Origin: Candidatus Acidiferrales bacterium
Lineage (GTDB): Bacteria; Bacteroidota; Ignavibacteria; Kryptoniales; JAKASW01
Direction: 5' to 3'
Assembly: GCA_035515795.1 (NCBI GenBank)
Contig: DATJAY010000025.1
Location: 1 to 64,000, forward strand
DNA length: 64,000 nucleotides
Position numbers and translations under genes: made by a program. Below the pieces are notes generated by a model. It had not been told where the DNA came from. It made no database searches and saw only the letters and a program-made list of their open reading frames with translations. Positions within the stretch are counted from its first letter, which is position 1; each line of letters opens with the position of its first letter. Shown here one piece after another: positions 1-64,000 of the stretch.

Positions 1-2
1 TA

Positions 3-1496
3 CAGCAGTCTGTAAATGGGAACCAAACTCTCATCATACCTTCGAACGTTTCGACCATGAACGTAGCGGTTGCTTGCACGTGCTATCAGGGCGGTATCAT
101 GAAGATCAGCGGGATGTATCTCCGAAAGAAGCTTCCCGTTCCTTTGAAGATAGTTTCCTCGCCGGACACGATGGTTGCAAATAATGCAAACTACTCCAGC
201 CAAATACAGACCGCGAGTGTCCATCCCGGTGATATCATTTCCTATAATCTGTCCGTCGCTCCATCATGGCTGCAAATGAATTCTGCCGGCATTCTATCCG
301 GTATTGCTCCGTCGTCTTCGGGTGTCTTCCCTGTAACGATCGTCGCGAGTGACCAGCATGGCGACAAGGACTCGATCTTGTTCAACATCCACGTCGTAGA
401 ACCGGTTCACGACGCGATTCAAATAGGTTCTCCTCCCGATACCGTCGTTGCTCCCAATGCAATGTATTATTATCCAATCTACGCCACGGGGTCATATCTC
501 ACGGACTCGCTGCAATATTACAAGCTCAGCGGCCCGGCGTGGTTATCAATATCTCCTGACGGCATTCTCATCGGCACTGCCCCTGCAACGGATTCGATAA
601 CGCATATGGTTTCAATTCTAGTTAGAGACCAGCATGCCGATGCAGATACCCAGTCTTTCTCGCTCGCAGTTCACCCTCTGGTTATCGATAATTTTGGCTA
701 CAACGATTCTCCGCTTGATCACGGCTGGCTTGCGACGACGGGAAGCGGAACCGTGTCTGTCGGTTTTGATTCCACAATTAATGCACGAACCATGAATCTA
801 TCCACGTCCAGCGGTCTAGACTTTGGCGTCGACAAGTACGGCCGCTGGCTTGCCAATACAATCACTGCGGAAGTGAAATCGAGTTCGGATTTTATGTTGA
901 AAGTGTGGGTGACTGACTCGAACGGGACTTCCGTCTACCTGCAATATTTCTCAGGTGATGGCCAGACGGCGACAGGTTCGGGCAACACATTTTCTTTTTA
1001 TCTTGGCAGCCAGATTAAGAACGGAAGCTGGCAGTCGTTCGCTAGGAATCTTAATAGTGACTTGAACAGCGCAAAATGGGGAGCTAGCGTACGAAGGATA
1101 CTAGGGTTCTCCATCAGAGGTGCCGTCCAGATCGGCAACTTGGAGTTAGGCGAAAAAGTAGATAGCCCCGACGGAGCTGACCTCCTGCCTTTTGCAAGAT
1201 CATTTAAGTTGGAACAGAATTATCCTAATCCCTTCAACCCGTCAACTACTATAGATTACTATATCGGGGCGCCGAGTCGTGTAACAATAATCATTTACAA
1301 CATACTCGGGCAGAAAATCAGAACTCTTTTCCGAAACGAGGAAAGGGGGGACGGGAATTACTCGGCGATCTGGCGAGGCGACAACGATTCCGGTCAACTA
1401 GTGAGCAGTGGCGTTTATTTTTATCGCCTTCAAGCCGTATCTCTCGATGGTGCGCATGATTATTTGACCACGAAGAAAATGATGCTCTTAAAATAA
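3..1496 (+). CDS. Secreted protein with T9SS C-terminal sorting domain (5' partial)
   Basis: The reading frame is open to the left edge, so the gene starts outside the window; the internal ATG at 57 is not a convincing start. Numbering from that Met, two Ig-like repeats of the putative-Ig (He_PIG) kind lie near residues 30-115 and 120-205. Each has a PSWLQM/PAWLSI-like core and a DQHGD/DQHAD turn. A beta-rich domain of unknown role spans about 210-370. The last 90 residues form a type IX secretion (Por) sorting domain, with the signature NYPNPFNPST, a YNILGQKI strand and a GVYFYRLQA strand, typical of Ignavibacteria and relatives. Seen: domain order and sorting signal. Inferred: export by T9SS and a surface or extracellular location. 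The substrate or adhesive role is unknown. Confidence 0.85.
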   Translation, partial: QQSVNGNQTLIIPSNVSTMNVAVACTCYQGGIMKISGMYLRKKLPVPLKIVSSPDTMVANNANYSSQIQTASVHPGDIISYNLSVAPSWLQMNSAGILSGIAPSSSGVFPVTIVASDQHGDKDSILFNIHVVEPVHDAIQIGSPPDTVVAPNAMYYYPIYATGSYLTDSLQYYKLSGPAWLSISPDGILIGTAPATDSITHMVSILVRDQHADADTQSFSLAVHPLVIDNFGYNDSPLDHGWLATTGSGTVSVGFDSTINARTMNLSTSSGLDFGVDKYGRWLANTITAEVKSSSDFMLKVWVTDSNGTSVYLQYFSGDGQTATGSGNTFSFYLGSQIKNGSWQSFARNLNSDLNSAKWGASVRRILGFSIRGAVQIGNLELGEKVDSPDGADLLPFARSFKLEQNYPNPFNPSTTIDYYIGAPSRVTIIIYNILGQKIRTLFRNEERGDGNYSAIWRGDNDSGQLVSSGVYFYRLQAVSLDGAHDYLTTKKMMLLK

Positions 1497-1640
1497 GATA
1501 GGGCTATCAAGGTACTAGGTCTCGATGCATTCCTTTTGGATCATAATATCCATGGACAGTAAGGATTCGCTAAAAAAATTCAAGGCATCAGATGCTGTCT
1601 TGATTTACGCAGCAGGAATGAGAATTTTATTGCGTTCCAG

Positions 1641-1668
1641 TTGAGTTTGCATTGTTTTAACATATATA
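1641..1668 (+). promoter_or_regulatory. Candidate promoter for the polysaccharide locus
   Basis: A TTGAGT box (1641-1646) is followed after 16 bases by TATATA (1663-1668) in an AT-rich stretch about 50 bases before the first gene of the locus at 1722. This is the only promoter-like arrangement I see in the 225-base gap. It fits a generic sigma-70 pattern, but lineages related to Bacteroidetes may use different boxes, so this is tentative. Confidence 0.3.
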
Positions 1669-1721
1669 TAACCCCTTCACAGAAATTTGTGCATAACCCA
1701 AAGAAGCAAAAATAAGATATA

Positions 1722-2714
1722 ATGAATGCTGGTGAATTCAAATTAGGAATATTAGGGTGTGGGAGGTGGGGAATAAATCACGTGAAGACGGCTCATCAGC
1801 TGTTCGGGAAGGAATTAATTCTGGTTTCCGATCCGGCGACGGAAGCATGCGGCCGAGTGAAAAGGATTTCGGAATCGATTGCGTTTACCACCAAAGCCGA
1901 TGGGGTGATCAACCATCCGGAGATCAATGCCGTGATTGCAGCAACTCCCGCGGAGACTCACTACGCCGTGGCGCGGAAACTTCTCGAAAGCGGGAAAAAT
2001 GTCCTGGTCGAAAAACCGATAACTCTTCATCCGTCGGAGGCTGAAGAGCTGATTCGAATTGCGGAGAGAAAGAGATTGAAACTGATGGTGGGCCACGTTC
2101 TTCTGTACCATCCTGCGGTGCTGAAGCTGAAGGAGCTTGTCAAAGGCGGGAAGATAGGGAGGCTTCAGTATCTGTACAGCAACAGGTTAAATTTCGGCAC
2201 TGTGCGGACGGAAGAAAACATACTATGGAGTTTCGCTCCGCACGATATTTCGATAATTCAGTTGCTGACGGAGTCGAATCCGGTTCGAGTCGAAGCCCGT
2301 GGAGCATCGTTCCTGCAGAGCAACATCGAAGACTCGACTGTAACATACTTGTCTTACCCGGGAAATGTTCACGCGCATATATTTGTAAGCTGGCTTCACC
2401 CGTTCAAAGAACAGAGGCTGGTGGTGATCGGCGATAGGGGGATGATGGTGTTCGAAGACAGTGCCCCAAGAGACAAGCTGAAGTTTTATCCGAAGAGGTT
2501 CGATAACGTCAACGGCACGATACAGAAGTTCGACGGCGAGTTCGAGGTTATCCCGCACGACGACAAGCAGCCGCTTGCGGAAGAACAATGCCATTTTATG
2601 AAATGCGTAACAGAGAATCTGACACCTTTGACCGACGGAAAACATGCGCTCGAAGTCCTGGAAATACTCGACAAAGCCGGGAAGAACCTAAAGGAAATGA
2701 GGAACGGAAAATGA
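1722..2714 (+). CDS. Gfo/Idh/MocA oxidoreductase, WlbA/WbpB-like
   Basis: Predicted NAD(P)-dependent sugar-nucleotide dehydrogenase. The N-terminal Rossmann motif GILGCGRWG lies at residues 9-17, and the family EKP motif is E97-K98-P99. A SFAPHDISI segment near residue 170 is characteristic of the WlbA/WbpB group, which oxidises C3 of UDP-GlcNAcA so that an amino group can be installed. The following acetyltransferase overlaps it by ATGA and the aminotransferase comes next, giving the classic WbpB-D-E order. Known of the family: product feeds UDP-GlcNAc(3NAc)A. Inferred here from motifs and context. The UDP-GlcNAc 6-dehydrogenase (WbpA) needed upstream is not evident in the window unless the gene at 9323 serves that role. 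Confidence 0.85.
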   Translation: MNAGEFKLGILGCGRWGINHVKTAHQLFGKELILVSDPATEACGRVKRISESIAFTTKADGVINHPEINAVIAATPAETHYAVARKLLESGKNVLVEKPITLHPSEAEELIRIAERKRLKLMVGHVLLYHPAVLKLKELVKGGKIGRLQYLYSNRLNFGTVRTEENILWSFAPHDISIIQLLTESNPVRVEARGASFLQSNIEDSTVTYLSYPGNVHAHIFVSWLHPFKEQRLVVIGDRGMMVFEDSAPRDKLKFYPKRFDNVNGTIQKFDGEFEVIPHDDKQPLAEEQCHFMKCVTENLTPLTDGKHALEVLEILDKAGKNLKEMRNGK

Positions 2715-3328
2715 ATGATGAGAAGATGCATCCCGGTGCATCCGAGAAGAAATACTATGTCGACGAACATGCCGTCGTGGATGCTGATGTAGAAATTGGA
2801 GAAGGTACAAAGGTTTGGCACTTCTCGCATGTCCAATCGGGAGCGAAGATCGGGCATCATTGCGTGATCGGGCAGAATGTAAACGTTGGGAATAATGTAA
2901 CAATCGGTAACTACGTGAAGATTCAAAACAACGTTTCAATTTATGAAGGGGTGACGCTTGAGGATTACGTTTTCTGCGGGCCATCCATGGTATTTACGAA
3001 TATTCTGGATCCCAGATCAAAGTATCCTCAGGTCGGGTCTAAATATTACATCAAGACATTGGTAAAGGAGGGAGCTTCGCTTGGAGCGAACTGTACGGTC
3101 GTGTGTGGACACACGATAGGCAGGTTTGCGTTTGTCGGAGCCGGCGCCGTCGTGACAAAGGACATTCCTGATTTTGCGCTCGTGGTTGGAAACCCTGCAA
3201 AAATAATGGGTTGGGTGAGCGAAGCGGGAAGGAAGCTGGAGTTCGATAAGAATGGGGTTGCCTACTGCGAGAAATCAAAAAGGGAATATAAGTTGGAAGA
3301 TGGAATCGTGAGGGAGATTGCTCAATGA
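2711..3328 (+). CDS. Left-handed beta-helix N-acetyltransferase, WlbB/WbpD-like
   Basis: A 205-residue hexapeptide-repeat acyltransferase. The frame is open further upstream, but I chose the ATG at 2711 because it overlaps the preceding stop as ATGA and gives the length expected for WbpD/WlbB (about 190-200 residues). Hexapeptide repeats run through roughly residues 25-160, for example VIGQNV-NVGNNV-TIGNYV, with an inserted FTNILDPRSKYP loop typical of this subfamily. Likely reaction: acetyl-CoA-dependent N-acetylation of the 3-amino group of UDP-GlcNAc(3N)A. Position between the dehydrogenase and the aminotransferase supports this. Confidence 0.87.
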   Translation: MNDEKMHPGASEKKYYVDEHAVVDADVEIGEGTKVWHFSHVQSGAKIGHHCVIGQNVNVGNNVTIGNYVKIQNNVSIYEGVTLEDYVFCGPSMVFTNILDPRSKYPQVGSKYYIKTLVKEGASLGANCTVVCGHTIGRFAFVGAGAVVTKDIPDFALVVGNPAKIMGWVSEAGRKLEFDKNGVAYCEKSKREYKLEDGIVREIAQ

Positions 3329-4494
3329 AAGTTCCACTGCTGGATTTAAAAGCGCAATACAGTTCAATGAAACGTGAGATCGACGAAGCATTAATCAGGG
3401 TTGCCGAGTCACAGCACTTCATACTCGGGCCTGAAGTAGAGACATTAGAGAAGAAATTGGCTTCATATTTAGGTTGCAAATATGCGATAGGCGTTTCCTC
3501 CGGCACAGATGCACTTTTAGTTGCGTTAATGGCGATCGATTTAGAGCCCGGAGATGAAGTCATTGTCCCGACGTTCTCATTTTTTGCAACTGCCGGAGTC
3601 GTTGCACGATTGAATGCTGTACCTGTCTTTACAGATATCGACCCCGTTTCATTCAATATGGATCCGAAGGATGTCGAGAGAAAGATAACGAAGAAGACTA
3701 AATGTATAATGCCGGTGCATTTGTACGGACAAAGCGCGGACATGGCTGTCGTGATGGAGATCGCTGAGAAGCACTCGTTGAAAGTAGTTGAAGATGCTGC
3801 GCAGGCTATCGGGGTACAGTATAAAGACGGCAGAAGAGTTGGGACCATTGGAGATATCGGATGCTATTCCTTCTTCCCGAGTAAGAACCTGGGAGGATTT
3901 GGAGACGGAGGAGTGGTCGTGACAAACGACGATACCCTCGGAGAGAAGTTAAGAATAATGAGAGTCCACGGCGGCAAGCCGAAATATTATCACAGGATGA
4001 TCGGTGGAAATTTCAGATTAGATGCGTTGCAGGCAGCAGTGTTGAACATTAAACTGCCTTACCTTGATGGATGGTCGGAGAAGAGACGTGAGAATGCTGC
4101 CTTATACACGCGGCTGTTCGTTGAAAAGGGACTCGCGGAGAAGGAGGGGGTTACATCGTTCAACGACAGGAACATGGTACTTCTTCCGAAGGCTGTATAC
4201 GCCGCCGCCGGACACAAGAATCATCACATTTACAATCAATATGTAATCCGTGTCGAGAGAAGAGACGAACTCAGGAAATGCCTTACGGATAATGAAATCG
4301 GTACGGAGATATATTATCCTGTGCCGTTTCATCGGCAGGAATGCTTTGCATATCTGAAATGCAATGACAAAGATTATCCTCATTCAAACTTTGCCGCGGA
4401 GCACTCCCTGGCGCTCCCGATTTATCCCGAATTGACTAATGAACAAATCGAATGGGTCGTAGATTCGATAGCCAAATTTTTGAAGAGAAATTAG
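3325..4494 (+). CDS. DegT/DnrJ/EryC1 aminotransferase, WlbC/WbpE-like
   Basis: PLP-dependent sugar aminotransferase of 389 residues. Seen: GVSSGTDAL (residues 56-64) for phosphate binding, VVEDAAQ with Asp157 for the pyridine nitrogen, and FFPSKNLGG with the Schiff-base Lys187. It starts in ATGA overlap with the acetyltransferase, so translation is probably coupled. By family and context it transfers an amino group, usually from glutamate, to the 3-keto sugar made by the WlbA-like enzyme. A second DegT enzyme follows 29 bases downstream and may act on a different keto sugar. Confidence 0.88.
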   Translation: MKVPLLDLKAQYSSMKREIDEALIRVAESQHFILGPEVETLEKKLASYLGCKYAIGVSSGTDALLVALMAIDLEPGDEVIVPTFSFFATAGVVARLNAVPVFTDIDPVSFNMDPKDVERKITKKTKCIMPVHLYGQSADMAVVMEIAEKHSLKVVEDAAQAIGVQYKDGRRVGTIGDIGCYSFFPSKNLGGFGDGGVVVTNDDTLGEKLRIMRVHGGKPKYYHRMIGGNFRLDALQAAVLNIKLPYLDGWSEKRRENAALYTRLFVEKGLAEKEGVTSFNDRNMVLLPKAVYAAAGHKNHHIYNQYVIRVERRDELRKCLTDNEIGTEIYYPVPFHRQECFAYLKCNDKDYPHSNFAAEHSLALPIYPELTNEQIEWVVDSIAKFLKRN

Positions 4495-4523
4495 TGCAAG
4501 AATTTAAAATTAGAATTTAGTCC

Positions 4524-5711
4524 ATGAAGGTACCGTTCCTCGATCTCAAAGCGCAATATCATTCAATCAAGAATGAAATCGATGAAGCAATTTTCAACGT
4601 AATCGAAAACTCTTCTTTTGTTCTCGGCCAAGCGGTATCCGATTTCGAAAATTCTTTCGCGTCATCGCTTGGAGTAAAGCATTGTATAGGCCTAAGCTCA
4701 GGAACTGACGGGAATCATTTGGTCCTTTGGGCTTTGGGCATAGGCCCAGGTGACGAGGTGATTATCCCTGCAAACACATTTGTCGCAACCGCCTGGGGTG
4801 CGACACTCTGCGGTGCGGTACCCGTCTTCGTGGACTGCGAAGAGAAGAGTTATAATATTGATCCTGCAAAAGTGGAAGCGGCAATAACACCAAGGACTAA
4901 AGTTATTGTGGCTGTCCATCTTTATGGTCAACCGGCTGACATGGACAGCTTGAAATCAATCGCCGAGCGGCGTAATCTGCTTCTCGTCGAGGACGCGGCT
5001 CAGGCGCACTTTGCGGAATATTTGACCCGTGAGACAAATGTGGCCCAAAGCCAAGATAGTCTAGGTCTTACCCGAAAGTGGAAAAAAGTCGGAACTTTGT
5101 CACGTGCAGCTTCGTTCAGTTTCTATCCCGGAAAAAATCTCGGAGCTTATGGCGAAGCTGGTGCAGTGCTGACGAACGACGATGAACTTGCCGCAAGGTT
5201 CAGAATGATGAGAGACCATGGCGGCACTCAGAAATATCTTCACGAAGTCTACGGCCACAATTACAGGATGGAAGGAATCCAAGGTGCAGTGCTCGGAGTA
5301 AAGTTGAAACACTTGGAACAATGGAATAATGCACGAAAAAATGCTGCGGAGAAATATCGCGAAATGCTCGGCGATGTCGAAGAGATCGTCCTCCCGGAAC
5401 AAATGGAGTATGCGAAGCATGTTTATCATTTGTTTGTTGTAAGAGTAAAAGATGAACGGCCGAAGAGGAAGGACAGATTGCGGAATGAATTGCAGAAGTT
5501 CTTGGCAGAAAGAGGTATCGCGACAGGTCTCCATTATCCCGTTCCTTTGCATTTGCAGCCGTGCTTCTCGCATCTCGGTTACAAGAAGGGTGTGTTCCCC
5601 ATTACAGAAAAATTGGCTGAGAACGGATTATCTTTACCTATATACCCCGAGATCTCGGCGGATCAACTTGAGTTTGTTGGCGAATCTATCAGAGCTTTTT
5701 TTAAGAACTAA
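4524..5711 (+). CDS. DegT/DnrJ/EryC1 aminotransferase, second copy with internal insertion
   Basis: A paralogue of the preceding aminotransferase: both begin MKVPFLDLKAQY-like and share the LSSGTD motif. The PLP Asp157 lies in LVEDAAQ and the PLP Lys204 in FYPGKNLG. Residues 167-188, between the EDAAQAHFAEY strand and the KVGT segment, form an insertion of about 22 residues absent from the neighbour, where family members usually have a short KGRKVG turn. The reading frame and catalytic residues are intact, so it is probably functional. Its keto-sugar substrate cannot be read from sequence; candidates are the product of the second Gfo/Idh/MocA enzyme at 7163 or a second 3-keto sugar. Confidence 0.86.
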   Translation: MKVPFLDLKAQYHSIKNEIDEAIFNVIENSSFVLGQAVSDFENSFASSLGVKHCIGLSSGTDGNHLVLWALGIGPGDEVIIPANTFVATAWGATLCGAVPVFVDCEEKSYNIDPAKVEAAITPRTKVIVAVHLYGQPADMDSLKSIAERRNLLLVEDAAQAHFAEYLTRETNVAQSQDSLGLTRKWKKVGTLSRAASFSFYPGKNLGAYGEAGAVLTNDDELAARFRMMRDHGGTQKYLHEVYGHNYRMEGIQGAVLGVKLKHLEQWNNARKNAAEKYREMLGDVEEIVLPEQMEYAKHVYHLFVVRVKDERPKRKDRLRNELQKFLAERGIATGLHYPVPLHLQPCFSHLGYKKGVFPITEKLAENGLSLPIYPEISADQLEFVGESIRAFFKN

Positions 5712-5731
5712 TTCGGGTCCAGAAGATTGTC

Positions 5732-7141
5732 TTGAGATTTCCACTTTATAAATATGCGCTGCTCGCGATAGACCTCATCGTGGTCCTTGTGAGCTTCTGC
5801 CTGGCGATCATCTGGCGATTCGGATATTTTATGACTTATGAATTCGCCGCAGCAACCATCCTTCCACTGCTTGGAGTGTTCATTCTTCAATACAACAATC
5901 TCTATAGGATCAATGTTTTTCTCGATAGATCTGTGTCAGCTGTACAGGTCGTTAAATCAATAGCGGTATTGGCGATTCTTTATGTTATCGGAGGTTATCT
6001 TAGCGACTTTGCGCTGGTCTCTCCGAGCAGGCGTGCTTTTGAGTACTTCGTGTTTCTTTTGTTATTCCTTTTTATGGCGTACCGTGTAGTACTGCTCCCT
6101 ATTGTTTTTGGAAGACTCGCCCATCGCGGAGTGCTCTTAAGGAAAATCTTGGTTGTTGGTGCAGGCAAGTGTGCTCAGAAATTTGCGAGGGAGATTGGTT
6201 CAAACAAAAAGCTCGGTCTGCAAATCGCCGGATTTGTCGACGATTCTATTCCCGTCGGTACGGGTGTATTAAACGGGTACAAAGTTCTTGGTGATAGCTC
6301 GGAAATAGATTTCCTTGCCAAAGAAACGGGATGCGATGAAATAGTAATAGCAATTAATAAAGTATCTCACAGTAAATTGCTTTCACTTATTAACGAATCA
6401 AAGAACACGGGTGCATCAGTCAGGGTTGTATCCAACCTGTTCGAGCCGGTAAGCTCAGTATCTGTTACTGAATCTTATACGTTTCATCCCGCGGTCACAG
6501 TAACGCGAGGTTTCTACTCCGACATGACTGCTATTTATCAGCGGATCTGTGATTTCATAATCTCGGCCATTGCCTTGCTCGTCCTTTCTCCTCTATTTCT
6601 CGTGGCGGCTTTGGCCATTAAACTTACCTCGAAAGGCCCGGTCTTTTATGCGCATGAAAGAATAGGGAAAGACGGGAAAGTCTTCAGGATGTACAAGTTT
6701 AGGTCGATGTATGTCAGCCAAAACGGCGACCGCAAGCGAGAGAAACTCATGCTGGATTTTATAAAAGGTGCAAGCGGAAAAAATGGTTCAGGAAAAATAA
6801 TAGTTGATTCCCGTGTCACCGTGGTTGGACGAGCCTTGAGAAAGACAAGTTTTGACGAGCTTCCGCAACTAATAAACGTGATTAAAGGAGAAATGAGTTT
6901 GGTTGGGCCGAGGCCGTCTCTTCCTTATGAATATCAGGCGATGAAAGATTGGCATCGCGAGAGGAACAAGGCGTTGCCGGGCTGTACCGGGTTTTGGCAG
7001 GTTTATGGCCGCGGAAAATCTTCCTATGATGACATGGTGATGATGGACTTGTACATGATGGAGAATATGTCACCGTGGCTTTATTTGCAGTTGCTGTTAA
7101 AGACTTTTCCCGTACTCCTGTTCGGGAGGGGCGGAAAGTAA
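5732..7141 (+). CDS. Polyprenyl-phosphate sugar-1-phosphate transferase (initiating transferase), first copy
   Basis: A 469-residue membrane protein of the WbaP/WcaJ class, which loads the first sugar phosphate onto undecaprenyl phosphate. The N-terminal half holds four to five hydrophobic segments (about residues 8-130) and a CoA-binding-like Rossmann domain ([11 protein letters not shown] near 150). The C-terminal catalytic domain has a membrane hairpin ([15 protein letters not shown]), KFRSM, the DELPQL motif, LVGPRP and a [10 protein letters not shown] segment. No ATG is available, so the TTG at 5732, 20 bases after the aminotransferase stop, is the best start. A second enzyme of this class lies at 29980. 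Confidence 0.88.
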
Positions 7142-7162
7142 TTTTCAAAGGAGCAAAGACAC

Positions 7163-8164
7163 ATGAAGATTGGTATCGTTGGGCTGGGGTATTGGGGACC
7201 AAACCTAGTGCGAAATTTCCTTGGCATCGACAATGTCACGGAAGTTCATGCGGTAGATAAGAATGAATCTCGTCTGCATCAGATTGCGAAAAGGCTGCCG
7301 GGGGCAAAGTATCGAAATGATTACGAAGAAATGCTCAAGTCAAGCGGGGTCGATGCCGTTGCAATCGCAACGCCGGTGGCGAGCCACTTCCCTCTGGCAA
7401 AAATGGCGCTGGAATACGGAAAGCACGTGCTTATTGAGAAACCGCTAACTGCTTCGGTTAGGGAAGCCGAGGAGCTCTGCAATCTCGCAGCTAAGAAGAA
7501 TCTCGTATTGATGGTGGATCACACGTTTCTCTTCACCGGTGCGGTAATGAAGATGAAAGAACTGATCGATTCCGGTGAGGTGGGTGATCTCTATTATTTT
7601 GACTCGGTCAGAATAAATTTGGGTTTATTCCAGCATGACGTAAATGTGATCTGGGATCTTGCTACTCACGATATCTCGATTATGAACCATCTCATAGACA
7701 GAAAGCCCATCGCAGTCAGTGCTTACGGCACATCCCATTATAATCATGTGGAAGATGTTGCTTATGTGGTAGTGAAGTTCGAGGATAACCTCATCGCACA
7801 TTTCCATGTCAACTGGCTTGCACCCGTGAAAATACGACGCATACTCCTCGGAGGACAGAGAAAGATGATTGTCTATGACGATATGGAGCCGAGCGAGAAA
7901 ATAAAGGTCTACGACAAAGGCGTGGAAATAAAATCCAAAGAAGGAATTTACCAGACCCTCATCCAATACAGAACGGGCGACATGTACGCTCCGAAGCTGG
8001 AAGGAATCGAGGCTCTCTCTTTGCTCTGCAACAATTTTGTGAAGAGCGTCTTTAAGGAAGCGACCCCCGCTTCCGATGGAATCTCCGGACTGAACGTCGT
8101 AAGAATATTAGCGGCTGCAAATCGTTCTTTGCAGAATAACGGCAAAGATATCCTGCTCGACTAA
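7163..8164 (+). CDS. Gfo/Idh/MocA oxidoreductase, second copy
   Basis: Predicted NAD(P)-dependent sugar dehydrogenase of 333 residues. The Rossmann motif GIVGLGYWGPN starts at residue 4. The EKP motif is E92-K93-P94, and DLATHDISI near 170 carries the conserved catalytic-type histidine. It starts 21 bases after the initiating transferase with a good ribosome site (AAAGGAG). It is similar in architecture to the enzyme at 1722 but clearly diverged, which suggests either a second keto-sugar branch or a reductive partner. The exact substrate is not assignable from sequence. Confidence 0.85.
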   Translation: MKIGIVGLGYWGPNLVRNFLGIDNVTEVHAVDKNESRLHQIAKRLPGAKYRNDYEEMLKSSGVDAVAIATPVASHFPLAKMALEYGKHVLIEKPLTASVREAEELCNLAAKKNLVLMVDHTFLFTGAVMKMKELIDSGEVGDLYYFDSVRINLGLFQHDVNVIWDLATHDISIMNHLIDRKPIAVSAYGTSHYNHVEDVAYVVVKFEDNLIAHFHVNWLAPVKIRRILLGGQRKMIVYDDMEPSEKIKVYDKGVEIKSKEGIYQTLIQYRTGDMYAPKLEGIEALSLLCNNFVKSVFKEATPASDGISGLNVVRILAAANRSLQNNGKDILLD

Positions 8165-8268
8165 AGACTGGTGTTATCATAACCCTAAGAGAACTGTTTT
8201 CGCGTTCCATAGGAATGTTTATTGCATTGTCACCGTGTGGAGTAGAGAGGCCATAATCGAGACATATC

Positions 8269-9150
8269 ATGCTTAGAGTTGCTGTTCTAGGAAAGAACGA
8301 TATCGCAATAGAGGCCACAAAAATCTTGACGGGGAATCAAAATTGCGAGATGGTTTTTGTGTCTCCCAATAATAGCGATCCTGGAGAAGATGGATGGCAA
8401 AGGTCGTTCAAGAAATTTGCCATTGAGCAGAAAATACCTACGGCGACTTTTCCAAAAATAAAATCTAAAGACTCAATTGAGTCTCTCATCAAATCGCGAA
8501 TTGATCTCTTGTTTTCGTTTCAATATGACCAAATAATTAATCAGGAGGTCATCGATACGGCTAAGTTTGGAGCTATCAATCTTCATTTTGCTCCTCTCCC
8601 CAAGTACCGTGGGGTCTCTCCGATCGCGATGGCAATGTTGAATGGAGAAAATGAATTCGGGGTCACTCTCCACTACATGGATCCTGGGGTGGATACAGGG
8701 GATATCATAGCACAGAAGATTTTTGATATGTCTTTTGTAAAAAGTGCCAGGGAGCTTTATGATCTTTGTGTTGGCAAAAGTGTGGAATTACTAAGGGAAA
8801 ATGTGGATGACATATTGAGGCTGAAGAATTCCAGGGTACCTCAGGATAATTCAAGAGCCTCGTATTATCCAGCAGGTCTCATAGATTTTAAGAAAAATGT
8901 GGTGAGTTGGAATAGGGACACGCGATCATTATATAATTGGATTCGCGCATTTATCTTTCCACCTTTTCAATATCCGGTCTTTCAGTCGGACGGAACTACG
9001 TTTGAGGTTCTCGAGTCGAGCCCAGATTATCGGAAAAACAAGTATGAGAAACCCGGGACAGTGGTTTTCAAAAAGGGTAACTTTTACAAAGTGGCTACCC
9101 ACGATAGTTATCTTGACGTGTTTGTCCGAGAATCTCGAGACAAACTATGA
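8269..9150 (+). CDS. Sugar N-formyltransferase (Fmt-like fold)
   Basis: A 293-residue protein with the formyltransferase catalytic triad: Asn104 and His106 in AINLHFAPLP, then Asp142 in PGVDTGDI. The KYRGVSP loop is also typical of N10-formyltetrahydrofolate-dependent enzymes. It is slightly shorter than methionyl-tRNA formyltransferase (about 310 residues). Its position between aminotransferases and sugar-nucleotide enzymes points to formylation of an amino sugar, as in WbkC, VioF or ArnA-type proteins. The C-terminal 80 residues form a divergent accessory domain. Candidate substrates are GDP-perosamine (genes at 12500 and 14157) or one of the UDP-amino sugars made upstream. A housekeeping Fmt role is less likely but not excluded. 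Confidence 0.82.
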   Translation: MLRVAVLGKNDIAIEATKILTGNQNCEMVFVSPNNSDPGEDGWQRSFKKFAIEQKIPTATFPKIKSKDSIESLIKSRIDLLFSFQYDQIINQEVIDTAKFGAINLHFAPLPKYRGVSPIAMAMLNGENEFGVTLHYMDPGVDTGDIIAQKIFDMSFVKSARELYDLCVGKSVELLRENVDDILRLKNSRVPQDNSRASYYPAGLIDFKKNVVSWNRDTRSLYNWIRAFIFPPFQYPVFQSDGTTFEVLESSPDYRKNKYEKPGTVVFKKGNFYKVATHDSYLDVFVRESRDKL

Positions 9151-9204
9151 GGATCTCGCGGCAACCAAGTGACATGTGCGGGCGGACCTCATCAGGAAAC
9201 TGTA

Positions 9205-9308
9205 GATTTTGATTTTTAGGTTTTCGATTTTAAATTTACATTCAATGTCTATACCTCGGTTGGGCTGAAAATAAGTCTTCGAATATTTCAAAACCTAAGA
9301 TTTTAAAA
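9205..9308 (+). repeat. AT-rich intergenic repeat, left copy flanking the UDP-glucose dehydrogenase gene
   Basis: The low-complexity stretch 9205-9238 contains a 15-base segment (9218-9232) whose exact reverse complement occurs at 10682-10696, on the far side of the dehydrogenase gene; similarity extends beyond the exact core. A further related AAAACCTAA-type piece lies at 9290-9307. Similar A/T words occur at 4500-4520 and 45098-45250. No gene is seen here. Confidence 0.55.
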
Positions 9309-9322
9309 ATGAGAATTGACTC

Positions 9323-10675
9323 GTGAAGATTTCCGTAATTGGTACCGGCTATGTCGGGCTTGTCACAGGCACATGTTTCGCCGAGACGGGGAATAATGTT
9401 GTCTGCATGGATGTGGACGCGAAGAAAATCGCACAGCTAAAGAAAAGGAAGTCTCCGATATACGAGCCGGGGCTCGATTCGCTTCTTGAAAAAAATATCA
9501 ATGCAGGGCGGCTTTCGTTTACGACTTCTTTGAAGGAAGCCGTTATCGATTCTCAAGTGATTTTTCTTTGCCTCCCAACTCCACCCGGTGCGGATGGAGG
9601 GGCTGACCTGAAATATGTGATTGATGTTTCGCAGGAAATCGGGAAAATAATAGATACGGAATCACGGGGAACGCGCGGCAAGCTTCAGGGAAACGCCGGA
9701 GAGGCCGCATATAAGCTCCTTGTTACAAAAAGCACCGTTCCTATAGGAACAGGCGACAAAATTAAGGAAATTCTCAAGAGATATTCTAATGTAAAGCTTG
9801 AGATGGCTTCTAATCCGGAATTTTTGAAGGAAGGGAATGCAATCCAGGATTTCATGTTCCCTGATCGCGTCGTTCTAGGCGTCGAGAATGAGAAGGCGGA
9901 GCAAACTCTTCGTGAATTATATGAGCCCTTCGTTCGCACAGGAGCGCCGATTCTCTTGATGGAAATCCGCAGTGCCGAAATGGTAAAGTATGCCGCGAAT
10001 GCGTTTCTTGCTACGCGGATATCTTTCATAAATGAGATAGCATCGCTTTGCGAAAAACTTGAAGCTGATGTGGACAAAGTCCGGATGGCGATTGGCTACG
10101 ATAACAGGATTGGTCAGAAATTTCTTTTTCCAGGAATCGGATGGGGGGGAAGCTGTTTCCCGAAAGATGTCAAGGCGCTTATCAAAATGGGCGAGGAAGT
10201 ATCGGTTGGAACGCCGGTTGTCTCAGCCGTGAATGCCGTCAACGAACGGCAGAAAAGAGTCCTCCCCCAAAAAGTAAAGAGACATTTTGGCCTCGACCTG
10301 AAAGACAAAAAATTTGCTATATGGGGATTATCCTTCAAACCGAAAACCGATGACATGAGGGAGGCCTCCTCTGTAGTCGTAATCGAGGAGTTGTTGAAAT
10401 GCCGCGCAACGGTGTCGGCATTCGATCCGGTTGCCATGGAGAATGCAGAGAGAATCTTTGGGAAAAAAGTTTCTTATGCCAAAGACCCATATGCCGCTTT
10501 GAAAAATGCCGATGCATTGTTATTGATAACCGAATGGCAGGAATTCCGAGAACCGGATTTCGAGAAGATGAAGATGTTGATGAAGAACCCTGTAATATTT
10601 GATGGGAGGAATATATATAATCCTGGCAAGGTGAGAGCGGCAGGGTTCGAGTATTATGGAATTGGAAGAAAATAA
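9323..10675 (+). CDS. ugd: UDP-glucose 6-dehydrogenase family protein
   Basis: A 450-residue member of the UDP-glucose/GDP-mannose dehydrogenase family, oxidising the C6 hydroxyl to a carboxylate with two NAD+. Seen: Rossmann motif VIGTGYVGLVTG (5-16), STVPIGTG (137-144), NPEFLKEG (164-171) and the catalytic Cys278 in GWGGSCFPKD. The start is GTG at 9323; the ATG at 9309 runs into a stop. Residues about 113-130 are a Gly/Arg-rich insertion before the LLVTKSTVP strand, not usual in the family. The next gene is a UDP-glucuronate decarboxylase, so the likely product is UDP-glucuronic acid for UDP-xylose. A UDP-HexNAc dehydrogenase role that would feed the 1722-4494 module remains possible. Confidence 0.88.
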   Translation: MKISVIGTGYVGLVTGTCFAETGNNVVCMDVDAKKIAQLKKRKSPIYEPGLDSLLEKNINAGRLSFTTSLKEAVIDSQVIFLCLPTPPGADGGADLKYVIDVSQEIGKIIDTESRGTRGKLQGNAGEAAYKLLVTKSTVPIGTGDKIKEILKRYSNVKLEMASNPEFLKEGNAIQDFMFPDRVVLGVENEKAEQTLRELYEPFVRTGAPILLMEIRSAEMVKYAANAFLATRISFINEIASLCEKLEADVDKVRMAIGYDNRIGQKFLFPGIGWGGSCFPKDVKALIKMGEEVSVGTPVVSAVNAVNERQKRVLPQKVKRHFGLDLKDKKFAIWGLSFKPKTDDMREASSVVVIEELLKCRATVSAFDPVAMENAERIFGKKVSYAKDPYAALKNADALLLITEWQEFREPDFEKMKMLMKNPVIFDGRNIYNPGKVRAAGFEYYGIGRK

Positions 10676-10681
10676 GCATCC

Positions 10682-10709
10682 TAAAATCGAAAACCTTAAA
10701 TCACAATTT
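10682..10709 (+). repeat. AT-rich intergenic repeat, right inverted copy
   Basis: Reverse-complement counterpart of 9205-9238. The exact 15-base core is 10682-10696, followed by a degenerate match. It lies between the stop of the dehydrogenase gene and the GTG start of the next gene, so the two copies bracket the dehydrogenase gene exactly. Confidence 0.55.
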
Positions 10710-10720
10710 AGCATCATCTT

Positions 10721-11668
10721 GTGTCAACTATCCTAATAACTGGTGGCGCCGGCTTCATAGGTTCGCACCTCTGTGACAGGTTTCTGACAGAGGGCGAAAA
10801 TGTGATTTGTATGGATAATTTTCTTACCGGAAGTCCCGACAACATCGCCCACCTTATCGGAAATCCGAAATTCAAATTCATCCAGCATAACGTTACGGAT
10901 TTTATCTATGTTGAAGGAAAAGTTGACGCCGTACTCCACTTCGCTAGCCCGGCTTCACCTATAGATTACCTCAAGCTGCCCATCCAGACTTTGAAAGTTG
11001 GTTCGTTAGGGACACACAAGGCACTCGGTTTCGCTAAGGCGAAAGGAGCTCGTTTTCTTTTGGCATCGACGAGCGAAGTCTACGGGGATCCGCTTATCCA
11101 CCCCCAGCGCGAAGAGTACTGGGGGAATGTCAATCCGATTGGGATACGCGGGGTGTATGACGAAGCAAAGCGATTCGCCGAGGCACTGACAATGGCATAT
11201 CACAGGTATCATGGTCTCGACACCCGCATCGTCAGGATATTTAACACGTTCGGTCCAAGGATGCGGCTTAACGATGGAAGAGTCCTTCCCGCCTTTATGA
11301 AACAGGCTCTGTTAGGAGAAGACCTCACTGCATTCGGCGATGGGACACAAACTCGCAGCTTTTGTTATGTGGATGATTTAGTCGAAGGTGTAGTTCGCCT
11401 ATTGAGAGCAGACTACCATGAACCGATCAACATTGGCAATCCTGACGAAATTACTATCTTGCAGTTTGCTGAAGAGATCATCGAGATTACGAAGTCCGGA
11501 AGTATGATTTCCTTCATGCCTTTGCCAGAAGACGATCCGAAAGTTAGGCAGCCTGATATAACGAGAGCGAAAGAAATACTGAAGTGGGAGCCAAAGATAG
11601 CGAGAAAAGATGGTCTGAAGAAAACTCTTGAATATTTTCGATCGAGGATTTCTTCCCACCAAGAATGA
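10721..11668 (+). CDS. uxs: UDP-glucuronate decarboxylase (UDP-xylose synthase)
   Basis: A 315-residue extended SDR enzyme converting UDP-glucuronate to UDP-xylose. The NAD motif [10 protein letters not shown] (7-16), STSEVYG with Ser118-Glu119, and [11 protein letters not shown] with Tyr146 and Lys150 together form the diagnostic UXS signature. [12 protein letters not shown] near residue 215 is also typical. Start is GTG at 10721, 45 bases after the UDP-glucose dehydrogenase that supplies its substrate. It is the last gene before an 830-base gene-free gap. Confidence 0.92.
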
Positions 11669-11694
11669 ATGAGTGAGAGGTCTTCTTGGAAGGA
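11653..11694 (+). terminator. Hairpin at the 3' end of the UDP-xylose synthase gene
   Basis: Seven-base complementary arms CCAAGAA (11659-11665) and TTCTTGG (11683-11689), with a further TTCC/GGAA pairing outside a small internal loop. The structure overlaps the stop codon. There is no U-tract, so it may be a transcript end or processing hairpin rather than a strong intrinsic terminator. Confidence 0.35.
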
Positions 11695-12199
11695 ATTTGG
11701 GCATGGATTGGCAGTCGATAAGCAAATTCACGATTTCCCGGATGGATCTTTGGACAAGCGGCCGTCGCGATGCGTCTCATGAACGGATCAGGATGGCTTC
11801 TTTGTTTTAGAGATGGTGGTCGCGCCGTGTGCGCAGGGGCAAGGAGTAGTCGATAATCTAGTGATATAGTGTTAGAAAGCACGTCTGCTCGAAAGGTCTA
11901 GCACTTTGCTACATTTGTTATGCCGAAACAGCTAATTATGTGACTGTGGCGATATAGTGCTTGACAAATTTTTGCGCATGAGCTAACTTTTTGTTCAAAG
12001 GTAGGAGGTTTTAGGCGGCTTCTTAAAAAGGGATGTCTAGAGGCTGCTTTAAGGAGATTTGGACAAAAGACAGACGCTGATTCATGGTTTGAGGCAAAGG
12101 AGAAAAGGTTTTCGGGATGCCTCGAGCATGGTTGACAAAACTGACACCTCTTGCAGAATCAGGGACGCAAAGGGTCTTGCAACTGTAGTGGTCAGGCTT

Positions 12200-12229
12200 C
12201 TGAAAGAAATGTAATTCATTCTCTTTCAG
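12200..12229 (+). other. Inverted repeat CTGAAAGA/TCTTTCAG
   Basis: Eight-base perfect arms at 12200-12207 and 12222-12229, with a further ATG/CAT pairing inside, enclosing a short loop. It lies 28 bases after the riboswitch-like GGGACGCAAAG word. There is no T-tract. It could be part of a leader RNA, or a terminator of a lost gene. Confidence 0.4.
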
Positions 12230-12331
12230 GAGAAAATGCTGTTAATTTAAGGCATTAGTCACACGCAAGATAAATACTTGGCTCTCACGAGCTGCCCTGC
12301 TAAATATTTTTTCTTCTAGGCAGAAAGGTGA

Positions 12332-12388
12332 AAGACCGTGGTGTATCATTGTGGCGGTCTTGATGGTTAGTCACTCGACTGTGAGTGA
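12332..12388 (+). other. Two consecutive inverted repeats upstream of the GDP-mannose dehydratase gene
   Basis: AAGACCG (12332-12338) pairs with CGGTCTT (12355-12361), and ten bases later TCACTC (12371-12376) pairs with GAGTGA (12383-12388). They end about 110 bases before the start codon at 12500. They could be operator sites or leader-RNA stems; sequence alone does not decide. Confidence 0.35.
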
Positions 12389-12499
12389 GATAGCGAAGCT
12401 GTGGAAAAAATCTTCACGGTTTTGAGTGGACAAAGAAAGAGTCAGCATTATCATGGCATCCGCATGCAAGGCAATTCAAATAAAACTCGGCAACAATAA

Positions 12500-13618
12500 A
12501 TGAAGAAAGCTCTTATCACCGGCATCACGGGGCAGGATGGCTCGTACCTCGCCGAACTTCTACTGTCGAAGGGATACGAAGTTCATGGGATAATTAGGCG
12601 CGCATCGTCCTTTAATACCTCGCGAATTGATCACATCTATGTCGATCCTCATGAGCCAAACGTGAGATTATTCCTTCACTTCGGTGATTTGTCTGACTCA
12701 GAAGAGATTTCAAGCATTATCTACAACATTAAACCCGATGAAGTGTACCACCTGGCCGCTCAAAGCCACGTTAGAGTGAGCTTTGATACTCCAGAGTATA
12801 CCGGGAACGTCACTGCTTTAGGCACAACCCGCATTCTCGAGACTCTTAGAAGGAGTGGCCACGACATAAGGTTCTATCAGGCATCGAGCAGTGAAATGTT
12901 TGGATCCTCGCTCCCTCCTCAGAGCGAGGAAACACCGTTCAAGCCGAGAAGTCCGTACGCGGCTGCCAAAGTATATGCGTACTGGATGACTAGGAATTAT
13001 CGAGAAGGGCAGGGCGTATTTGCATGTAATGGTATTCTGTTCAATCATGAATCTCCGAGGCGTGGCGAAACATTCGTAACTCGCAAAATCAGTGTCGCAG
13101 TGGCAAACATCCTGGCGGGGAAACAGAAAAAAATCTTCCTCGGAAATCTGGACGCAAAGCGAGATTGGGGGTTCGCTCCGGAATATGTTGAAATGATGTG
13201 GCGTATGCTCCAGGCTGAAAAGCCGGGTGATTATGTGGTCGGGACATCTGAAAATCATTCGGTGAGAGAATTTATTGAGCATGCATTCAAATATGTGGGA
13301 ATATCTGTTTCTTGGAGTGGTTGCGGTGTCCAAGAGAAAGGTATCGCGGAATCAGTTGATGAAAGATGGCATCATATCCTCAAGCCGGGTAGCATCATCC
13401 TTGAGATTGATCCGTGGTATTTTAGGCCGACGGAGGTCGAGGATCTGAGAGCGGACATAACAAAAGTCAAAAATATATTTGGATGGACGCCGCGAGTGAA
13501 CCTTGAAGCTCTAGTGAAAATCATGGTAGATTACGACATGAAAGCGTTAGCTCTCACGCCTCCCGGGGAGGGCGAAAAAATATGTTCTATGAAGGGATTC
13601 GAATGCTATCATTTTTGA
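12500..13618 (+). CDS. gmd: GDP-mannose 4,6-dehydratase
   Basis: A 372-residue extended SDR that makes GDP-4-keto-6-deoxy-D-mannose. The divergent nucleotide motif [10 protein letters not shown] (8-17) is the GMD hallmark. The [11 protein letters not shown] segment (33-43) binds NADP. Catalytic residues are seen as Ser131-Glu132 and Tyr153-x3-Lys157, followed by [16 protein letters not shown]. No fucose synthase gene is present nearby. The perosamine synthase-like aminotransferase at 14157 is the likely user of the product, giving GDP-D-perosamine. There is no clear ribosome site. Confidence 0.93.
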
Positions 13619-13699
13619 TGTTGGTATCGCTGCCCAGGAATCTCTGTCTATTCTTGTTTGGTGGCTGTTCAGACCATCTTGACTCTAGTATAGTGGTCG

Positions 13700-14140
13700 A
13701 TGGTAGATAAATTGGTCCGTTATGTCCGCGAAGGTGAAACGGTTATCGCGGTAATGATACGGAAGGACTTTACTAAGGATGGAATCCATTTCTTCACCGA
13801 AGGTGAGTCTTCTCAACAATTGGCGTTCATGAAGCACCCCAAGGGTTATATCATTCAACCTCACGTGCACAATCCATTTTCCAGACAGATCCGAGATACA
13901 ATGGAGGTAATTTTCATAAGAAAGGGCGTCTTGAGAGTTGACTTCTATTCAAGAAACAGAGTCTATCTTGAGAGCTCTGTTCTTACCGAAGGAGACGTAC
14001 TGATGCTTGTTTCTGGTGGACACGGATTTCAAGCTCTAGAAGAGGTTGAGATGTTTGAGGTGAAACAGGGTCCATATGCGGGTGAAGCTGACAAGACGAA
14101 ATTTAAGAATTTCCCCGACGAGAATTTACGAATCATTTGA
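13700..14140 (+). CDS. Cupin-fold protein of polysaccharide loci
   Basis: A 146-residue single-domain cupin. The first metal-type motif is PHVHNPFSRQ (about residues 54-63) followed by MEVIFIRKGVLRVDF. The second motif is GHGFQALEEVEMFEVKQGPY (about 110-129). It resembles a conserved cupin found beside sugar aminotransferases in O-antigen clusters whose reaction is not established. Candidate roles are sugar keto-isomerase or epimerase activity, or binding of a sugar nucleotide. Its position between the dehydratase and the aminotransferase suggests action on the keto-sugar, or regulation of that step. Confidence 0.75.
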   Translation: MVDKLVRYVREGETVIAVMIRKDFTKDGIHFFTEGESSQQLAFMKHPKGYIIQPHVHNPFSRQIRDTMEVIFIRKGVLRVDFYSRNRVYLESSVLTEGDVLMLVSGGHGFQALEEVEMFEVKQGPYAGEADKTKFKNFPDENLRII

Positions 14141-14156
14141 ATTGAGAGGAACGTTG

Positions 14157-15281
14157 ATGTCAAAGCGGATTCCCGTGTGCGAGCCTTTTTTGAACGGAAA
14201 TGAGCTTGAATATGTGATGGACGCTGTGAGAACCGGATGGATTTCCTCTGCCGGGATATATGTCAAGAGATTTGAAGAAGGGTTTGCGAGCTATTGCGGA
14301 GCTAAACATGCGGTAGGCATCTGTAATGGCACGAGCGCATTACATGTAGCTCTGCGAGCAGCGGGCATATGCGCAGGCGATGAAGTGATCATACCGGATT
14401 TCACGATGATTGCCACGGCCTTCTCGGTGTGCTACACAGGGGCTAAGCCGGTGTCTGTCGACGCCGAAGCAGAAACGTGGAACATTGATCCCGAAAAAAT
14501 CGAATCCCGGATCACAAAAAGAACAAAAGCAATCATGCCGGTCTCGATCTTCGGCCATCCCTGTGACATGGATGCCATAGGCGCGATAGCCCGCGCAAAA
14601 GGCATTCTCGTGATTGAGGATGCCGCAGAATCGGTCGGCGCAGAATACAAGGGCAGGAAGACAGGAACTCTCGCGGATATAACCGCTTTCAGTTTTTACG
14701 CCAATAAGAATCTGACGACTGGGGAAGGCGGGATGGTGGTTACGAACAATCTCGATTTTTACAAACGAGCGATGCTTTTGAAGAACCTTTTTTTCCCGTT
14801 GGACGGAATCCGTAATTACCTTCATGAAGAAATCGGGTTTAACTATAGAATGTCCAATCTCCAGGCCGCAATCGGACTTGCTCAGCTCGAGAAGGCGGAC
14901 GAGTACAGAAGGCTGCGAACGGAGCACGCGAAGATGTATCGTAAATACTTAATCGACGTTCCTGGAATTACTATGCAAAAGGACAAACCTGATGTGGTAA
15001 ATGTGAACTGGATGAATGGCATAGTTGTAGATGCCGCGAAATACGGTCATTCGCGAGACGAGTTAATGTCTTATTTGGCCCGGAATGGTGTCGAGACGCG
15101 ATTGTTCTTTGTTGGTATGCATCGCCAGCCTTCACTCTTGAAGTACGGCTGTAATTTTGATGGAGATTATAACGTGACCGATTGGCTGTCACAAAACGGA
15201 TTTTATTTGCCGTCAGGAAGTAACCTTGCTGAAGATGATATCAGAACAATAAGTGATCTCATTGCCGGCTATGCCGGATAA
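14157..15281 (+). CDS. per: GDP-perosamine synthase-like aminotransferase (DegT family)
   Basis: A 374-residue PLP enzyme. The frame extends upstream, but the ATG at 14157 is preceded by a GAGAGG ribosome site and begins MSKRIPVCEP as perosamine synthases do. Motifs: TGWISSAG (27-34), CNGTSALH (56-63), VIEDAAES with Asp155, and FYANKNLTTGEGG with Lys184. These match the RfbE/Per group, which aminates GDP-4-keto-6-deoxymannose at C4, and the dehydratase two genes upstream makes that substrate. UDP-4-amino sugar synthases of the same family are the main alternative. Confidence 0.82.
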   Translation: MSKRIPVCEPFLNGNELEYVMDAVRTGWISSAGIYVKRFEEGFASYCGAKHAVGICNGTSALHVALRAAGICAGDEVIIPDFTMIATAFSVCYTGAKPVSVDAEAETWNIDPEKIESRITKRTKAIMPVSIFGHPCDMDAIGAIARAKGILVIEDAAESVGAEYKGRKTGTLADITAFSFYANKNLTTGEGGMVVTNNLDFYKRAMLLKNLFFPLDGIRNYLHEEIGFNYRMSNLQAAIGLAQLEKADEYRRLRTEHAKMYRKYLIDVPGITMQKDKPDVVNVNWMNGIVVDAAKYGHSRDELMSYLARNGVETRLFFVGMHRQPSLLKYGCNFDGDYNVTDWLSQNGFYLPSGSNLAEDDIRTISDLIAGYAG

Positions 15282-16048
15282 TGGAGAACAATCGGATGAA
15301 TTTCACTGGCTACGCAAAATATTATGATCTCCTGTACGGCGACAAGGATTATGTCTCAGAAGCGCGGTATGCGCAATCACTGATCGAAAAATTCGGCGCC
15401 GGTTCAAGACGCTCCATTCTTGATATTGGATGTGGCACTGGACGGCACGCCGAATATCTCTCAGGGCTAGGTTACGAGGTTGATGGAATTGATCGGTCGA
15501 GAGAAATGATTTCGATAGCAGAAAGTCGAAGTATATCGCGGTGTCACTTCAAGGTAGGTGACGCAACGACATTTGTTTCGGAAAAAAAATACGATGTGGT
15601 ACTTTCATTGTTCCATGTTCTCAGCTATCAAACAAAGAATGAAGATGTGGAGCTGATGTTGACAAATGCAGGACAAAGCGTCCGGAGGGGTGGGCTGGTA
15701 CTTTTTGATTTCTGGTACGGACCTGCGGTCTTGACAGAAAAGCCATCCACAAGGGTCAAAACGGTCGAGAGCGATGGGCTGGTTATCCAACGTGTGGCCC
15801 GCGGCCATCTACGCGAAGACCAGAATATCGTTGATGTAGAAATCGACGTTCTGGCGCTTAACCACGCGACGCATAGTTACGAGCGACTCAATGAAGTTCA
15901 TCCTATGCGTTATTTCTTTATTCCGGAGTTGGATTTTTTTCTTTCAAAGGTTGGGTTGCAGTCGAAAGCGTATTTTGCCTGGGAAAGTCAGGATCCGCCG
16001 AGTCCGTCAAGCTGGAGTGCATCTTGCGTCGCAGTGAAAGTTTCATAA
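15281..16048 (+). CDS. Class I SAM-dependent methyltransferase
   Basis: 255 residues. Motif I is ILDIGCGTGRH (about residues 47-57), the acidic residue closing strand 2 is in YEVDGID, and motif II is near YDVVLSLFHV. It overlaps the aminotransferase stop by one base (TAATG), so it belongs to the perosamine operon. Likely methylation target is a sugar or an intermediate of this polysaccharide; N- or O-methylation cannot be told from sequence. Confidence 0.82.
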   Translation: MENNRMNFTGYAKYYDLLYGDKDYVSEARYAQSLIEKFGAGSRRSILDIGCGTGRHAEYLSGLGYEVDGIDRSREMISIAESRSISRCHFKVGDATTFVSEKKYDVVLSLFHVLSYQTKNEDVELMLTNAGQSVRRGGLVLFDFWYGPAVLTEKPSTRVKTVESDGLVIQRVARGHLREDQNIVDVEIDVLALNHATHSYERLNEVHPMRYFFIPELDFFLSKVGLQSKAYFAWESQDPPSPSSWSASCVAVKVS

Positions 16049-16133
16049 CTTTTTCATGACGAAGAGAGTCAGGACATCTCATCGAGCATATTCAAGTTGG
16101 TCGACCGTTGGAAAACGGGAAAGCACGAATGCA

Positions 16134-17267
16134 ATGAAAGTCCGTTTGGTTCTGAAGGATCGAGGGTGGATACTCGAAAAAATCGCAAAGCGTCTCGCCG
16201 AATATCTGCCGAGATGGAATGTCAAAGCTGAGATTGACCAATTTCCTTCTTCCTCGGTTGACGTTAACCATTGGATGCTTTATTACGACACCGGCGGAAA
16301 GTTTGTGTCTAAGAATACTCTTGGAATTACTCATGTTGACCGCCGCGCCAAATTGCACGTTTTGAAGCGGCGATTAGAATCGGCAGATATGGGAATCTGC
16401 ATGTCGCGGATGATGGTTGAGCAATTAGTCGCGCTTGGTGCTCCGCGTGACAAACTTTGCTTCATTTCTCCAGCGCATGACGGTTTGGTGAAACCTAAGA
16501 GGATTGTGGTGGGAATAACGACGCAGATAAGGCCTGATGGCGCCAAGAGAGAAAGCATACTGGTAGAAGTGGCAAAGAAGACTCACCTGGGAAATTTTCA
16601 CTTTGAAATAATAGGTCCAAACTGGCAAAGAGTAATTCCTATCTTGAAGGCTGCAGGAGCTACCGTTAATTACAATGAAGGCCACTATACTAAAAGCAAT
16701 GAAAGTCATCTAGCGTTAGTTGTCGACGCATTGACCCGCTTTGATTATTATTTGTACATGGGATGGGATGAAGGCTCTATGGGTATACTGGACGCACTGG
16801 CTGCTGGAATTCCAACCATTGCTACACCGCAAGGTTTTCATCTTGACATAGAATCCGGCATAACGCATCCGTTCATTGACTCGAAGGATTTGCATGAAAT
16901 TTTCATGCGTTTAGGGAATGAGAGACAATCACGTATTGATGGAGTAAAGCATCTCACTTGGGATGAATATGCGAGGAAGCATGCGGCGGTATGGCATGCT
17001 ATTGTAGGTGGGGAACGATCTCCCACAGATTCTGCAATCCATGAGGGAGTGACATTTGGCACAGACCTGCCGGAGAAATCAGGGACGGATTGGCGGGAGA
17101 ATTGGTCGAGGATGCGGACAAGGACTAACAATACTGCACTGAAGGATGATTTTGCTATGTTATGGGAGTTTTACACGGGTAAGAAGCTTAGAGAGAATCG
17201 ATTTTTCAAATTTGCCAAACGCCTAAAGTCAATGCTTCAATCAGACGAGCATATTCTGGGGAATTAG
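16134..17267 (+). CDS. Putative glycosyltransferase (GT4-like)
   Basis: About 377 residues if started at the ATG at 16134 (MKVRLVLKDRGWIL), which looks like a glycosyltransferase N-terminus. An ATG at 16056 would add 26 unconserved-looking residues. The C-terminal half contains YLYMGWDEGSMGILDALAAGIPTIA, equivalent to the GT4 E-x7-E donor-sugar motif (here EGSMGILDALAAG). The last 80 residues are a basic, probably membrane-associating tail. Acceptor and donor are unknown; context says it builds the repeat unit. Confidence 0.72.
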   Translation: MKVRLVLKDRGWILEKIAKRLAEYLPRWNVKAEIDQFPSSSVDVNHWMLYYDTGGKFVSKNTLGITHVDRRAKLHVLKRRLESADMGICMSRMMVEQLVALGAPRDKLCFISPAHDGLVKPKRIVVGITTQIRPDGAKRESILVEVAKKTHLGNFHFEIIGPNWQRVIPILKAAGATVNYNEGHYTKSNESHLALVVDALTRFDYYLYMGWDEGSMGILDALAAGIPTIATPQGFHLDIESGITHPFIDSKDLHEIFMRLGNERQSRIDGVKHLTWDEYARKHAAVWHAIVGGERSPTDSAIHEGVTFGTDLPEKSGTDWRENWSRMRTRTNNTALKDDFAMLWEFYTGKKLRENRFFKFAKRLKSMLQSDEHILGN

Positions 17268-17436
17268 CTCCTTTACCCGAGGAAAAAGAACGTTCTCCAT
17301 ATCATATTGATAGGAATATTATCACACCCACTTGACCCCTTTTACTGATGCAAAGCTTCTATAGTTGGAGAATGTCAGGTGACCCTATCTTGACTTGTCA
17401 GAGGGACTAAACTCAAAGAAGGAAATATATCAGCTT

Positions 17437-18375
17437 ATGAAATATCTTGTGACCGGGGGAGCAGGATTCATCGGCTCCAATATTGTGGAAGAGCTACTAC
17501 GTAGAGGTCAGGAAGTTCGAGTCTTAGATAATTTTTCGACCGGTAAGAGACAAAACATCGAGAAGATACAGGAACGCATCGAGTTGATAGAAGGCAACAT
17601 CTGCAGTTATCACATAGTACGTCGAGCGGCGGTCGGAGTAGACGTGATTCTACATCAAGCTGCTCTCCCTTCTGTGCCGCGATCTATAGCGGATCCTATC
17701 ACTTCTAATGAAGTGAACGTCGATGGAACTCTCAATGTATTGAACGCCGCAAAGGAATGCGGAGTAAAGAGGATAGTATTCGCGTCATCTTCTTCTGTTT
17801 ACGGTAATGCAACAGAATTACCGAAGCATGAAGGATTAAATTCTAATCCCATGTCGCCTTACGCTGTTTCTAAACTTGCCGGGGAAAAATATTGCGAAGT
17901 ATTCTCACGATTGTATGGACTCGAGACGATCGCGTTACGATATTTCAACGTCTTTGGTCCGAGACAGGATCCCGATTCGCAATACTCGGCGGTGATTCCC
18001 AGATTCATAACGAAGATGCTTCACGACGAGCAACCCGTGATTTATGGTGATGGCAAGACAAGCAGAGATTTTACATTCATCTCAAATGTAGTAAACGTAA
18101 ATCTGTTGGCTGCCGATTCAAAGATTGAACCTGGTTCCTGCTTCAACTGTGCGTGTGACAGAGAAATTTCTCTTAACGATCTTGTGGCAACAATAAACGT
18201 GGTTCTCGGAAAGAAGATTTCGCCAATTTACGCTGCAGCGAGGCCTGGCGACATAAAGCATTCTCGTGGGTCTATTGACCAGCTAAGGAGAAAGCTGCAT
18301 TTCCTGCCTACAAACAACTTTGAAGACGAAATCAGTCTTACAGTGGAGTGGTTTCAGAAAAAACATCTTCGGTGA
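17437..18375 (+). CDS. NAD-dependent sugar-nucleotide epimerase (WbpP/GalE-like)
   Basis: About 312 residues starting at the ATG at 17437; a TTG at 17395 would add 14 residues before the Rossmann strand. Motifs: [10 protein letters not shown] near the N-terminus, LHQAALPSVPRS, ASSSSVYG, SPYAVSK with catalytic Tyr and Lys, and FGPRQDP. The LHQAALPSVPRS block is typical of UDP-GlcNAc/UDP-GlcNAcA C4 epimerases (WbpP/TviC), so UDP-GalNAc or UDP-GalNAcA synthesis is likely. It is followed directly by the flippase gene. Confidence 0.85.
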   Translation: MKYLVTGGAGFIGSNIVEELLRRGQEVRVLDNFSTGKRQNIEKIQERIELIEGNICSYHIVRRAAVGVDVILHQAALPSVPRSIADPITSNEVNVDGTLNVLNAAKECGVKRIVFASSSSVYGNATELPKHEGLNSNPMSPYAVSKLAGEKYCEVFSRLYGLETIALRYFNVFGPRQDPDSQYSAVIPRFITKMLHDEQPVIYGDGKTSRDFTFISNVVNVNLLAADSKIEPGSCFNCACDREISLNDLVATINVVLGKKISPIYAAARPGDIKHSRGSIDQLRRKLHFLPTNNFEDEISLTVEWFQKKHLR

Positions 18376-18382
18376 CTACTCT

Positions 18383-19933
18383 TTGAATATTCTCAGAATC
18401 GAATCATATAAGAGAGGAATGGTTTTCTCCTCTTTATTTAACATCGGATCTAAGGCGTTAACGTTCTTCCAGAGCATCGTGATAGCCTATTATTTTGGTG
18501 CCCAGGCCGGGACGGACGTATTTTTCTACTGCCTGTCGGCCATTGGATTTATATCTTCATATTTTGTTAGCGTCAACCAAGCAGTGCTGATACCGGAAGC
18601 GATGAGAATCTCCATTCAAGACAACAAGGGGAAATCCATCCGCTTCTTGAATTTCTTTCTGCTCCTTTACGTGCTGATCAGCCTGCTGGTGATTCTTATA
18701 CTCTATATGAGTCCGATCAAAACCTTCCTTCTTATCTCCAGGTTTGATCAGGGAGTTTTGCAGTCGAATGCAGAAATAATTCTTCTTGCCATTCCACTCC
18801 TCTTCCTGATGAATCTATCTTCCGTCTTGGTTGACATTCTGACCTCCTATAAGTTTTTTACCATGCCGATGGTTGCCAGCATGACGTACAGCAGCTTCGC
18901 TCTGGTGTTCATTTTCGCCTTCCACAATGTTCTAGCAATAGCCAGTATTATCATCGGTTTGCTTGTCGGGTACTCCGTTAACGTCGTTGTTCTCTTAGCC
19001 CTGCTAAAGACGAAAGTGGAATGGGAATTCAAAGTAGGAGGGGTTTCTATCGGATGGAGGAACTGGAAGAATCTTATCCTGATCCAGTTAGGAAACATAA
19101 CGACTACCCTTGGCTCGTATCTCCCGTTATACCTCATAAGCGGATTCAACACCGGTGTTGTAACCGCTCTTAATTACGGCCAAAGAGTGTCCAACATCCC
19201 CGATCAATTAATCACAACTCAAGTGAGCCAAGTCTCTGCAATAAAGTTCAACGAACTTTATGCGTTGAGACAATTCTCGAAATTGAACGATGCTTTTGTA
19301 GAGGCGGCTTCGTTCCTTATGTTTTTTTTCATACCTATTAGTTTCATTTTGTTCCAATTCAGTCCGGAAATAATAAAACTGCTTTATCAAAGAGGAGCAT
19401 TCGATCCAAAGTCAGTTATGATCACGTCAGAATTTCTAAAATATTTTGGCCTTACGCTCCCGTTTGTGGCTCTTAATACATTATCCACTCGATTGATGAT
19501 GGCAGGACAGAAAATTAAAGCTAGTTTTTTTTCACAAATCGTTGTTAACGTCATTTTCCTCGTACTTCTCTGTTATCTAGTCGGAAGAATCGGCCCGCTT
19601 GGCTACCCACTTTCGGTGGTGCTTTACTTGCCTATTAGCGTGCTTCCGTATAACTTCTTTCTCTTCAGAGTACTGTTTCCGGAACTTGCCTACTGGAGAG
19701 TCATACGGAACTTCCTGTTGATAACTCTCGTCAATGTGGCAGTGTCGGCCCCGATTTATTTTTTGATTCGTGTGGGATTTGAGGGAGCGCTCTTTCTCTT
19801 CCTGAGCGTGTTCTACTATTTTGTCGTTGTCATTGTTATCAATTATCGGTTTACGATAAGTGAACAAACAAAAGAACTGTCAAGGTTGACAATCAATAGA
19901 TTGATCGTCACCTTGCATTACGGGTTCTCTTAG
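18383..19933 (+). CDS. MurJ/Wzx-type lipid-linked oligosaccharide flippase
   Basis: An integral membrane protein with about 13-14 hydrophobic segments and a MOP-superfamily pattern. The VSNIPDQLITTQVSQV stretch and the LLYQRGAFDPKSV loop resemble MurJ. The start is uncertain: TTG at 18383 just after the previous stop, TTG at 18320 overlapping the previous gene, or ATG at 18419. Inferred job: moving undecaprenyl-diphosphate-linked repeat units across the inner membrane for the polymerase at 21944. A second flippase lies at 46224. Confidence 0.83.
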   Translation: MNILRIESYKRGMVFSSLFNIGSKALTFFQSIVIAYYFGAQAGTDVFFYCLSAIGFISSYFVSVNQAVLIPEAMRISIQDNKGKSIRFLNFFLLLYVLISLLVILILYMSPIKTFLLISRFDQGVLQSNAEIILLAIPLLFLMNLSSVLVDILTSYKFFTMPMVASMTYSSFALVFIFAFHNVLAIASIIIGLLVGYSVNVVVLLALLKTKVEWEFKVGGVSIGWRNWKNLILIQLGNITTTLGSYLPLYLISGFNTGVVTALNYGQRVSNIPDQLITTQVSQVSAIKFNELYALRQFSKLNDAFVEAASFLMFFFIPISFILFQFSPEIIKLLYQRGAFDPKSVMITSEFLKYFGLTLPFVALNTLSTRLMMAGQKIKASFFSQIVVNVIFLVLLCYLVGRIGPLGYPLSVVLYLPISVLPYNFFLFRVLFPELAYWRVIRNFLLITLVNVAVSAPIYFLIRVGFEGALFLFLSVFYYFVVVIVINYRFTISEQTKELSRLTINRLIVTLHYGFS

Positions 19934-19968
19934 ACTTATCGGATAGTCAACTTCTAAATTCACACCCT

Positions 19969-20697
19969 ATGATCAAAAGATATCTGAAGAATTTTTCAGG
20001 CTTTCTTGATAAGTACTACTTTCTTAAAAGGAAAGTAATACAGTTAAACAGCGTCCAAGAATTAAAAAAGGTATTTGGTTGGACCGAAAACCCTGTCTTG
20101 GATCGACCGGACATACGCGAGTTCGACTCGGTTGATGATGTCAACGAAAGGAGGTTGCGGGATGCTGAAAGTCTGGGGACAGTGTTGATCAATCTAAAGC
20201 CCAGGGTTGCACTTGAAATCGGCACCGCCAACGGCATGGGGACAGTTTTAATTGCTGCAAATGCGCCCGGCTCAGAGATCTACACCATCAACATTCCACC
20301 CGAAGAGGTTCTCAGCGGGAAAGGGGGAAAGCTGACGACAGTAGCGCTGGAAAGAGAGAAGATTGGGATCGAATACAAGAAGCGGAACCTGACAAATGTT
20401 CACCAGATTCTAGCGAACACTGCTACGTGGTCACCCGAAATTGGTAAGATTGATTTTGCCTTTGTCGATGGTTGCCACGATAAAGAGTTTGTCTTCAATG
20501 ACACAAGAAAGGTGTTAGACAATTCCCATAAGAATTCATTCATTCTTTGGCATGATTTCAGCCTTGGATTGGTAAAGAACTACAAATGGATCGATGAGGT
20601 GTGCTCGGGAGTTGAAAAACTCTATAGGAAGGGTTACTTGACCGGTTACATATTTCATGTCAGAGATTCTTGGGTCGGAGTGTACAGGGTCGAATAA
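19969..20697 (+). CDS. Class I SAM-dependent methyltransferase (Methyltransf_24-like)
   Basis: 242 residues. The glycine-rich SAM site is ALEIGTANGMGTV (about residues 81-93). Later it has IDFAFVDGCHD (about 162-172) and ILWHDFS, the metal-binding-type acidic and histidine residues seen in caffeoyl-CoA-OMT-like and CmcI-like enzymes. A role in methylating a sugar hydroxyl of the polysaccharide is inferred only from location between the flippase and a glycosyltransferase. Confidence 0.72.
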   Translation: MIKRYLKNFSGFLDKYYFLKRKVIQLNSVQELKKVFGWTENPVLDRPDIREFDSVDDVNERRLRDAESLGTVLINLKPRVALEIGTANGMGTVLIAANAPGSEIYTINIPPEEVLSGKGGKLTTVALEREKIGIEYKKRNLTNVHQILANTATWSPEIGKIDFAFVDGCHDKEFVFNDTRKVLDNSHKNSFILWHDFSLGLVKNYKWIDEVCSGVEKLYRKGYLTGYIFHVRDSWVGVYRVE

Positions 20698-20712
20698 AGC
20701 CCGAGCTACGTC

Positions 20713-21906
20713 ATGAATTCTGATCTTAAGATACTTTATGGTTACCCGGTGTATCCTTCGGCCGCTTACGGGGATGTGGAAGCGATGAACAAAGAGTACC
20801 TGGCACGCCTCTCGAGTGCCGGTTTTGACGTCGAGGGATTCTGTTTGACATTGGACCCACCGAGCGCGGCACTTTCATTCAGGGAACTCAACAGCATGTG
20901 GAAGCGGGGAGATAGAAAGCTGCTGCGAATGTATGAGAGGCTGGAGAAGGTGCTGGAAAGCAAAGATGTCCTGATCAATGCCTCGGGAATAAACCTCCAT
21001 CCTCGCTTCGTAGAACAACTTTCGGTCTTTACGGTGTTTCAGTGTTTCGATGACCCCGAAAATTCTCGTAACCTGTCAAAACCTGCCGCTGCGGCTTATG
21101 ATCTGAGTCTTGTCGGAAATGTCGCCGAGGTTGAAACGTACAAGAGTTGGGGAGTCAAAAACGCGGAGTGGACCGCTATTGGCTTAATGCATAATATCTT
21201 TGACCCTGGTCTGACGTACGAAGAGATTCTAGAAGGCGAAAGAGATATAGACATTTTTCTGATGGCTGATAAGACTGCACCATGGAGAAGGGAAAGGTTG
21301 GAGAAACTTGAGGTGGCATTTCCCCACGGCCACTTTTATGGAAAGGGATGGGCTAAGGGTATCCTTCCCCGCGAAATGGAACTCCAGATGTTAAGACGCT
21401 CGAAGATAGGGCCGAACATACATAACTCCACCGGTCCAATAAATCTCCGGACTTTTTATTTGCCTGCCAATGGCGTGATGCAGATTTGTGATAACAAGAG
21501 TCACCTGAGCGTTCTGTTCGAGCTGGACAAAGAGGTCATAGGATTTGATAGTGTGGACGAGTGCGTTGAGCTATGCAGATACTTTCTAAGTCATGATGTT
21601 GAACGACGAAGAATAGCAGCTGAAGGATGGAGACGGGCGATGAAGGATTACACGGAGACATCTGTGTTCAGAAGAAACGTCGAGCTAATAAGAAAACACA
21701 TAGGGGCGCAGGAAGCGCGGCGAAATGGACGCGGAATAGCCTTGAGACGCTTGAATGAAACGAAATGGATTAAAGAACTGTGGTTCTTTTTTGTACTTAT
21801 GGAGAAGGTTGAAACGGGTACTGAGAGATTGATTCGTCTGATGAGATATCCGAGAAGATTACCGGCCAAGCTCTTGCATTTGATAACAAGTTCGTTCACA
21901 AACTGA
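20713..21906 (+). CDS. Glycosyltransferase, CgeB/GT1_2-like
   Basis: 397 residues. The C-terminal half has KIGPNIHNSTGPINLRTFY, then LPANGVMQICDNKSHL and ELDKEVIGFDSVDECVELCRYFL. This is the arrangement of the Glyco_trans_1_2 (CgeB-like) domain, in which the acceptor half is short. The last 60 residues are basic and may contact membrane. It begins 15 bases after the methyltransferase. Donor and linkage are not predictable. Confidence 0.75.
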   Translation: MNSDLKILYGYPVYPSAAYGDVEAMNKEYLARLSSAGFDVEGFCLTLDPPSAALSFRELNSMWKRGDRKLLRMYERLEKVLESKDVLINASGINLHPRFVEQLSVFTVFQCFDDPENSRNLSKPAAAAYDLSLVGNVAEVETYKSWGVKNAEWTAIGLMHNIFDPGLTYEEILEGERDIDIFLMADKTAPWRRERLEKLEVAFPHGHFYGKGWAKGILPREMELQMLRRSKIGPNIHNSTGPINLRTFYLPANGVMQICDNKSHLSVLFELDKEVIGFDSVDECVELCRYFLSHDVERRRIAAEGWRRAMKDYTETSVFRRNVELIRKHIGAQEARRNGRGIALRRLNETKWIKELWFFFVLMEKVETGTERLIRLMRYPRRLPAKLLHLITSSFTN

Positions 21907-21943
21907 ACCTCAGGTCCGGGATATTCAAGGCTACTTTGAAAAG

Positions 21944-23272
21944 ATGAACAGAGAGAAAAGCGTATTCATTCTTGTTGGGGCCCAATTGGTTTTTCCGATG
22001 GTTTCAAGTTTGCTCCTGTCATTTAGCGATTTGCAGGTTGTCTATATCAACTATATCTTTTTGGGAATCTGCGCCATTTTTCTGACGGTGATAATGCCGA
22101 AATCTCCAGGCAAGCTGATGACTCTTTTCGGGAGACGAGCTGCTGCTTTGGCGGTCCTTGGCCTCCTAATCTTGTTGTTTGACAGGCTAGTTCGCGGTCC
22201 GGGTACAATGTTCGCCATTGCCAGAAGTTATGGTCTGCTAAGTGCGGCACTTGCTCTATTTGCGTTATCCAAATTGCCCAAGGTGTCGGGGAAGAGGGTC
22301 TTTGACTGGTTAACGATATTCTGTGCAGTAGTATTTCTGATTCAACTTGGGGTTTCGATTCGACAATCGGTTTCCGGAGTCAGCCATGACTATCTTTCCA
22401 ACTCATATGACTGGAACGGGATGGATAAAAGATTCAAGAGTTCGGATCAACAGATTTACGGTCCAGCGGATGTTGAAGACAGGCTTCAACTCAAAGTCTT
22501 CGCTGCGAATGTAAACGTGCCATTTCAGATTGGTTTCGATGGAATGCTAGGTGCAAGCAATCATTGGGGGACCCAGCTTCCTTTTTATCTACTCATTTTC
22601 CTTTATCGCATAACTGAAGCCAAGCCGAGGAGACTATTCTTCTTGATTTGTTCTTTCTTAATAATCTTTGCAGCTTTTTTTAACACAACCAGGTTTTCCA
22701 TTCTCGCTGTGGTCGTCACGTTGGCAGTTTTTGGAAACTATGTGATGCCCGGACTGAGGGCCCTGAAGGGAATCGTCCTTGCGGCGGTTCTGATATTTCT
22801 CTATTGGTACGGGGTAACTTTGGCAAGAGCAGCGGCGGAATACGTGTCAAAAACAGATACCATGACGCTCCGTCTCCAGACCTGGTCTGTATTTGGGAGA
22901 TTTATATTTGCCAGAGACCTGCTCAGCATATTGGTAGGGTCAACGTTTGATGGCCTGTATAGGATTAGACAACTCCTGCAGTGGCCTGACACCGAGAATG
23001 AGGTCTTGGAAATACTCTTTGATTATGGACTCGTATTCCTTATCTATGCATTTGCAAATGTTGTGTTCCTGGTTAAGAAGATGCGGAGAATGGGGCACAA
23101 GGAGTCGTTTTTTACTAAGCTCATATTGTTCGACGTTTTTGCAGTTACCATCTGGAGCAATGTTCTATTCAGGTATTCAACCATGATACCTCTGTCGATA
23201 TTTACATACCGAATGCTCTTGAGCGTGTATGACAATGTCAGCCCCACTATGCAGGCGACAAGTGCTCCATGA
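21944..23272 (+). CDS. O-antigen polymerase-like membrane protein (Wzy candidate)
   Basis: A 442-residue polytopic protein with roughly 10-12 hydrophobic helices and one large periplasmic-type loop (about residues 145-205) containing few hydrophobic residues. A second loop carries FNTTRFSILAVV and a TLRLQTWSVFGRF segment, the Arg-rich pattern seen in Wzy/WaaL proteins. Sequence conservation in this family is low, so the call rests on topology and on its place between glycosyltransferases. Its stop overlaps the next gene (ATGA). Confidence 0.75.
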   Translation: MNREKSVFILVGAQLVFPMVSSLLLSFSDLQVVYINYIFLGICAIFLTVIMPKSPGKLMTLFGRRAAALAVLGLLILLFDRLVRGPGTMFAIARSYGLLSAALALFALSKLPKVSGKRVFDWLTIFCAVVFLIQLGVSIRQSVSGVSHDYLSNSYDWNGMDKRFKSSDQQIYGPADVEDRLQLKVFAANVNVPFQIGFDGMLGASNHWGTQLPFYLLIFLYRITEAKPRRLFFLICSFLIIFAAFFNTTRFSILAVVVTLAVFGNYVMPGLRALKGIVLAAVLIFLYWYGVTLARAAAEYVSKTDTMTLRLQTWSVFGRFIFARDLLSILVGSTFDGLYRIRQLLQWPDTENEVLEILFDYGLVFLIYAFANVVFLVKKMRRMGHKESFFTKLILFDVFAVTIWSNVLFRYSTMIPLSIFTYRMLLSVYDNVSPTMQATSAP

Positions 23273-24342
23273 AGACACTAAGCATTCTGTTGACCACGGA
23301 GTCTCTCGGCCCTGGAGGGGCAGAAAGGCAGCTTACTGAGCTCGCAAAGGGTTTGTCCATTCACAATGACTTTAAGTTGAGTATAGTGTCATTCTCGCGG
23401 AAAAGCCACTATGATGATGAAGTAGAAAAGTGCTCGCCTCTCTTTCGCATATCTGATAGATATGACGTTTGGCGGCTCTCTGTGCTCAGGAACCTAATGA
23501 AGGCATATGATGCTGTCCGGCCGCAGATTGTGCATTCCTTTTTGGTGATGGATAGCATCTACGTTTACCTGCTCAGCTATTTCAGGGATTTTGTTTGGAT
23601 CAACGGTTCGATTCGCGACACGATTGGTACCAGGGATTGGCAGCAGTATGCAAAGAAGAAGCTGTTAAAGTTGGCACCCTACGTTGTTGCAAATAGTCAC
23701 GCTGGCTTAGAACATTATGGATTCAAAGCGGATGATAGACATGTTGTCATCCACAATGGAATAGATGTAGGCAGGTTTTCTCGCGCGAACTCAGACTCAC
23801 CAAGAGAGTTCAGCATATGTTCCGTCGCGAACTTCTCAAGTTATAAGGATCATTGGACCCTTCTGAAGGCATTCAAGATCATTGCTGATCGAAATGTCAG
23901 ACTATATCTGGTGGGTGACGGGAAATTCAGACCTGAGTACGAGAGCTATGTTAGATCCGAAAACTTGTCGGGAAAAGTTATTTTTCTGGGGAGGCAAACC
24001 GATGTTGAGCAGATCATTTCAAACATGGATCTGGGAGTGCTTTGCTCATACAAGCAAATTGGAGAAGGTTTTCCGAACGCTGTTCTGGAATTTATGGCGA
24101 GCGGCGTACCTGTGATCGCATCGAATGTTGGCGGCGTGAAAGAAATCATCCGAGACGGAATAAACGGATTTGTCGTTGACCCGGAGTCCCCTAAAATCCT
24201 TGCCGAGAGAATTCAATTTACAATGGACAACATGGCGCAGATGCGGCCCATCATAGAAACCGCTTTTGTAGACGTGAAAACGCGCTATTCATCCGAAATC
24301 ATGGCAGAGAAGTATGCAAATTTCTATAGAAGCATCGCCTGA
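23269..24342 (+). CDS. Glycosyltransferase family 4
   Basis: 357 residues, retaining GT-B fold. The N-terminal Gly-rich loop is SLGPGGAERQL (about 13-23). The C-terminal donor site has GEGFPNAVLEFMASGVPVIAS, with the E-x7-E motif. A VIHNGIDVGRF segment links the domains. Translation is coupled to the polymerase gene by a four-base ATGA overlap. Likely adds a hexose or N-acetylhexosamine to the lipid-linked repeat unit; donor unknown. Confidence 0.87.
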   Translation: MKTLSILLTTESLGPGGAERQLTELAKGLSIHNDFKLSIVSFSRKSHYDDEVEKCSPLFRISDRYDVWRLSVLRNLMKAYDAVRPQIVHSFLVMDSIYVYLLSYFRDFVWINGSIRDTIGTRDWQQYAKKKLLKLAPYVVANSHAGLEHYGFKADDRHVVIHNGIDVGRFSRANSDSPREFSICSVANFSSYKDHWTLLKAFKIIADRNVRLYLVGDGKFRPEYESYVRSENLSGKVIFLGRQTDVEQIISNMDLGVLCSYKQIGEGFPNAVLEFMASGVPVIASNVGGVKEIIRDGINGFVVDPESPKILAERIQFTMDNMAQMRPIIETAFVDVKTRYSSEIMAEKYANFYRSIA

Positions 24343-24385
24343 CGTTTATAGTTCTGACTTAACGGGAGTCATATAATCTGGTTTT

Positions 24386-25240
24386 ATGAAATTCTCTTTG
24401 ATTGTGACAACTCAGGGAAGGCCAAAAGAATTCAACAGGTTGATGAAAAGCCTCGCAGAGCAATCGTACAAGGTTCTTCAGCTCGTTGTAGTTGATCAGA
24501 GTGACAACGACCGTATAGAAGAACTAGCGGCTCTCTATTCCTCTCGCTTCGAGGTCTCTTATCTACGTGCGCAGAAATGCAGTCTTTCCCATGCTCGAAA
24601 TATAGGACTCCGGTTGGCTTCGGGTATTGTCATAGCATTTCCAGACGATGATTGTTGGTACGCTCGGGACACATTACTCGAAGTAAAAGGAAGATTTGAG
24701 AACGGCATGGAGGGATGTCCTGCATTGGATGGAGTATCTGTTCGTACTTTGGACTGGAACGGCGGGCCAAGCTGCGTTAGGTGGTTTAATAAAAGGTGTT
24801 TTGTGAATTATCTTAACGTTTGGAACACCACTATTTCTGTCGGTATTTTCTTATCCGCGAACTTGATAAGGAAGACAGGGCCATTCGATGAATCCATAGG
24901 GGTAGGTTCAGGAGGCAAGATCAGATCAGGAGAAGAGACTGATTTTGTGCTGAGAAGCCTTAATGTGGGTGCCAAAATACTGTACGATCCAAAAATATTT
25001 GTTCATCATGAAGACAACTTTTCAGGGGCATCAGTGAGCCCGAAGAAAGGTTTCGTCTATGGATACGGAATGGGCTATGTTATGAGAAAGAATGACTATC
25101 CATTCAGATTTCTTGGGAGGTTCTTGGTCAGGTCATTGGGAGGGTCTGTTTTGAATCTTTTCAAGTTTCGTATTAGAAAATCAGCAATTTATATTTCGAT
25201 TGCGACTGGCCGATTGATGGGGTTCTGCCAGGGGAAATAG
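24386..25240 (+). CDS. Glycosyltransferase family 2
   Basis: 284 residues, GT-A fold. The N-terminal strand SLIVTTQGRP leads to VVVDQSD, and the metal-binding acidic motif is FPDDDCW (about residues 90-96). The catalytic-base region GEETDFVLR appears near 192-200. Typical length for an inverting GT2 of O-antigen loci. The basic C-terminus probably binds the inner membrane surface. Confidence 0.87.
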   Translation: MKFSLIVTTQGRPKEFNRLMKSLAEQSYKVLQLVVVDQSDNDRIEELAALYSSRFEVSYLRAQKCSLSHARNIGLRLASGIVIAFPDDDCWYARDTLLEVKGRFENGMEGCPALDGVSVRTLDWNGGPSCVRWFNKRCFVNYLNVWNTTISVGIFLSANLIRKTGPFDESIGVGSGGKIRSGEETDFVLRSLNVGAKILYDPKIFVHHEDNFSGASVSPKKGFVYGYGMGYVMRKNDYPFRFLGRFLVRSLGGSVLNLFKFRIRKSAIYISIATGRLMGFCQGK

Positions 25241-25309
25241 TCGATGGATTTTCAATCGCGTCGTGGATCTCGACATCAATTATGACAAAACCACCACACT
25301 AAGAATATC

Positions 25310-26410
25310 GTGAACGACCCCATAGTTATAGATGTCAGGATGCTCAGGCAATCTGGAATCGGTACTTATATACGCAACATAGTGCCTGTTCTAATCAAAC
25401 TCCGCCCAACGCATATGTTTTGCCTCATTGGGAACAAGATTGATCTGGATGCGTTTGAGTGGTCGCGAGAGGAAAACGTAGTCGTTATTAACAGTCGGGC
25501 CCCGATTTACTCAGTTAGCGAACAGTTGGCTTTGGTGGGGAAGGCGCCTCGAAATGCAGCACTCTTTTGGTCGCCTCACTATAATATTCCCTTATTCTAT
25601 CGAGGAAAATTATTGGTCACCGTCCATGATGTTTTCCATTTGGCGAATTCCCATTATGTGAATGGCGTTCATAAGAGAATTTATGCCAGGTATTTCTTCA
25701 ATACTATTAGAAGAAAAGCGGCTAGGATCATATGCAGCTCTAACTTCACAGCTAGCGAGTTTGCCCGTTTGGTCGGGGATGCGGAGATTGAGGTGATTTA
25801 TCCGGGTGTCTCACCTGATTTTTTTGATATTCCCCGCGAGCATAGTCTATTTTCACGTCCTTACTTTCTATGTGTTGGCAATGTGAAGCCTCATAAAAAT
25901 CTTGGCAGACTTATCAAGGCGTTTAAGAAAATAGAAGGCGACGTACCCCATCTCCTCGTAATAGTAGGTCAGAAGGACGGTTTCATAACAGGAGATCCAA
26001 CCGTGCAAGAAATCATAGACAGGGGACCAGAAAGGATAATATTCACGGGTCATGTCCCTGATTCGTTGTTAAGGCAATATTTTGTTCAAAGTGATGCGCT
26101 CGTTTTTCCTTCAGTATATGAGGGGTTTGGCATCCCACCGCTAGAAGCGATGGCTTGCGGTATTCCGGTCCTTGCTTCGAGAATCGAAAGCGTGAAAGAA
26201 ATCTGTAAGGATTCCGTCTTGTACATGGATCCTTTGGACATTGATGATATTTCAGAAAAGATGAGGTTAGTCGTCCATGATACATCACTGAGAAGCGCGC
26301 TTGTCGAACACGGTGCAAGTTGTGTCAGGACGTACAACTACGAATCGACCGCGAAAAAAATTGCCGATTTGATGTCTCAGATTATCGAGGATGGTGCATC
26401 CAAAAGATGA
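25310..26410 (+). CDS. Glycosyltransferase family 4, mannosyltransferase-like
   Basis: 366 residues, start GTG at 25310. It shows RQSGIGTYIRNI (the N-terminal glycine loop), VTVHDVFHL, YFLCVGNVKPHKN, and the donor motif VYEGFGIPPLEAMACGIPV. This set matches WbaZ/MtfB-like GDP-mannose-dependent transferases. GDP-sugars are made in the locus, which agrees, but the specific donor could be GDP-perosamine or another sugar. Confidence 0.86.
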   Translation: MNDPIVIDVRMLRQSGIGTYIRNIVPVLIKLRPTHMFCLIGNKIDLDAFEWSREENVVVINSRAPIYSVSEQLALVGKAPRNAALFWSPHYNIPLFYRGKLLVTVHDVFHLANSHYVNGVHKRIYARYFFNTIRRKAARIICSSNFTASEFARLVGDAEIEVIYPGVSPDFFDIPREHSLFSRPYFLCVGNVKPHKNLGRLIKAFKKIEGDVPHLLVIVGQKDGFITGDPTVQEIIDRGPERIIFTGHVPDSLLRQYFVQSDALVFPSVYEGFGIPPLEAMACGIPVLASRIESVKEICKDSVLYMDPLDIDDISEKMRLVVHDTSLRSALVEHGASCVRTYNYESTAKKIADLMSQIIEDGASKR

Positions 26411-26461
26411 ACCGGACGAGACGATTCTCGAGTAGACATTCATGAAAATCTTGCTCATGGA

Positions 26462-27616
26462 ATGATTATCAATAGAGCAAAAGACAAAAATAGAAAATTA
26501 AAAATCGCCATCGTCACGGAAGATTTTCTTCCTTTCTATGGTGGGCAGGAAGTCAGGTATTTGGAGCTCGCCGAGAAACTTTCCGAGTACGGAAGCAGTG
26601 TAGACATATTCACTATGAGAGTATATCCTCAAACCGAACCTGAGGAACGGTTTGGCCTCGTCAATGTATATAGGATAACAAACGCCTTGCGTTACAAGAA
26701 CTCCATCTGGGGGAGGCGAAATCCAATAGACATCATTCGCTTTACATTTTCGATATTCCGGAAAAGGCGGGAACTCTCAGGATATGACATCGTTCTTTTC
26801 AACATTTGGCCTCTATTGCCGCCTTTGTTAATCCCTTTCTTTCTGAACACTGTGTCAGTAGTCGATTGGTGCGAAATCCGGCGATCATTTCTTTGGAATA
26901 TTGTTTACAAACTCTTGGCAAGAAAAGGGCTTTTTCACATCGGTGTCAGCAAAGATATTTGCGAACAACTTGTCGACCACTATTCGATTGATCCCAAAGG
27001 AGTCATGCCAATTCTAAGCGGAGTAGATTTTTGTGGCTTAAATTCTGCTGTCCGCAACAAAAGCCGGGGCATGCTTCTCTTCATGAGCAGGTTCACTCAA
27101 CACAAGGATCCGGAGATTGTCCTTGAGGCATTCAGATATGGTGGTCTTTTCGACCGTGGATATAATTTACATCTCGTGGGACACGGCGAACTATACGATG
27201 GTTTGAAAAACAAGTATCTTTTGGAAAAAGGCGTCGTTTTTCATGGGAGCGTTTCCGATAGAGACAAAGCCGTCCTACTGTCTGAAGCAATGGTGTTAAT
27301 ACTCCCGTCCAGAAGAGAGGGATTCCCGCGAGTCATCGCGGAAGCTTCCGCGACTGGAACGCCCACCATTACCACCAATGATCTGGGGAACGGTGGGGCC
27401 GACGTGGTAAGTGAGTATGGAATCGGGTGGGTTTGTTCGCATAGCCCTCAGGACATAAGTAGAACGATCCTGGAACATATTAGTTTGGATAACAAAGAGT
27501 GGATGGCAGTATCAGAGAATTGCATAGCAGTAGCTAAGGAAAAGTTTAGCTGGGATCGAGTCGCGAATGACTTTTTGGGATTCATTTCGAGGATAGGTAG
27601 CTTTGGTGACGCCTGA
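26462..27616 (+). CDS. Glycosyltransferase family 4
   Basis: 384 residues. The N-terminal IVTEDFLPFYGGQEVRYLELA loop and the C-terminal SRREGFPRVIAEASATGTPTI donor motif define a GT4 enzyme. A seven-codon frame at 26442-26465 (beginning MKILLM) ends in ATGA overlap with the start at 26462. It resembles the usual first residues of such transferases, so an ancestral start may have been shifted, or it may be a translational-coupling leader. Confidence 0.85.
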   Translation: MIINRAKDKNRKLKIAIVTEDFLPFYGGQEVRYLELAEKLSEYGSSVDIFTMRVYPQTEPEERFGLVNVYRITNALRYKNSIWGRRNPIDIIRFTFSIFRKRRELSGYDIVLFNIWPLLPPLLIPFFLNTVSVVDWCEIRRSFLWNIVYKLLARKGLFHIGVSKDICEQLVDHYSIDPKGVMPILSGVDFCGLNSAVRNKSRGMLLFMSRFTQHKDPEIVLEAFRYGGLFDRGYNLHLVGHGELYDGLKNKYLLEKGVVFHGSVSDRDKAVLLSEAMVLILPSRREGFPRVIAEASATGTPTITTNDLGNGGADVVSEYGIGWVCSHSPQDISRTILEHISLDNKEWMAVSENCIAVAKEKFSWDRVANDFLGFISRIGSFGDA

Positions 27617-27675
27617 TATTTCCTCCGCGCGGTTTTCTCATTCTCAAGGATCAGAAATTCTAGAAAAGGAAGTAT

Positions 27676-28608
27676 ATGAGTAGCGAAGTAGTACTGGTGA
27701 CAGGTGGAATCGGCTTCATCGGAATGCATGTGATCCAAGAATTGCACGGTCGAGGGATAAAGGATGTTTCTATCGTTGACAACTTGTTCAAGGGAAAAAA
27801 GGAGTTCATGCAAGAATTTAAGACGGCAGTCGATTTCTTCCCGTTGGACATCAATTCCCCCAATCTTGATGATCTGTTTAAAGCGAAAAGATTTTCGATG
27901 GTCATACACCTTGCGGCGATTCATTCGATACCATACTGCATTTCCAATCCGGTTGGTGTGTGTGATGTGAACATAAAGGGGACTCAATCTATTATCGAGA
28001 GGTGCAAGAAGTTTAACGTCGCCCGCATTTTTCATGCATCGAGCGGTGCGGTATATAAACCCAGCAATCATAGACATACAGAAGATGATATTGCGGAACC
28101 AATCGAAATATACGGTGTGTCAAAATTGGCGAATGAATATCAAGTGAAGCTCCTATCAAATGCTACAGGAGCTAGGTGCGTCGTCGGGCGGATATTCAAC
28201 GTAGTTGGAGGATTTGAAACGAATGAACATCTCATACCTGACTTGTTGAACAGAATGAAACACAGTTGCTGCATCGAGGTGGGAGCGCTGGACCCTGTCC
28301 GGGACTATGTACACGTGAAGGATGTAGCTCGAGCGATTGTGGATAGTACGCTGAATTCAGAAAACAGGTTTGATGTACTAAACATAGGGAGCGGTGAAGG
28401 TTATAGCGTCAGGCAGGTAATTGACATTTTATCCCAAATTGTTTCTAAGGAAGTAAGATTCGAGACTACCGAAACGCTCGTTAGAAAGATTGAAAGGCCA
28501 CACCTTCTGGCCGATATTCGAAAGATTCATTCAATATTTGGTTGGGAACCTCAATATCATCTCACAGATGCCCTTAAGGATGCGGCTAACTATTTTGAGG
28601 TAATCTAG
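27676..28608 (+). CDS. NAD-dependent epimerase/dehydratase (extended SDR)
   Basis: 310 residues, with an AGGA ribosome site before the ATG at 27676. Motifs: TGGIGFIGMH near the N-terminus, HLAAIHSIPYC, HASSGAVYKPS, and IYGVSKLANEY with catalytic Tyr and Lys. RDYVHVKDVA is in the C-terminal part. This is the GalE/WbpP-like superfamily, but the substrate pocket is divergent, so the sugar nucleotide cannot be named. The preceding gene is a glycosyltransferase. Confidence 0.82.
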   Translation: MSSEVVLVTGGIGFIGMHVIQELHGRGIKDVSIVDNLFKGKKEFMQEFKTAVDFFPLDINSPNLDDLFKAKRFSMVIHLAAIHSIPYCISNPVGVCDVNIKGTQSIIERCKKFNVARIFHASSGAVYKPSNHRHTEDDIAEPIEIYGVSKLANEYQVKLLSNATGARCVVGRIFNVVGGFETNEHLIPDLLNRMKHSCCIEVGALDPVRDYVHVKDVARAIVDSTLNSENRFDVLNIGSGEGYSVRQVIDILSQIVSKEVRFETTETLVRKIERPHLLADIRKIHSIFGWEPQYHLTDALKDAANYFEVI

Positions 28609-28852
28609 TTTATTGTATCGCATTTCTGATCTACGAAGTCCACCCGTACCGTCGCAGTGATGCTCCTTTGGGAATGTGAGGGTGTCTTTCCTCGGGAAGA
28701 ATCTGTACGTATATGACTATAAGAGAGGCGGTTGTTCGTCAAAAGGTTTTCAGTAAAGATCCAAGATGTTTTTTCTTTGTTGCAGTTCGTTTGGGCTTCG
28801 AGGACACCGGATTTGGTGAAAAATAAATAGTAGGAAAGCTAGGGAGTAAAAC

Positions 28853-29839
28853 ATGCCTGAAAGAAAAGAGGCACTTGTCTGCGGTGCTGGAGGATTCATA
28901 GGTGGTCATTTGGTTCGGAGATTGAAAGAAGAGGGTCTTTGGGTCAGAGGTGTGGATCTGAAGTTTCCTGAGTTCAGAAAGAGTGATGCGAATGACTTTA
29001 TCATTGGTGACTTGAGGGATCCGGTCGTTTGCGAGAATGTTATAGACCGACCTTTCGATGAAGTCTTCCAACTTGCGGCAGACATGGGTGGAGCCGGATT
29101 TGTCTTCACGGGCGAGAATGACGCGGACATCATTCACAATTCGGCGATCATAAATCTCAATATTGCACACGCAGCAGTGGATGCAAGAGTAAAGAAAATA
29201 TTTTACTCTTCTTCTGCATGCATTTATCCGGCATATAATCAGGAGAATCCGGACAATCCGAAGTGTTCTGAAGATTCTGCATATCCTGCTGCCCCGGATA
29301 GTGAATATGGCTGGGAAAAACTATTCAGTGAACATGTTTATTTGGCGTTTCACAGAAACTATGGGTTGAATGTTCGTATAGCCAGATTCCACAACATATT
29401 TGGACCAGAAGGGACATGGAACGGCGGTCGAGAAAAAGCTCCAGCGGCCATGTGTAGAAAGGTAGCGGAGACCGAGGACGGGAGCGAAATTGAGATATGG
29501 GGGGATGGAAAGCAAACCAGGTCATTTCTTTACATTGATGAATGCCTAGATGCACTCCGCCGCTTAATGGATGCGGAATTTCCAGGCCCGGTAAATATTG
29601 GCTCTGAAGAGATGGTTTCTGTCGACCAGCTTGCTGAAATGGTAATGGATATTGCCAGCAAGAAGCTCTCGATTAGACATGTTTCTGGTCCCCTTGGAGT
29701 TAGAGGGAGAAATTCCGACAATCGATTGATTTACGAAAAGCTTCATTGGAAACCTAAGCAAAGTCTGAGGTCTGGATTAGAAAAAACATATCCGTGGATC
29801 AAAAAGCAGGTTGAGCAGGCAAAGGCAACTGTAAAGTAA
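28853..29839 (+). CDS. GDP-mannose 3,5-epimerase-like protein
   Basis: 328 residues. It matches the plant GDP-mannose 3,5-epimerase closely at the motif level: AADMGGAGFVF, SSSACIYP, EYGWEK, GRFHN-like ARFHNIFGPEGTW, GGREKAPAAM and GVRGRNSDN. Catalytic residues align with a constant offset of 22 to the plant enzyme: Ser121, Cys123, Tyr152, Lys156 and Lys195. Expected products are GDP-L-galactose and GDP-L-gulose from GDP-D-mannose. It probably supplies an L-hexose for the polysaccharide, drawing on the same GDP-mannose pool as the dehydratase at 12500. No promoter was recognised in the 244-base gap before it. Confidence 0.87.
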   Translation: MPERKEALVCGAGGFIGGHLVRRLKEEGLWVRGVDLKFPEFRKSDANDFIIGDLRDPVVCENVIDRPFDEVFQLAADMGGAGFVFTGENDADIIHNSAIINLNIAHAAVDARVKKIFYSSSACIYPAYNQENPDNPKCSEDSAYPAAPDSEYGWEKLFSEHVYLAFHRNYGLNVRIARFHNIFGPEGTWNGGREKAPAAMCRKVAETEDGSEIEIWGDGKQTRSFLYIDECLDALRRLMDAEFPGPVNIGSEEMVSVDQLAEMVMDIASKKLSIRHVSGPLGVRGRNSDNRLIYEKLHWKPKQSLRSGLEKTYPWIKKQVEQAKATVK

Positions 29840-29979
29840 TCTCGGAGTGCCGATCACTTGCAAGATGTTATTTCTTATTCCACAAGTAGCGGGACTGGCG
29901 TCTGGTTCTAGATAGTCAAGCAAGAATTCACTGATCCTTCCTATACATGTGATTTTATTTTCGTCATTAGAAAGTTGTA

Positions 29980-31389
29980 ATGCATCCATCTCTTAGATCG
30001 GTTTATTTGTTAAGGGTTATCATTGATTTATTGGTTTTGGTAATCGCCTTTACGATCGCAGTTTTCGGCGCAATATGTTTTAGTCATGCCGAACTCGCGT
30101 TTGAGCATTTGACAAACTTTTGTGTTGGCCTCCTTGCTATATGGGTCATAACGGCGGGACCTGCTCATGTCTATGATGACTTTCGATCAAGATCACTGGC
30201 TGTGGAAATCCTGACAGTATTGAAAAACTGTTTCGCGCAGGTGATTGCCCTTGTCTTTCTGCTCTTTTTTTCAAAGGAGACCTTGCTGTCAAGGGCCTTT
30301 GTGTTATCATACGGAGTGGTAATTGTTATAATGCTATCGACGGAAAAAATTGCCATCAGAGGAATACTCAAGCGTATTAGGAAGCACGGGAAAAATATGC
30401 GGAATCTCCTCATCATAGGAGCCGGTCATATAGGGAGAGGTTTTGCAGACAATGTTCATGAGAACCCATTCCTCGGATATAATGTGGTGGGTTTCGTAGA
30501 CGACAACAGAAAAGATCAACTTAATGGCAGATACTTGGGGCCCTTGTCTGAGCTGGGCTCAATCCTCAGACAGAAAAAGATCGACGACATTGTCGTGGCG
30601 CTTCCCGCTTCAGCTCACCAGAAGATAATCGAGTGTATCCAAGCCGGGGCTACATTTGGAAAAAGAGTAAGGATTATTCCAAATTTTATAAAACAATCTC
30701 CCCTTAGGTATTATGAATCCTCAATGATTGGAGGGTTTCCCGTAATCGGTGTTGGTACCGTTCCGCTTGATCAAGTCCATCTGCGCATAGTCAAGAGGCT
30801 ATTTGACTTAATAGTATCTTCGTTCGTTATACTGTTCGTCTTGATATGGTTGATACCTCTGATCTATGCATTGCAGAAAATATTTTCTCCGGGATCGGTT
30901 TTTTTCGCGCAAGCAAGAATCGGTCGAGGTGGTAAAATATTCAAGTGCTTCAAGTTCCGATCCATGCATGAGATCAATTCAAATCATGCAAATTTTACTC
31001 CGACTTCTCAAAGTGACGGAAGAGTCACCAGGCTCGGACGAATTCTTAGAAAAACAAACCTCGATGAAATGCCCCAGTTTATTAACGTGTTTTCCGGTAG
31101 CATGTCAATCGTAGGCCCAAGAGCACATCCGGTGTGTTTCCATAACGAGTATATTCAGTATGTTGAACATATCAGGCTAAGAAATTTGGTGAAACCAGGC
31201 ATTACAGGTTGGGCTCAGGTAAATGGTCTCAGAGGAGATTCACCCAATCGAGAGGAAAACAAAAAAAAGATTCTTGAGCGCGTTGAATATGACCTTTGGT
31301 ATATTGAAAACTGGTCATTCTGGCTCGACGTTTGGATTATGCTTAAAACTATATGGCGGACAATAGTGGGAGATCCCAAGGCATGCTGA
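29980..31389 (+). CDS. Polyprenyl-phosphate sugar-1-phosphate transferase, second copy
   Basis: 469 residues, WcaJ/WbaJ-like. Hydrophobic segments lie at about 5-125. A Rossmann-like domain (LLIIGAGHIGRGF near 137) follows, then a membrane hairpin (LIVSSFVILFVLIWLI). The catalytic domain has ARIGRGGKIFKCFKFRSM, a DEMPQF motif, SIVGPRAHP and KPGITGWAQVNGLRG. The last block is typical of UDP-glucose:Und-P glucosephosphotransferases. It sits just before the export genes, whereas the other copy lies in the diamino-sugar module. Confidence 0.9.
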   Translation: MHPSLRSVYLLRVIIDLLVLVIAFTIAVFGAICFSHAELAFEHLTNFCVGLLAIWVITAGPAHVYDDFRSRSLAVEILTVLKNCFAQVIALVFLLFFSKETLLSRAFVLSYGVVIVIMLSTEKIAIRGILKRIRKHGKNMRNLLIIGAGHIGRGFADNVHENPFLGYNVVGFVDDNRKDQLNGRYLGPLSELGSILRQKKIDDIVVALPASAHQKIIECIQAGATFGKRVRIIPNFIKQSPLRYYESSMIGGFPVIGVGTVPLDQVHLRIVKRLFDLIVSSFVILFVLIWLIPLIYALQKIFSPGSVFFAQARIGRGGKIFKCFKFRSMHEINSNHANFTPTSQSDGRVTRLGRILRKTNLDEMPQFINVFSGSMSIVGPRAHPVCFHNEYIQYVEHIRLRNLVKPGITGWAQVNGLRGDSPNREENKKKILERVEYDLWYIENWSFWLDVWIMLKTIWRTIVGDPKAC

Positions 31390-31523
31390 TTTCACTGTCA
31401 AGCCTTACTATCCAATCCATGATGCAACATAGGTATTTAAAACTGTCGTCTTTTTCCATATGCTATTGATAACATGTGGCTTATTTTACCTCAAAGTTCT
31501 GTACTACATAAATTAGGGATAAC

Positions 31524-33926
31524 ATGAGCAAGTCGATCCATTTTCTATTTTTTGCGCTACCGATGGTTGCTTCGGCGCAGATCACTTTCCCGGGCGGCCT
31601 CACGCCTCAGCAAATTCAACAGCGAGCCGCGCAGATGGGCTATAGCGTAGATACGGCTCAGATAAAACAGGTTGAGCAAGCTCAGTTGGAGGCAACTCCC
31701 GGCAAATCTGCGACCGCTCAAGCGGAGTCTTTGTCTGTTCCATCCTATCCGTTCTCAAAACAGTATTATTTTGTTCCGGCTTTCAGAGGTAGATCGGGCG
31801 CAGACACTCTTAATGCTTTCGGTTATAATGTATTTACCTATTCACCGACCACTTTCCAACCTGCTATGAATGTCCCCACTCCAACGGATTATATCATCGG
31901 TCCAGGGGATGAGGTGATAATATCATTATGGGGTGAGACCCAGCTTGTGCAGGATATCGTCGTCTCGAAGAACGGTGACATTTATATACCTAACGTCGGT
32001 CTTGTGGAAGTGAACGGACTGACGATGAATCAATTGCGCGACAGACTCTATGACAGGTTATCGAAGGTTTATTCCTCTTTGCGAACAAATGCCAAGGGGA
32101 GCACCAGTACTCACATGAATGTTTCAACCGGACAATTGAGGAGTGTAAAAGTCTATGTCATAGGCGAGGTTGCCAAACCGGGAGGCTATACTTTTCCGGC
32201 TCTTTCATCCGCATTCACTGCGCTTTACTATTCCGGCGGACCGAACATAAACGGAAGTTTGAGAAATGTGGAGGTTGTTCGTGGTGGGAAAATCATATCC
32301 AGCATAGATATGTATAATTATTTGGTGAAAGGCGATCAATCTGAAGACGTGAGATTGAACGACGGAGATATAGTATTTGTTCCACCGGTAGGAAAGCGTG
32401 CAGCCATGACAGGGAGCGTGTTCAGGCCTGCGATTTACGAGATGAAGAAGGGTGAAAATCTCGGTGATCTATTGAGATTTGCAGCCGGACTCACTTTTGA
32501 TTCATATTTCCAGCGGGTGCATATTGAGAGGATAATTCCATTCGATGAGCGCCGGCAGTATCGAAATAATTTACTGAGTATGGACGTGAATTTTGATAGT
32601 GTTGGCGGCCTCATGGAAAGTCGCTTTGAACTCGACGACGGCGATGTAGTTACGATACCGTCGATCAACAATGTCCCTGAAAACAGGGTCAGTGTTGGAG
32701 GAGATGTAAGGCAGCCCGGCGTTTATGAACTATTAGGTCATGGTATGAGGGTCAGCGATCTCTTGATGAAAGCCGATAGCGTTTTCCCGGATGCTTTTCT
32801 GAACAAGGCGCTGCTAATCAGAACGCTTTCAAATGAGAAGAAAGTTATGTTGTCAATGAACCTTGGCAAGGCAATGCAGGGCGATCCTGACAATAATATT
32901 GAACTTGTGAATCGAGATTCACTTTACATTTTTAGAGACACTGCCTTTTTCCCTACGAGAAAAGTAGAAATCTTTGGAAATGTAAAGAAGCCTGGGAAAT
33001 ATGATAGATATCAGGATATGACTTTGACCGACCTGATTATTATTGCCGGAGGACTTGACGATTCAGCAACCACTGAAAACGTAGAGGTTACGAGGCTCGA
33101 CACTTTAAGTTCAAATGTTTACGCATCTAGATTCACAGTCAACATGCCGAATGATTACTGGAATGTGAACGATAGCAGCGATTTTAAACTTCAAGATTAC
33201 GATCGAGTGTTAGTGAAGCCTGATACGGCGCGAGAATATGAAAAAGTTGTTGATATCACCGGTGAAGTAGTCTTCCCGGGGTCATATACGATTCTACATC
33301 GAGGAGAAAAGCTAAGTGAGTTTGTAAGGCGAGCCGGTGGATATAGAAACAGCGCCTATACGGATGGGATATATGTATTGAGGAGTAATCCACTCCTGAC
33401 GTCATTGCGTCCCATGAGGATTTCAGACACCGCCATGGTGAGGATTTACCAAGGGCAGCCCTTGATCGATAGAACTCAGTTCAATGCGGAGTTCGGGAAT
33501 AGAATTCCAATTTCATGGAGCGACATAAGAAAAGATTCGTTGTCAATTTACAATTTGGAATTGAAGCCTGGCGACACCTTGGTAGTTCCGAGAGACCCGG
33601 GCACCGTCAGCGTGGTGGGCGATGTCGGACTTCCATCTACTGTGCCGTACAAAGCCGGCGCGGGTTTGGGTTATTACGTCAAGCAAGCCGGCGGTTACAC
33701 AACGACCTCTGCTCAAGGTGATGAAGTTGTCATTCTTCCCAATGGGAAAAAGTGGGAACAATCCGGATTTTTCTTGATCCCCGATCCGGAAATACTCTCC
33801 GGCTCCACGATATATATCCCGTCTTATATTAAGCAGCCATCTTCGGACATTTGGCCGTTGATAAGGGATGTAATCACCGTCGTAAGCTCGACGGCAGTGC
33901 TGATATTCACAGTAAGCAAACTGTGA
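31524..33926 (+). CDS. Polysaccharide export outer-membrane protein with six SLBB-like repeats (Wza family)
   Basis: 800 residues, with a signal peptide (about 1-19, cut after ASA). A coiled Gln/Ala-rich stretch (about 25-70) is followed by a Poly_export domain (DYIIGPGDEVIISLWG near 122). Beta-grasp SLBB-type repeats begin near residues 206, 292, 387, 478, 574 and 694, each with a GEVxxPGxY-like signature. A hydrophobic C-terminal segment (about 778-800) could be the outer-membrane helix. It is much larger than E. coli Wza (about 380 residues), with more stacked periplasmic rings expected. It pairs with the Wzz-like protein that follows. Confidence 0.9.
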   Translation: MSKSIHFLFFALPMVASAQITFPGGLTPQQIQQRAAQMGYSVDTAQIKQVEQAQLEATPGKSATAQAESLSVPSYPFSKQYYFVPAFRGRSGADTLNAFGYNVFTYSPTTFQPAMNVPTPTDYIIGPGDEVIISLWGETQLVQDIVVSKNGDIYIPNVGLVEVNGLTMNQLRDRLYDRLSKVYSSLRTNAKGSTSTHMNVSTGQLRSVKVYVIGEVAKPGGYTFPALSSAFTALYYSGGPNINGSLRNVEVVRGGKIISSIDMYNYLVKGDQSEDVRLNDGDIVFVPPVGKRAAMTGSVFRPAIYEMKKGENLGDLLRFAAGLTFDSYFQRVHIERIIPFDERRQYRNNLLSMDVNFDSVGGLMESRFELDDGDVVTIPSINNVPENRVSVGGDVRQPGVYELLGHGMRVSDLLMKADSVFPDAFLNKALLIRTLSNEKKVMLSMNLGKAMQGDPDNNIELVNRDSLYIFRDTAFFPTRKVEIFGNVKKPGKYDRYQDMTLTDLIIIAGGLDDSATTENVEVTRLDTLSSNVYASRFTVNMPNDYWNVNDSSDFKLQDYDRVLVKPDTAREYEKVVDITGEVVFPGSYTILHRGEKLSEFVRRAGGYRNSAYTDGIYVLRSNPLLTSLRPMRISDTAMVRIYQGQPLIDRTQFNAEFGNRIPISWSDIRKDSLSIYNLELKPGDTLVVPRDPGTVSVVGDVGLPSTVPYKAGAGLGYYVKQAGGYTTTSAQGDEVVILPNGKKWEQSGFFLIPDPEILSGSTIYIPSYIKQPSSDIWPLIRDVITVVSSTAVLIFTVSKL

Positions 33927-34030
33927 AAACGCGGCAGAACGAACTACGATGACGCCGCTCACCGTATGATTGCTCTGGTGTCTTTTTGCCGCCATATTTT
34001 TCCAAACGTTTAAAATAACTTTGAATAATC

Positions 34031-35089
34031 ATGAGTGATAAAGAATTAAATAACGATTCAATCGAAACGGAAGAGGAGGTAGAAATTTCATTCGAAGAAG
34101 GATTCAAGAAGACCGTCAAGCGGCTTCGTCCGCACTTCCTGGCATTATGGATGTACAGGAAGAAGTATCTCTATTTCAACGTCAGCGTGCTCGTCCTTGG
34201 TTTATTTGCTTTGCTTTTCTTCGTTCAACCTTATTACGTCAGCTCCATTACCATACTCCCGGATTATGGCAGCAAGGAAACGACATTAAGTCAGCTTAGC
34301 AGTCTGGCTTCTCTGGCCGGCGTCAGTGTAGGGCAAGGAACTCCGACCGGCGTTTATCAAAATCTTTTGACGAGTGAGGCCGTGCTTTATCCTGTCATCT
34401 ACGCAAGATATAAGACGGAAAAATATCCCGACTCGGTAAACTTGATCCAGTACTTCAAGGTAAGAGCCCACGACAATTTGCCGAAAGATTTGCAGGAGAG
34501 AGAAATGTTTTTAACGGAGTTCAGATCTCTCGTTGAAACGCGAATCACAACAGACCTTGATAGGATGACTAATATTCTCGCAGTATCTGTCAGGATGCCG
34601 GAAGCAAATCTCTCTTCTGATGTCGTAAACAATATCGTCAACTCGCTCGATTCTTATATCAGGACAAAGAGAAAATCATTTGCAACCGACCAGATGGAAT
34701 ACATCGAGCGACGTATGACTCAAGTTAAGGATTCTCTTACCGATGCAGAGAACAGGCTGACAAATTTCAGGGAACAAAACAGATTGGTGATGCAATCGCC
34801 CGAACTATTGCTGGAGCAGAGCCGGCTGACGAGGAACGTGGAGATATTAGACGCAGTTTTCCTCGAGCTTAGCAAACAGCATGAGCTTGCAAAGATTGAC
34901 CAGATCAAGGATACTCCCGTCGTCAACATAACAGATTACGCCAAAAATCCAATTGTGAAAGCCGGTCCCAGGAGGCTCTCATTGCTTGTTACCATTTTAT
35001 TATTGTCGGGATTATTCTCCGGGCTGTACTTCATGTTTCGAGAGAACATAATGAAATACATAGGATATATAAGAGGAAATAATCTTTAG
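34031..35089 (+). CDS. Wzz-type chain-length determinant protein
   Basis: 352 residues with two membrane helices (about 53-73 and 317-337) flanking a periplasmic domain. That domain contains a predicted coiled coil (about 215-285) and a proline-rich segment before the second helix (VNITDYAKNPIVKAGPR). The acidic N-terminal 40 residues are cytoplasmic. There is no tyrosine-kinase domain, so it is the O-antigen/PCP-1 or kinase-less type. With the SLBB protein it likely regulates chain length and spans the periplasm. Confidence 0.87.
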   Translation: MSDKELNNDSIETEEEVEISFEEGFKKTVKRLRPHFLALWMYRKKYLYFNVSVLVLGLFALLFFVQPYYVSSITILPDYGSKETTLSQLSSLASLAGVSVGQGTPTGVYQNLLTSEAVLYPVIYARYKTEKYPDSVNLIQYFKVRAHDNLPKDLQEREMFLTEFRSLVETRITTDLDRMTNILAVSVRMPEANLSSDVVNNIVNSLDSYIRTKRKSFATDQMEYIERRMTQVKDSLTDAENRLTNFREQNRLVMQSPELLLEQSRLTRNVEILDAVFLELSKQHELAKIDQIKDTPVVNITDYAKNPIVKAGPRRLSLLVTILLLSGLFSGLYFMFRENIMKYIGYIRGNNL

Positions 35090-35179
35090 GTTGATCGCAG
35101 ATCATAATAGAACATTCGCAACAATGACCGCTTATTTCGGTAACGGGCTAGCAGACCACAGCAGGCATCTTTATTTGGG

Positions 35180-35208
35180 TTGAAATATTTTCTGGGATAG
35201 AATATATT
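35180..35208 (+). promoter_or_regulatory. Candidate promoter upstream of the ferredoxin gene
   Basis: TTGAAA (35180-35185), a 17-base spacer, then TATATT (35203-35208). It lies in the 309-base gap between the chain-length gene and the ferredoxin gene, leaving a leader of about 180 bases. It is sigma-70-like by inspection only. Confidence 0.4.
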
Positions 35209-35250
35209 ATTAAGGAAAAAGAAATTGTTTTAAATAAGAAATTTTTTCAT

Positions 35251-35267
35251 CCGAATATAATATTCGG
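35251..35267. promoter_or_regulatory. Palindrome CCGAATAT-A-ATATTCGG, candidate operator
   Basis: A perfect 8-base inverted repeat around a single central base, about 45 bases after the candidate -10 box and 130 bases before the ferredoxin start. The odd-length, two-fold symmetric form is typical of a dimeric repressor site. The binding protein is not identifiable from the window. The rest of this 309-base gap shows no gene. Confidence 0.4.
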
Positions 35268-35398
35268 GAGCCGAGTTCGGAGAATGTGGCCGGCTCAAAA
35301 TTGGCAGTGAAATTGGATTATTGATTCAAGTACCGGTATTGTAAGCCTTCCCCGGGATGTTTCTGGCGGTACTGGTAAAATAAAAAAGGAGAAATTTA

Positions 35399-35737
35399 AT
35401 GGCTACGATGATCACTGAAGAGTGCATTAACTGCGGCGCGTGTGAGCCGGAATGCCCTAACACAGCGATTTATGCGGGCGGCGTCGAGTGGGAACTCTTC
35501 GGCGAAAAAAAACCACCGGTCTCGAATGATTTTTATTACATCGTTCCGGAAAAATGCACCGAATGCGTTGGGCACCATGAACAGGAGCAATGCGCGGCAG
35601 TTTGCCCTGTCGATTGCTGCGTCCCTGACCCGAATCATGTTGAATCGGAAGAAGAACTTTTTGCCCGTGCGGTGAAATTGAATCCGGAACTTGCAGGTCT
35701 CGAGCTTGTTGGGGCTAATTCTAAATACCGCAAGTAA
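35399..35737 (+). CDS. 2[4Fe-4S] ferredoxin, Chlorobium-type
   Basis: 112 residues, with a strong AAAGGAG ribosome site before the ATG. The first cluster motif is C9-x2-C12-x2-C15-x3-C19-P. The second is C53-x2-C56-x8-C65-x3-C69-P, with the eight-residue spacer characteristic of YfhL/Chlorobium ferredoxins. About 20 residues are inserted between the clusters relative to the short 60-residue forms, and there is a 35-residue C-terminal tail. Low-potential electron carrier in the cytoplasm. It is monocistronic, with a terminator directly downstream. Confidence 0.92.
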
Positions 35738-35760
35738 GATGTAACCGCAGGTTTAGGCTG

Positions 35761-35790
35761 AAAGGTCGGGTGCACGCCCGACCTTTTTTG
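35761..35790 (+). terminator. Rho-independent terminator of the ferredoxin gene
   Basis: Ten-base perfect stem: AAAGGTCGGG (35761-35770) and CCCGACCTTT (35777-35786) around a six-base loop, running into six T residues. It starts 23 bases after the ferredoxin stop. This is the clearest intrinsic terminator in the window. Confidence 0.92.
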
Positions 35791-35900
35791 TTTAGACTCA
35801 GTTGTCTCCAAAGTGAAAACTTTTCAGCCCGCTTTAGATGTTGAGGATAAATATGACATGTCGATAGATTCCGAGGATTACTCTAAACACGATATTATAG

Positions 35901-36761
35901 ATGCGTATAGGTAGCAATACATTGTTAGCCCTTGAGACCGGGCATTTTTATCTCGATGGCGGCGCGATGTTTGGGGTCGTCCCGAAACCTCTCTGGAGCA
36001 AAACAAATCCTGCCGACGACAGAAATCGAATCGACCTTGCTCTGAGGGTCCTGCTCATAATGAACGACAAGCAGCGGATCATGGTTGACACTGGAATCGG
36101 GGAAGGATGGAACGATAAGTTTATCGATATATACGGTGTCGATCACTCGAAAAGTGCTCTTCAAACTTCATTGAGGAAAATTAACCTAACGGCGGAGGAT
36201 ATCACGGATGTTATCTTGACCCATCTTCATTTCGACCACGTCGGCGGCGCAACTTTTACGGATAACGACGGATCAATTAAGCCAACATTCCCAAACGCAA
36301 ATTATTATGTTCAGAAGAAGCATTATGAATGGGCGACGAAGCCTTCCGAAAAAGATCAAGCGAGTTTTGTCAAAGAGAAATATCTGCCGCTTTATCGTCA
36401 GGGCAGATTGAAACTGCTCGACGGAGAGACAGAATTATTTCCGGGGATATTCATACGACTTTCCGACGGCCATACGGTCGCGCAGCAGACGGTTCTGGTC
36501 ACGGATGGGAAAAAAACTCTTTACCATCCCGGCGACATGATTCCGACATCCTCGCACGTTCCTCTTCCGTTCATTATGGGCTATGATAACTTCCCGCTGA
36601 TAACGCTTGAAGAGAAGAAGAGTATTCTTGCTCGCGCTGTCGAACAAAACTGGGTAGTCTTCTTTGAGCATGATCCGAAGTGTGCCGCTTCAACCGTCGA
36701 AAAAACAGAAAAGGGATTCAGGGCGGGAAACCCTGTCGGTCTGAGCGAAGGTACGGATTAG
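35901..36761 (+). CDS. Metallo-beta-lactamase-fold hydrolase
   Basis: 286 residues. The zinc-binding HxHxDH motif is H108-x-H110-x-D112-H113 in LTHLHFDHVGG. Later ligands are plausible in the SDGHT, YHPGDM and FFEHDP segments. The pattern resembles the AhlD/YtnP-like branch, which includes lactonases and other hydrolases acting on small esters. It is followed 82 bases later by a Rieske protein. The substrate is unknown. Confidence 0.85.
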   Translation: MRIGSNTLLALETGHFYLDGGAMFGVVPKPLWSKTNPADDRNRIDLALRVLLIMNDKQRIMVDTGIGEGWNDKFIDIYGVDHSKSALQTSLRKINLTAEDITDVILTHLHFDHVGGATFTDNDGSIKPTFPNANYYVQKKHYEWATKPSEKDQASFVKEKYLPLYRQGRLKLLDGETELFPGIFIRLSDGHTVAQQTVLVTDGKKTLYHPGDMIPTSSHVPLPFIMGYDNFPLITLEEKKSILARAVEQNWVVFFEHDPKCAASTVEKTEKGFRAGNPVGLSEGTD

Positions 36762-36843
36762 CGGCAATGGATTATTGTGGCAAACGAATTCTATAATATT
36801 AAACATCGAGCACTTCGCCGATTGTTAACCTTTAATCGCTAAG

Positions 36844-37269
36844 ATGGATAAATTCATAAAAGTCGCAGCATTGTCGGAATTGATTGAAAGCAAGGGCATC
36901 GTGCGAAAACTGGGTGATGATGAGATCGCACTGGTAAAATTGGACGGACATATTTCAGCATTCATAAATGTCTGTCCTCATCAACATACACCACTCGTCG
37001 ACAAGTCCGGCGGACAAATCGCTGGAGAAAATCTCACTTGTCCGATGCATGGGTGGACGTATGACCTCAGGACAGGAAAAAGTGTTGACGTGCCGTCTTA
37101 CAGTCACAACGAAGCGGGATTCCAAGATATAAACATTTCCGAACGGGACATCTCGCACACCGCAAATATGATAACGAGCGGAAAGAGTGGCAAATTGAAA
37201 ATGCTCGGCGTAAAGATTGAAAGCGGCTGCGTCTTTGTCAGAAAAGTGCCGGGCGATTTTCCTTGGTGA
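36844..37269 (+). CDS. Rieske [2Fe-2S] ferredoxin-like protein
   Basis: 141 residues. The cluster ligands are Cys44-x-His46 (CPHQHTPL) and Cys66-x2-His69 (CPMHGW), with the usual 17-20 residue spacing. There is no signal peptide and no membrane anchor, so it is a soluble Rieske-type ferredoxin like those serving dioxygenases or nitrite-reductase small subunits. An extra 60-residue tail follows the cluster domain. Redox partner unknown. Confidence 0.87.
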   Translation: MDKFIKVAALSELIESKGIVRKLGDDEIALVKLDGHISAFINVCPHQHTPLVDKSGGQIAGENLTCPMHGWTYDLRTGKSVDVPSYSHNEAGFQDINISERDISHTANMITSGKSGKLKMLGVKIESGCVFVRKVPGDFPW

Positions 37270-37303
37270 TCGTCGGCCGAATATAAAGCTGGGAAGACGA
37301 GAA

Positions 37304-38254
37304 ATGTGGATGGTCGGAGAGAAAATCAACACTGCCAGTTTCATGAGAGAATCCGCGAGGGAAGAGGGATTCGATTTAGTTGGAATTACCGGTGCAGAAT
37401 ACCTGACGGAAGAATCGTTGCATCTGAGGGAGTGGCTGAATCGCGGCTATCATGGGACGATGGATTGGATGGAGAAAAATTTTGAGAAGAGAATAAATCC
37501 CGGGAAAATCCTCGATGGCGCTCGAACGGTCATATCGCTCGGGAAAAATTATTATGTGCCGGTCAACCATGATGCGGATTTTCTAAACATTTCGAGATAT
37601 GCATGGGGAGATGACTATCATCTTGTCGTCGGCAAAATGCTGAGCAAGTATGTTGGTAAACTGCAGAAGCAATTTCCCGCGGGCAAGTTCTTGTATTATT
37701 GCGATACCGGTCCTCTGATGGATAAAGTCTGGGCCCAGCGCGCCGGATTGGGATGGATCGGGAAACATACAAATGTCATCAATCGAGAGATCGGGTCATG
37801 GATTTTTCTCTCGGAGGTTATCACAGATATAATCTGCGATTACAACGAACCTGAAGTCGATCACTGCGGCAGCTGCCGCGAGTGTATCGACGCGTGTCCG
37901 ACGGAAGCGATCGTCGAACCTTACGTCCTTGACGCGAACAAGTGCATCTCGTTTTTGACCATCGAGAACAAGGATGAAAAAATACCTGATGACCTTTCGT
38001 CAAAACTGAGTAATTGGGTGTTCGGCTGCGATATTTGCCAGGATGTTTGCCCGTGGAACAAGAAATTTCAAGTATCTACAGACGAGCCCGGATTTTTCCC
38101 GCGCTCAGAAAATTTGAATCTGAAAGCCGGGGAAGTTCATCTAATGTCAGGAGAAGAGTTCGCTGAAAGATTTCATCAAAGCCCCGTCAAACGTGCGAAG
38201 CATGAGGGTTTTCAACGAAATGCGAAAGCAATTTTGAATTCCGAAAGGAAATAA
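37304..38254 (+). CDS. queG: Epoxyqueuosine reductase
   Basis: About 316 residues from the ATG at 37304 (MWMVGEK); the open frame upstream overlaps the Rieske gene and is not needed. It carries two [4Fe-4S] motifs: CGSCRECIDACP and, further on, CDICQDVCPWN, the QueG hallmark. DTGPLMDKVWAQRAGLGWIGKHTN-type cobalamin-domain residues precede them. It catalyses the last step of queuosine synthesis in tRNA, reducing epoxyqueuosine with cobalamin. It lacks the C-terminal HEAT domain found in longer homologues. Confidence 0.92.
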   Translation: MWMVGEKINTASFMRESAREEGFDLVGITGAEYLTEESLHLREWLNRGYHGTMDWMEKNFEKRINPGKILDGARTVISLGKNYYVPVNHDADFLNISRYAWGDDYHLVVGKMLSKYVGKLQKQFPAGKFLYYCDTGPLMDKVWAQRAGLGWIGKHTNVINREIGSWIFLSEVITDIICDYNEPEVDHCGSCRECIDACPTEAIVEPYVLDANKCISFLTIENKDEKIPDDLSSKLSNWVFGCDICQDVCPWNKKFQVSTDEPGFFPRSENLNLKAGEVHLMSGEEFAERFHQSPVKRAKHEGFQRNAKAILNSERK

Positions 38255-38318
38255 CCGTATTATAGCTGAACAATAGAGTCAGAAATTAGTAAAGCGTAAA
38301 CATTGAAAAGGAAAATAA

Positions 38319-38996
38319 TTGAAAAACAAATATAGAGGATTCATTTTCGATTTGGATGGTGTGCTGGTTGACAGCTCGAGAATTCACTATTCGGGGTGGA
38401 GAAAAGTGCTGAATAGGTTCGATGAGGATTTTGATTATGAAACATTCCGGAAAAATTACTTTGGAAAACGTGGAACCGATACTTTCGAGATGATTTTCGG
38501 TAAAGGAAAGTTTTCTGCCGAAGAAGTGAAAAGGTTGTCCGACGAAGTCGATTCGAATTTTGTAAAAGTAGTCGGGGAGGTCGGTGTGCCGGTCAGAGGA
38601 GCTTTGGAGTTCGTAAGGTCACTGAAAGAATCCGGTGAGAAGGTCGCACTTGCTACCTCTGCTCCGAGACAGAACGTCGATGCGTTTCTCGATGCGTTTT
38701 CGATCCGCGGGATTTTTGATGCGGAAGTTTGCGGTGACGATGTTTCGGAGGGAAAACCTGACCCGGAAGTATTTCTTACGGCCGCATCGCGTTTGAATTT
38801 GGCTCCGAACAACTGCTTGGTCTTCGAAGATTCGCTCGCAGGCGTAACTGCGGCAAAAGCAGCCGGGACAACCTGTGTTGCGCTGTTGACAACCACTTCA
38901 AGAGACGTTCTCAAATCTGCAGACTATTTCATCGAAGATTTCCTGGATGGTGGATTAAATAAGATTATCAGTTTAAGAAATAAGGTGAAAGCATGA
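38319..38996 (+). CDS. HAD-superfamily phosphatase/phosphomutase
   Basis: 225 residues, start TTG at 38319 after an AAGGA ribosome site. The nucleophile motif is [11 protein letters not shown] with Asp11 and Asp13. Motif II is ATSAPRQN, the Lys of motif III lies in EGKPDPEVF, and motif IV is VFEDSLAG. The cap type fits subfamily IA (beta-phosphoglucomutase/phosphoglycolate phosphatase-like). Substrate unknown. It overlaps the thioredoxin reductase gene by ATGA. Confidence 0.85.
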
Positions 38997-39937
38997 GTCA
39001 TAGAAAAGTCATCATAATCGGCTCCGGTCCTGCCGGGTTGACGGCGGCAATTTATACTGCACGCGCGAACCTTAATCCGATTATCTTTGAAGGAAGCCAG
39101 CCTGGAGGGCAGCTGACAATTACAACTGAGGTTGAGAACTATCCGGGATTTTCTGACGGCATCATGGGACCCGAATTGATGGATGTCATGAAAAAACAGG
39201 CGTTGAAGTTCGGAGCCGAGGCGCAGTTCAAAGACGTGTCCGAGGTTGATTTTTCGAAGCGGCCGTTTGTGGTCAAGGCCGAGGACGATACTTTGACCGC
39301 GGATTCTGTCATAATTTCTACAGGCGCTTCGGCAAAACTTCTCGGCATCGGGTCCGAAAAAGCTTTGATGGGTTATGGAGTTTCCGCCTGCGCAACTTGT
39401 GACGGATTCTTCTTCAAGGGTCGGGAAGTAATCGTCGTCGGCGGCGGCGATACCGCGATGGAGGAAGCCACTTTCCTCACGAAGTTTGCAAGCAAAGTGA
39501 CTGTGGTGCACAGGCGCGATTCACTTCGTGCATCGAAGATAATGCAAGAGCGAGCGTTCAGTAATTCGAAGATAAAATTTATCTGGGATTCGATTGTAGA
39601 TGAGGTCCTCGGTGTGGAGAACAGGCGTGTGCGTGGAGTGATGTTGAAGAATGTCCTGACCGGCGAAAAGAGTGAAATGAAATGCGATGGCGTATTCGTT
39701 GCGATCGGTCACCAGCCGAACACTGCGATTTTCAAGAGTCAAATTGAGACTGACAAAGTCGGTTACATCGTAACGAAGAACGGCTCAACGGAGACGAGTG
39801 TGCCGGGCGTTTTCGCCGCCGGCGATGTCGCCGATAAGAAATATCGTCAGGCAGTTACTGCAGCAGGAACAGGCTGCATGGCAGCCATGGATGCGGAAAA
39901 ATATCTGGAATCGTTGCACCGGAAAGCAGAGGATTGA
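38993..39937 (+). CDS. trxB: Thioredoxin reductase
   Basis: 314 residues. The FAD motif is [14 protein letters not shown], the redox-active pair is Cys133-Ala-Thr-Cys136 (CATCDG), the NADPH motif is [12 protein letters not shown], and the C-terminal FAD motif is [15 protein letters not shown]. Reduces thioredoxin with NADPH in the cytoplasm. Typical family length. Coupled by ATGA to the HAD gene. Confidence 0.95.
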
Positions 39938-39939
39938 TT

Positions 39940-39968
39940 GTGGGATGAGAAGAAACCTCCCATCCCAC
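39940..39968. terminator. Hairpin between convergent genes after trxB
   Basis: GTGGGATG (39940-39947) pairs with CATCCCAC (39961-39968), extended by GAG/CTC with a single bulge. It lies between the trxB stop and the end of the opposite-strand membrane gene, so it can serve both directions. There is no long U-tract on either strand. Confidence 0.5.
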
Positions 39969-39980
39969 TTGATGTTCAAA

Positions 39981-40397
39981 CTATGAGGCGACTTCTTTTG
40001 ACTTTTCTTTGAATATGAGCGCGAGCACCACGCCTAGAATAATGTATTCGATCACCCCGTAAATAAACCATTGAAGTGCCAGCGAGTAAGGAATCGCGAT
40101 CATGGCATAAGTCCCGTAAGCCATTCCCACGCTCATCCATACTCCAATGTAGAATCCGTATCGGACGCCTTCCATGATCCCTTTCTTCTCAAACCCTTTC
40201 GAGAATATGAAGGTGAAAAAGAAGGCGCTGAAAATGTTGATGACGTGGAATATCCACATCTTGGAACTCATGTCCGAGCGCCATACACCCTGAAGTGAGT
40301 TGAGGGTGCTCATTAAGATGACTCCGTTGACAAGGAAATCAATAATCTCCATGACTATAAAAACCGCGACGAAGCCAAGCCATACTTTCTTGCTCAT
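39981..40397 (-). CDS. Four-helix membrane protein of unknown function
   Basis: 138 residues on the minus strand, with a strong AAAGGAGGT ribosome site. Four hydrophobic helices are seen (about 7-29, 48-66, 80-102 and 108-130), and the cytoplasmic end is lysine-rich. The layout resembles small DUF1761-like membrane proteins, but I cannot name a family with confidence. It is single and convergent with trxB. Confidence 0.8.
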   Translation of the reverse strand: MSKKVWLGFVAVFIVMEIIDFLVNGVILMSTLNSLQGVWRSDMSSKMWIFHVINIFSAFFFTFIFSKGFEKKGIMEGVRYGFYIGVWMSVGMAYGTYAMIAIPYSLALQWFIYGVIEYIILGVVLALIFKEKSKEVAS

Positions 40398-40544
40398 CTT
40401 ACCTCCTTTTTGATGTTCTTGAGATGACTTGTCACAAAGCGATCACTTTATGATCCGGATGAATTCTAACAACTGGTCAGCTCAAAATCAAATCGATGAT
40501 GGGAGAAATTTTTTTCTTAAAACAGTTATATTGATAGAGTAGCT

Positions 40545-40946
40545 ATGGACGTTAAAAGTCGCAGGAAGATTGTACTCGTCGGAGACAAGGTTTTGGTCTC
40601 TCCCGACAAAAATCAGGAAAAGACAGAACACGGCCTGTACCTGCCGCCAGGGGTGAAAGACAAGGAGAAAGTACAGGGCGGCATCGTTGTTCAAGCCGGG
40701 CCAGGGTATGCCATGGCAAATCCGAGCTACATCGATCAGGAACCGTGGTCGACCCCTCGTGAGCCCGTGAAATATATTCCTCTTCAGGCGGAAACGGGGG
40801 ATTACGCTTTGTTTCTTCGTGATCAAGCGGTTGAAATTGAATTTGAAGATGAGAAATATTTCATCATCAGCCATTCATCGATCTTGATGCTTATTCGCAG
40901 TACCGGCTTTTCCAACGGCTCATTCGGTTCGGACTTAAGTCTCTAG
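40545..40946 (+). CDS. Divergent GroES (Cpn10)-family protein
   Basis: 133 residues, longer than GroES (about 95). The N-terminal strand VLVGDKVLVSPD, the mobile-loop region EKTEHGLYLPPG, and GIVVQAGPG match Cpn10. A 30-residue insertion follows, then GDYALFLRDQAVEIEFEDEKYFIISHSSILMLI, which corresponds to the usual Cpn10 C-terminal half. No groEL is adjacent, so it is not the standard groESL operon. It may be a specialised co-chaperonin or a Cpn10-fold protein with another role. Confidence 0.78.
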   Translation: MDVKSRRKIVLVGDKVLVSPDKNQEKTEHGLYLPPGVKDKEKVQGGIVVQAGPGYAMANPSYIDQEPWSTPREPVKYIPLQAETGDYALFLRDQAVEIEFEDEKYFIISHSSILMLIRSTGFSNGSFGSDLSL

Positions 40947-41035
40947 ATACCCTCCTAACTCCATCTGGTTCTTCCCTTCAAATTCTGTACCACGTTTGTT
41001 TCTTGTTATGTTTCAAGTTATTAACTTAATAGCCC

Positions 41036-41656
41036 ATGAGAGAGTTGTTGGTTATTGACGATATCGCAGTGGAAGGAACACTTCTTACGCGCAGGTTTGC
41101 GTGCGACCTTCTGAAGTGCAAGGGGGCGTGTTGCAGTCTGCCGGGCGGAAGGGGCGCTCCACTTCTAGATGCCGAGTTGGAACAGGTTCAAGAGACTCTT
41201 CCGTACGTTCTTCCGATACTCAATCAGGACAAAAGGATCGCCATAGAGAAATTCGGATTTTTTGAAGGGGAACCGGGCGATTATGCCACGACTTGTATCG
41301 GCGATGAAGATTGTGTTTTTGTTTATCGGGAAAACGGGATTGCGAAGTGTGCGATTGAGAGAGCATTCTTTGACGGGAAAATTAATTTTAGGAAGCCCAT
41401 TTCGTGTCACCTGTTTCCTATTCGTGTCAGTAAATTCGGCGGGGATGTTCTTCGCTACCATGAAATTCCCGAATGTAAACCTGCCGTAAAGAAGGGAGTC
41501 TCTGAAAACGTAAATGTTGTAGAGTTTGTCAAAGCTGCGCTCATGCGACTATACGGTGAAAAGTGGGTGAGCAAGCTCCTGCAACGAGTCCATTTCGAAG
41601 AAGCGAATACAGATTTAATCACAGTGATTTCAGATAAATCGAGCGAGAAGGTTTAA
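41036..41656 (+). CDS. DUF3109 family protein (cysteine-rich)
   Basis: 206 residues. It has the DUF3109 pattern: FACDLLKCKGACC near residue 23-35, then GAPL, a NGIAKCAIERAFFDGKINFRKPISCHLFPIRV block, and a final conserved Cys in PECKPA. The ordered cysteines suggest metal or Fe-S binding, as in the related YkgJ family, but the function is not established. It is followed after 13 bases by rpoN. Confidence 0.87.
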   Translation: MRELLVIDDIAVEGTLLTRRFACDLLKCKGACCSLPGGRGAPLLDAELEQVQETLPYVLPILNQDKRIAIEKFGFFEGEPGDYATTCIGDEDCVFVYRENGIAKCAIERAFFDGKINFRKPISCHLFPIRVSKFGGDVLRYHEIPECKPAVKKGVSENVNVVEFVKAALMRLYGEKWVSKLLQRVHFEEANTDLITVISDKSSEKV

Positions 41657-41669
41657 TGGGTGGTTTGAG

Positions 41670-43115
41670 ATGCTGAAATTCGGTCAGACACAACGTCTCA
41701 GTCAGGAATTAAGATTACAGCCGCAGCAGATACTTTACTACGATTTGTTGCAGCAACCTATTTTTGCTTTGCAGCAGCGGCTGAGGACTGAACTCGACGA
41801 GAATCCGGTGCTTGAACTGGAAGAGGTCGATGAGCTGGTCGAGGAACCGGAGCTCGAGCTGAAGGACGCTGACGAAAAGCCGGAGAATCCCATCGACGAA
41901 CCCGAATTCAGCGATACCGACCTCGATGAATTTAGAAATGACGGCACTGAAGTCCGGCTGAAAAGACGCAATGAGGACGATGAGGAATATGAATTTGCCC
42001 CTCCCGCAGTAGAAACCATGTACGACCATCTTATTCAGCAATTGTCGCTTCTAGACTTAAGCGACAAAGAGAAACGCCTCGGTGAAGAGATAATAGGGAA
42101 TATAGATGATGATGGATACTTGCGGGAAGATTTACAGAAAATCGTCGACGATACGAATCTATCTTTTCAGCTGGATCTAACGATCCAGGATGCTGAAAAG
42201 GTTCTTACAGAAATCCAGACACTTGATCCTATCGGAGTCGGTGCGAGAAATCTGCGAGAGTGCCTTATGGTGCAGCTGAAAGCCCGCAGAGATATCGATC
42301 CCCAGGAACGGGCAATTGCCTTGAAGATCATCGAAGAAGGCTTTGAAGATTATTCGAATCACCGGTATGACCAGCTTTCTAAAAAGCTCGGCATAACTAA
42401 CGGAGAATTGAAAGTTGCCGACGCGGTCATTCGGAAGCTGAATCCTAAGCCGGGCGAAGGCTTCTCTCTTCCTTTGGAAACGACGGTCGTTGTGCCGGAC
42501 TTTGTCGTTGCCGAGAATGAACAGGGTGAGCTGATTATCACACTGAATGAACGCGATATGCCGCAGGTGAGAATAAGTCCTAGATATCTTGACATGATGA
42601 AACGCGCTCGCGGGAACAAGACGGATGCGCAGACGAAGGATTTTCTAAAGAGAAAACTGGAATCCGCAAAGTGGTTTGTCAATGCATTACAGCAGCGGCG
42701 CCAGACAATGCTCAGCGTCATGAGGGCGCTTATCGAAACGCAGCGAGAGTTTTTCACGGAAGGCCCCGATAGAATAAGGCCGTTAATATATAGAGATATT
42801 GCGGATAGAACCGGATTTGATATTTCCACAATCAGCCGTGTTGTCAGCGCAAAGTATGTGCAAACGGATTTCGGTGTCTTCAAACTCCGTGAGCTCTTCA
42901 GCGAAGGCTTGAAAACGATAGACGGAGATGAAGTGGCGACCCGTGAGATCAAGAATAAGATCAAAGCAATGATAGAGTCTGAAGAAAAACCCCTCAACGA
43001 CGAAAAGATCACGGAAGTTTTGAACCAGCAAGGATATAAAGTGGCGCGGCGGACGGTTACAAAGTATCGTGAGCAGCTCAAAATTCCGCCGGCAAGAATG
43101 CGGCGAGAAGCGTGA
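41670..43115 (+). CDS. rpoN: RNA polymerase sigma-54 factor
   Basis: 481 residues. The Gln-rich N-terminal activator region I ([20 protein letters not shown]-like) is followed by a very acidic region II (about 50-110). The core-binding region ([21 protein letters not shown]) comes next, then the helix-turn-helix. The C-terminal RpoN box is [15 protein letters not shown], with the usual promoter-recognition residues. Sigma-54 needs AAA+ activators; none lies in the window. Confidence 0.95.
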
Positions 43116-43161
43116 TCGCAAGTCGGAATGTTATTCCGATCTGCAGATCCGGAGGAGAAAA

Positions 43162-43692
43162 ATGAAAATTCGTTCTACCACTGTAATCGGCGTCAACAAG
43201 GACGGCAAGTGCGCTATCGGTGCTGATGGGCAGGTCACCATCGGTCAATCGGTCGTGAAGCACAATTCCAAGAAGGTGAGAAAACTTTATAACGATACCG
43301 TCCTCGCCGGATTTGCGGGAGCTTCTGCTGATGCATTTACTCTGTTCGAACGATTCGAAGACAAGATTCAACAGTACCACGGTAATCTGAGCAGGGCAGC
43401 GGTTGAGCTCGCGAAGGATTGGCGGATGGACAAATACCTGCACAGGCTCGAGGCTCTTCTTGCAGTGATGAACAAAGAAACGATGCTTCTCATTTCTGGG
43501 ACCGGTGATGTAGTGGAACCTGACGACAAAATCGTTGCAATAGGCTCTGGAGGCAATTATGCTCTCGCGGCGGCGCGTTCTTTGATAAAGCATACGAACC
43601 TTTCTGCAAAAGAAATTGTGCTGGAGTCCCTCAACGTCGCCTCTGAGATTTGTATATACACCAACAAGAATTTTTCAATAGAAGAAATTTAG
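43162..43692 (+). CDS. hslV: ATP-dependent protease subunit HslV
   Basis: About 176 residues from the ATG at 43162, which has a GGAGG ribosome site; the upstream open frame overlaps rpoN and is not used. HslV is the threonine peptidase of the HslUV complex. The mature protein should begin at Thr6 of MKIRSTTV, after loss of a five-residue propeptide that is longer than the single Met removed in E. coli. The GADGQVTIG block and the [11 protein letters not shown] block are typical. The hslU gene follows after one base. Confidence 0.94.
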
Positions 43693-43693
43693 T

Positions 43694-45097
43694 ATGGCAA
43701 AGTTTCCCAAACAGATAACCATTGATAGTGTAAAGAAAGAGCTGACTCCGCGTGAAGTTGTCCGCGAACTTGACAAGTATATCATCGGACAGGATGCTGC
43801 GAAAAAATCGGTTGGCATTGCGCTGCGCAACAGGTGGCGAAGACAGCAAGTGCCGGAAAACCTCCGTGAAGAAATAATGCCGAACAATATAATCCTGATC
43901 GGACCGACCGGGGTTGGGAAGACGGAAATTGCCCGACGTCTCGCCAAACTTTCTAACGCCCCCTTTGTCAAAGTTGAGGCCTCGAAGTTTACTGAAGTTG
44001 GATATGTGGGACGAGATGTTGAGTCCATGATACGCGACCTGGTGGAAATTGCGGTTGCTAATGTAAAGGCCGAGAAAACCGCGGAAGTCAGGGAACGTGC
44101 CAGGACAATGGCTGAGGAACGTGTGCTTGATGAACTGATGCCCGTGAAGCCTCAGAGGAAAGTCAAATCCGCCGAAAGCGGACCCGACAACGGCGAGGAG
44201 GAATTGGAACGGAGAGAGTCACGAGAGAAACTGCGGCTAATGCTCCGCAATGGAGAGCTTGATAAGAGAACGGTGGAAGTTCAGGTTAACATCGAAGTCA
44301 TGCCTATGATGCAGGTCTTCGGGCCGTTCGGCACCGAAGATCTTGGACCGCAATTTCAGGACATGCTTAGCAACATCATGCCGAAAAAAACAAAGTCGAG
44401 GCGGGTATCGATTCCCGATGCCTTGAAAATTTTCGAGCAGGAAGAAGCGCAGAAGCTTGTTGACATGGAAGGAGTAATCAGAGAGGCTCTGCGGAAGGTC
44501 GAGGACAGCGGAATCGTCTTTATCGATGAGATCGATAAGATAGCTAGCACGGGCGGCGAAAGCCATGGCCCCGATGTCTCGCGTGAAGGCGTTCAGAAAG
44601 ATCTGCTGCCGATTGTCGAAGGCTCAACGGTGATGACAAAGTACGGAATGGCCAAGACTGACCACATACTCTTCATTGCAAGCGGCGCATTCCACACCGC
44701 GAAACCGTCCGACCTTATTCCGGAACTTCAGGGCAGATTTCCGATCAGAGTTGAACTGAATAGTCTCAATGAAGAAGATTTTTACAAAATTCTGACGAAG
44801 CCCGAGAACGCTCTGATAAAACAGTATACCGCCATTCTCGCCACTGAGGGAATCGAAATAAGTTTCAGCGAAGATGCAATTCGTGAAGTTGCAAAAGTTG
44901 CGACGGAAGTAAATGAGCAGGTCGAAAACATCGGCGCGAGAAGGCTTCATACAATCATGACAACCCTGCTGGAAGATATCTTATTCGATGTTCCCGATAA
45001 AATTGACGAGCGGGAAATTATGATTACCCGCGATCTTGTCCATGAAAAGTTGAGCAAGATTGTCAGGGACCGCGATCTGAGCAAGTACATCCTCTAA
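43694..45097 (+). CDS. hslU: HslUV protease ATPase subunit HslU
   Basis: 467 residues. Walker A is GPTGVGKTE with Lys76, and Walker B is IVFIDEIDK. An I-domain (about 110-240) is rich in charged residues, and the sensor/arginine-finger region includes [15 protein letters not shown]. The extreme C-terminus, SKYIL, is the tail that docks into HslV. Unfolds substrates and feeds them to HslV in the cytoplasm. Confidence 0.96.
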
Positions 45098-45255
45098 AAA
45101 ACTCGAAATCCTGAGCACTAAATTCAAAACAAATCCGAGTCTTCAAAATTCAAAATGCAGAAAGTTTGGATCAGTGAAATTTGAATATTTAGAATTTCGT
45201 ATTTCGAATTTGTTTACGGTCTTGGATTTAGAGTCTGGAATTTGTTTTCTCTGAG
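45098..45255. repeat. AT-rich imperfect inverted repeat between hslU and the next gene
   Basis: This intergenic stretch is built of repeated AAATTC/GAATTT-type words: ACAAAT near 45130 and ATTTGT near 45210 are opposed, and CTTCAAAATTCAAAAT is opposed by TTTGAATATTTAGAATTTCG. The whole could fold into one long imperfect hairpin. It resembles widespread interspersed intergenic repeats seen in several bacterial lineages. No gene or promoter is evident. Confidence 0.5.
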
Positions 45256-46224
45256 ATGGCTGACTTTAAAGTTGAGATAGCGGATTACGCAGCCTATGCA
45301 AAATTCTTGTCCGATAACCCTCCTGACAATCCTTATTCGCTTCTTCCTTTGTTGGAGGCATATAGGGATGCTTTCTCAACTGATTTCCAGTTGCTGTTGA
45401 TAATGAGGAATGAAGTCCCGGTCGCATCCAGCGCATTGTTTGCGGGGAAAAGATTCTTTCAGCCAACAATAAAGTTGATGCCGTTGAGAATCTACGATGG
45501 CGTCCATTTCCGGATACTTGAAGAATCAAAATTCCAAAAGCATGAGCAGGAAAGACTTTCAGCGCTTCAGTCTCTGGAGAAATATCTTGAGTCGAATTTC
45601 GCATTTCATCAGATGGTTTTCCCGCCCGGATTTTACGACCTTCGATCCTACCAGTGGTCGGACGCCAGAGTAATTCCACAGTACACTTACGTAGTAGAGC
45701 TTTCGAATTTTTCAGAAGAACATTACACCAAGTCCTTGAAAGAAGTTCTGCGAGCCGCTGAACATTCCGGTCTAATTGCCGGAGCCGGAGGCGTGGAAGA
45801 CCTGGTGTCGCTGCAACAAATTGCTTATGGCCGTCATCGGAGGAGATCCCCGGTATCGGCCGGCGTGCTGCACAAGCTATTGAGTGGATTGAATCTCACC
45901 GGGTTGCTCGACATAAAATGTGTAAGAAACAGAAGTAGCGATGTCGTTTCCGCGATGGCATTGCTACGTACGAACTTAAATACGTTCTTTTATGTTGCCG
46001 GAACCGACGCAGCGGCAGAAAAAGGTGCTTCTCATCTGCTATATCATGAAATACTGAAATCTGAAAAGGAAAAGGGGATATGTTCCGTTGATTTCTGCGG
46101 TGCAAACACACCTTCAATCAACCTTTTCAAATCCGCTTTCGGTCCTCGGTTAGAGATCTATTTTAGGGTCTGGAGAGCGAACCGCTTGCCCACACGCCTC
46201 GTGTCTCTCGTTAAGAAAATTTGA
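45256..46224 (+). CDS. GNAT/FemAB-like acyltransferase
   Basis: 322 residues. An N-terminal half with RNEVPVASSALFAGKRFF and a second half with LLRTNLNTFFYVAGTDAAAEKGASHLLYHEILK resemble the duplicated GNAT fold of FemAB/BioF2-like proteins. The KGASHLLYHEIL segment stands where these enzymes bind acyl donor. It is translationally coupled to a flippase gene (TGATG). It may modify a lipid-linked sugar or a cell-wall precursor; substrate unknown. Confidence 0.7.
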   Translation: MADFKVEIADYAAYAKFLSDNPPDNPYSLLPLLEAYRDAFSTDFQLLLIMRNEVPVASSALFAGKRFFQPTIKLMPLRIYDGVHFRILEESKFQKHEQERLSALQSLEKYLESNFAFHQMVFPPGFYDLRSYQWSDARVIPQYTYVVELSNFSEEHYTKSLKEVLRAAEHSGLIAGAGGVEDLVSLQQIAYGRHRRRSPVSAGVLHKLLSGLNLTGLLDIKCVRNRSSDVVSAMALLRTNLNTFFYVAGTDAAAEKGASHLLYHEILKSEKEKGICSVDFCGANTPSINLFKSAFGPRLEIYFRVWRANRLPTRLVSLVKKI

Positions 46225-47711
46225 TGGACCAAGCAGTAACGAAAGGCGAACCCGCCTACGGGGAAAGCGAACAAATCTCTCTCACTCAAAATGCAGGGCT
46301 TGTCGGAATCTCGAAGCTGATAAGCATTTTCGGTTCCCTCGTGGCTTCGATAGCACTCGCGAGGATTCTGTCGCGTTCCGAGTATGGAAACTACGAGCAA
46401 GTTTGGCTGGTTTACAACTCGTCTCTCCCTCTGATCGCGTACGGACTCAGCAGCTCAGTCTATTTTTTTTCGGCGAGAGAAAATAGACGGACCGTCTATT
46501 CGGCGGTTGTGCTCGCCGCGTCAATCATCGGCATTCTCGTTGGAATCGTCCTAATGCTCATTGCCCCATCGATTTCGCGATTGTTTAATTCCAGCCAGCT
46601 TACCGATTATATACGTATGTTTGCCGTTTACTCGGTGATATCTTCGTCCTCCATCATGTTTGAATCGGTTTTCGTGACCGAGAAGAAAGTTGGACTGCTG
46701 TTGTTGGGGAATACGATAACATCGGTTCTGTTTGCCATCATGGTTTCACTTTCCGCGTTTGAGTTTCACAGTTTGACCGTTGTGTTCATTTCGGTCATTA
46801 TCGTCGGGGGATGCAAATCGTTTTATCTCTTGATTTTTCTAATGAGAACACGAAACTTAACCGTTCATAGAGTATTTCCCGTTATGAAGGCGCAACTGTA
46901 CTATGCGCTTCCGATTTTCGTGAGCACCATGATGGGGATAATCAGCAAGCAGATCGACAAGTATTTAGTGACCCTTTTTTATTCTTCGGATCAGTTTGCG
47001 GTGTACGCGGTAGGCTCGAAGGAGATTCCGTTGATTGCGGTCATCACCGGATCGGCGTCTGCAGTCCTTTTCCCAGTGTTGAGCAACTTTGGTTTCCTTG
47101 AGATGCGTCATAAGTTCGTCGAGGTTTGGAAAAATTCCATTTCAAAGACCGGCTTTTTCCTTCTTCCGATGATGGTGTTCCTTCTGTTTTCTGCCGGAGA
47201 TTTTATGTATTTTCTGTTCGGACAGAAGTACGTTGCGAGCGCAACTATCTTCCGCATTTTTCTACTTCTTATCCCGCTAAGGCTGGCATTTTACGGTCAG
47301 GCGCTTTTTTCTCTCGGGAAACAAAAACTTTACATGTATACTGCAATTGGAGAAATGATCTTGAGCGGCGCTGCATCATATTTCCTTTTGGCGAAATACG
47401 GGCTCGAAGGTGCTGCGGTCGGTAAAATAATCATCACATACCTTCAAGTGATAATCATTGTCGGGGCGCTTCTTATTTTTCTCAAAACAAACATCAGAGA
47501 ATTTTTCCCATGGATTAAAATTCTGAAAATATTAATTTTATCCATGATAGCATCCGCACCGGCTTTCTATGTCGGAAATTATTTTTCAAACGTTTATGTG
47601 CGTTTTATGATAGAAAGTTCCCTTTTCGCATCGGCTTACGCCGCTGCGGCAATCGCGACGAAGTCCGTGCGTCTAGTAGATCTAAGGAGACTTCGATTTA
47701 CCGTGAATTGA
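46224..47711 (+). CDS. Polysaccharide flippase (Wzx/MOP superfamily), second copy
   Basis: About 495 residues with 13-14 hydrophobic helices. The N-terminal ISKLISIFGSLVASIALARILSRSEYGNYEQVW segment is the classic polysaccharide-synthase (PF01943-like) signature. The ATG at 46224 overlaps the previous stop; a TTG at 46221 adds one residue. It differs from the MurJ-like flippase at 18383 and sits apart from the main locus with an acyltransferase, so it probably serves another glycan. Confidence 0.88.
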   Translation: MDQAVTKGEPAYGESEQISLTQNAGLVGISKLISIFGSLVASIALARILSRSEYGNYEQVWLVYNSSLPLIAYGLSSSVYFFSARENRRTVYSAVVLAASIIGILVGIVLMLIAPSISRLFNSSQLTDYIRMFAVYSVISSSSIMFESVFVTEKKVGLLLLGNTITSVLFAIMVSLSAFEFHSLTVVFISVIIVGGCKSFYLLIFLMRTRNLTVHRVFPVMKAQLYYALPIFVSTMMGIISKQIDKYLVTLFYSSDQFAVYAVGSKEIPLIAVITGSASAVLFPVLSNFGFLEMRHKFVEVWKNSISKTGFFLLPMMVFLLFSAGDFMYFLFGQKYVASATIFRIFLLLIPLRLAFYGQALFSLGKQKLYMYTAIGEMILSGAASYFLLAKYGLEGAAVGKIIITYLQVIIIVGALLIFLKTNIREFFPWIKILKILILSMIASAPAFYVGNYFSNVYVRFMIESSLFASAYAAAAIATKSVRLVDLRRLRFTVN

Positions 47712-47717
47712 GGGGAA

Positions 47718-47966
47718 ATGATAATGATATTGGGTAGGCCTGCAGAAAAGACAATTGAGAAAATAGAAGATTACGCAGGAGGCTCGTGCGGAATTCATCG
47801 CGGAGTACTTCTCGTTGCGGACAACGTCCCCTGGTCAGACTGCGTTGTCAGGAAGGGAGATGCTATCAAGGAATCCATGCGGCTAATTTTTTCATTAGCA
47901 AATTTGCGGCTTCGGTTGTGCCGGCGCGCGGCTGTGCAATGGTCGCTCACAAAATCTGAGAGGTAA
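47718..47966 (+). CDS. Hypothetical small protein, doubtful
   Basis: 82 codons, with a GAGGGG ribosome-type site before the ATG at 47718 and only six bases after the flippase stop. I recognise no family. The C-terminal 35 residues are unusually Arg/Leu-rich and look unlike an evolved protein end, so it may be spurious or a decayed gene. It ends three bases before the next GTG start. Confidence 0.35.
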   Translation: MIMILGRPAEKTIEKIEDYAGGSCGIHRGVLLVADNVPWSDCVVRKGDAIKESMRLIFSLANLRLRLCRRAAVQWSLTKSER

Positions 47967-47968
47967 TC

Positions 47969-48244
47969 GTGGTTTATATTTATTATCATGTCGTCTCGAT
48001 AGAGACCTACAAGGCTAAAATGAAATCTTATTTTGATCAGGCGAAAAAGTTTGGTGTAACTTCGATCGTGCAAAAAAGACATGAACCTGAATATTTCATG
48101 GAAATTATATCCACCCGGTCGGATGTCGGCGAGCAATTGAAAGGACTTTCTGAACTGCGGGCCAGCATGGGCATGACTAAATTATTGCTGAATAACAAAA
48201 TACATGTCGAAGTTTTTGATGAACTTATTGGGGAAAATCGGTAA
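47969..48244 (+). CDS. Hypothetical 91-residue protein
   Basis: Start GTG at 47969, with an AGAGG site. The N-terminal strand VYIYYHVVSIETYKAKMKSYF suggests a small alpha/beta ferredoxin-like fold of the kind seen in DUF4936-type or monooxygenase-like proteins. I cannot assign a family firmly. There are no signal or membrane segments. A TAAGGAGG sequence overlapping its stop has no usable start codon after it. Confidence 0.6.
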   Translation: MVYIYYHVVSIETYKAKMKSYFDQAKKFGVTSIVQKRHEPEYFMEIISTRSDVGEQLKGLSELRASMGMTKLLLNNKIHVEVFDELIGENR

Positions 48245-48456
48245 GGAGGAATAGCATCAACCGAAGAGGCACAGTCATATTCCGAGGACTTGCAGACTGA
48301 AAATTGCACTAAACGTCCAAAGAACTTTTTCGTACAAACTATTGAGGCACCTGGTGCAGTTGAGGGCAAATTTCATTATCCCGCTTATAATCAATGGAAA
48401 AGTTACTTTTGAAGATCCTATTTTGAAGAATAAATTAAAATCATATTGGAGTAGAA

Positions 48457-49062
48457 ATGTCTAAACTTGTTTTAGTCCGCCATGGTGAATCGCAATGGAA
48501 TCTTGAAAATCGTTTTACCGGCTGGGTCGATGTACCACTATCAGAGCGCGGTGTCAAAGAGGCGGAATCTGCCGGCGAGAAATTGAAAAGTTACAGGTTT
48601 GATCTCGGATACTGTTCCAAGCTCAAGCGTGCGATAGATACCCTGAAAATCGTCCTGCAGAAAACCGGACAAACCAACCTTCCTGTTGAATATGATACGG
48701 CGCTTAACGAGAGACACTATGGTGATCTTCAAGGCTTGAATAAAGCAGAGACAGCAAAGAAGTATGGGGATGAACAAGTGCATATCTGGAGGAGAAGCTA
48801 CGACGTTCCGCCTCCAAACGGTGAGAGCCTCAAAGATACAGCGGCCAGGGTTCTACCTTACTGGAAATTCAAGATTTATCCTGATGTCAAGGCGGGGAAG
48901 GAAATTCTAGTCGTCGCGCATGGAAACAGCCTACGTTCACTCGTGATGTTCCTCGACAACATGACGAAAGAGCAGGTGCTTGAGTTGAATATTCCAACCG
49001 GCGTCCCGCTGGTTTATGAATTCAGCGGCGAGAAGGTTCTCAGCAAAAAATATCTGGAATAA
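48457..49062 (+). CDS. gpmA: 2,3-bisphosphoglycerate-dependent phosphoglycerate mutase
   Basis: 201 residues. The phosphohistidine motif is [10 protein letters not shown] with His9. Further motifs are [26 protein letters not shown] and [12 protein letters not shown], with the second catalytic His. Interconverts 3- and 2-phosphoglycerate in glycolysis and gluconeogenesis. It is shorter than E. coli GpmA (250), matching the compact bacterial forms. Confidence 0.95.
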
Positions 49063-49093
49063 AACTCCGTAACATGCTAAATTTAAAGCCCTT

Positions 49094-49167
49094 GGCGGAG
49101 TAGCTCAGTTGGTTAGAGCAGTGGAATCATAATCCACGTGTCGGGGGTTCGAATCCCTCCTCCGCTA
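49094..49167 (+). tRNA. tRNA-Met (CAT), elongator type
   Basis: A 74-base cloverleaf. The acceptor GGCGGAG pairs with CTCCGCT with a G1-U72 wobble, and the discriminator is A. The D stem is GCTC/GAGC. The anticodon arm is GTGGA-ATCATAA-TCCAC with anticodon CAT. The T arm is GGGGG-TTCGAAT-CCCTC. The anticodon stem lacks the three consecutive G-C pairs of an initiator, so it is elongator tRNA-Met; a lysidine-modified Ile tRNA is less likely. CCA is not encoded. Confidence 0.95.
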
Positions 49168-49359
49168 CGAATCCCCATCAAAACGGCCTTCGTTCGCATG
49201 CCAACGGTTTATTATTTAAGATTTCTGAAGCAACGTGGACGTTCAGAACAATTGCAGGTTAGCCGTCTTTGCGCTAAATTAGTGTTTGGCATTGTAAGTT
49301 TCATGGTCGCAAACACCATGAGGCTTTCTCTTACAGCACAGTACAAAAAAGGAGTCATT

Positions 49360-49596
49360 ATGAGTGCTAAGACAGTTGAAAGGTTGCTTGCTGTACTGCT
49401 TTTGGTGGTTTGGGTTCTCCTGTTGGTACGGGCGCGCGCCCTTAATCCGGCTGCATTTTCTGAAATGCAAGCCATCATCATTTTGGGATCCCTGGCAGTG
49501 TTAGTGGTTGTTGTTTTGTCTTTTGCCATAAAGCATCGTCTGCCTGTTCAGAACAAGGCAAAAGATAATATCGTCGCCGAATCAACAAATAAGTGA
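49360..49596 (+). CDS. Small two-helix membrane protein
   Basis: 78 residues. The frame is open back into the tRNA gene, but the ATG at 49360 has an AAAGGAG ribosome site and starts a sensible protein. Two hydrophobic helices (about 8-23 and 38-56) are joined by a short loop, followed by a charged tail. No known family is evident. Confidence 0.65.
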   Translation: MSAKTVERLLAVLLLVVWVLLLVRARALNPAAFSEMQAIIILGSLAVLVVVVLSFAIKHRLPVQNKAKDNIVAESTNK

Positions 49597-49824
49597 TTCC
49601 AGTTTTGAAATTGTCGCTTTGACCGGCGGTCATTCTAATTGGACGCCTGCAGTATCCGGCGTTCCTTGCTAGATTTCAGAATTGCAGAGATTTAGATCCC
49701 GGGTGTCGCGAACCTCCTGAATGCGCCAGCTTCTGTCAAAGATCAACTGCAAGGTTTGATCGACTTTGCAGGTAGGTACAGCTGCATTTTTCCTTCAAGA
49801 CAAAACCAAGAGATTAAATCAACA

Positions 49825-50625
49825 ATGAAACGATTTATCGCATCGTTTTGCGTTACAGTCGTGGCAATATCTCCATGCTGCTCGCAATCACTTGATAGTT
49901 CTTTCGTCTCAGCGCTTTTTCGCGGACATGATGGCACGTTTGTCCTGTGCGATAAAAACAAAGGCGAATATTTTAGATACAATTCTAAACGTTGCGCCCA
50001 ACGTTTCTTGCCTGCCTCGACGTACAAGATTCCAAATGCGCTGATCGGATTGGAGACCGGCGTAATTCCGGATTCGAATTACGTCATAAAGTGGGACGGC
50101 AACCCTGAGCCCATCAAGGAATGGGAACGAGACCACGATTTGAAGTCGGCTATTCAGTTCTCGGTTGTCTGGTATTTCCAGGAGCTCGCACGAAGGGTAG
50201 GCAGAGAACGAGAGCAGCGCTGGCTTGATACGCTCGATTATGGCAACAAAATAATCGGCGACAGTGTCGACCGTTTCTGGTTAGATAACAGTCTGAGGAT
50301 CTCCGCCGACGAGCAAGTTGAATTTCTGAAGAAGCTCTATGGTGAGACTCTTCCATTCTCAAAACGTTCGATGAAGATTGTCAAAGATATAATGTCGTCG
50401 GAGCAGATCGGAAAGGCAACGATTAAATTCAAAACCGGAACGGGTCATTTCGAAGACCCCACCGACAGAGCTACACATTTTATCGGATGGCTCGTGGGAT
50501 ATGTCGAGCGCGAAGGCGAGGTTTATGTTTTTGCATTCAATGTTGACGGAAAGGATTTTGATGAAGTCTCCCGCCTCAGGGATTCAGCTCCCGTGGAGAT
50601 CATGAAAGAGGCGGGGATCCTGTGA
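49825..50625 (+). CDS. Class D (OXA-type) serine beta-lactamase
   Basis: 266 residues, started at the ATG at 49825 because it opens a signal peptide (about 1-20, ending near PCCSQ). All class D motifs are present: Ser65-Thr-Tyr-Lys68 (PASTYKIPN), Ser113-Val-Val, Tyr139-Gly-Asn, the FWLDNSLRISADEQ block and Lys203-Thr-Gly. The active-site Lys is expected to be carboxylated. Acts on beta-lactams in the periplasm; spectrum not predictable. No mobile element is nearby, so it looks intrinsic. Confidence 0.92.
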   Translation: MKRFIASFCVTVVAISPCCSQSLDSSFVSALFRGHDGTFVLCDKNKGEYFRYNSKRCAQRFLPASTYKIPNALIGLETGVIPDSNYVIKWDGNPEPIKEWERDHDLKSAIQFSVVWYFQELARRVGREREQRWLDTLDYGNKIIGDSVDRFWLDNSLRISADEQVEFLKKLYGETLPFSKRSMKIVKDIMSSEQIGKATIKFKTGTGHFEDPTDRATHFIGWLVGYVEREGEVYVFAFNVDGKDFDEVSRLRDSAPVEIMKEAGIL

Positions 50626-50650
50626 TGAGCTCGTCATCCCTCTAATTTTT
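50624..50650. terminator. Weak terminator-like hairpin between convergent genes
   Basis: GATGA (50624-50628) and TCATC (50634-50638) flank a five-base loop overlapping the beta-lactamase stop, followed by an AT stretch with six T residues (50645-50650). The stem is short; it could end the beta-lactamase transcript. Confidence 0.35.
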
Positions 50651-51547
50651 TGGGCGGATGTCGGCCACTGCTTCTTCGACGGTTTTGAATTTAAATTGAA
50701 ATCCATCTTTGGATAACCGTTCGGGAACAACGCGCTGACTGACAAGTATCGTTTCTTCCGCCAATTTTCCGAGGAAAAGTTTTACTAAACTCTTCGGGAT
50801 TCTGAAAAGAGTCGGGCCAATTTGTTTGCAGACTTCGGTCATTCTTGCAGGAACCGGGGCCACGAGATTGTAAATTCCGCTTGAGGCTGAATTCTTGATG
50901 AGGAAATAAATTGCGTTGATTTCGTCTTCATAATGAATCCATGGCATCCACTGTCTCCCCGAGCCGAGCATCGTTCCGGTGTGATATTTGTAGGACGAAG
51001 CGAGTTTTGGAAAAGCTCCACCACCCGAAGAAAGCACGACGCCGCTTCTGATTATGACGCACCTTACTCCTGAGGTTTCGACAGCTGCAGTCGACTTTTC
51101 CCATTCCCTCGCGACTTCTGGAAGAAAGCCACTCCCGCCCTCTGAATTCTCCGTCAGAATTTCCTCTCCGCGTGTACCATAATATCCTACGGCCGATGCC
51201 TGAATTAAGACCTGCGGCGGGTTCTTCATCAGACGGATGAGTTCACTGATTAATTGCCCGCCTTTCACTCGGCTGTCCTTTATCTTTTTCCGTTTATTTT
51301 TTGTCCAGATAGAAGAGCCGATGTTTTCTCCCGCCAAGTTTACGATTGCATCGGAATTGTCCAGCTCTTTCAAGAGGCCGTTCATGTTGTTGAATGACCA
51401 CTCGATCGCTTCGAGTCTGTTTCCTAATAAAGACCTAGCACGGCCCGGATTGCGAGAGAGTGCGATTACTCGGTTGTTTTCCTCAATAAGGAAATCGATA
51501 AGGCCTTTCCCAATAAAACCGGTCGCTCCGGTGACTGCAATTTTCAT
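50642..51547 (-). CDS. TIGR01777-type NAD-dependent epimerase (YfcH-like)
   Basis: 301 residues. The nucleotide motif is VTGATGFIGKGL (about 4-15), followed by NLAGENIGSSIWT, ASAVGYYGTRG, and the typical VLVSQRVVPERL-like C-terminus. Known family: extended SDR of unknown substrate, related to SDR39U1 and YfcH. It is convergent with the beta-lactamase. Confidence 0.9.
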   Translation of the reverse strand: MKIAVTGATGFIGKGLIDFLIEENNRVIALSRNPGRARSLLGNRLEAIEWSFNNMNGLLKELDNSDAIVNLAGENIGSSIWTKNKRKKIKDSRVKGGQLISELIRLMKNPPQVLIQASAVGYYGTRGEEILTENSEGGSGFLPEVAREWEKSTAAVETSGVRCVIIRSGVVLSSGGGAFPKLASSYKYHTGTMLGSGRQWMPWIHYEDEINAIYFLIKNSASSGIYNLVAPVPARMTEVCKQIGPTLFRIPKSLVKLFLGKLAEETILVSQRVVPERLSKDGFQFKFKTVEEAVADIRPKN

Positions 51548-51760
51548 TCTGTGTGAAAATATAACATGCGTCTGACAGAGAAAGTACGGTAATCTTAGGC
51601 TCCTATTTGACTGTCAATCAACCTGAACCGTTTCGTCGCGCGCTATTTGACTTGTGGTTGTGTTCCTAGTGAGTGGCGGAAGTATCTTTTTCCCGGCCTG
51701 ATCGTCTATTCTGAGGCGTGTAAATCCAAAACAGAATTTTAAACTTTAGAAGATGTAGGA

Positions 51761-54619
51761 ATGTCAAACAGTAGTATGTCTGTACCAAGATTGTCTTTAG
51801 TTTTTACATTCGCTCTATTCTGCTTTGCGTCGTCATCAACTGCAATTGCTCAGAATTATTCAATACGAGGCAGGGTAATTGATGAGAACATGTCAGCTTT
51901 GCCCGGAGTTTTGGTCCGTTTGATCGGGTTGTCGGATTCTGCTAAGTCCTATGCGGCTTCCACAGATTTGGATGGCACTTTTGCGTTCAAAAATATTTCG
52001 CGACAATCTTATCGACTTGACTTATCGGCAGTCGGCAGGAAAAATTTCTCAACGGTCATCAAAGTGGTTGACAGAAATATCGACATCGGGGACTTGTCAA
52101 TGAAAGAGTCTGCGATTCCAATGCACGGCGTCACGGTGGAGGGCCGTGTCCCGTCGGCGATACAAAACGGGGACACGACGGAATTCCAGGCAGTCGCGGT
52201 CAAGATGAACCGTGATGCAACTATGGAGGATCTGCTGACGAAGTTGCCGGGGATCGTCGTCACGAACGGCACCGTGACAGTCGGCGGCGAAACCGTCCAG
52301 CGTGTCCTCGTCGACGGAAGACCGTACTTCGGCGACGATCCGACTCTCGCGATTCGCAATCTCCCTGCTGAGGTGATCGACAGGATCCAGGTTTTCGATC
52401 AAATGAGCGATCAAGCGCAATTCACAGGTTTTGACGACGGGCAGTCGGTGAAAGCCATCAACGTCGTCACAAGACGAAACAGGCCCAATTTGAATTTTGG
52501 GAAATTCACCGCGGGTTATGGAAGTGATGATGGGAGATACGATGCCGCCGCTAACATGAACATGTTTGACGGCAACAGCAGAATATCTTTGCTCGGCTCA
52601 TCCAATAACGTCAACCAGCAAGACTTTTCTACACAGGATATTCTCGGAGTGATCTCTTCGAGAAATCAGACGTTCACGCCTGGAGCGGGTGGTGCTTTCG
52701 GAGGGAGAGGCCAGAGACGGGTAAACCCGTTTGGACGATCCGGCGCGATAAGCTCCAACAACCAGTTCGTTGGACAGCAGCAGGGAATTAATAACACCAG
52801 CATGATTGGAACAAATGCCTCAGACAGCCTGGCAGACAATCTCTTTGCACAGGGAAGTTATTTCTTTAACCGCGTTGGCAACCAAAACAATCAATATGAT
52901 CACCGCCAGTATCTTCTCGGCGGTGATTCGACAAGTCTGTATGATCAAAATAGTAACGTCGCAAGTACCAATTATAACAACCGTATAAACGGCCGTCTCG
53001 ATTATGCCGCAGATCCGTCAAACAAATTAACGATACTTCCGGTCCTATATTTCCAATCTAATCGTGCCAACAATTTTCTCGATGCGACGACCTCACAAAA
53101 CGAAGACACTTCGACTAATACGAATTCCCTTAATAACGGCTACAATCTTACCGCGCATGCCATATATCGGCACGCCTTTGATTTGCCTGGGAGAACTATT
53201 TCCATGGATTTTGGTGCCGGCGCGAATAGAAAACATACCAGCGGGCTTCTTTCTTCAGCCGACCAATATTATGGCATCGGTCCGAACGACAGTCTTTCGC
53301 AGCAATCAGACTACCTATCGAATGTCGAGACGGTGAGCGCCAATCTCATCTACACCGAACCGACGGACGTCAACGCAATGGCTGAACTTACATATAACCC
53401 ATCGTTCACCCGGAACACTGCTTATAAGAACACATACAATTTCGATCCCTTAACGCATGGGTACACCGATTTCTATTCCCCGCTTTCAAATTCTTATTCG
53501 GATAATTATATGACACAGAAAATCAGTTTCGGGTATCGATGGCGCAGTTCGGGTACCGTGGGCCGCGGGATCGGACCGAGCGGAACGGGATGGAACCTTA
53601 TGGCGAATCTATCCTATCAGTATGCCGAACTAAACGGTGATGATTCAACTTCTACAAAGATGAGTATCACGAAAAAGTTTTGGGACTTTCTTCCAAGTGT
53701 TCTAATCAACTACACGTCGCCTGACCACAGGAATCTCAGGATTTTTTACAGGACGTCTACAAGCGCGCCGGCGGTCACACAGCTTCAACAAGTGATCGAC
53801 AATTCCAATCCTCTTCTTCTCACGACGGGCAATCCTAATTTGGCCCAGTCGTACTCGCACTTGCTTCTTGCAAGATACAACCTCACGGCGCTCGGCCGAG
53901 CTAGGAGCATGTTCCTTCTTCTATTTGCTACATATACGCAAAATTACATCGGCAATGCAACGATAATTCCATCCCGCGACACCGTCTTATCGGATGGAAC
54001 AGCGTTGACGCAAGGGACACAACTGACATATCCGGTGAATTTGAACGGTTATTGGAGCGTACGTTCTTTTTTTACCTATGGACTCCCGTTCGATCTAATA
54101 AGCAGTGCGCTGAACCTGAGCGCCGGCATGACGTACAACCGGACTCCCGGCATGTTGAATAATGTGGTAAGCGATGCTAATACAATCGGACCAAACGCGG
54201 GTTTCGTGATAGGAAGCAACATCAGTCAGGATTTCGATTTTACTATTTCATACATGGGGAGCTACAATTTCGCGATGAATTCTCAGCAGACGACCGGCAA
54301 CGCCAATTATTATTCGCATACCGCTTTGTTGAAGTGGGTTTGGGAATTCTGGAACGGAATTGTTCTGAATAACCAGTTGAGCAACCAGATTACGAGCGGA
54401 CTCGCTCAGGGTTACGACCAGAATATTTTGCTGTGGAATCTCAGCCTGGCGAAAAAGTTTTTTGCGGATGAATCTGGCGAACTGCGTGTTTCCGTAAACG
54501 ATCTCCTCAGTCAAAACAAAAGTGTGAACCGATCGGTGACGGATACCTACATTGACGACACCCAGAATGAAGTTCTGACGAGATACGTCTTGGTGAGTTT
54601 CAGTTATACCGTGCGATGA
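51761..54619 (+). CDS. TonB-dependent outer-membrane protein (CarboxypepD_reg + plug + beta-barrel)
   Basis: 952 residues. The signal peptide is about 1-31, ending AIAQ. A CarboxypepD_reg-like domain (about 32-105) contains RGRVIDENMSALPGVLVRL. The plug-like region (about 115-230) has LLTKLPGIVVTNGTVTVGG and a RVLVDGRPYFG block, followed by a long barrel of the OMP_b-brl_3 type. It is rich in Asn in a 270-340 insert. There is no SusD partner. The substrate is unknown. It lies alone, with no recognised promoter in the 213-base gap before it. Confidence 0.85.
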   Translation: MSNSSMSVPRLSLVFTFALFCFASSSTAIAQNYSIRGRVIDENMSALPGVLVRLIGLSDSAKSYAASTDLDGTFAFKNISRQSYRLDLSAVGRKNFSTVIKVVDRNIDIGDLSMKESAIPMHGVTVEGRVPSAIQNGDTTEFQAVAVKMNRDATMEDLLTKLPGIVVTNGTVTVGGETVQRVLVDGRPYFGDDPTLAIRNLPAEVIDRIQVFDQMSDQAQFTGFDDGQSVKAINVVTRRNRPNLNFGKFTAGYGSDDGRYDAAANMNMFDGNSRISLLGSSNNVNQQDFSTQDILGVISSRNQTFTPGAGGAFGGRGQRRVNPFGRSGAISSNNQFVGQQQGINNTSMIGTNASDSLADNLFAQGSYFFNRVGNQNNQYDHRQYLLGGDSTSLYDQNSNVASTNYNNRINGRLDYAADPSNKLTILPVLYFQSNRANNFLDATTSQNEDTSTNTNSLNNGYNLTAHAIYRHAFDLPGRTISMDFGAGANRKHTSGLLSSADQYYGIGPNDSLSQQSDYLSNVETVSANLIYTEPTDVNAMAELTYNPSFTRNTAYKNTYNFDPLTHGYTDFYSPLSNSYSDNYMTQKISFGYRWRSSGTVGRGIGPSGTGWNLMANLSYQYAELNGDDSTSTKMSITKKFWDFLPSVLINYTSPDHRNLRIFYRTSTSAPAVTQLQQVIDNSNPLLLTTGNPNLAQSYSHLLLARYNLTALGRARSMFLLLFATYTQNYIGNATIIPSRDTVLSDGTALTQGTQLTYPVNLNGYWSVRSFFTYGLPFDLISSALNLSAGMTYNRTPGMLNNVVSDANTIGPNAGFVIGSNISQDFDFTISYMGSYNFAMNSQQTTGNANYYSHTALLKWVWEFWNGIVLNNQLSNQITSGLAQGYDQNILLWNLSLAKKFFADESGELRVSVNDLLSQNKSVNRSVTDTYIDDTQNEVLTRYVLVSFSYTVR

Positions 54620-54644
54620 GTTGCAGCCTCGTGCGATCCTGCGA

Positions 54645-55304
54645 TCAAATATCGAACAACAGCCCGCACGAAAGATAAATTATCGGACCGGCCTTTTCCT
54701 GCTCGGGAATTATGTATCCAAACCCTCCTTCAAATATAAATCTCTCGCCGGCGGCAACTCTCGCCTGTGTTCCAAGATTAACAATCGGGAACAATGCATT
54801 TGGCGGAATCTGGTCGCCCGTACCAAAGAGACTTCCCGGATAACCTTTTGCGGCTCCTAATCGGAGAGACGCGTAGTAATTCCATGTCGTCTCTCTAACC
54901 GTACCAATTGTCAGTGCGACATCGCCATTTGCACTCTTGCCGTCGGAATCGTCAGCGAGTCCGAGGCCAGCCTCAACCCGAATTCTTTCGGACACCTGAT
55001 ATCTTCCAACAACTTTTGCGGTCAGTGTTCCTTTCCCATTATCGCTTCTAACTACTCCTACCACATCTATTCCAAGGTCAAGATTCTCCGCCACGCCGCG
55101 TTTGTATCTTCCGAACCATCCCTGTCCGCCTGAATGTGCGCCTGGAAAGAGTGCGAAGCCGGTCCCGACGGCGAGTCCGACCTCGGAATGGCCGGTGTCG
55201 ACGACCGCCGGCCCACCGTATGTAACCAGCGGAGACGGCGGTGCGAAAGTTGAGCATCCCTCAAGTAACGAAAACAAAAGCACGATGACAGAATACTTTA
55301 CCAT
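54645..55304 (-). CDS. Predicted outer-membrane lipoprotein, barrel-like
   Basis: 219 residues, minus strand, with a GAGGGAG ribosome site. The lipobox is LLEGC, with Cys17 as the lipidation site. The remainder is a series of short alternating strands (VGLAVGTGFAL, LDLGIDVVGVV, IRVEAGLGLAD, RFIFEGGFGYI) suggesting a small beta-barrel anchored to the outer membrane. Function unknown. The + strand TonB gene ends 25 bases away. Confidence 0.78.
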   Translation of the reverse strand: MVKYSVIVLLFSLLEGCSTFAPPSPLVTYGGPAVVDTGHSEVGLAVGTGFALFPGAHSGGQGWFGRYKRGVAENLDLGIDVVGVVRSDNGKGTLTAKVVGRYQVSERIRVEAGLGLADDSDGKSANGDVALTIGTVRETTWNYYASLRLGAAKGYPGSLFGTGDQIPPNALFPIVNLGTQARVAAGERFIFEGGFGYIIPEQEKAGPIIYLSCGLLFDI

Positions 55305-55335
55305 GCTGCGCTCCCTCTCAGAACTTTAGTTTCTT

Positions 55336-56070
55336 TTACTTTTTTCTTCCGCTGAAAACTGCAAGCTCCAGAAACTTGAAGTAGCAGTCTACGTCCTGGT
55401 AGCCGATCTTTCGGAGCCACTCGCACTGTCTCTCGACTGGCGCAAGTACGTTTGCCTCCTTATCGGGCCGGTTGTAGAATTCTCTCGCCACTTCCGATCT
55501 CGTAAACTTCTCACCTTGTTCAGTTTTCAGTTCATGGATTGAGTCGACGAATACTTCGTCGAACACCTCGTGCGCCCATGTCGACTTCGGCAGCACGTGT
55601 TCCATGTTAATGAACATTCCACCGTGCCGCAACAGTTTGTACACTTCGGAGTAGATGCACCTTTTTCTGTTGTCGGGTTGATGATGAATTGAGAAACCAG
55701 AGACGACGACGTCAAACGGAGCTCGATGCGAGACCAGCTGAACCCACTTTAGATTTGCATAATCGAACGTGATGAAATCCAAATTTTTCGAATTGTCTCT
55801 TAATTTTTGTTTTGCGGCGTCGATCATCGGATCTGCAAAGTCGAGCAAGACTCCTCTTGATTTCGGATACATTTGCAAAATCGAAGCTGCTAATATTCCG
55901 TCGCCGCAACCCAGATCGAGAAAGCATCTCACTTCCCGCCTCATCATTTTGATCAACAACATCATCACCTGGATTTGTTCATTTGCCATAGGAATCGCGC
56001 CGCGGATTCCGGTCAAATACATTTTTGCTAATTCAGGCGACTTCCAGACTTCTGCCGTCTTTTTCCGCAT
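55336..56070 (-). CDS. Class I SAM-dependent methyltransferase
   Basis: 244 residues. Motif I is FLDLGCGDGILAASIL (about 57-72) and VVVSGFSIHHQ is the motif II region. It has a basic N-terminus and a C-terminal helix with CEWLRKIGYQDVDCYFKFLELAVF, as in Methyltransf_11/25 proteins with a UbiE-like tail. Substrate unknown. Confidence 0.82.
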   Translation of the reverse strand: MRKKTAEVWKSPELAKMYLTGIRGAIPMANEQIQVMMLLIKMMRREVRCFLDLGCGDGILAASILQMYPKSRGVLLDFADPMIDAAKQKLRDNSKNLDFITFDYANLKWVQLVSHRAPFDVVVSGFSIHHQPDNRKRCIYSEVYKLLRHGGMFINMEHVLPKSTWAHEVFDEVFVDSIHELKTEQGEKFTRSEVAREFYNRPDKEANVLAPVERQCEWLRKIGYQDVDCYFKFLELAVFSGRKK

Positions 56071-56133
56071 AAAATAATTGTACTCCGATATAATAGTTTA
56101 AATTATTCATTTGCATATTCAGTCACAACTATT

Positions 56134-56148
56134 CTAGTTTAATACTAG
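56134..56148. other. Short inverted repeat CTAGT/ACTAG
   Basis: Five-base arms around a five-base loop in the divergent gap between the methyltransferase and the next plus-strand gene. Weak by itself; listed because it lies 80 bases from a much stronger inverted repeat at 56228-56252. Confidence 0.25.
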
Positions 56149-56227
56149 TGCGAAGTCGGATCATTTGCTATGTATTGATAACCAGTGTAAGCGGCGGCTC
56201 GGTTGTTTCCAGCTTGACTTTGAAAAT

Positions 56228-56252
56228 TTACGCTGCTAAACTAGCAGCGTAA
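56228..56252. promoter_or_regulatory. Perfect 11-base inverted repeat in a divergent promoter region
   Basis: TTACGCTGCTA (56228-56238) and TAGCAGCGTAA (56242-56252) are exact reverse complements around a three-base AAC loop. It lies 41 bases before the ATG at 56293 and 158 bases from the minus-strand start at 56070. No gene lies upstream on the plus strand to be terminated here, so an operator or a 5' UTR stem is more likely than a terminator. Confidence 0.55.
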
Positions 56253-56292
56253 GATATTAGGTAATTGGCGAATAAAATATTGAGGAGAAAAC

Positions 56293-57075
56293 ATGCGACT
56301 GCGGACAATTATTTCCATCGTGTTTGTGCTCATTCTTTGTTCTGTTGCTGCATACGCTCAAGAGCGTTCGTTTCTTTTCACAATGACTCAGCCCGGACCG
56401 AACGAGCCGTCGTTTGTCCATTATGATGCGGCTTACGGGCGCCAAACTTTTGAGCCGTTCGGGTCAGATGGTGTCGAACAAAATCTCGGTCTCCAGGCAA
56501 ATCTTGGAGAGACGCTCACATTATCTGCGTACCTTGGGATGGCTTTGAATGGCGGAGCAGGCGAGACAACTCAACAGGCCGAGTTGCTGTGCCGTATTTT
56601 GAAAACCACCGATGCTGGCATCGATTTTTCCGCAGGATTGGGATTCCGTCACGAGTACAGTGGCACGGATGTCCTTCTCGGGAGATTTATTGTTGGAAGG
56701 CGGATCAATCAATGGGACGCCTATGGGAACTTGATTTTCGAGCACGCATTCGCCCCGAATCGTGATGACATTGATTTGACTTCAACTCTCGGCCTCTCAC
56801 GCGAGATAACCAACGGTGTTCGGTTGGGAGTCGAAGCAGTGGGGCAGGACCTTGAGGGGTTCTGGACGCCGGATGAAGCAGAAGGAGGGGCTGTTGTTTT
56901 TATCGGTCCCGACGCAAGCTTAGCTTTTCCTGGAACGCCATGGAGCCTTGTTGTCGGAGGAGGCGCCATTATCAGGGCGACGTATAGTCCCGAGGGCAGC
57001 AGTGCATTGAGAGCTTTGCCAGAGCCGCAGAGCAACGGGTTTATCGTTCGTAGTGTATTATCATATGGATTTTGA
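56293..57075 (+). CDS. Predicted outer-membrane beta-barrel protein
   Basis: 260 residues with a good GAGGAG ribosome site. The signal peptide is about 1-23, ending AYAQ. The mature protein has many short amphipathic strands (LGLQANLGETLTLSAYLGMAL, DAYGNLIFEHAFAP, VRLGVEAVGQDLE) and ends SVLSYGF with a terminal Phe, the usual outer-membrane insertion signal. No family is recognised. Confidence 0.78.
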   Translation: MRLRTIISIVFVLILCSVAAYAQERSFLFTMTQPGPNEPSFVHYDAAYGRQTFEPFGSDGVEQNLGLQANLGETLTLSAYLGMALNGGAGETTQQAELLCRILKTTDAGIDFSAGLGFRHEYSGTDVLLGRFIVGRRINQWDAYGNLIFEHAFAPNRDDIDLTSTLGLSREITNGVRLGVEAVGQDLEGFWTPDEAEGGAVVFIGPDASLAFPGTPWSLVVGGGAIIRATYSPEGSSALRALPEPQSNGFIVRSVLSYGF

Positions 57076-57166
57076 CGAAGACCGTTTTCAGAGGATAGAT
57101 TGAATGGCATCGTACTTAACCCATTCGGTCTGAATAGAGGGGGATGTTACCGAGTAAATCTTCGTC

Positions 57167-58078
57167 TTAGAAGCCAAAGCTCATCGTTGCACTGACAAGC
57201 GCCGGGGAAATAAGTTGATAACCGTTGACGTGAGTCATGACAGGAATTCTCAGATCCGCATAGAGATTGAGCTGCCGGGCCAAGTTCACTTCGACGCCTG
57301 GTGAAACATAAATTCTTTCATATCCGGTGTTGGAAGGATCGGCGTTCTCACCGCTGTCCGTGCCACGGAACGAGGCGATAAGTTGGAGCATGGGAATAAT
57401 CCTGTATGTTTGCTGTAGGTTGTCGTAGTGTGCGCCTAGACTCAGATCGAAGCTATCTCCAGGTCGATAGCCTTCACGATAGTTAAACGCATGTTGCCAC
57501 AGTGCCTGTGCGTACCATCCCCAACCGGTTTCCTGCCCCATCTGATAACCGCCAAGGAGCAAGTCCGTGGTTCCGCTTCCTATTTGTGTGTCCCTATCCA
57601 TGAGCGATTCGCTGAATGGTCCCGTTGGGAGCTTCAATCCCAATTGAATCCCCGTCGACATGTCCTCGGATAATCCTGTATACATGCCCATTACGCGCAC
57701 ATCGCCTAATGCCATGTGATCAACGGACGCTAAGTCTCCTGCATCATCTATGGTCTTGAAATACCTGTTCCAGATCGGAGCCTCAATCATCACTCCCCAT
57801 TCCCTGTCTATCATGTCCTGAAAACCCAGCGTGTAGAAATTCGTGCGGATCTGCTTATCTCCGTTGGAATCCGGCGATGCAATCCCCCAATTATTCCAAT
57901 CTTCGTTTTGGTTCATAAAATTATAAAGCAGAGATAGCTTGTATCCTGGTGAAATCGGCATCATCCACCTTGCGCCCACCGAAAAAACGCTGCACCCGCA
58001 TGCACAGGCTAAGGTCGTAGTCGGCAAACACAGACCTGCAATTAACATCGATACAATAACTTTGTTCCAATTGTCCAT
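57167..58078 (-). CDS. Predicted outer-membrane protein with N-terminal CACGC motif
   Basis: 303 residues. The signal peptide is about 1-24. The mature N-terminus carries CACGCSVF, a tight cysteine cluster, and the last residues MSFGF end in Phe as barrel proteins do. Strands such as GIQLGLKLPTGPF and LNLYADLRIPVMT alternate as in a transporter-type barrel. It is divergent from nikR, so metal handling is a reasonable guess: the cysteines could bind a soft metal. No biochemical function is known. Confidence 0.75.
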   Translation of the reverse strand: MDNWNKVIVSMLIAGLCLPTTTLACACGCSVFSVGARWMMPISPGYKLSLLYNFMNQNEDWNNWGIASPDSNGDKQIRTNFYTLGFQDMIDREWGVMIEAPIWNRYFKTIDDAGDLASVDHMALGDVRVMGMYTGLSEDMSTGIQLGLKLPTGPFSESLMDRDTQIGSGTTDLLLGGYQMGQETGWGWYAQALWQHAFNYREGYRPGDSFDLSLGAHYDNLQQTYRIIPMLQLIASFRGTDSGENADPSNTGYERIYVSPGVEVNLARQLNLYADLRIPVMTHVNGYQLISPALVSATMSFGF

Positions 58079-58133
58079 AGAATATCTTGTTTATTGGTTT
58101 AACAAATTTTGCTGTCTCAAGTTCCGAATACTC

Positions 58134-58161
58134 TTGCACTCTCAAACGGTTTCTTTATAAT
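58134..58161 (+). promoter_or_regulatory. Candidate promoter of the nikR operon
   Basis: TTGCAC (58134-58139), a 16-base spacer and a perfect TATAAT (58156-58161), about 94 bases before the GTG start at 58255. I do not see the E. coli NikR operator (GTATGA-N16-TCATAC) around it. Confidence 0.5.
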
Positions 58162-58254
58162 CCGGCATTCACTGAGATGGCAGACTCCATGATTTCACTT
58201 TTGTACTGTTGATTATCTCGAAAGGGCGTGTTACTTTTATAAAAAAGGTGCCAC

Positions 58255-58677
58255 GTGAAGAACGGTCAATTAATTAGGTTCGGGGTCTCTATGGAGGACG
58301 AGCTTCTCGAAATGTTCGATAAGATAATCGACAGAAGAGGCTATACTAATCGGTCGGAAGCGATCCGCGATTTCGTCAGAGAGAAAATAGTCGAAGAAGG
58401 AATCCACGATGCGAATTCTCTCGCGTTTGGTGTCCTGTCGTTCGTTTATGATCATCACGTCAGGGAGCTCGAAGGGAAACTTACCGATTTCCAGCATGAG
58501 CACTTCAAGAGCATCGTTTCAACATCCCATATCCATATCGACCATGACAATTGTCTGGAAGTAATAATTTTGAAAGACAAAGCCGGAAAGATAAGTGAAA
58601 TAGCTGACAAGATGTTGAGCTATAAAGGGGTGAAGCACGGTAAGTTGAGCCTCACGCTTACGGGAAAAGAATTCTAA
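58255..58677 (+). CDS. nikR: Nickel-responsive transcriptional regulator NikR
   Basis: 140 residues, start GTG. An N-terminal ribbon-helix-helix (about 1-45, with NRSEAIRDFVREK) is followed by a C-terminal ACT-like metal domain. The four nickel ligands align with E. coli NikR at a constant offset of five: His81, His92, His94 and Cys100, within SHIHIDHDNC. It represses or activates metal-transport genes when nickel is bound. The TonB receptor 20 bases downstream is in the same transcript. Confidence 0.92.
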   Translation: MKNGQLIRFGVSMEDELLEMFDKIIDRRGYTNRSEAIRDFVREKIVEEGIHDANSLAFGVLSFVYDHHVRELEGKLTDFQHEHFKSIVSTSHIHIDHDNCLEVIILKDKAGKISEIADKMLSYKGVKHGKLSLTLTGKEF

Positions 58678-58697
58678 CATCAACAAAGGAAGAAATC

Positions 58698-60530
58698 ATG
58701 AATTATCTTAGGTACATTTTATTATCATTGATTGTTTGTATTTCATCTGCATATTCTCAACCGCAGAAATCCGATTCGACAAAGACGTACTACACCGAGC
58801 CGGTCGTGGTCACAGGCACGCAAGAAGGACTGAGCAGAAAATATGTGCCAGCATCTGTTTCTGTCGTTACCTCATCTGATCTGCAGTCGAGCGGTCAGAT
58901 ATCATTATTGGATGCACTGAGTGAAGAGGTACCGGGGCTGTATGTTCCTCAAAGAGGCGTCATCGGTTATGGAATAGAAAATCCTGCTGGGACGATAAGC
59001 ATCCGTGGCTTAAGTGGAAATCCGAACACACAGGTGCTTGTGATGATCGACGGAGTCCCGCAATTCATGGGGCTCTACGGACATCCACTTCCCGATTCCT
59101 ATCTTAGCCAGGACGCTGTGAGAGTCGAAGTGATTCGCGGACCTGCAAGCATGCTTTATGGGACAAACGCAATGGGCGGAGTGATCAATATTATTACAAA
59201 GAAAGCTGAACAAAACGGAGTTGAGTTCACAGGCGGAGCCAGTTATGGATCGTTCGATACGCAGGAGTATAACGGCGGGCTCGGTTATAACGACGGTAGA
59301 TTTAATATTCTCGTATCCGGTGACCATGACCAGACCGACGGAAGCCGATCATACTCAAGCTTCAACACCAATGACGGTTATCTGAATGCGGGATACAATG
59401 TCGATGAGAATTTTGATCTCCATGCGACAGGAAGTATTAACAAGTTCAAAACATACGATCCAGGACCGGAATCGGCGCCATTGATTGACAACTGGTTCGA
59501 CATTCTTCGAAGCTCGGGCAGCATTTCTCTCGATGATAAGTACGCCCAGACAGACGGATCTCTGAAATTGTTTTACAGCTACGGACATCATTCGATCTTT
59601 GGCGGCTTTCTTTCTGACGATAGAAATTTAGGCGGTGTAATATATCAGAACTTCAGGCCGTTTGAGGGTAACGTTATCACTGTCGGTGAGGATTTTCAGC
59701 ATTATGGTGGAGGTGCTTATGATGCGAGTACCGATTACGGCATTCATTACATCGATGAGTCTGGAATCTATGCGATGGTAGAGCAGTTCCTTATGGATCA
59801 GATCATGGTCGATGCCGGTGCGAGGTTCGTGCACAATATTACTTTCGGAAATCAGATCGTGCCGTCGGCAGGCATATCATGGGGCGCGACAAATTCCACG
59901 ACCTTGAAGGCATCCGTGTCGGAAGGCTACAGAAACCCAAGCATAGGTGAGCTCTATATCTTTTTCCCCTTGGAGAACCCTAATTTGAAGCCGGAAAAGA
60001 TGTGGGACTATGAAATCGGCTTGCTGCAAGGTGTGAGCGATCGCGTCGCCGTTGAGTTGACAGGATTCGTCGAAAAGGGAAGTAACCTTATCGAAGGAGG
60101 GTGGGCCACTTTCTCGCAATTTGTAAACTCCGGCAGCTTTACTCATAAGGGCATCGAATTCGGCGGGCACTGCGTACCAATTGATGGGCTGAAGATAAAT
60201 GCAAATTACAGCTTTGTCGAACCCGGGCAGGAGACCTATGAAACTCCCAAGCACAAGTTGTTTGTCGGGGTTAATTACGTTTACGATCGTGCTACTGCCA
60301 ATCTGACTTTCCAGCATATCGCAGTGCTCTATGGTGCCGACGGATCACAGGAAAAACTTCCTGACTATACATTGCTTGGCGCACGTGTCTCTTATCAGGT
60401 TGCAGAATTCGTGAACGTTTATGTCTCTGGAGAAAATCTCTTCAACAGCAGTTATCAGACAATTTACGATTACCCGATGCCGGGCAGAACGCTGTTTGCA
60501 GGATTGAATTTGAGTCTCGGAACGCGATAA
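58698..60530 (+). CDS. TonB-dependent receptor (probable metal or metallophore uptake)
   Basis: 610 residues. The signal peptide is about 1-21, then a TonB-box-like EPVVVTGTQ. The plug domain (about 45-160) has SIRGLSGNPNTQVLVMIDGVP and VEVIRGPASMLYGTNAMGGVINIITKK. A 22-strand barrel follows, ending GLNLSLGTR. It lies in one operon with nikR, so outer-membrane nickel uptake is inferred, as for NikR-controlled TonB receptors in Helicobacter. Vitamin B12 or siderophore uptake are alternatives. Confidence 0.88.
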   Translation: MNYLRYILLSLIVCISSAYSQPQKSDSTKTYYTEPVVVTGTQEGLSRKYVPASVSVVTSSDLQSSGQISLLDALSEEVPGLYVPQRGVIGYGIENPAGTISIRGLSGNPNTQVLVMIDGVPQFMGLYGHPLPDSYLSQDAVRVEVIRGPASMLYGTNAMGGVINIITKKAEQNGVEFTGGASYGSFDTQEYNGGLGYNDGRFNILVSGDHDQTDGSRSYSSFNTNDGYLNAGYNVDENFDLHATGSINKFKTYDPGPESAPLIDNWFDILRSSGSISLDDKYAQTDGSLKLFYSYGHHSIFGGFLSDDRNLGGVIYQNFRPFEGNVITVGEDFQHYGGGAYDASTDYGIHYIDESGIYAMVEQFLMDQIMVDAGARFVHNITFGNQIVPSAGISWGATNSTTLKASVSEGYRNPSIGELYIFFPLENPNLKPEKMWDYEIGLLQGVSDRVAVELTGFVEKGSNLIEGGWATFSQFVNSGSFTHKGIEFGGHCVPIDGLKINANYSFVEPGQETYETPKHKLFVGVNYVYDRATANLTFQHIAVLYGADGSQEKLPDYTLLGARVSYQVAEFVNVYVSGENLFNSSYQTIYDYPMPGRTLFAGLNLSLGTR

Positions 60531-60574
60531 AGGTTCTGGATTAAAATTATCAACAAAAATGAAAGAGTATAAAT

Positions 60575-61003
60575 ATGACAACTCGAAAAAAAGTTTCATC
60601 GATTCTTCTCGTGACAACTTTGCTGCTGTCGGTAGTTTTCATAACATCTTTTGACAGTTCTGAAAAAAAGACTCGGAAAAATTGCGTTCCATTCATTCTT
60701 CACCTCTCTCAAAATGAGACTGACAAGGTCACATCCATCCTCGACTCGACGAAGAGTGTTCAGATGAGATCCGGCTTTGTGACTCTTCAACCGGGAGAGA
60801 ATGTAGGGTCGCATAATACTGGACAGCATGAAGAACTCCTCGTTATTCTGGATGGCAGCGGCTACGCGGACGTAGAAGATCTTGGAAAGACAAATATCGA
60901 GAAGGGAATGGTTGTATATATTCCGCCGAACAATCAGCACAATGTTTATTGTGACGGTTCGTCTCCACTAAAGTATATTTACATCGTGGCCCCAACAAAG
61001 TAA
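60575..61003 (+). CDS. Exported cupin-domain protein
   Basis: 142 residues. An N-terminal hydrophobic segment (about 8-25) is a signal peptide or anchor. The cupin core has motif 1 GSHNTGQHEELLVILDG and motif 2 VVYIPPNNQHNVY, with His and Glu positions suited to bind a metal. It follows the receptor by 44 bases in the nikR operon, so a periplasmic metal-related role is possible; substrate unknown. Confidence 0.78.
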   Translation: MTTRKKVSSILLVTTLLLSVVFITSFDSSEKKTRKNCVPFILHLSQNETDKVTSILDSTKSVQMRSGFVTLQPGENVGSHNTGQHEELLVILDGSGYADVEDLGKTNIEKGMVVYIPPNNQHNVYCDGSSPLKYIYIVAPTK

Positions 61004-61102
61004 GTATCTCTTCTACTTGCGGAGGTAAAGGATAACCAGCCGCTTTTCGTCCGAATTCTAATTCCGTTCTCTCCGGTTTTTTGTTAAATTAAAACGAGAG
61101 GA

Positions 61103-62575
61103 ATGATAACCAATAGCATAAGGAAGAGGCTGAAGGAAATTTTCGGGAAAGAAAATGTTCTCGATTCTGCGGAAGATAGAATCGCCTATTCATATGACGG
61201 AACGCCGCTTTTAAGCTCACTTCCGGAGGCGGTTGTGGTTCCTTCGTCGGTAGAGCAGATCAGCAAATTGATGCTGTTGGCTAACGAGGAAAAATTTTCG
61301 GTGGTGCCGCGCGGATCGGGGACCGGACTAAGCGGCGGCTCGATACCTACAGAAAACTCTGTCGTACTTCTCATGACTCGATGGAATAAAGTCATCGAAC
61401 TCGACAAAAACAATTTGACTGCATGGGTTGAACCCGGTGTGATCACAGGAAAATTTCAGTCGCTTGCAGAATCTGAAGGCCTTTTTTATCCGCCCGATCC
61501 CGGCAGCTCACAGATTTGTACGCTCGGAGGAAACGTCGCAGAAAATGCAGGCGGCTTGCGCGGGTTGAAATACGGCGTTACGAAAAATTACGTCCTCGGA
61601 TTAGAGGTCGTCCTTCCAACCGGCGAAGTCATGCATATCGGCGGCAAGAATACGAAAGATGTCGCCGGATATAACCTGAAGGATATTTTAATTGGTTCCG
61701 AAGGAACGCTTGGAATATTCACAAAAATACTTTTCAAACTGATTCCGATGCCGCAGTCTAACAGGACCGTTCTCGCTTTTTATGATTCTATGACCAAGGC
61801 GGCGGAAACAGTCTCAGAGATAACCGCAAAGAGAATAATGCCGGCAATGCTCGAGTTTCTCGATAATCCGACAATTCGAGCGGTTGAAGATTTTGCGCAC
61901 CTGGGACTCGATGTAAATACAGGCGCACTGCTTTTGATTGAAGTCGATGGTGCTATCTCAGCCGTTGAAGAGGACACTGGAATGATCAGGACGATCTGTA
62001 AGAATTCTGGAGCGAGTGATATTAAGATCGCAAAGGACGAAGCCGAAAGTACGAAATTAAAAGCTGCTCGCAAAACCGCTTTTGCAGCTCTCGCGAGAAT
62101 TCGCCCAACCACAATACTTGAAGATGTGACAGTCCCGAGAAGCGAACTTCCTGCAATGGTTGACTTTATAAGCGAGACCGCGGAGAAATATGATGTACAA
62201 ATCGGAACCTTCGGCCATGCGGGCGATGGGAATTTGCATCCGACCGGCCTCACCGACGAACGAGACAGGGACGAAATCCAGAGAACTGAGCAAACGTTCG
62301 ATGAAATATTCAGAAAGGCTGTCGATCTTGGCGGTACGATAACCGGCGAACATGGAGTGGGGCTTGCAAAGAAGAAATTCTTCGAAGAACTCTATGATAC
62401 TTCGTTCATTAGATGGATGAAGCAAACGAAGGAAATGTTTGATCCCAATTGCGTTCTCAATCCCGGCAAGATTATCTCGGTTAAGCCGCGTTGTGAGGGT
62501 GCACTGCCCAAAAGCAAGGAGCAAATCGAGAAGATCGTTAGCAAAATGGACAATCCATCAGAGGCTTATTTTTGA
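61103..62575 (+). CDS. FAD-linked oxidase, GlcD-like (glycolate/D-lactate dehydrogenase subunit)
   Basis: 490 residues. The FAD-binding (PCMH-type) domain shows VVPRGSGTGLSGGSIP and ENAGGLRGLKYGVTKNYVLGLEVVLPTG. The C-terminal FAD-oxidase C domain has FGHAGDGNLHPT and GEHGVGLAKK. Oxidises a 2-hydroxy acid such as glycolate or D-lactate. It overlaps the Fe-S subunit by TTGA, the GlcD-GlcF arrangement; no separate GlcE is seen. Confidence 0.9.
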   Translation: MITNSIRKRLKEIFGKENVLDSAEDRIAYSYDGTPLLSSLPEAVVVPSSVEQISKLMLLANEEKFSVVPRGSGTGLSGGSIPTENSVVLLMTRWNKVIELDKNNLTAWVEPGVITGKFQSLAESEGLFYPPDPGSSQICTLGGNVAENAGGLRGLKYGVTKNYVLGLEVVLPTGEVMHIGGKNTKDVAGYNLKDILIGSEGTLGIFTKILFKLIPMPQSNRTVLAFYDSMTKAAETVSEITAKRIMPAMLEFLDNPTIRAVEDFAHLGLDVNTGALLLIEVDGAISAVEEDTGMIRTICKNSGASDIKIAKDEAESTKLKAARKTAFAALARIRPTTILEDVTVPRSELPAMVDFISETAEKYDVQIGTFGHAGDGNLHPTGLTDERDRDEIQRTEQTFDEIFRKAVDLGGTITGEHGVGLAKKKFFEELYDTSFIRWMKQTKEMFDPNCVLNPGKIISVKPRCEGALPKSKEQIEKIVSKMDNPSEAYF

Positions 62576-63834
62576 AGCCAACAATTTCCGATGATCTCCT
62601 AACTCAATGCATGCACTGCGGACTTTGCCTGCCCGTTTGTCCGACATACGAATTGACCGGTCTGGAAAAGAATTCGCCGAGGGGAAGAATCCGATTGATG
62701 AAAAATATCATGAACGATTCGCTTCCGGTTACTAATGCCTTCATGGAAGAAATGTATTTTTGTCTTGATTGCCAGGCGTGCCAGACCGCTTGTCCTGCAG
62801 GAGTTAGATACGGTGAGCTTGTCGAGGCGGCTCGAACGCTTGTCGAAAAGAAAAAATTTCTCCGTTTGAAAAATTTTATCGTAAGAAATTTTGTCGAACG
62901 AAGAAGCGTCTTGCGGGTGCTTGCCGTAGTCATAAGATTTTACCAGGACAGTTTGTTTGAAAGAGGTGTGCTCACGTTTCTAAGAGTGTTTTCCCCGATG
63001 CTATACGGGCGTGCTAAGTTGATGCCTCGAGTTTCAAATAAATTTGTCTTCCGAGCAATCCCTGAGACACGCGAACCCGAAGGAGACATTCGCGGCACGG
63101 TCGCTGTCCTGACGGGCTGTGTCATGGATGTTTTCTATGCGGATGTTAATCGCGATACTATCGATGTCCTTCTTATTAACAGCTGGCGTGTCATGGTACC
63201 GCGGGGACAAGTATGCTGTGGCTCGCTCGGTGGACACAATGGTGACGCGGAGTATTCAAAACGACTCGCAAAAAAAAATATTGAGGCGTTCGAGAAATCT
63301 GGCGCAGAATATTATGTGGTAAATTCAGCCGGCTGCTGCGCCTTTATGAAGCGGTACGCTGAAGTGCTGTCTGATGATCCTAATTATTCAGAAAGGGCGC
63401 AAAAATTTAGTAAGAAAGTCAGGGAATTTTCAGAATTCGTTTATCTGACAGGATTCAAAAAAACCCAATGCAAGGTTACCGAGCCGGTAGTGTACCATGA
63501 ACCATGCCATCTGGTTCATACGCAAAGAATCAGTGAAGAACCCCGTTCGATTGTCGTTGAAATCGCCGGAGATAATTTTCGAGAGCTGAATGAAGCGACA
63601 TGGTGCTGCGGTAGTGCGGGGATTTATAATGTGCTGCGATTCCGCGATGCATCCGAGATACTTGACCGGAAGATTGATAATATAAAAAAGAGCGGCGCCC
63701 GTTTGGTCATAACCGGCAATCCGGGTTGTCTTGCGCAAATAGGCTCGGGAATTCAAAAAGAAAACCTGGGGATAGAGGTTCTTCATCCCGCCACGGTTCT
63801 GAACAGACTCTACAAGAAGGAAGGTGCCGGGTGA
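62572..63834 (+). CDS. Fe-S oxidoreductase, GlcF-like
   Basis: 420 residues, start TTG in TTGA overlap with the preceding stop. Two 4Fe-4S motifs lie in the first 75 residues: CMHCGLCLPVCP and CLDCQACQTACP. Two CCG domains follow, with QVCCGSLGGHNGD, SAGCCAFMKRY and TWCCGSAGIYN, the heterodisulfide-reductase-like signature. It passes electrons from the FAD subunit to the membrane pool. No quinone-binding membrane helix is apparent. Confidence 0.92.
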   Translation: MKPTISDDLLTQCMHCGLCLPVCPTYELTGLEKNSPRGRIRLMKNIMNDSLPVTNAFMEEMYFCLDCQACQTACPAGVRYGELVEAARTLVEKKKFLRLKNFIVRNFVERRSVLRVLAVVIRFYQDSLFERGVLTFLRVFSPMLYGRAKLMPRVSNKFVFRAIPETREPEGDIRGTVAVLTGCVMDVFYADVNRDTIDVLLINSWRVMVPRGQVCCGSLGGHNGDAEYSKRLAKKNIEAFEKSGAEYYVVNSAGCCAFMKRYAEVLSDDPNYSERAQKFSKKVREFSEFVYLTGFKKTQCKVTEPVVYHEPCHLVHTQRISEEPRSIVVEIAGDNFRELNEATWCCGSAGIYNVLRFRDASEILDRKIDNIKKSGARLVITGNPGCLAQIGSGIQKENLGIEVLHPATVLNRLYKKEGAG

Positions 63835-64000
63835 TTCCTCTTAAAGACAGGAATCCGTCTCACATCTTTCCATTCATAAACTATCTTCTCATCGCGGCAA
63901 ATGTCGTTGTCTTTTTCTACGAATTGTCCCTGGGGCGACATCTCGACGATTTCATTGTCAAATATGGCTTGATATCTCATAGATATTTTTATGCGGTCGA
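63831..64000 (+). CDS. Rhomboid-family intramembrane protease (3' partial)
   Basis: Start GTG in GTGA overlap with the previous stop; 56 codons are visible before the window ends. The N-terminus IPLKDRNPSHIFPFINYLLIAANVVVFFYELSL is the usual opening of bacterial rhomboids: a short cytoplasmic lead, then the first membrane helix. Catalytic Ser and His lie beyond the edge, so activity cannot be checked. Confidence 0.75.
   Translation, partial: MIPLKDRNPSHIFPFINYLLIAANVVVFFYELSLGRHLDDFIVKYGLISHRYFYAV

Follow-up and report, generated by a model that had tools for sequence, protein, structure and literature searches.

A gene for the nickel-responsive regulator NikR, flanked by a divergent outer-membrane barrel gene and by downstream genes for a TonB-dependent receptor and a cupin, raises the question of which of these neighbours, if any, handle nickel together. 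A reading of the sequence alone had proposed that the receptor, the cupin and the barrel protein jointly form an undescribed uptake system for nickel or another metal. The window analyzed here, 64,000 nucleotides in length, represents contig 25 of a genome of 4.08 Mb that is assembled into 39 contigs, with a completeness of 100. All four open reading frames were recovered where that reading had placed them (Table 1), and the interval indeed holds no nickel ABC transporter. Scans for promoters and terminators did no better than shuffled sequences. Judging from sequence and gene linkage, we consider it highly probable that nikR, the receptor gene and the cupin gene form a NikR-autoregulated nickel-scavenging operon and that the barrel is a separate channel of a copper-associated family; a NicO permease would pass the nickel on to a NiFe hydrogenase.

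Table 1. Features of the nikR locus, numbered from the first position of the window.
Feature	Position	Strand	Description
CACGC barrel gene	57167-58078	-	Divergent outer-membrane barrel, mature N-terminus CACGC; neighbour, probably outside the nickel system
NikR operator (predicted)	58228-58254	+	GTGTTAC-N13-GTGCCAC, immediately 5' of the nikR start codon
nikR	58255-58677	+	GTG start; nickel-responsive ribbon-helix-helix repressor; ligands H81, H92, H94, C100
TonB-dependent receptor gene	58698-60530	+	Putative cargo nickel or a nickel chelate
Cupin gene	60575-61003	+	Exported or membrane-anchored, single domain; putative periplasmic nickel or ligand binder

In profile searches, the regulator scored above the Pfam cut-offs for NikR_C and RHH_1 and matched NCBIfam PRK04460.1. 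Its four nickel ligands, described as intact in the sequence-only reading, align with H76, H87, H89 and C95 of E. coli NikR. The suggested search for an operator between the divergent genes (58079-58254) revealed a conserved predicted site of 27 bp that differs by two mismatches from the published delta-proteobacterial consensus, GTGTTAC-[N13/14]-GTAACAC (PMC545781). Each of the five other nikR loci in the genus has this palindrome at the corresponding position, and it recurs in many other families. Across the class, 26 of the 50 regions just upstream of nikR contain a site with three mismatches or fewer, as against an average of 0.23 in Markov controls. A genome-wide scan (at most one mismatch to a degenerate motif) found three sites, a lower count than its reversed control gave, and the evidence for the operator is thus its position and conservation rather than genomic rarity. 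The other two sites sit in coding sequence, and the scan added no further member to the regulon. Nor did the 11 kb surrounding the NicO gene or the 20 kb surrounding the hydrogenase genes contain any operator-like site (two mismatches or fewer). NikR very probably controls its own operon through the predicted operator.

On the other side of the intergenic region, the predicted fold and an AXA-type cleavage site agree with the description of the divergent gene product as a barrel-like protein with the mature N-terminus CACGC. In the structural model (mean pLDDT 78, N-terminal part poorly predicted), the fold resembles that of the COG4313 channel 4rl8 (Z 24.5) and that of FapF. We predict a COG4313/FapF-like barrel for this protein, which has no Pfam match. 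The CACGC motif directly follows the AXA-like signal-peptidase-I site and is kept in relatives. Processing as a lipoprotein was considered and rejected, as the residue at position -3 is mostly A, S, T or V across the relatives and there is no typical lipobox. Relatives occur in Bradyrhizobium, Hyphomicrobiales, Verrucomicrobia and other Proteobacteria, where their neighbours encode SCO1, CusF, PCuAC, CopC, DUF2946, TlpA-like thioredoxin and multicopper oxidase proteins; more distant relatives within the class adjoin MbnP together with a MauG-type cytochrome, an HMA protein or MerT. A search of a plasmid collection gave only weak relatives, named ‘transporter’. In front of several relatives stands a small CxxC ORF with a PP motif at its end. 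One exported-looking ORF of this kind (L093:7500-7970, minus strand) contains CEKKDxPGNTCQGCC, ends in GRDIDHPPE..L and precedes a CACGC gene in a CruR-like manner; L125 and L128 have comparable ORFs ahead of their CACGC genes, and similar leader-like ORFs in L184, L188 and L191 gave no Pfam match. CruR is a copper-responsive DUF2946 leader that precedes the genes of a copper operon (PMC9426467). The CACGC relatives resemble these CruR-led operons in their copper genes and CxxC leader ORFs, and the window protein resembles the COG4313 channels (4rl8, PMC4493636) in its predicted 12-stranded barrel. It differs from both in its CACGC mature N-terminus, its lack of a Pfam match, the leaderless state of its gene and its place beside nikR.

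It is improbable that the barrel is itself part of the nickel system, with its N-terminal thiols catching nickel at the outer membrane and a shared operator controlling its gene. Two of the three genomes that have both a close CACGC gene and nikR do carry them divergently adjacent (a gap of 0.18 kb in the window genome, G000, and of ~0.9 kb in G131), an arrangement that is rare under random placement. In Bradyrhizobium, one copy has a NicO permease gene nearby, and no CxxC leader ORF was found upstream of the window copy when the element present in relatives was looked for there. Against this, only two of the eight close copies in the class adjoin nikR, those of G006, G007, G009, G012 and G215 and a paralogue on contig 20 of the genome itself being located elsewhere. 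The co-occurrence of CACGC genes with nikR is not significant (p = 0.14). In the CACGC tree, the window copy groups with the unlinked copy of G012 and that of G131 with the copy of G215, meaning that linkage to nikR was not carried as one block. In G131, moreover, a CxxC leader ORF stands between the CACGC gene and nikR, and the neighbours of the relatives are copper genes. A search of 58079-58300 for a second operator, one directed at the CACGC gene, found none. The proposed membership of the CACGC protein in the nickel system is unproven and probably mistaken, and the protein is better seen as a copper-family neighbour. Of the uptake system first proposed, nikR, receptor and cupin are retained on the strength of the operator, the receptor clade and a related operon in G070, while the CACGC partner is dropped, its relatives lying in copper loci and most close copies lying away from nikR. 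The contig-20 paralogue (L022:2718-3701, minus strand), 66% identical to the window protein, is located away from recognised nickel genes.

Domain matches and the hydrophobic N-terminus of the cupin bore out the downstream pair as a TonB receptor and an exported cupin. Pfam matches show both a plug domain and a TonB-dependent barrel domain in the receptor, and a TonB-box-like PVVVTGTQE can be seen in its sequence by eye. The gene for NikR is present in 50 of the 294 genomes of the class, namely in 27 of 37 with a receptor homologue (E<=1e-30) and in 23 of the 257 others (Fisher p ~1e-16, not corrected for phylogeny); the ten genomes with a homologue but no nikR have mostly distant ones (29-33% identity). 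The same receptor family adjoins nikR at 26 of 51 nikR loci outside the window, sometimes with cbiQ-cbiO in between. The NikR-linked receptors form one clade (support 100/98) that excludes E. coli BtuB, CirA, FepA and FhuA as well as six other receptors of the same genome, the outside sequences sitting on long branches whose exact places are unsure. Within it, the window receptor has as its sister the receptor of G070 (100/100, 71-72% identity), a genome of another family. The copies from its own genus are less close to it, which points to transfer or to an ancient duplication. In G131, the receptor beside nikR is reduced to a fragment (L093:8891-9259, plus strand) that runs into a cupin-like end; N bases nearby make an assembly fault possible.

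The G070 operon (L084) has the order nikR, receptor, exported cupin, CbiM/PDGLE fusion, CbiQ and CbiO, and its tail is, as we take it from established knowledge of the families, a Nik(MN)QO nickel importer. This operon is the strongest single evidence that all three window genes would serve nickel. Elsewhere, hypD-hypE-nikR-receptor follow one another in G011, and NiFe hydrogenase genes stand beside the operon in G180 and G218. The refutation that the sequence-only reading had named, a receptor clustering with B12 or siderophore receptors, did not materialize in the tree. An alternative in which the cargo is cobalamin or a cobalt chelate, with NikR sensing cobalt or recruited to a B12 system, is unlikely. 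In its favour, the best curated model for the receptor is TIGR01779 (TonB-B12) and the best solved structures are BtuB, importers of cobalt and of nickel both use CbiQ and CbiO, and NCBIfam names the G070 S component for cobalt. Against it, the 157 bits to TIGR01779 fall far under the 599.7-bit cut-off that marks BtuB, the receptor groups outside BtuB/CirA/FepA, the NikR ligands are intact, hydrogenase or hyp genes adjoin the operon in several relatives, and the G070 S component, with its fused PDGLE domain, lies below every NCBIfam CbiM cut-off. We infer that the receptor carries nickel, probably as a chelate; this role and the control by NikR are supported by sequence and linkage.

The cupin consists of a single Cupin_2 domain behind its hydrophobic N-terminus. 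Residues H80, E86, E87 and H122 are invariant in an alignment with four other NikR-linked cupins, and the modelled fold resembles that of small metal cupins, TM1459 and DddK among them. Only five further loci combine the cupin with nikR, and in one of these it is a fragment; the exported cupin of the G070 nickel operon stands at the matching place. A function as a periplasmic nickel binder is plausible. A more specific proposal, for which we would give somewhat less than even chances, is that the exported cupin carries nickel or a nickel chelate through the periplasm and so links the NikR-controlled receptor to whichever importer the lineage has, NicO or nikMNQO.

Searches of the window genome found neither CbiM/NikM nor an ABC-3 permease. 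The latter, a ZnuB-like protein whose gene adjoins the receptor gene in G011 and G007, was thereby rejected as the importer. The genome does encode, elsewhere, a NicO/HoxN-type permease scoring above its NCBIfam subfamily cut-off. A NicO permease is found in all 13 genomes of the genus, with or without nikR, and its pairing with the window operon is for that reason something we infer. Also encoded elsewhere in the genome are a NiFe hydrogenase, whose large subunit carries the motifs RICGIC and CLSCSTH and is accompanied by a small subunit, and apparent diaphorase subunits and a maturation protease.

The combined results suggest a model of nickel scavenging at this locus. When nickel is scarce, apo-NikR would leave the predicted operator and the operon would be expressed. 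The TonB-dependent receptor would then move nickel, probably chelated, across the outer membrane, the exported cupin may bind the metal or its ligand in the periplasm, and the NicO permease would carry nickel into the cytoplasm to feed the NiFe hydrogenase. The role of the cupin and the hand-over to NicO are the presumptive steps of this pathway. The divergent CACGC barrel would be a separate outer-membrane channel of the copper-associated family, sharing at most the intergenic region.

FrpB4 and FecA3 of Helicobacter pylori, together with others, are NikR-regulated TonB-dependent nickel receptors (PMC11247825), and the earlier description of the system as undescribed holds only in part; the exported cupin is the part that still appears new, neither such a partner nor a cupin as nickel carrier having been found described in the literature searched. 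The window shares with the FrpB4/FecA3 type the NikR control, a TonB-dependent receptor, a putative nickel cargo and a separate inner-membrane importer. It differs in belonging to another bacterial class, in having the receptor gene directly after nikR and followed by that of an exported cupin, and in its GTGTTAC-type operator, the comparison with FrpB4 being one by description. With the NikR-controlled Nik(MN)QO operons of Geobacter and relatives (PMC545781), it shares the operator consensus, and its closest sister operon, that of G070, ends in nik(MN)QO. Unlike these operons, it includes a receptor and a cupin and lacks nikMNQO, in a genome without CbiM/NikM. Sequence and linkage make it most likely that nikR-receptor-cupin is an operon for nickel uptake, the form that the known NikR-controlled TonB nickel receptor takes in a new lineage. 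The passage of nickel over the outer membrane and periplasm is known in few bacteria, and the class-wide clade of nikR-linked receptors, the recurring cupin and the interchangeable importers offer testable candidates for both steps. The receptor clade would also help to separate nickel receptors from those for B12 and siderophores in unannotated genomes.

The class also shows other nikR arrangements. Family f7 combines nikR with an S-like protein and a cupin, and family f14 has the receptor together with an ECF-S-like protein and a cupin that lacks a signal peptide. In family f3, the order is nikR-cbiQ-cbiO-receptor-membrane protein-methyltransferase, and a genome search found no CbiM/NikM in the f3 genomes that carry nikR-cbiQ-cbiO-receptor. 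The short membrane protein (L066:12317-12928 and L068:12588-13163, both on the plus strand, and also L073, L083, L086 and L089) usually has the methyltransferase next to it, and its L066 copy weakly matches an ECF S component; it could be an S component for nickel that has no relation to NikM. At six nikR loci (L092:8721-9467, plus strand; L082, L094, L095, L096 and L101), the receptor is replaced as the next gene by one for an exported protein whose sequence, once past the signal peptide, starts with CFDTYLFL. Pfam gives no match for the L092 copy, and the protein is a further candidate for a nickel-related envelope protein.
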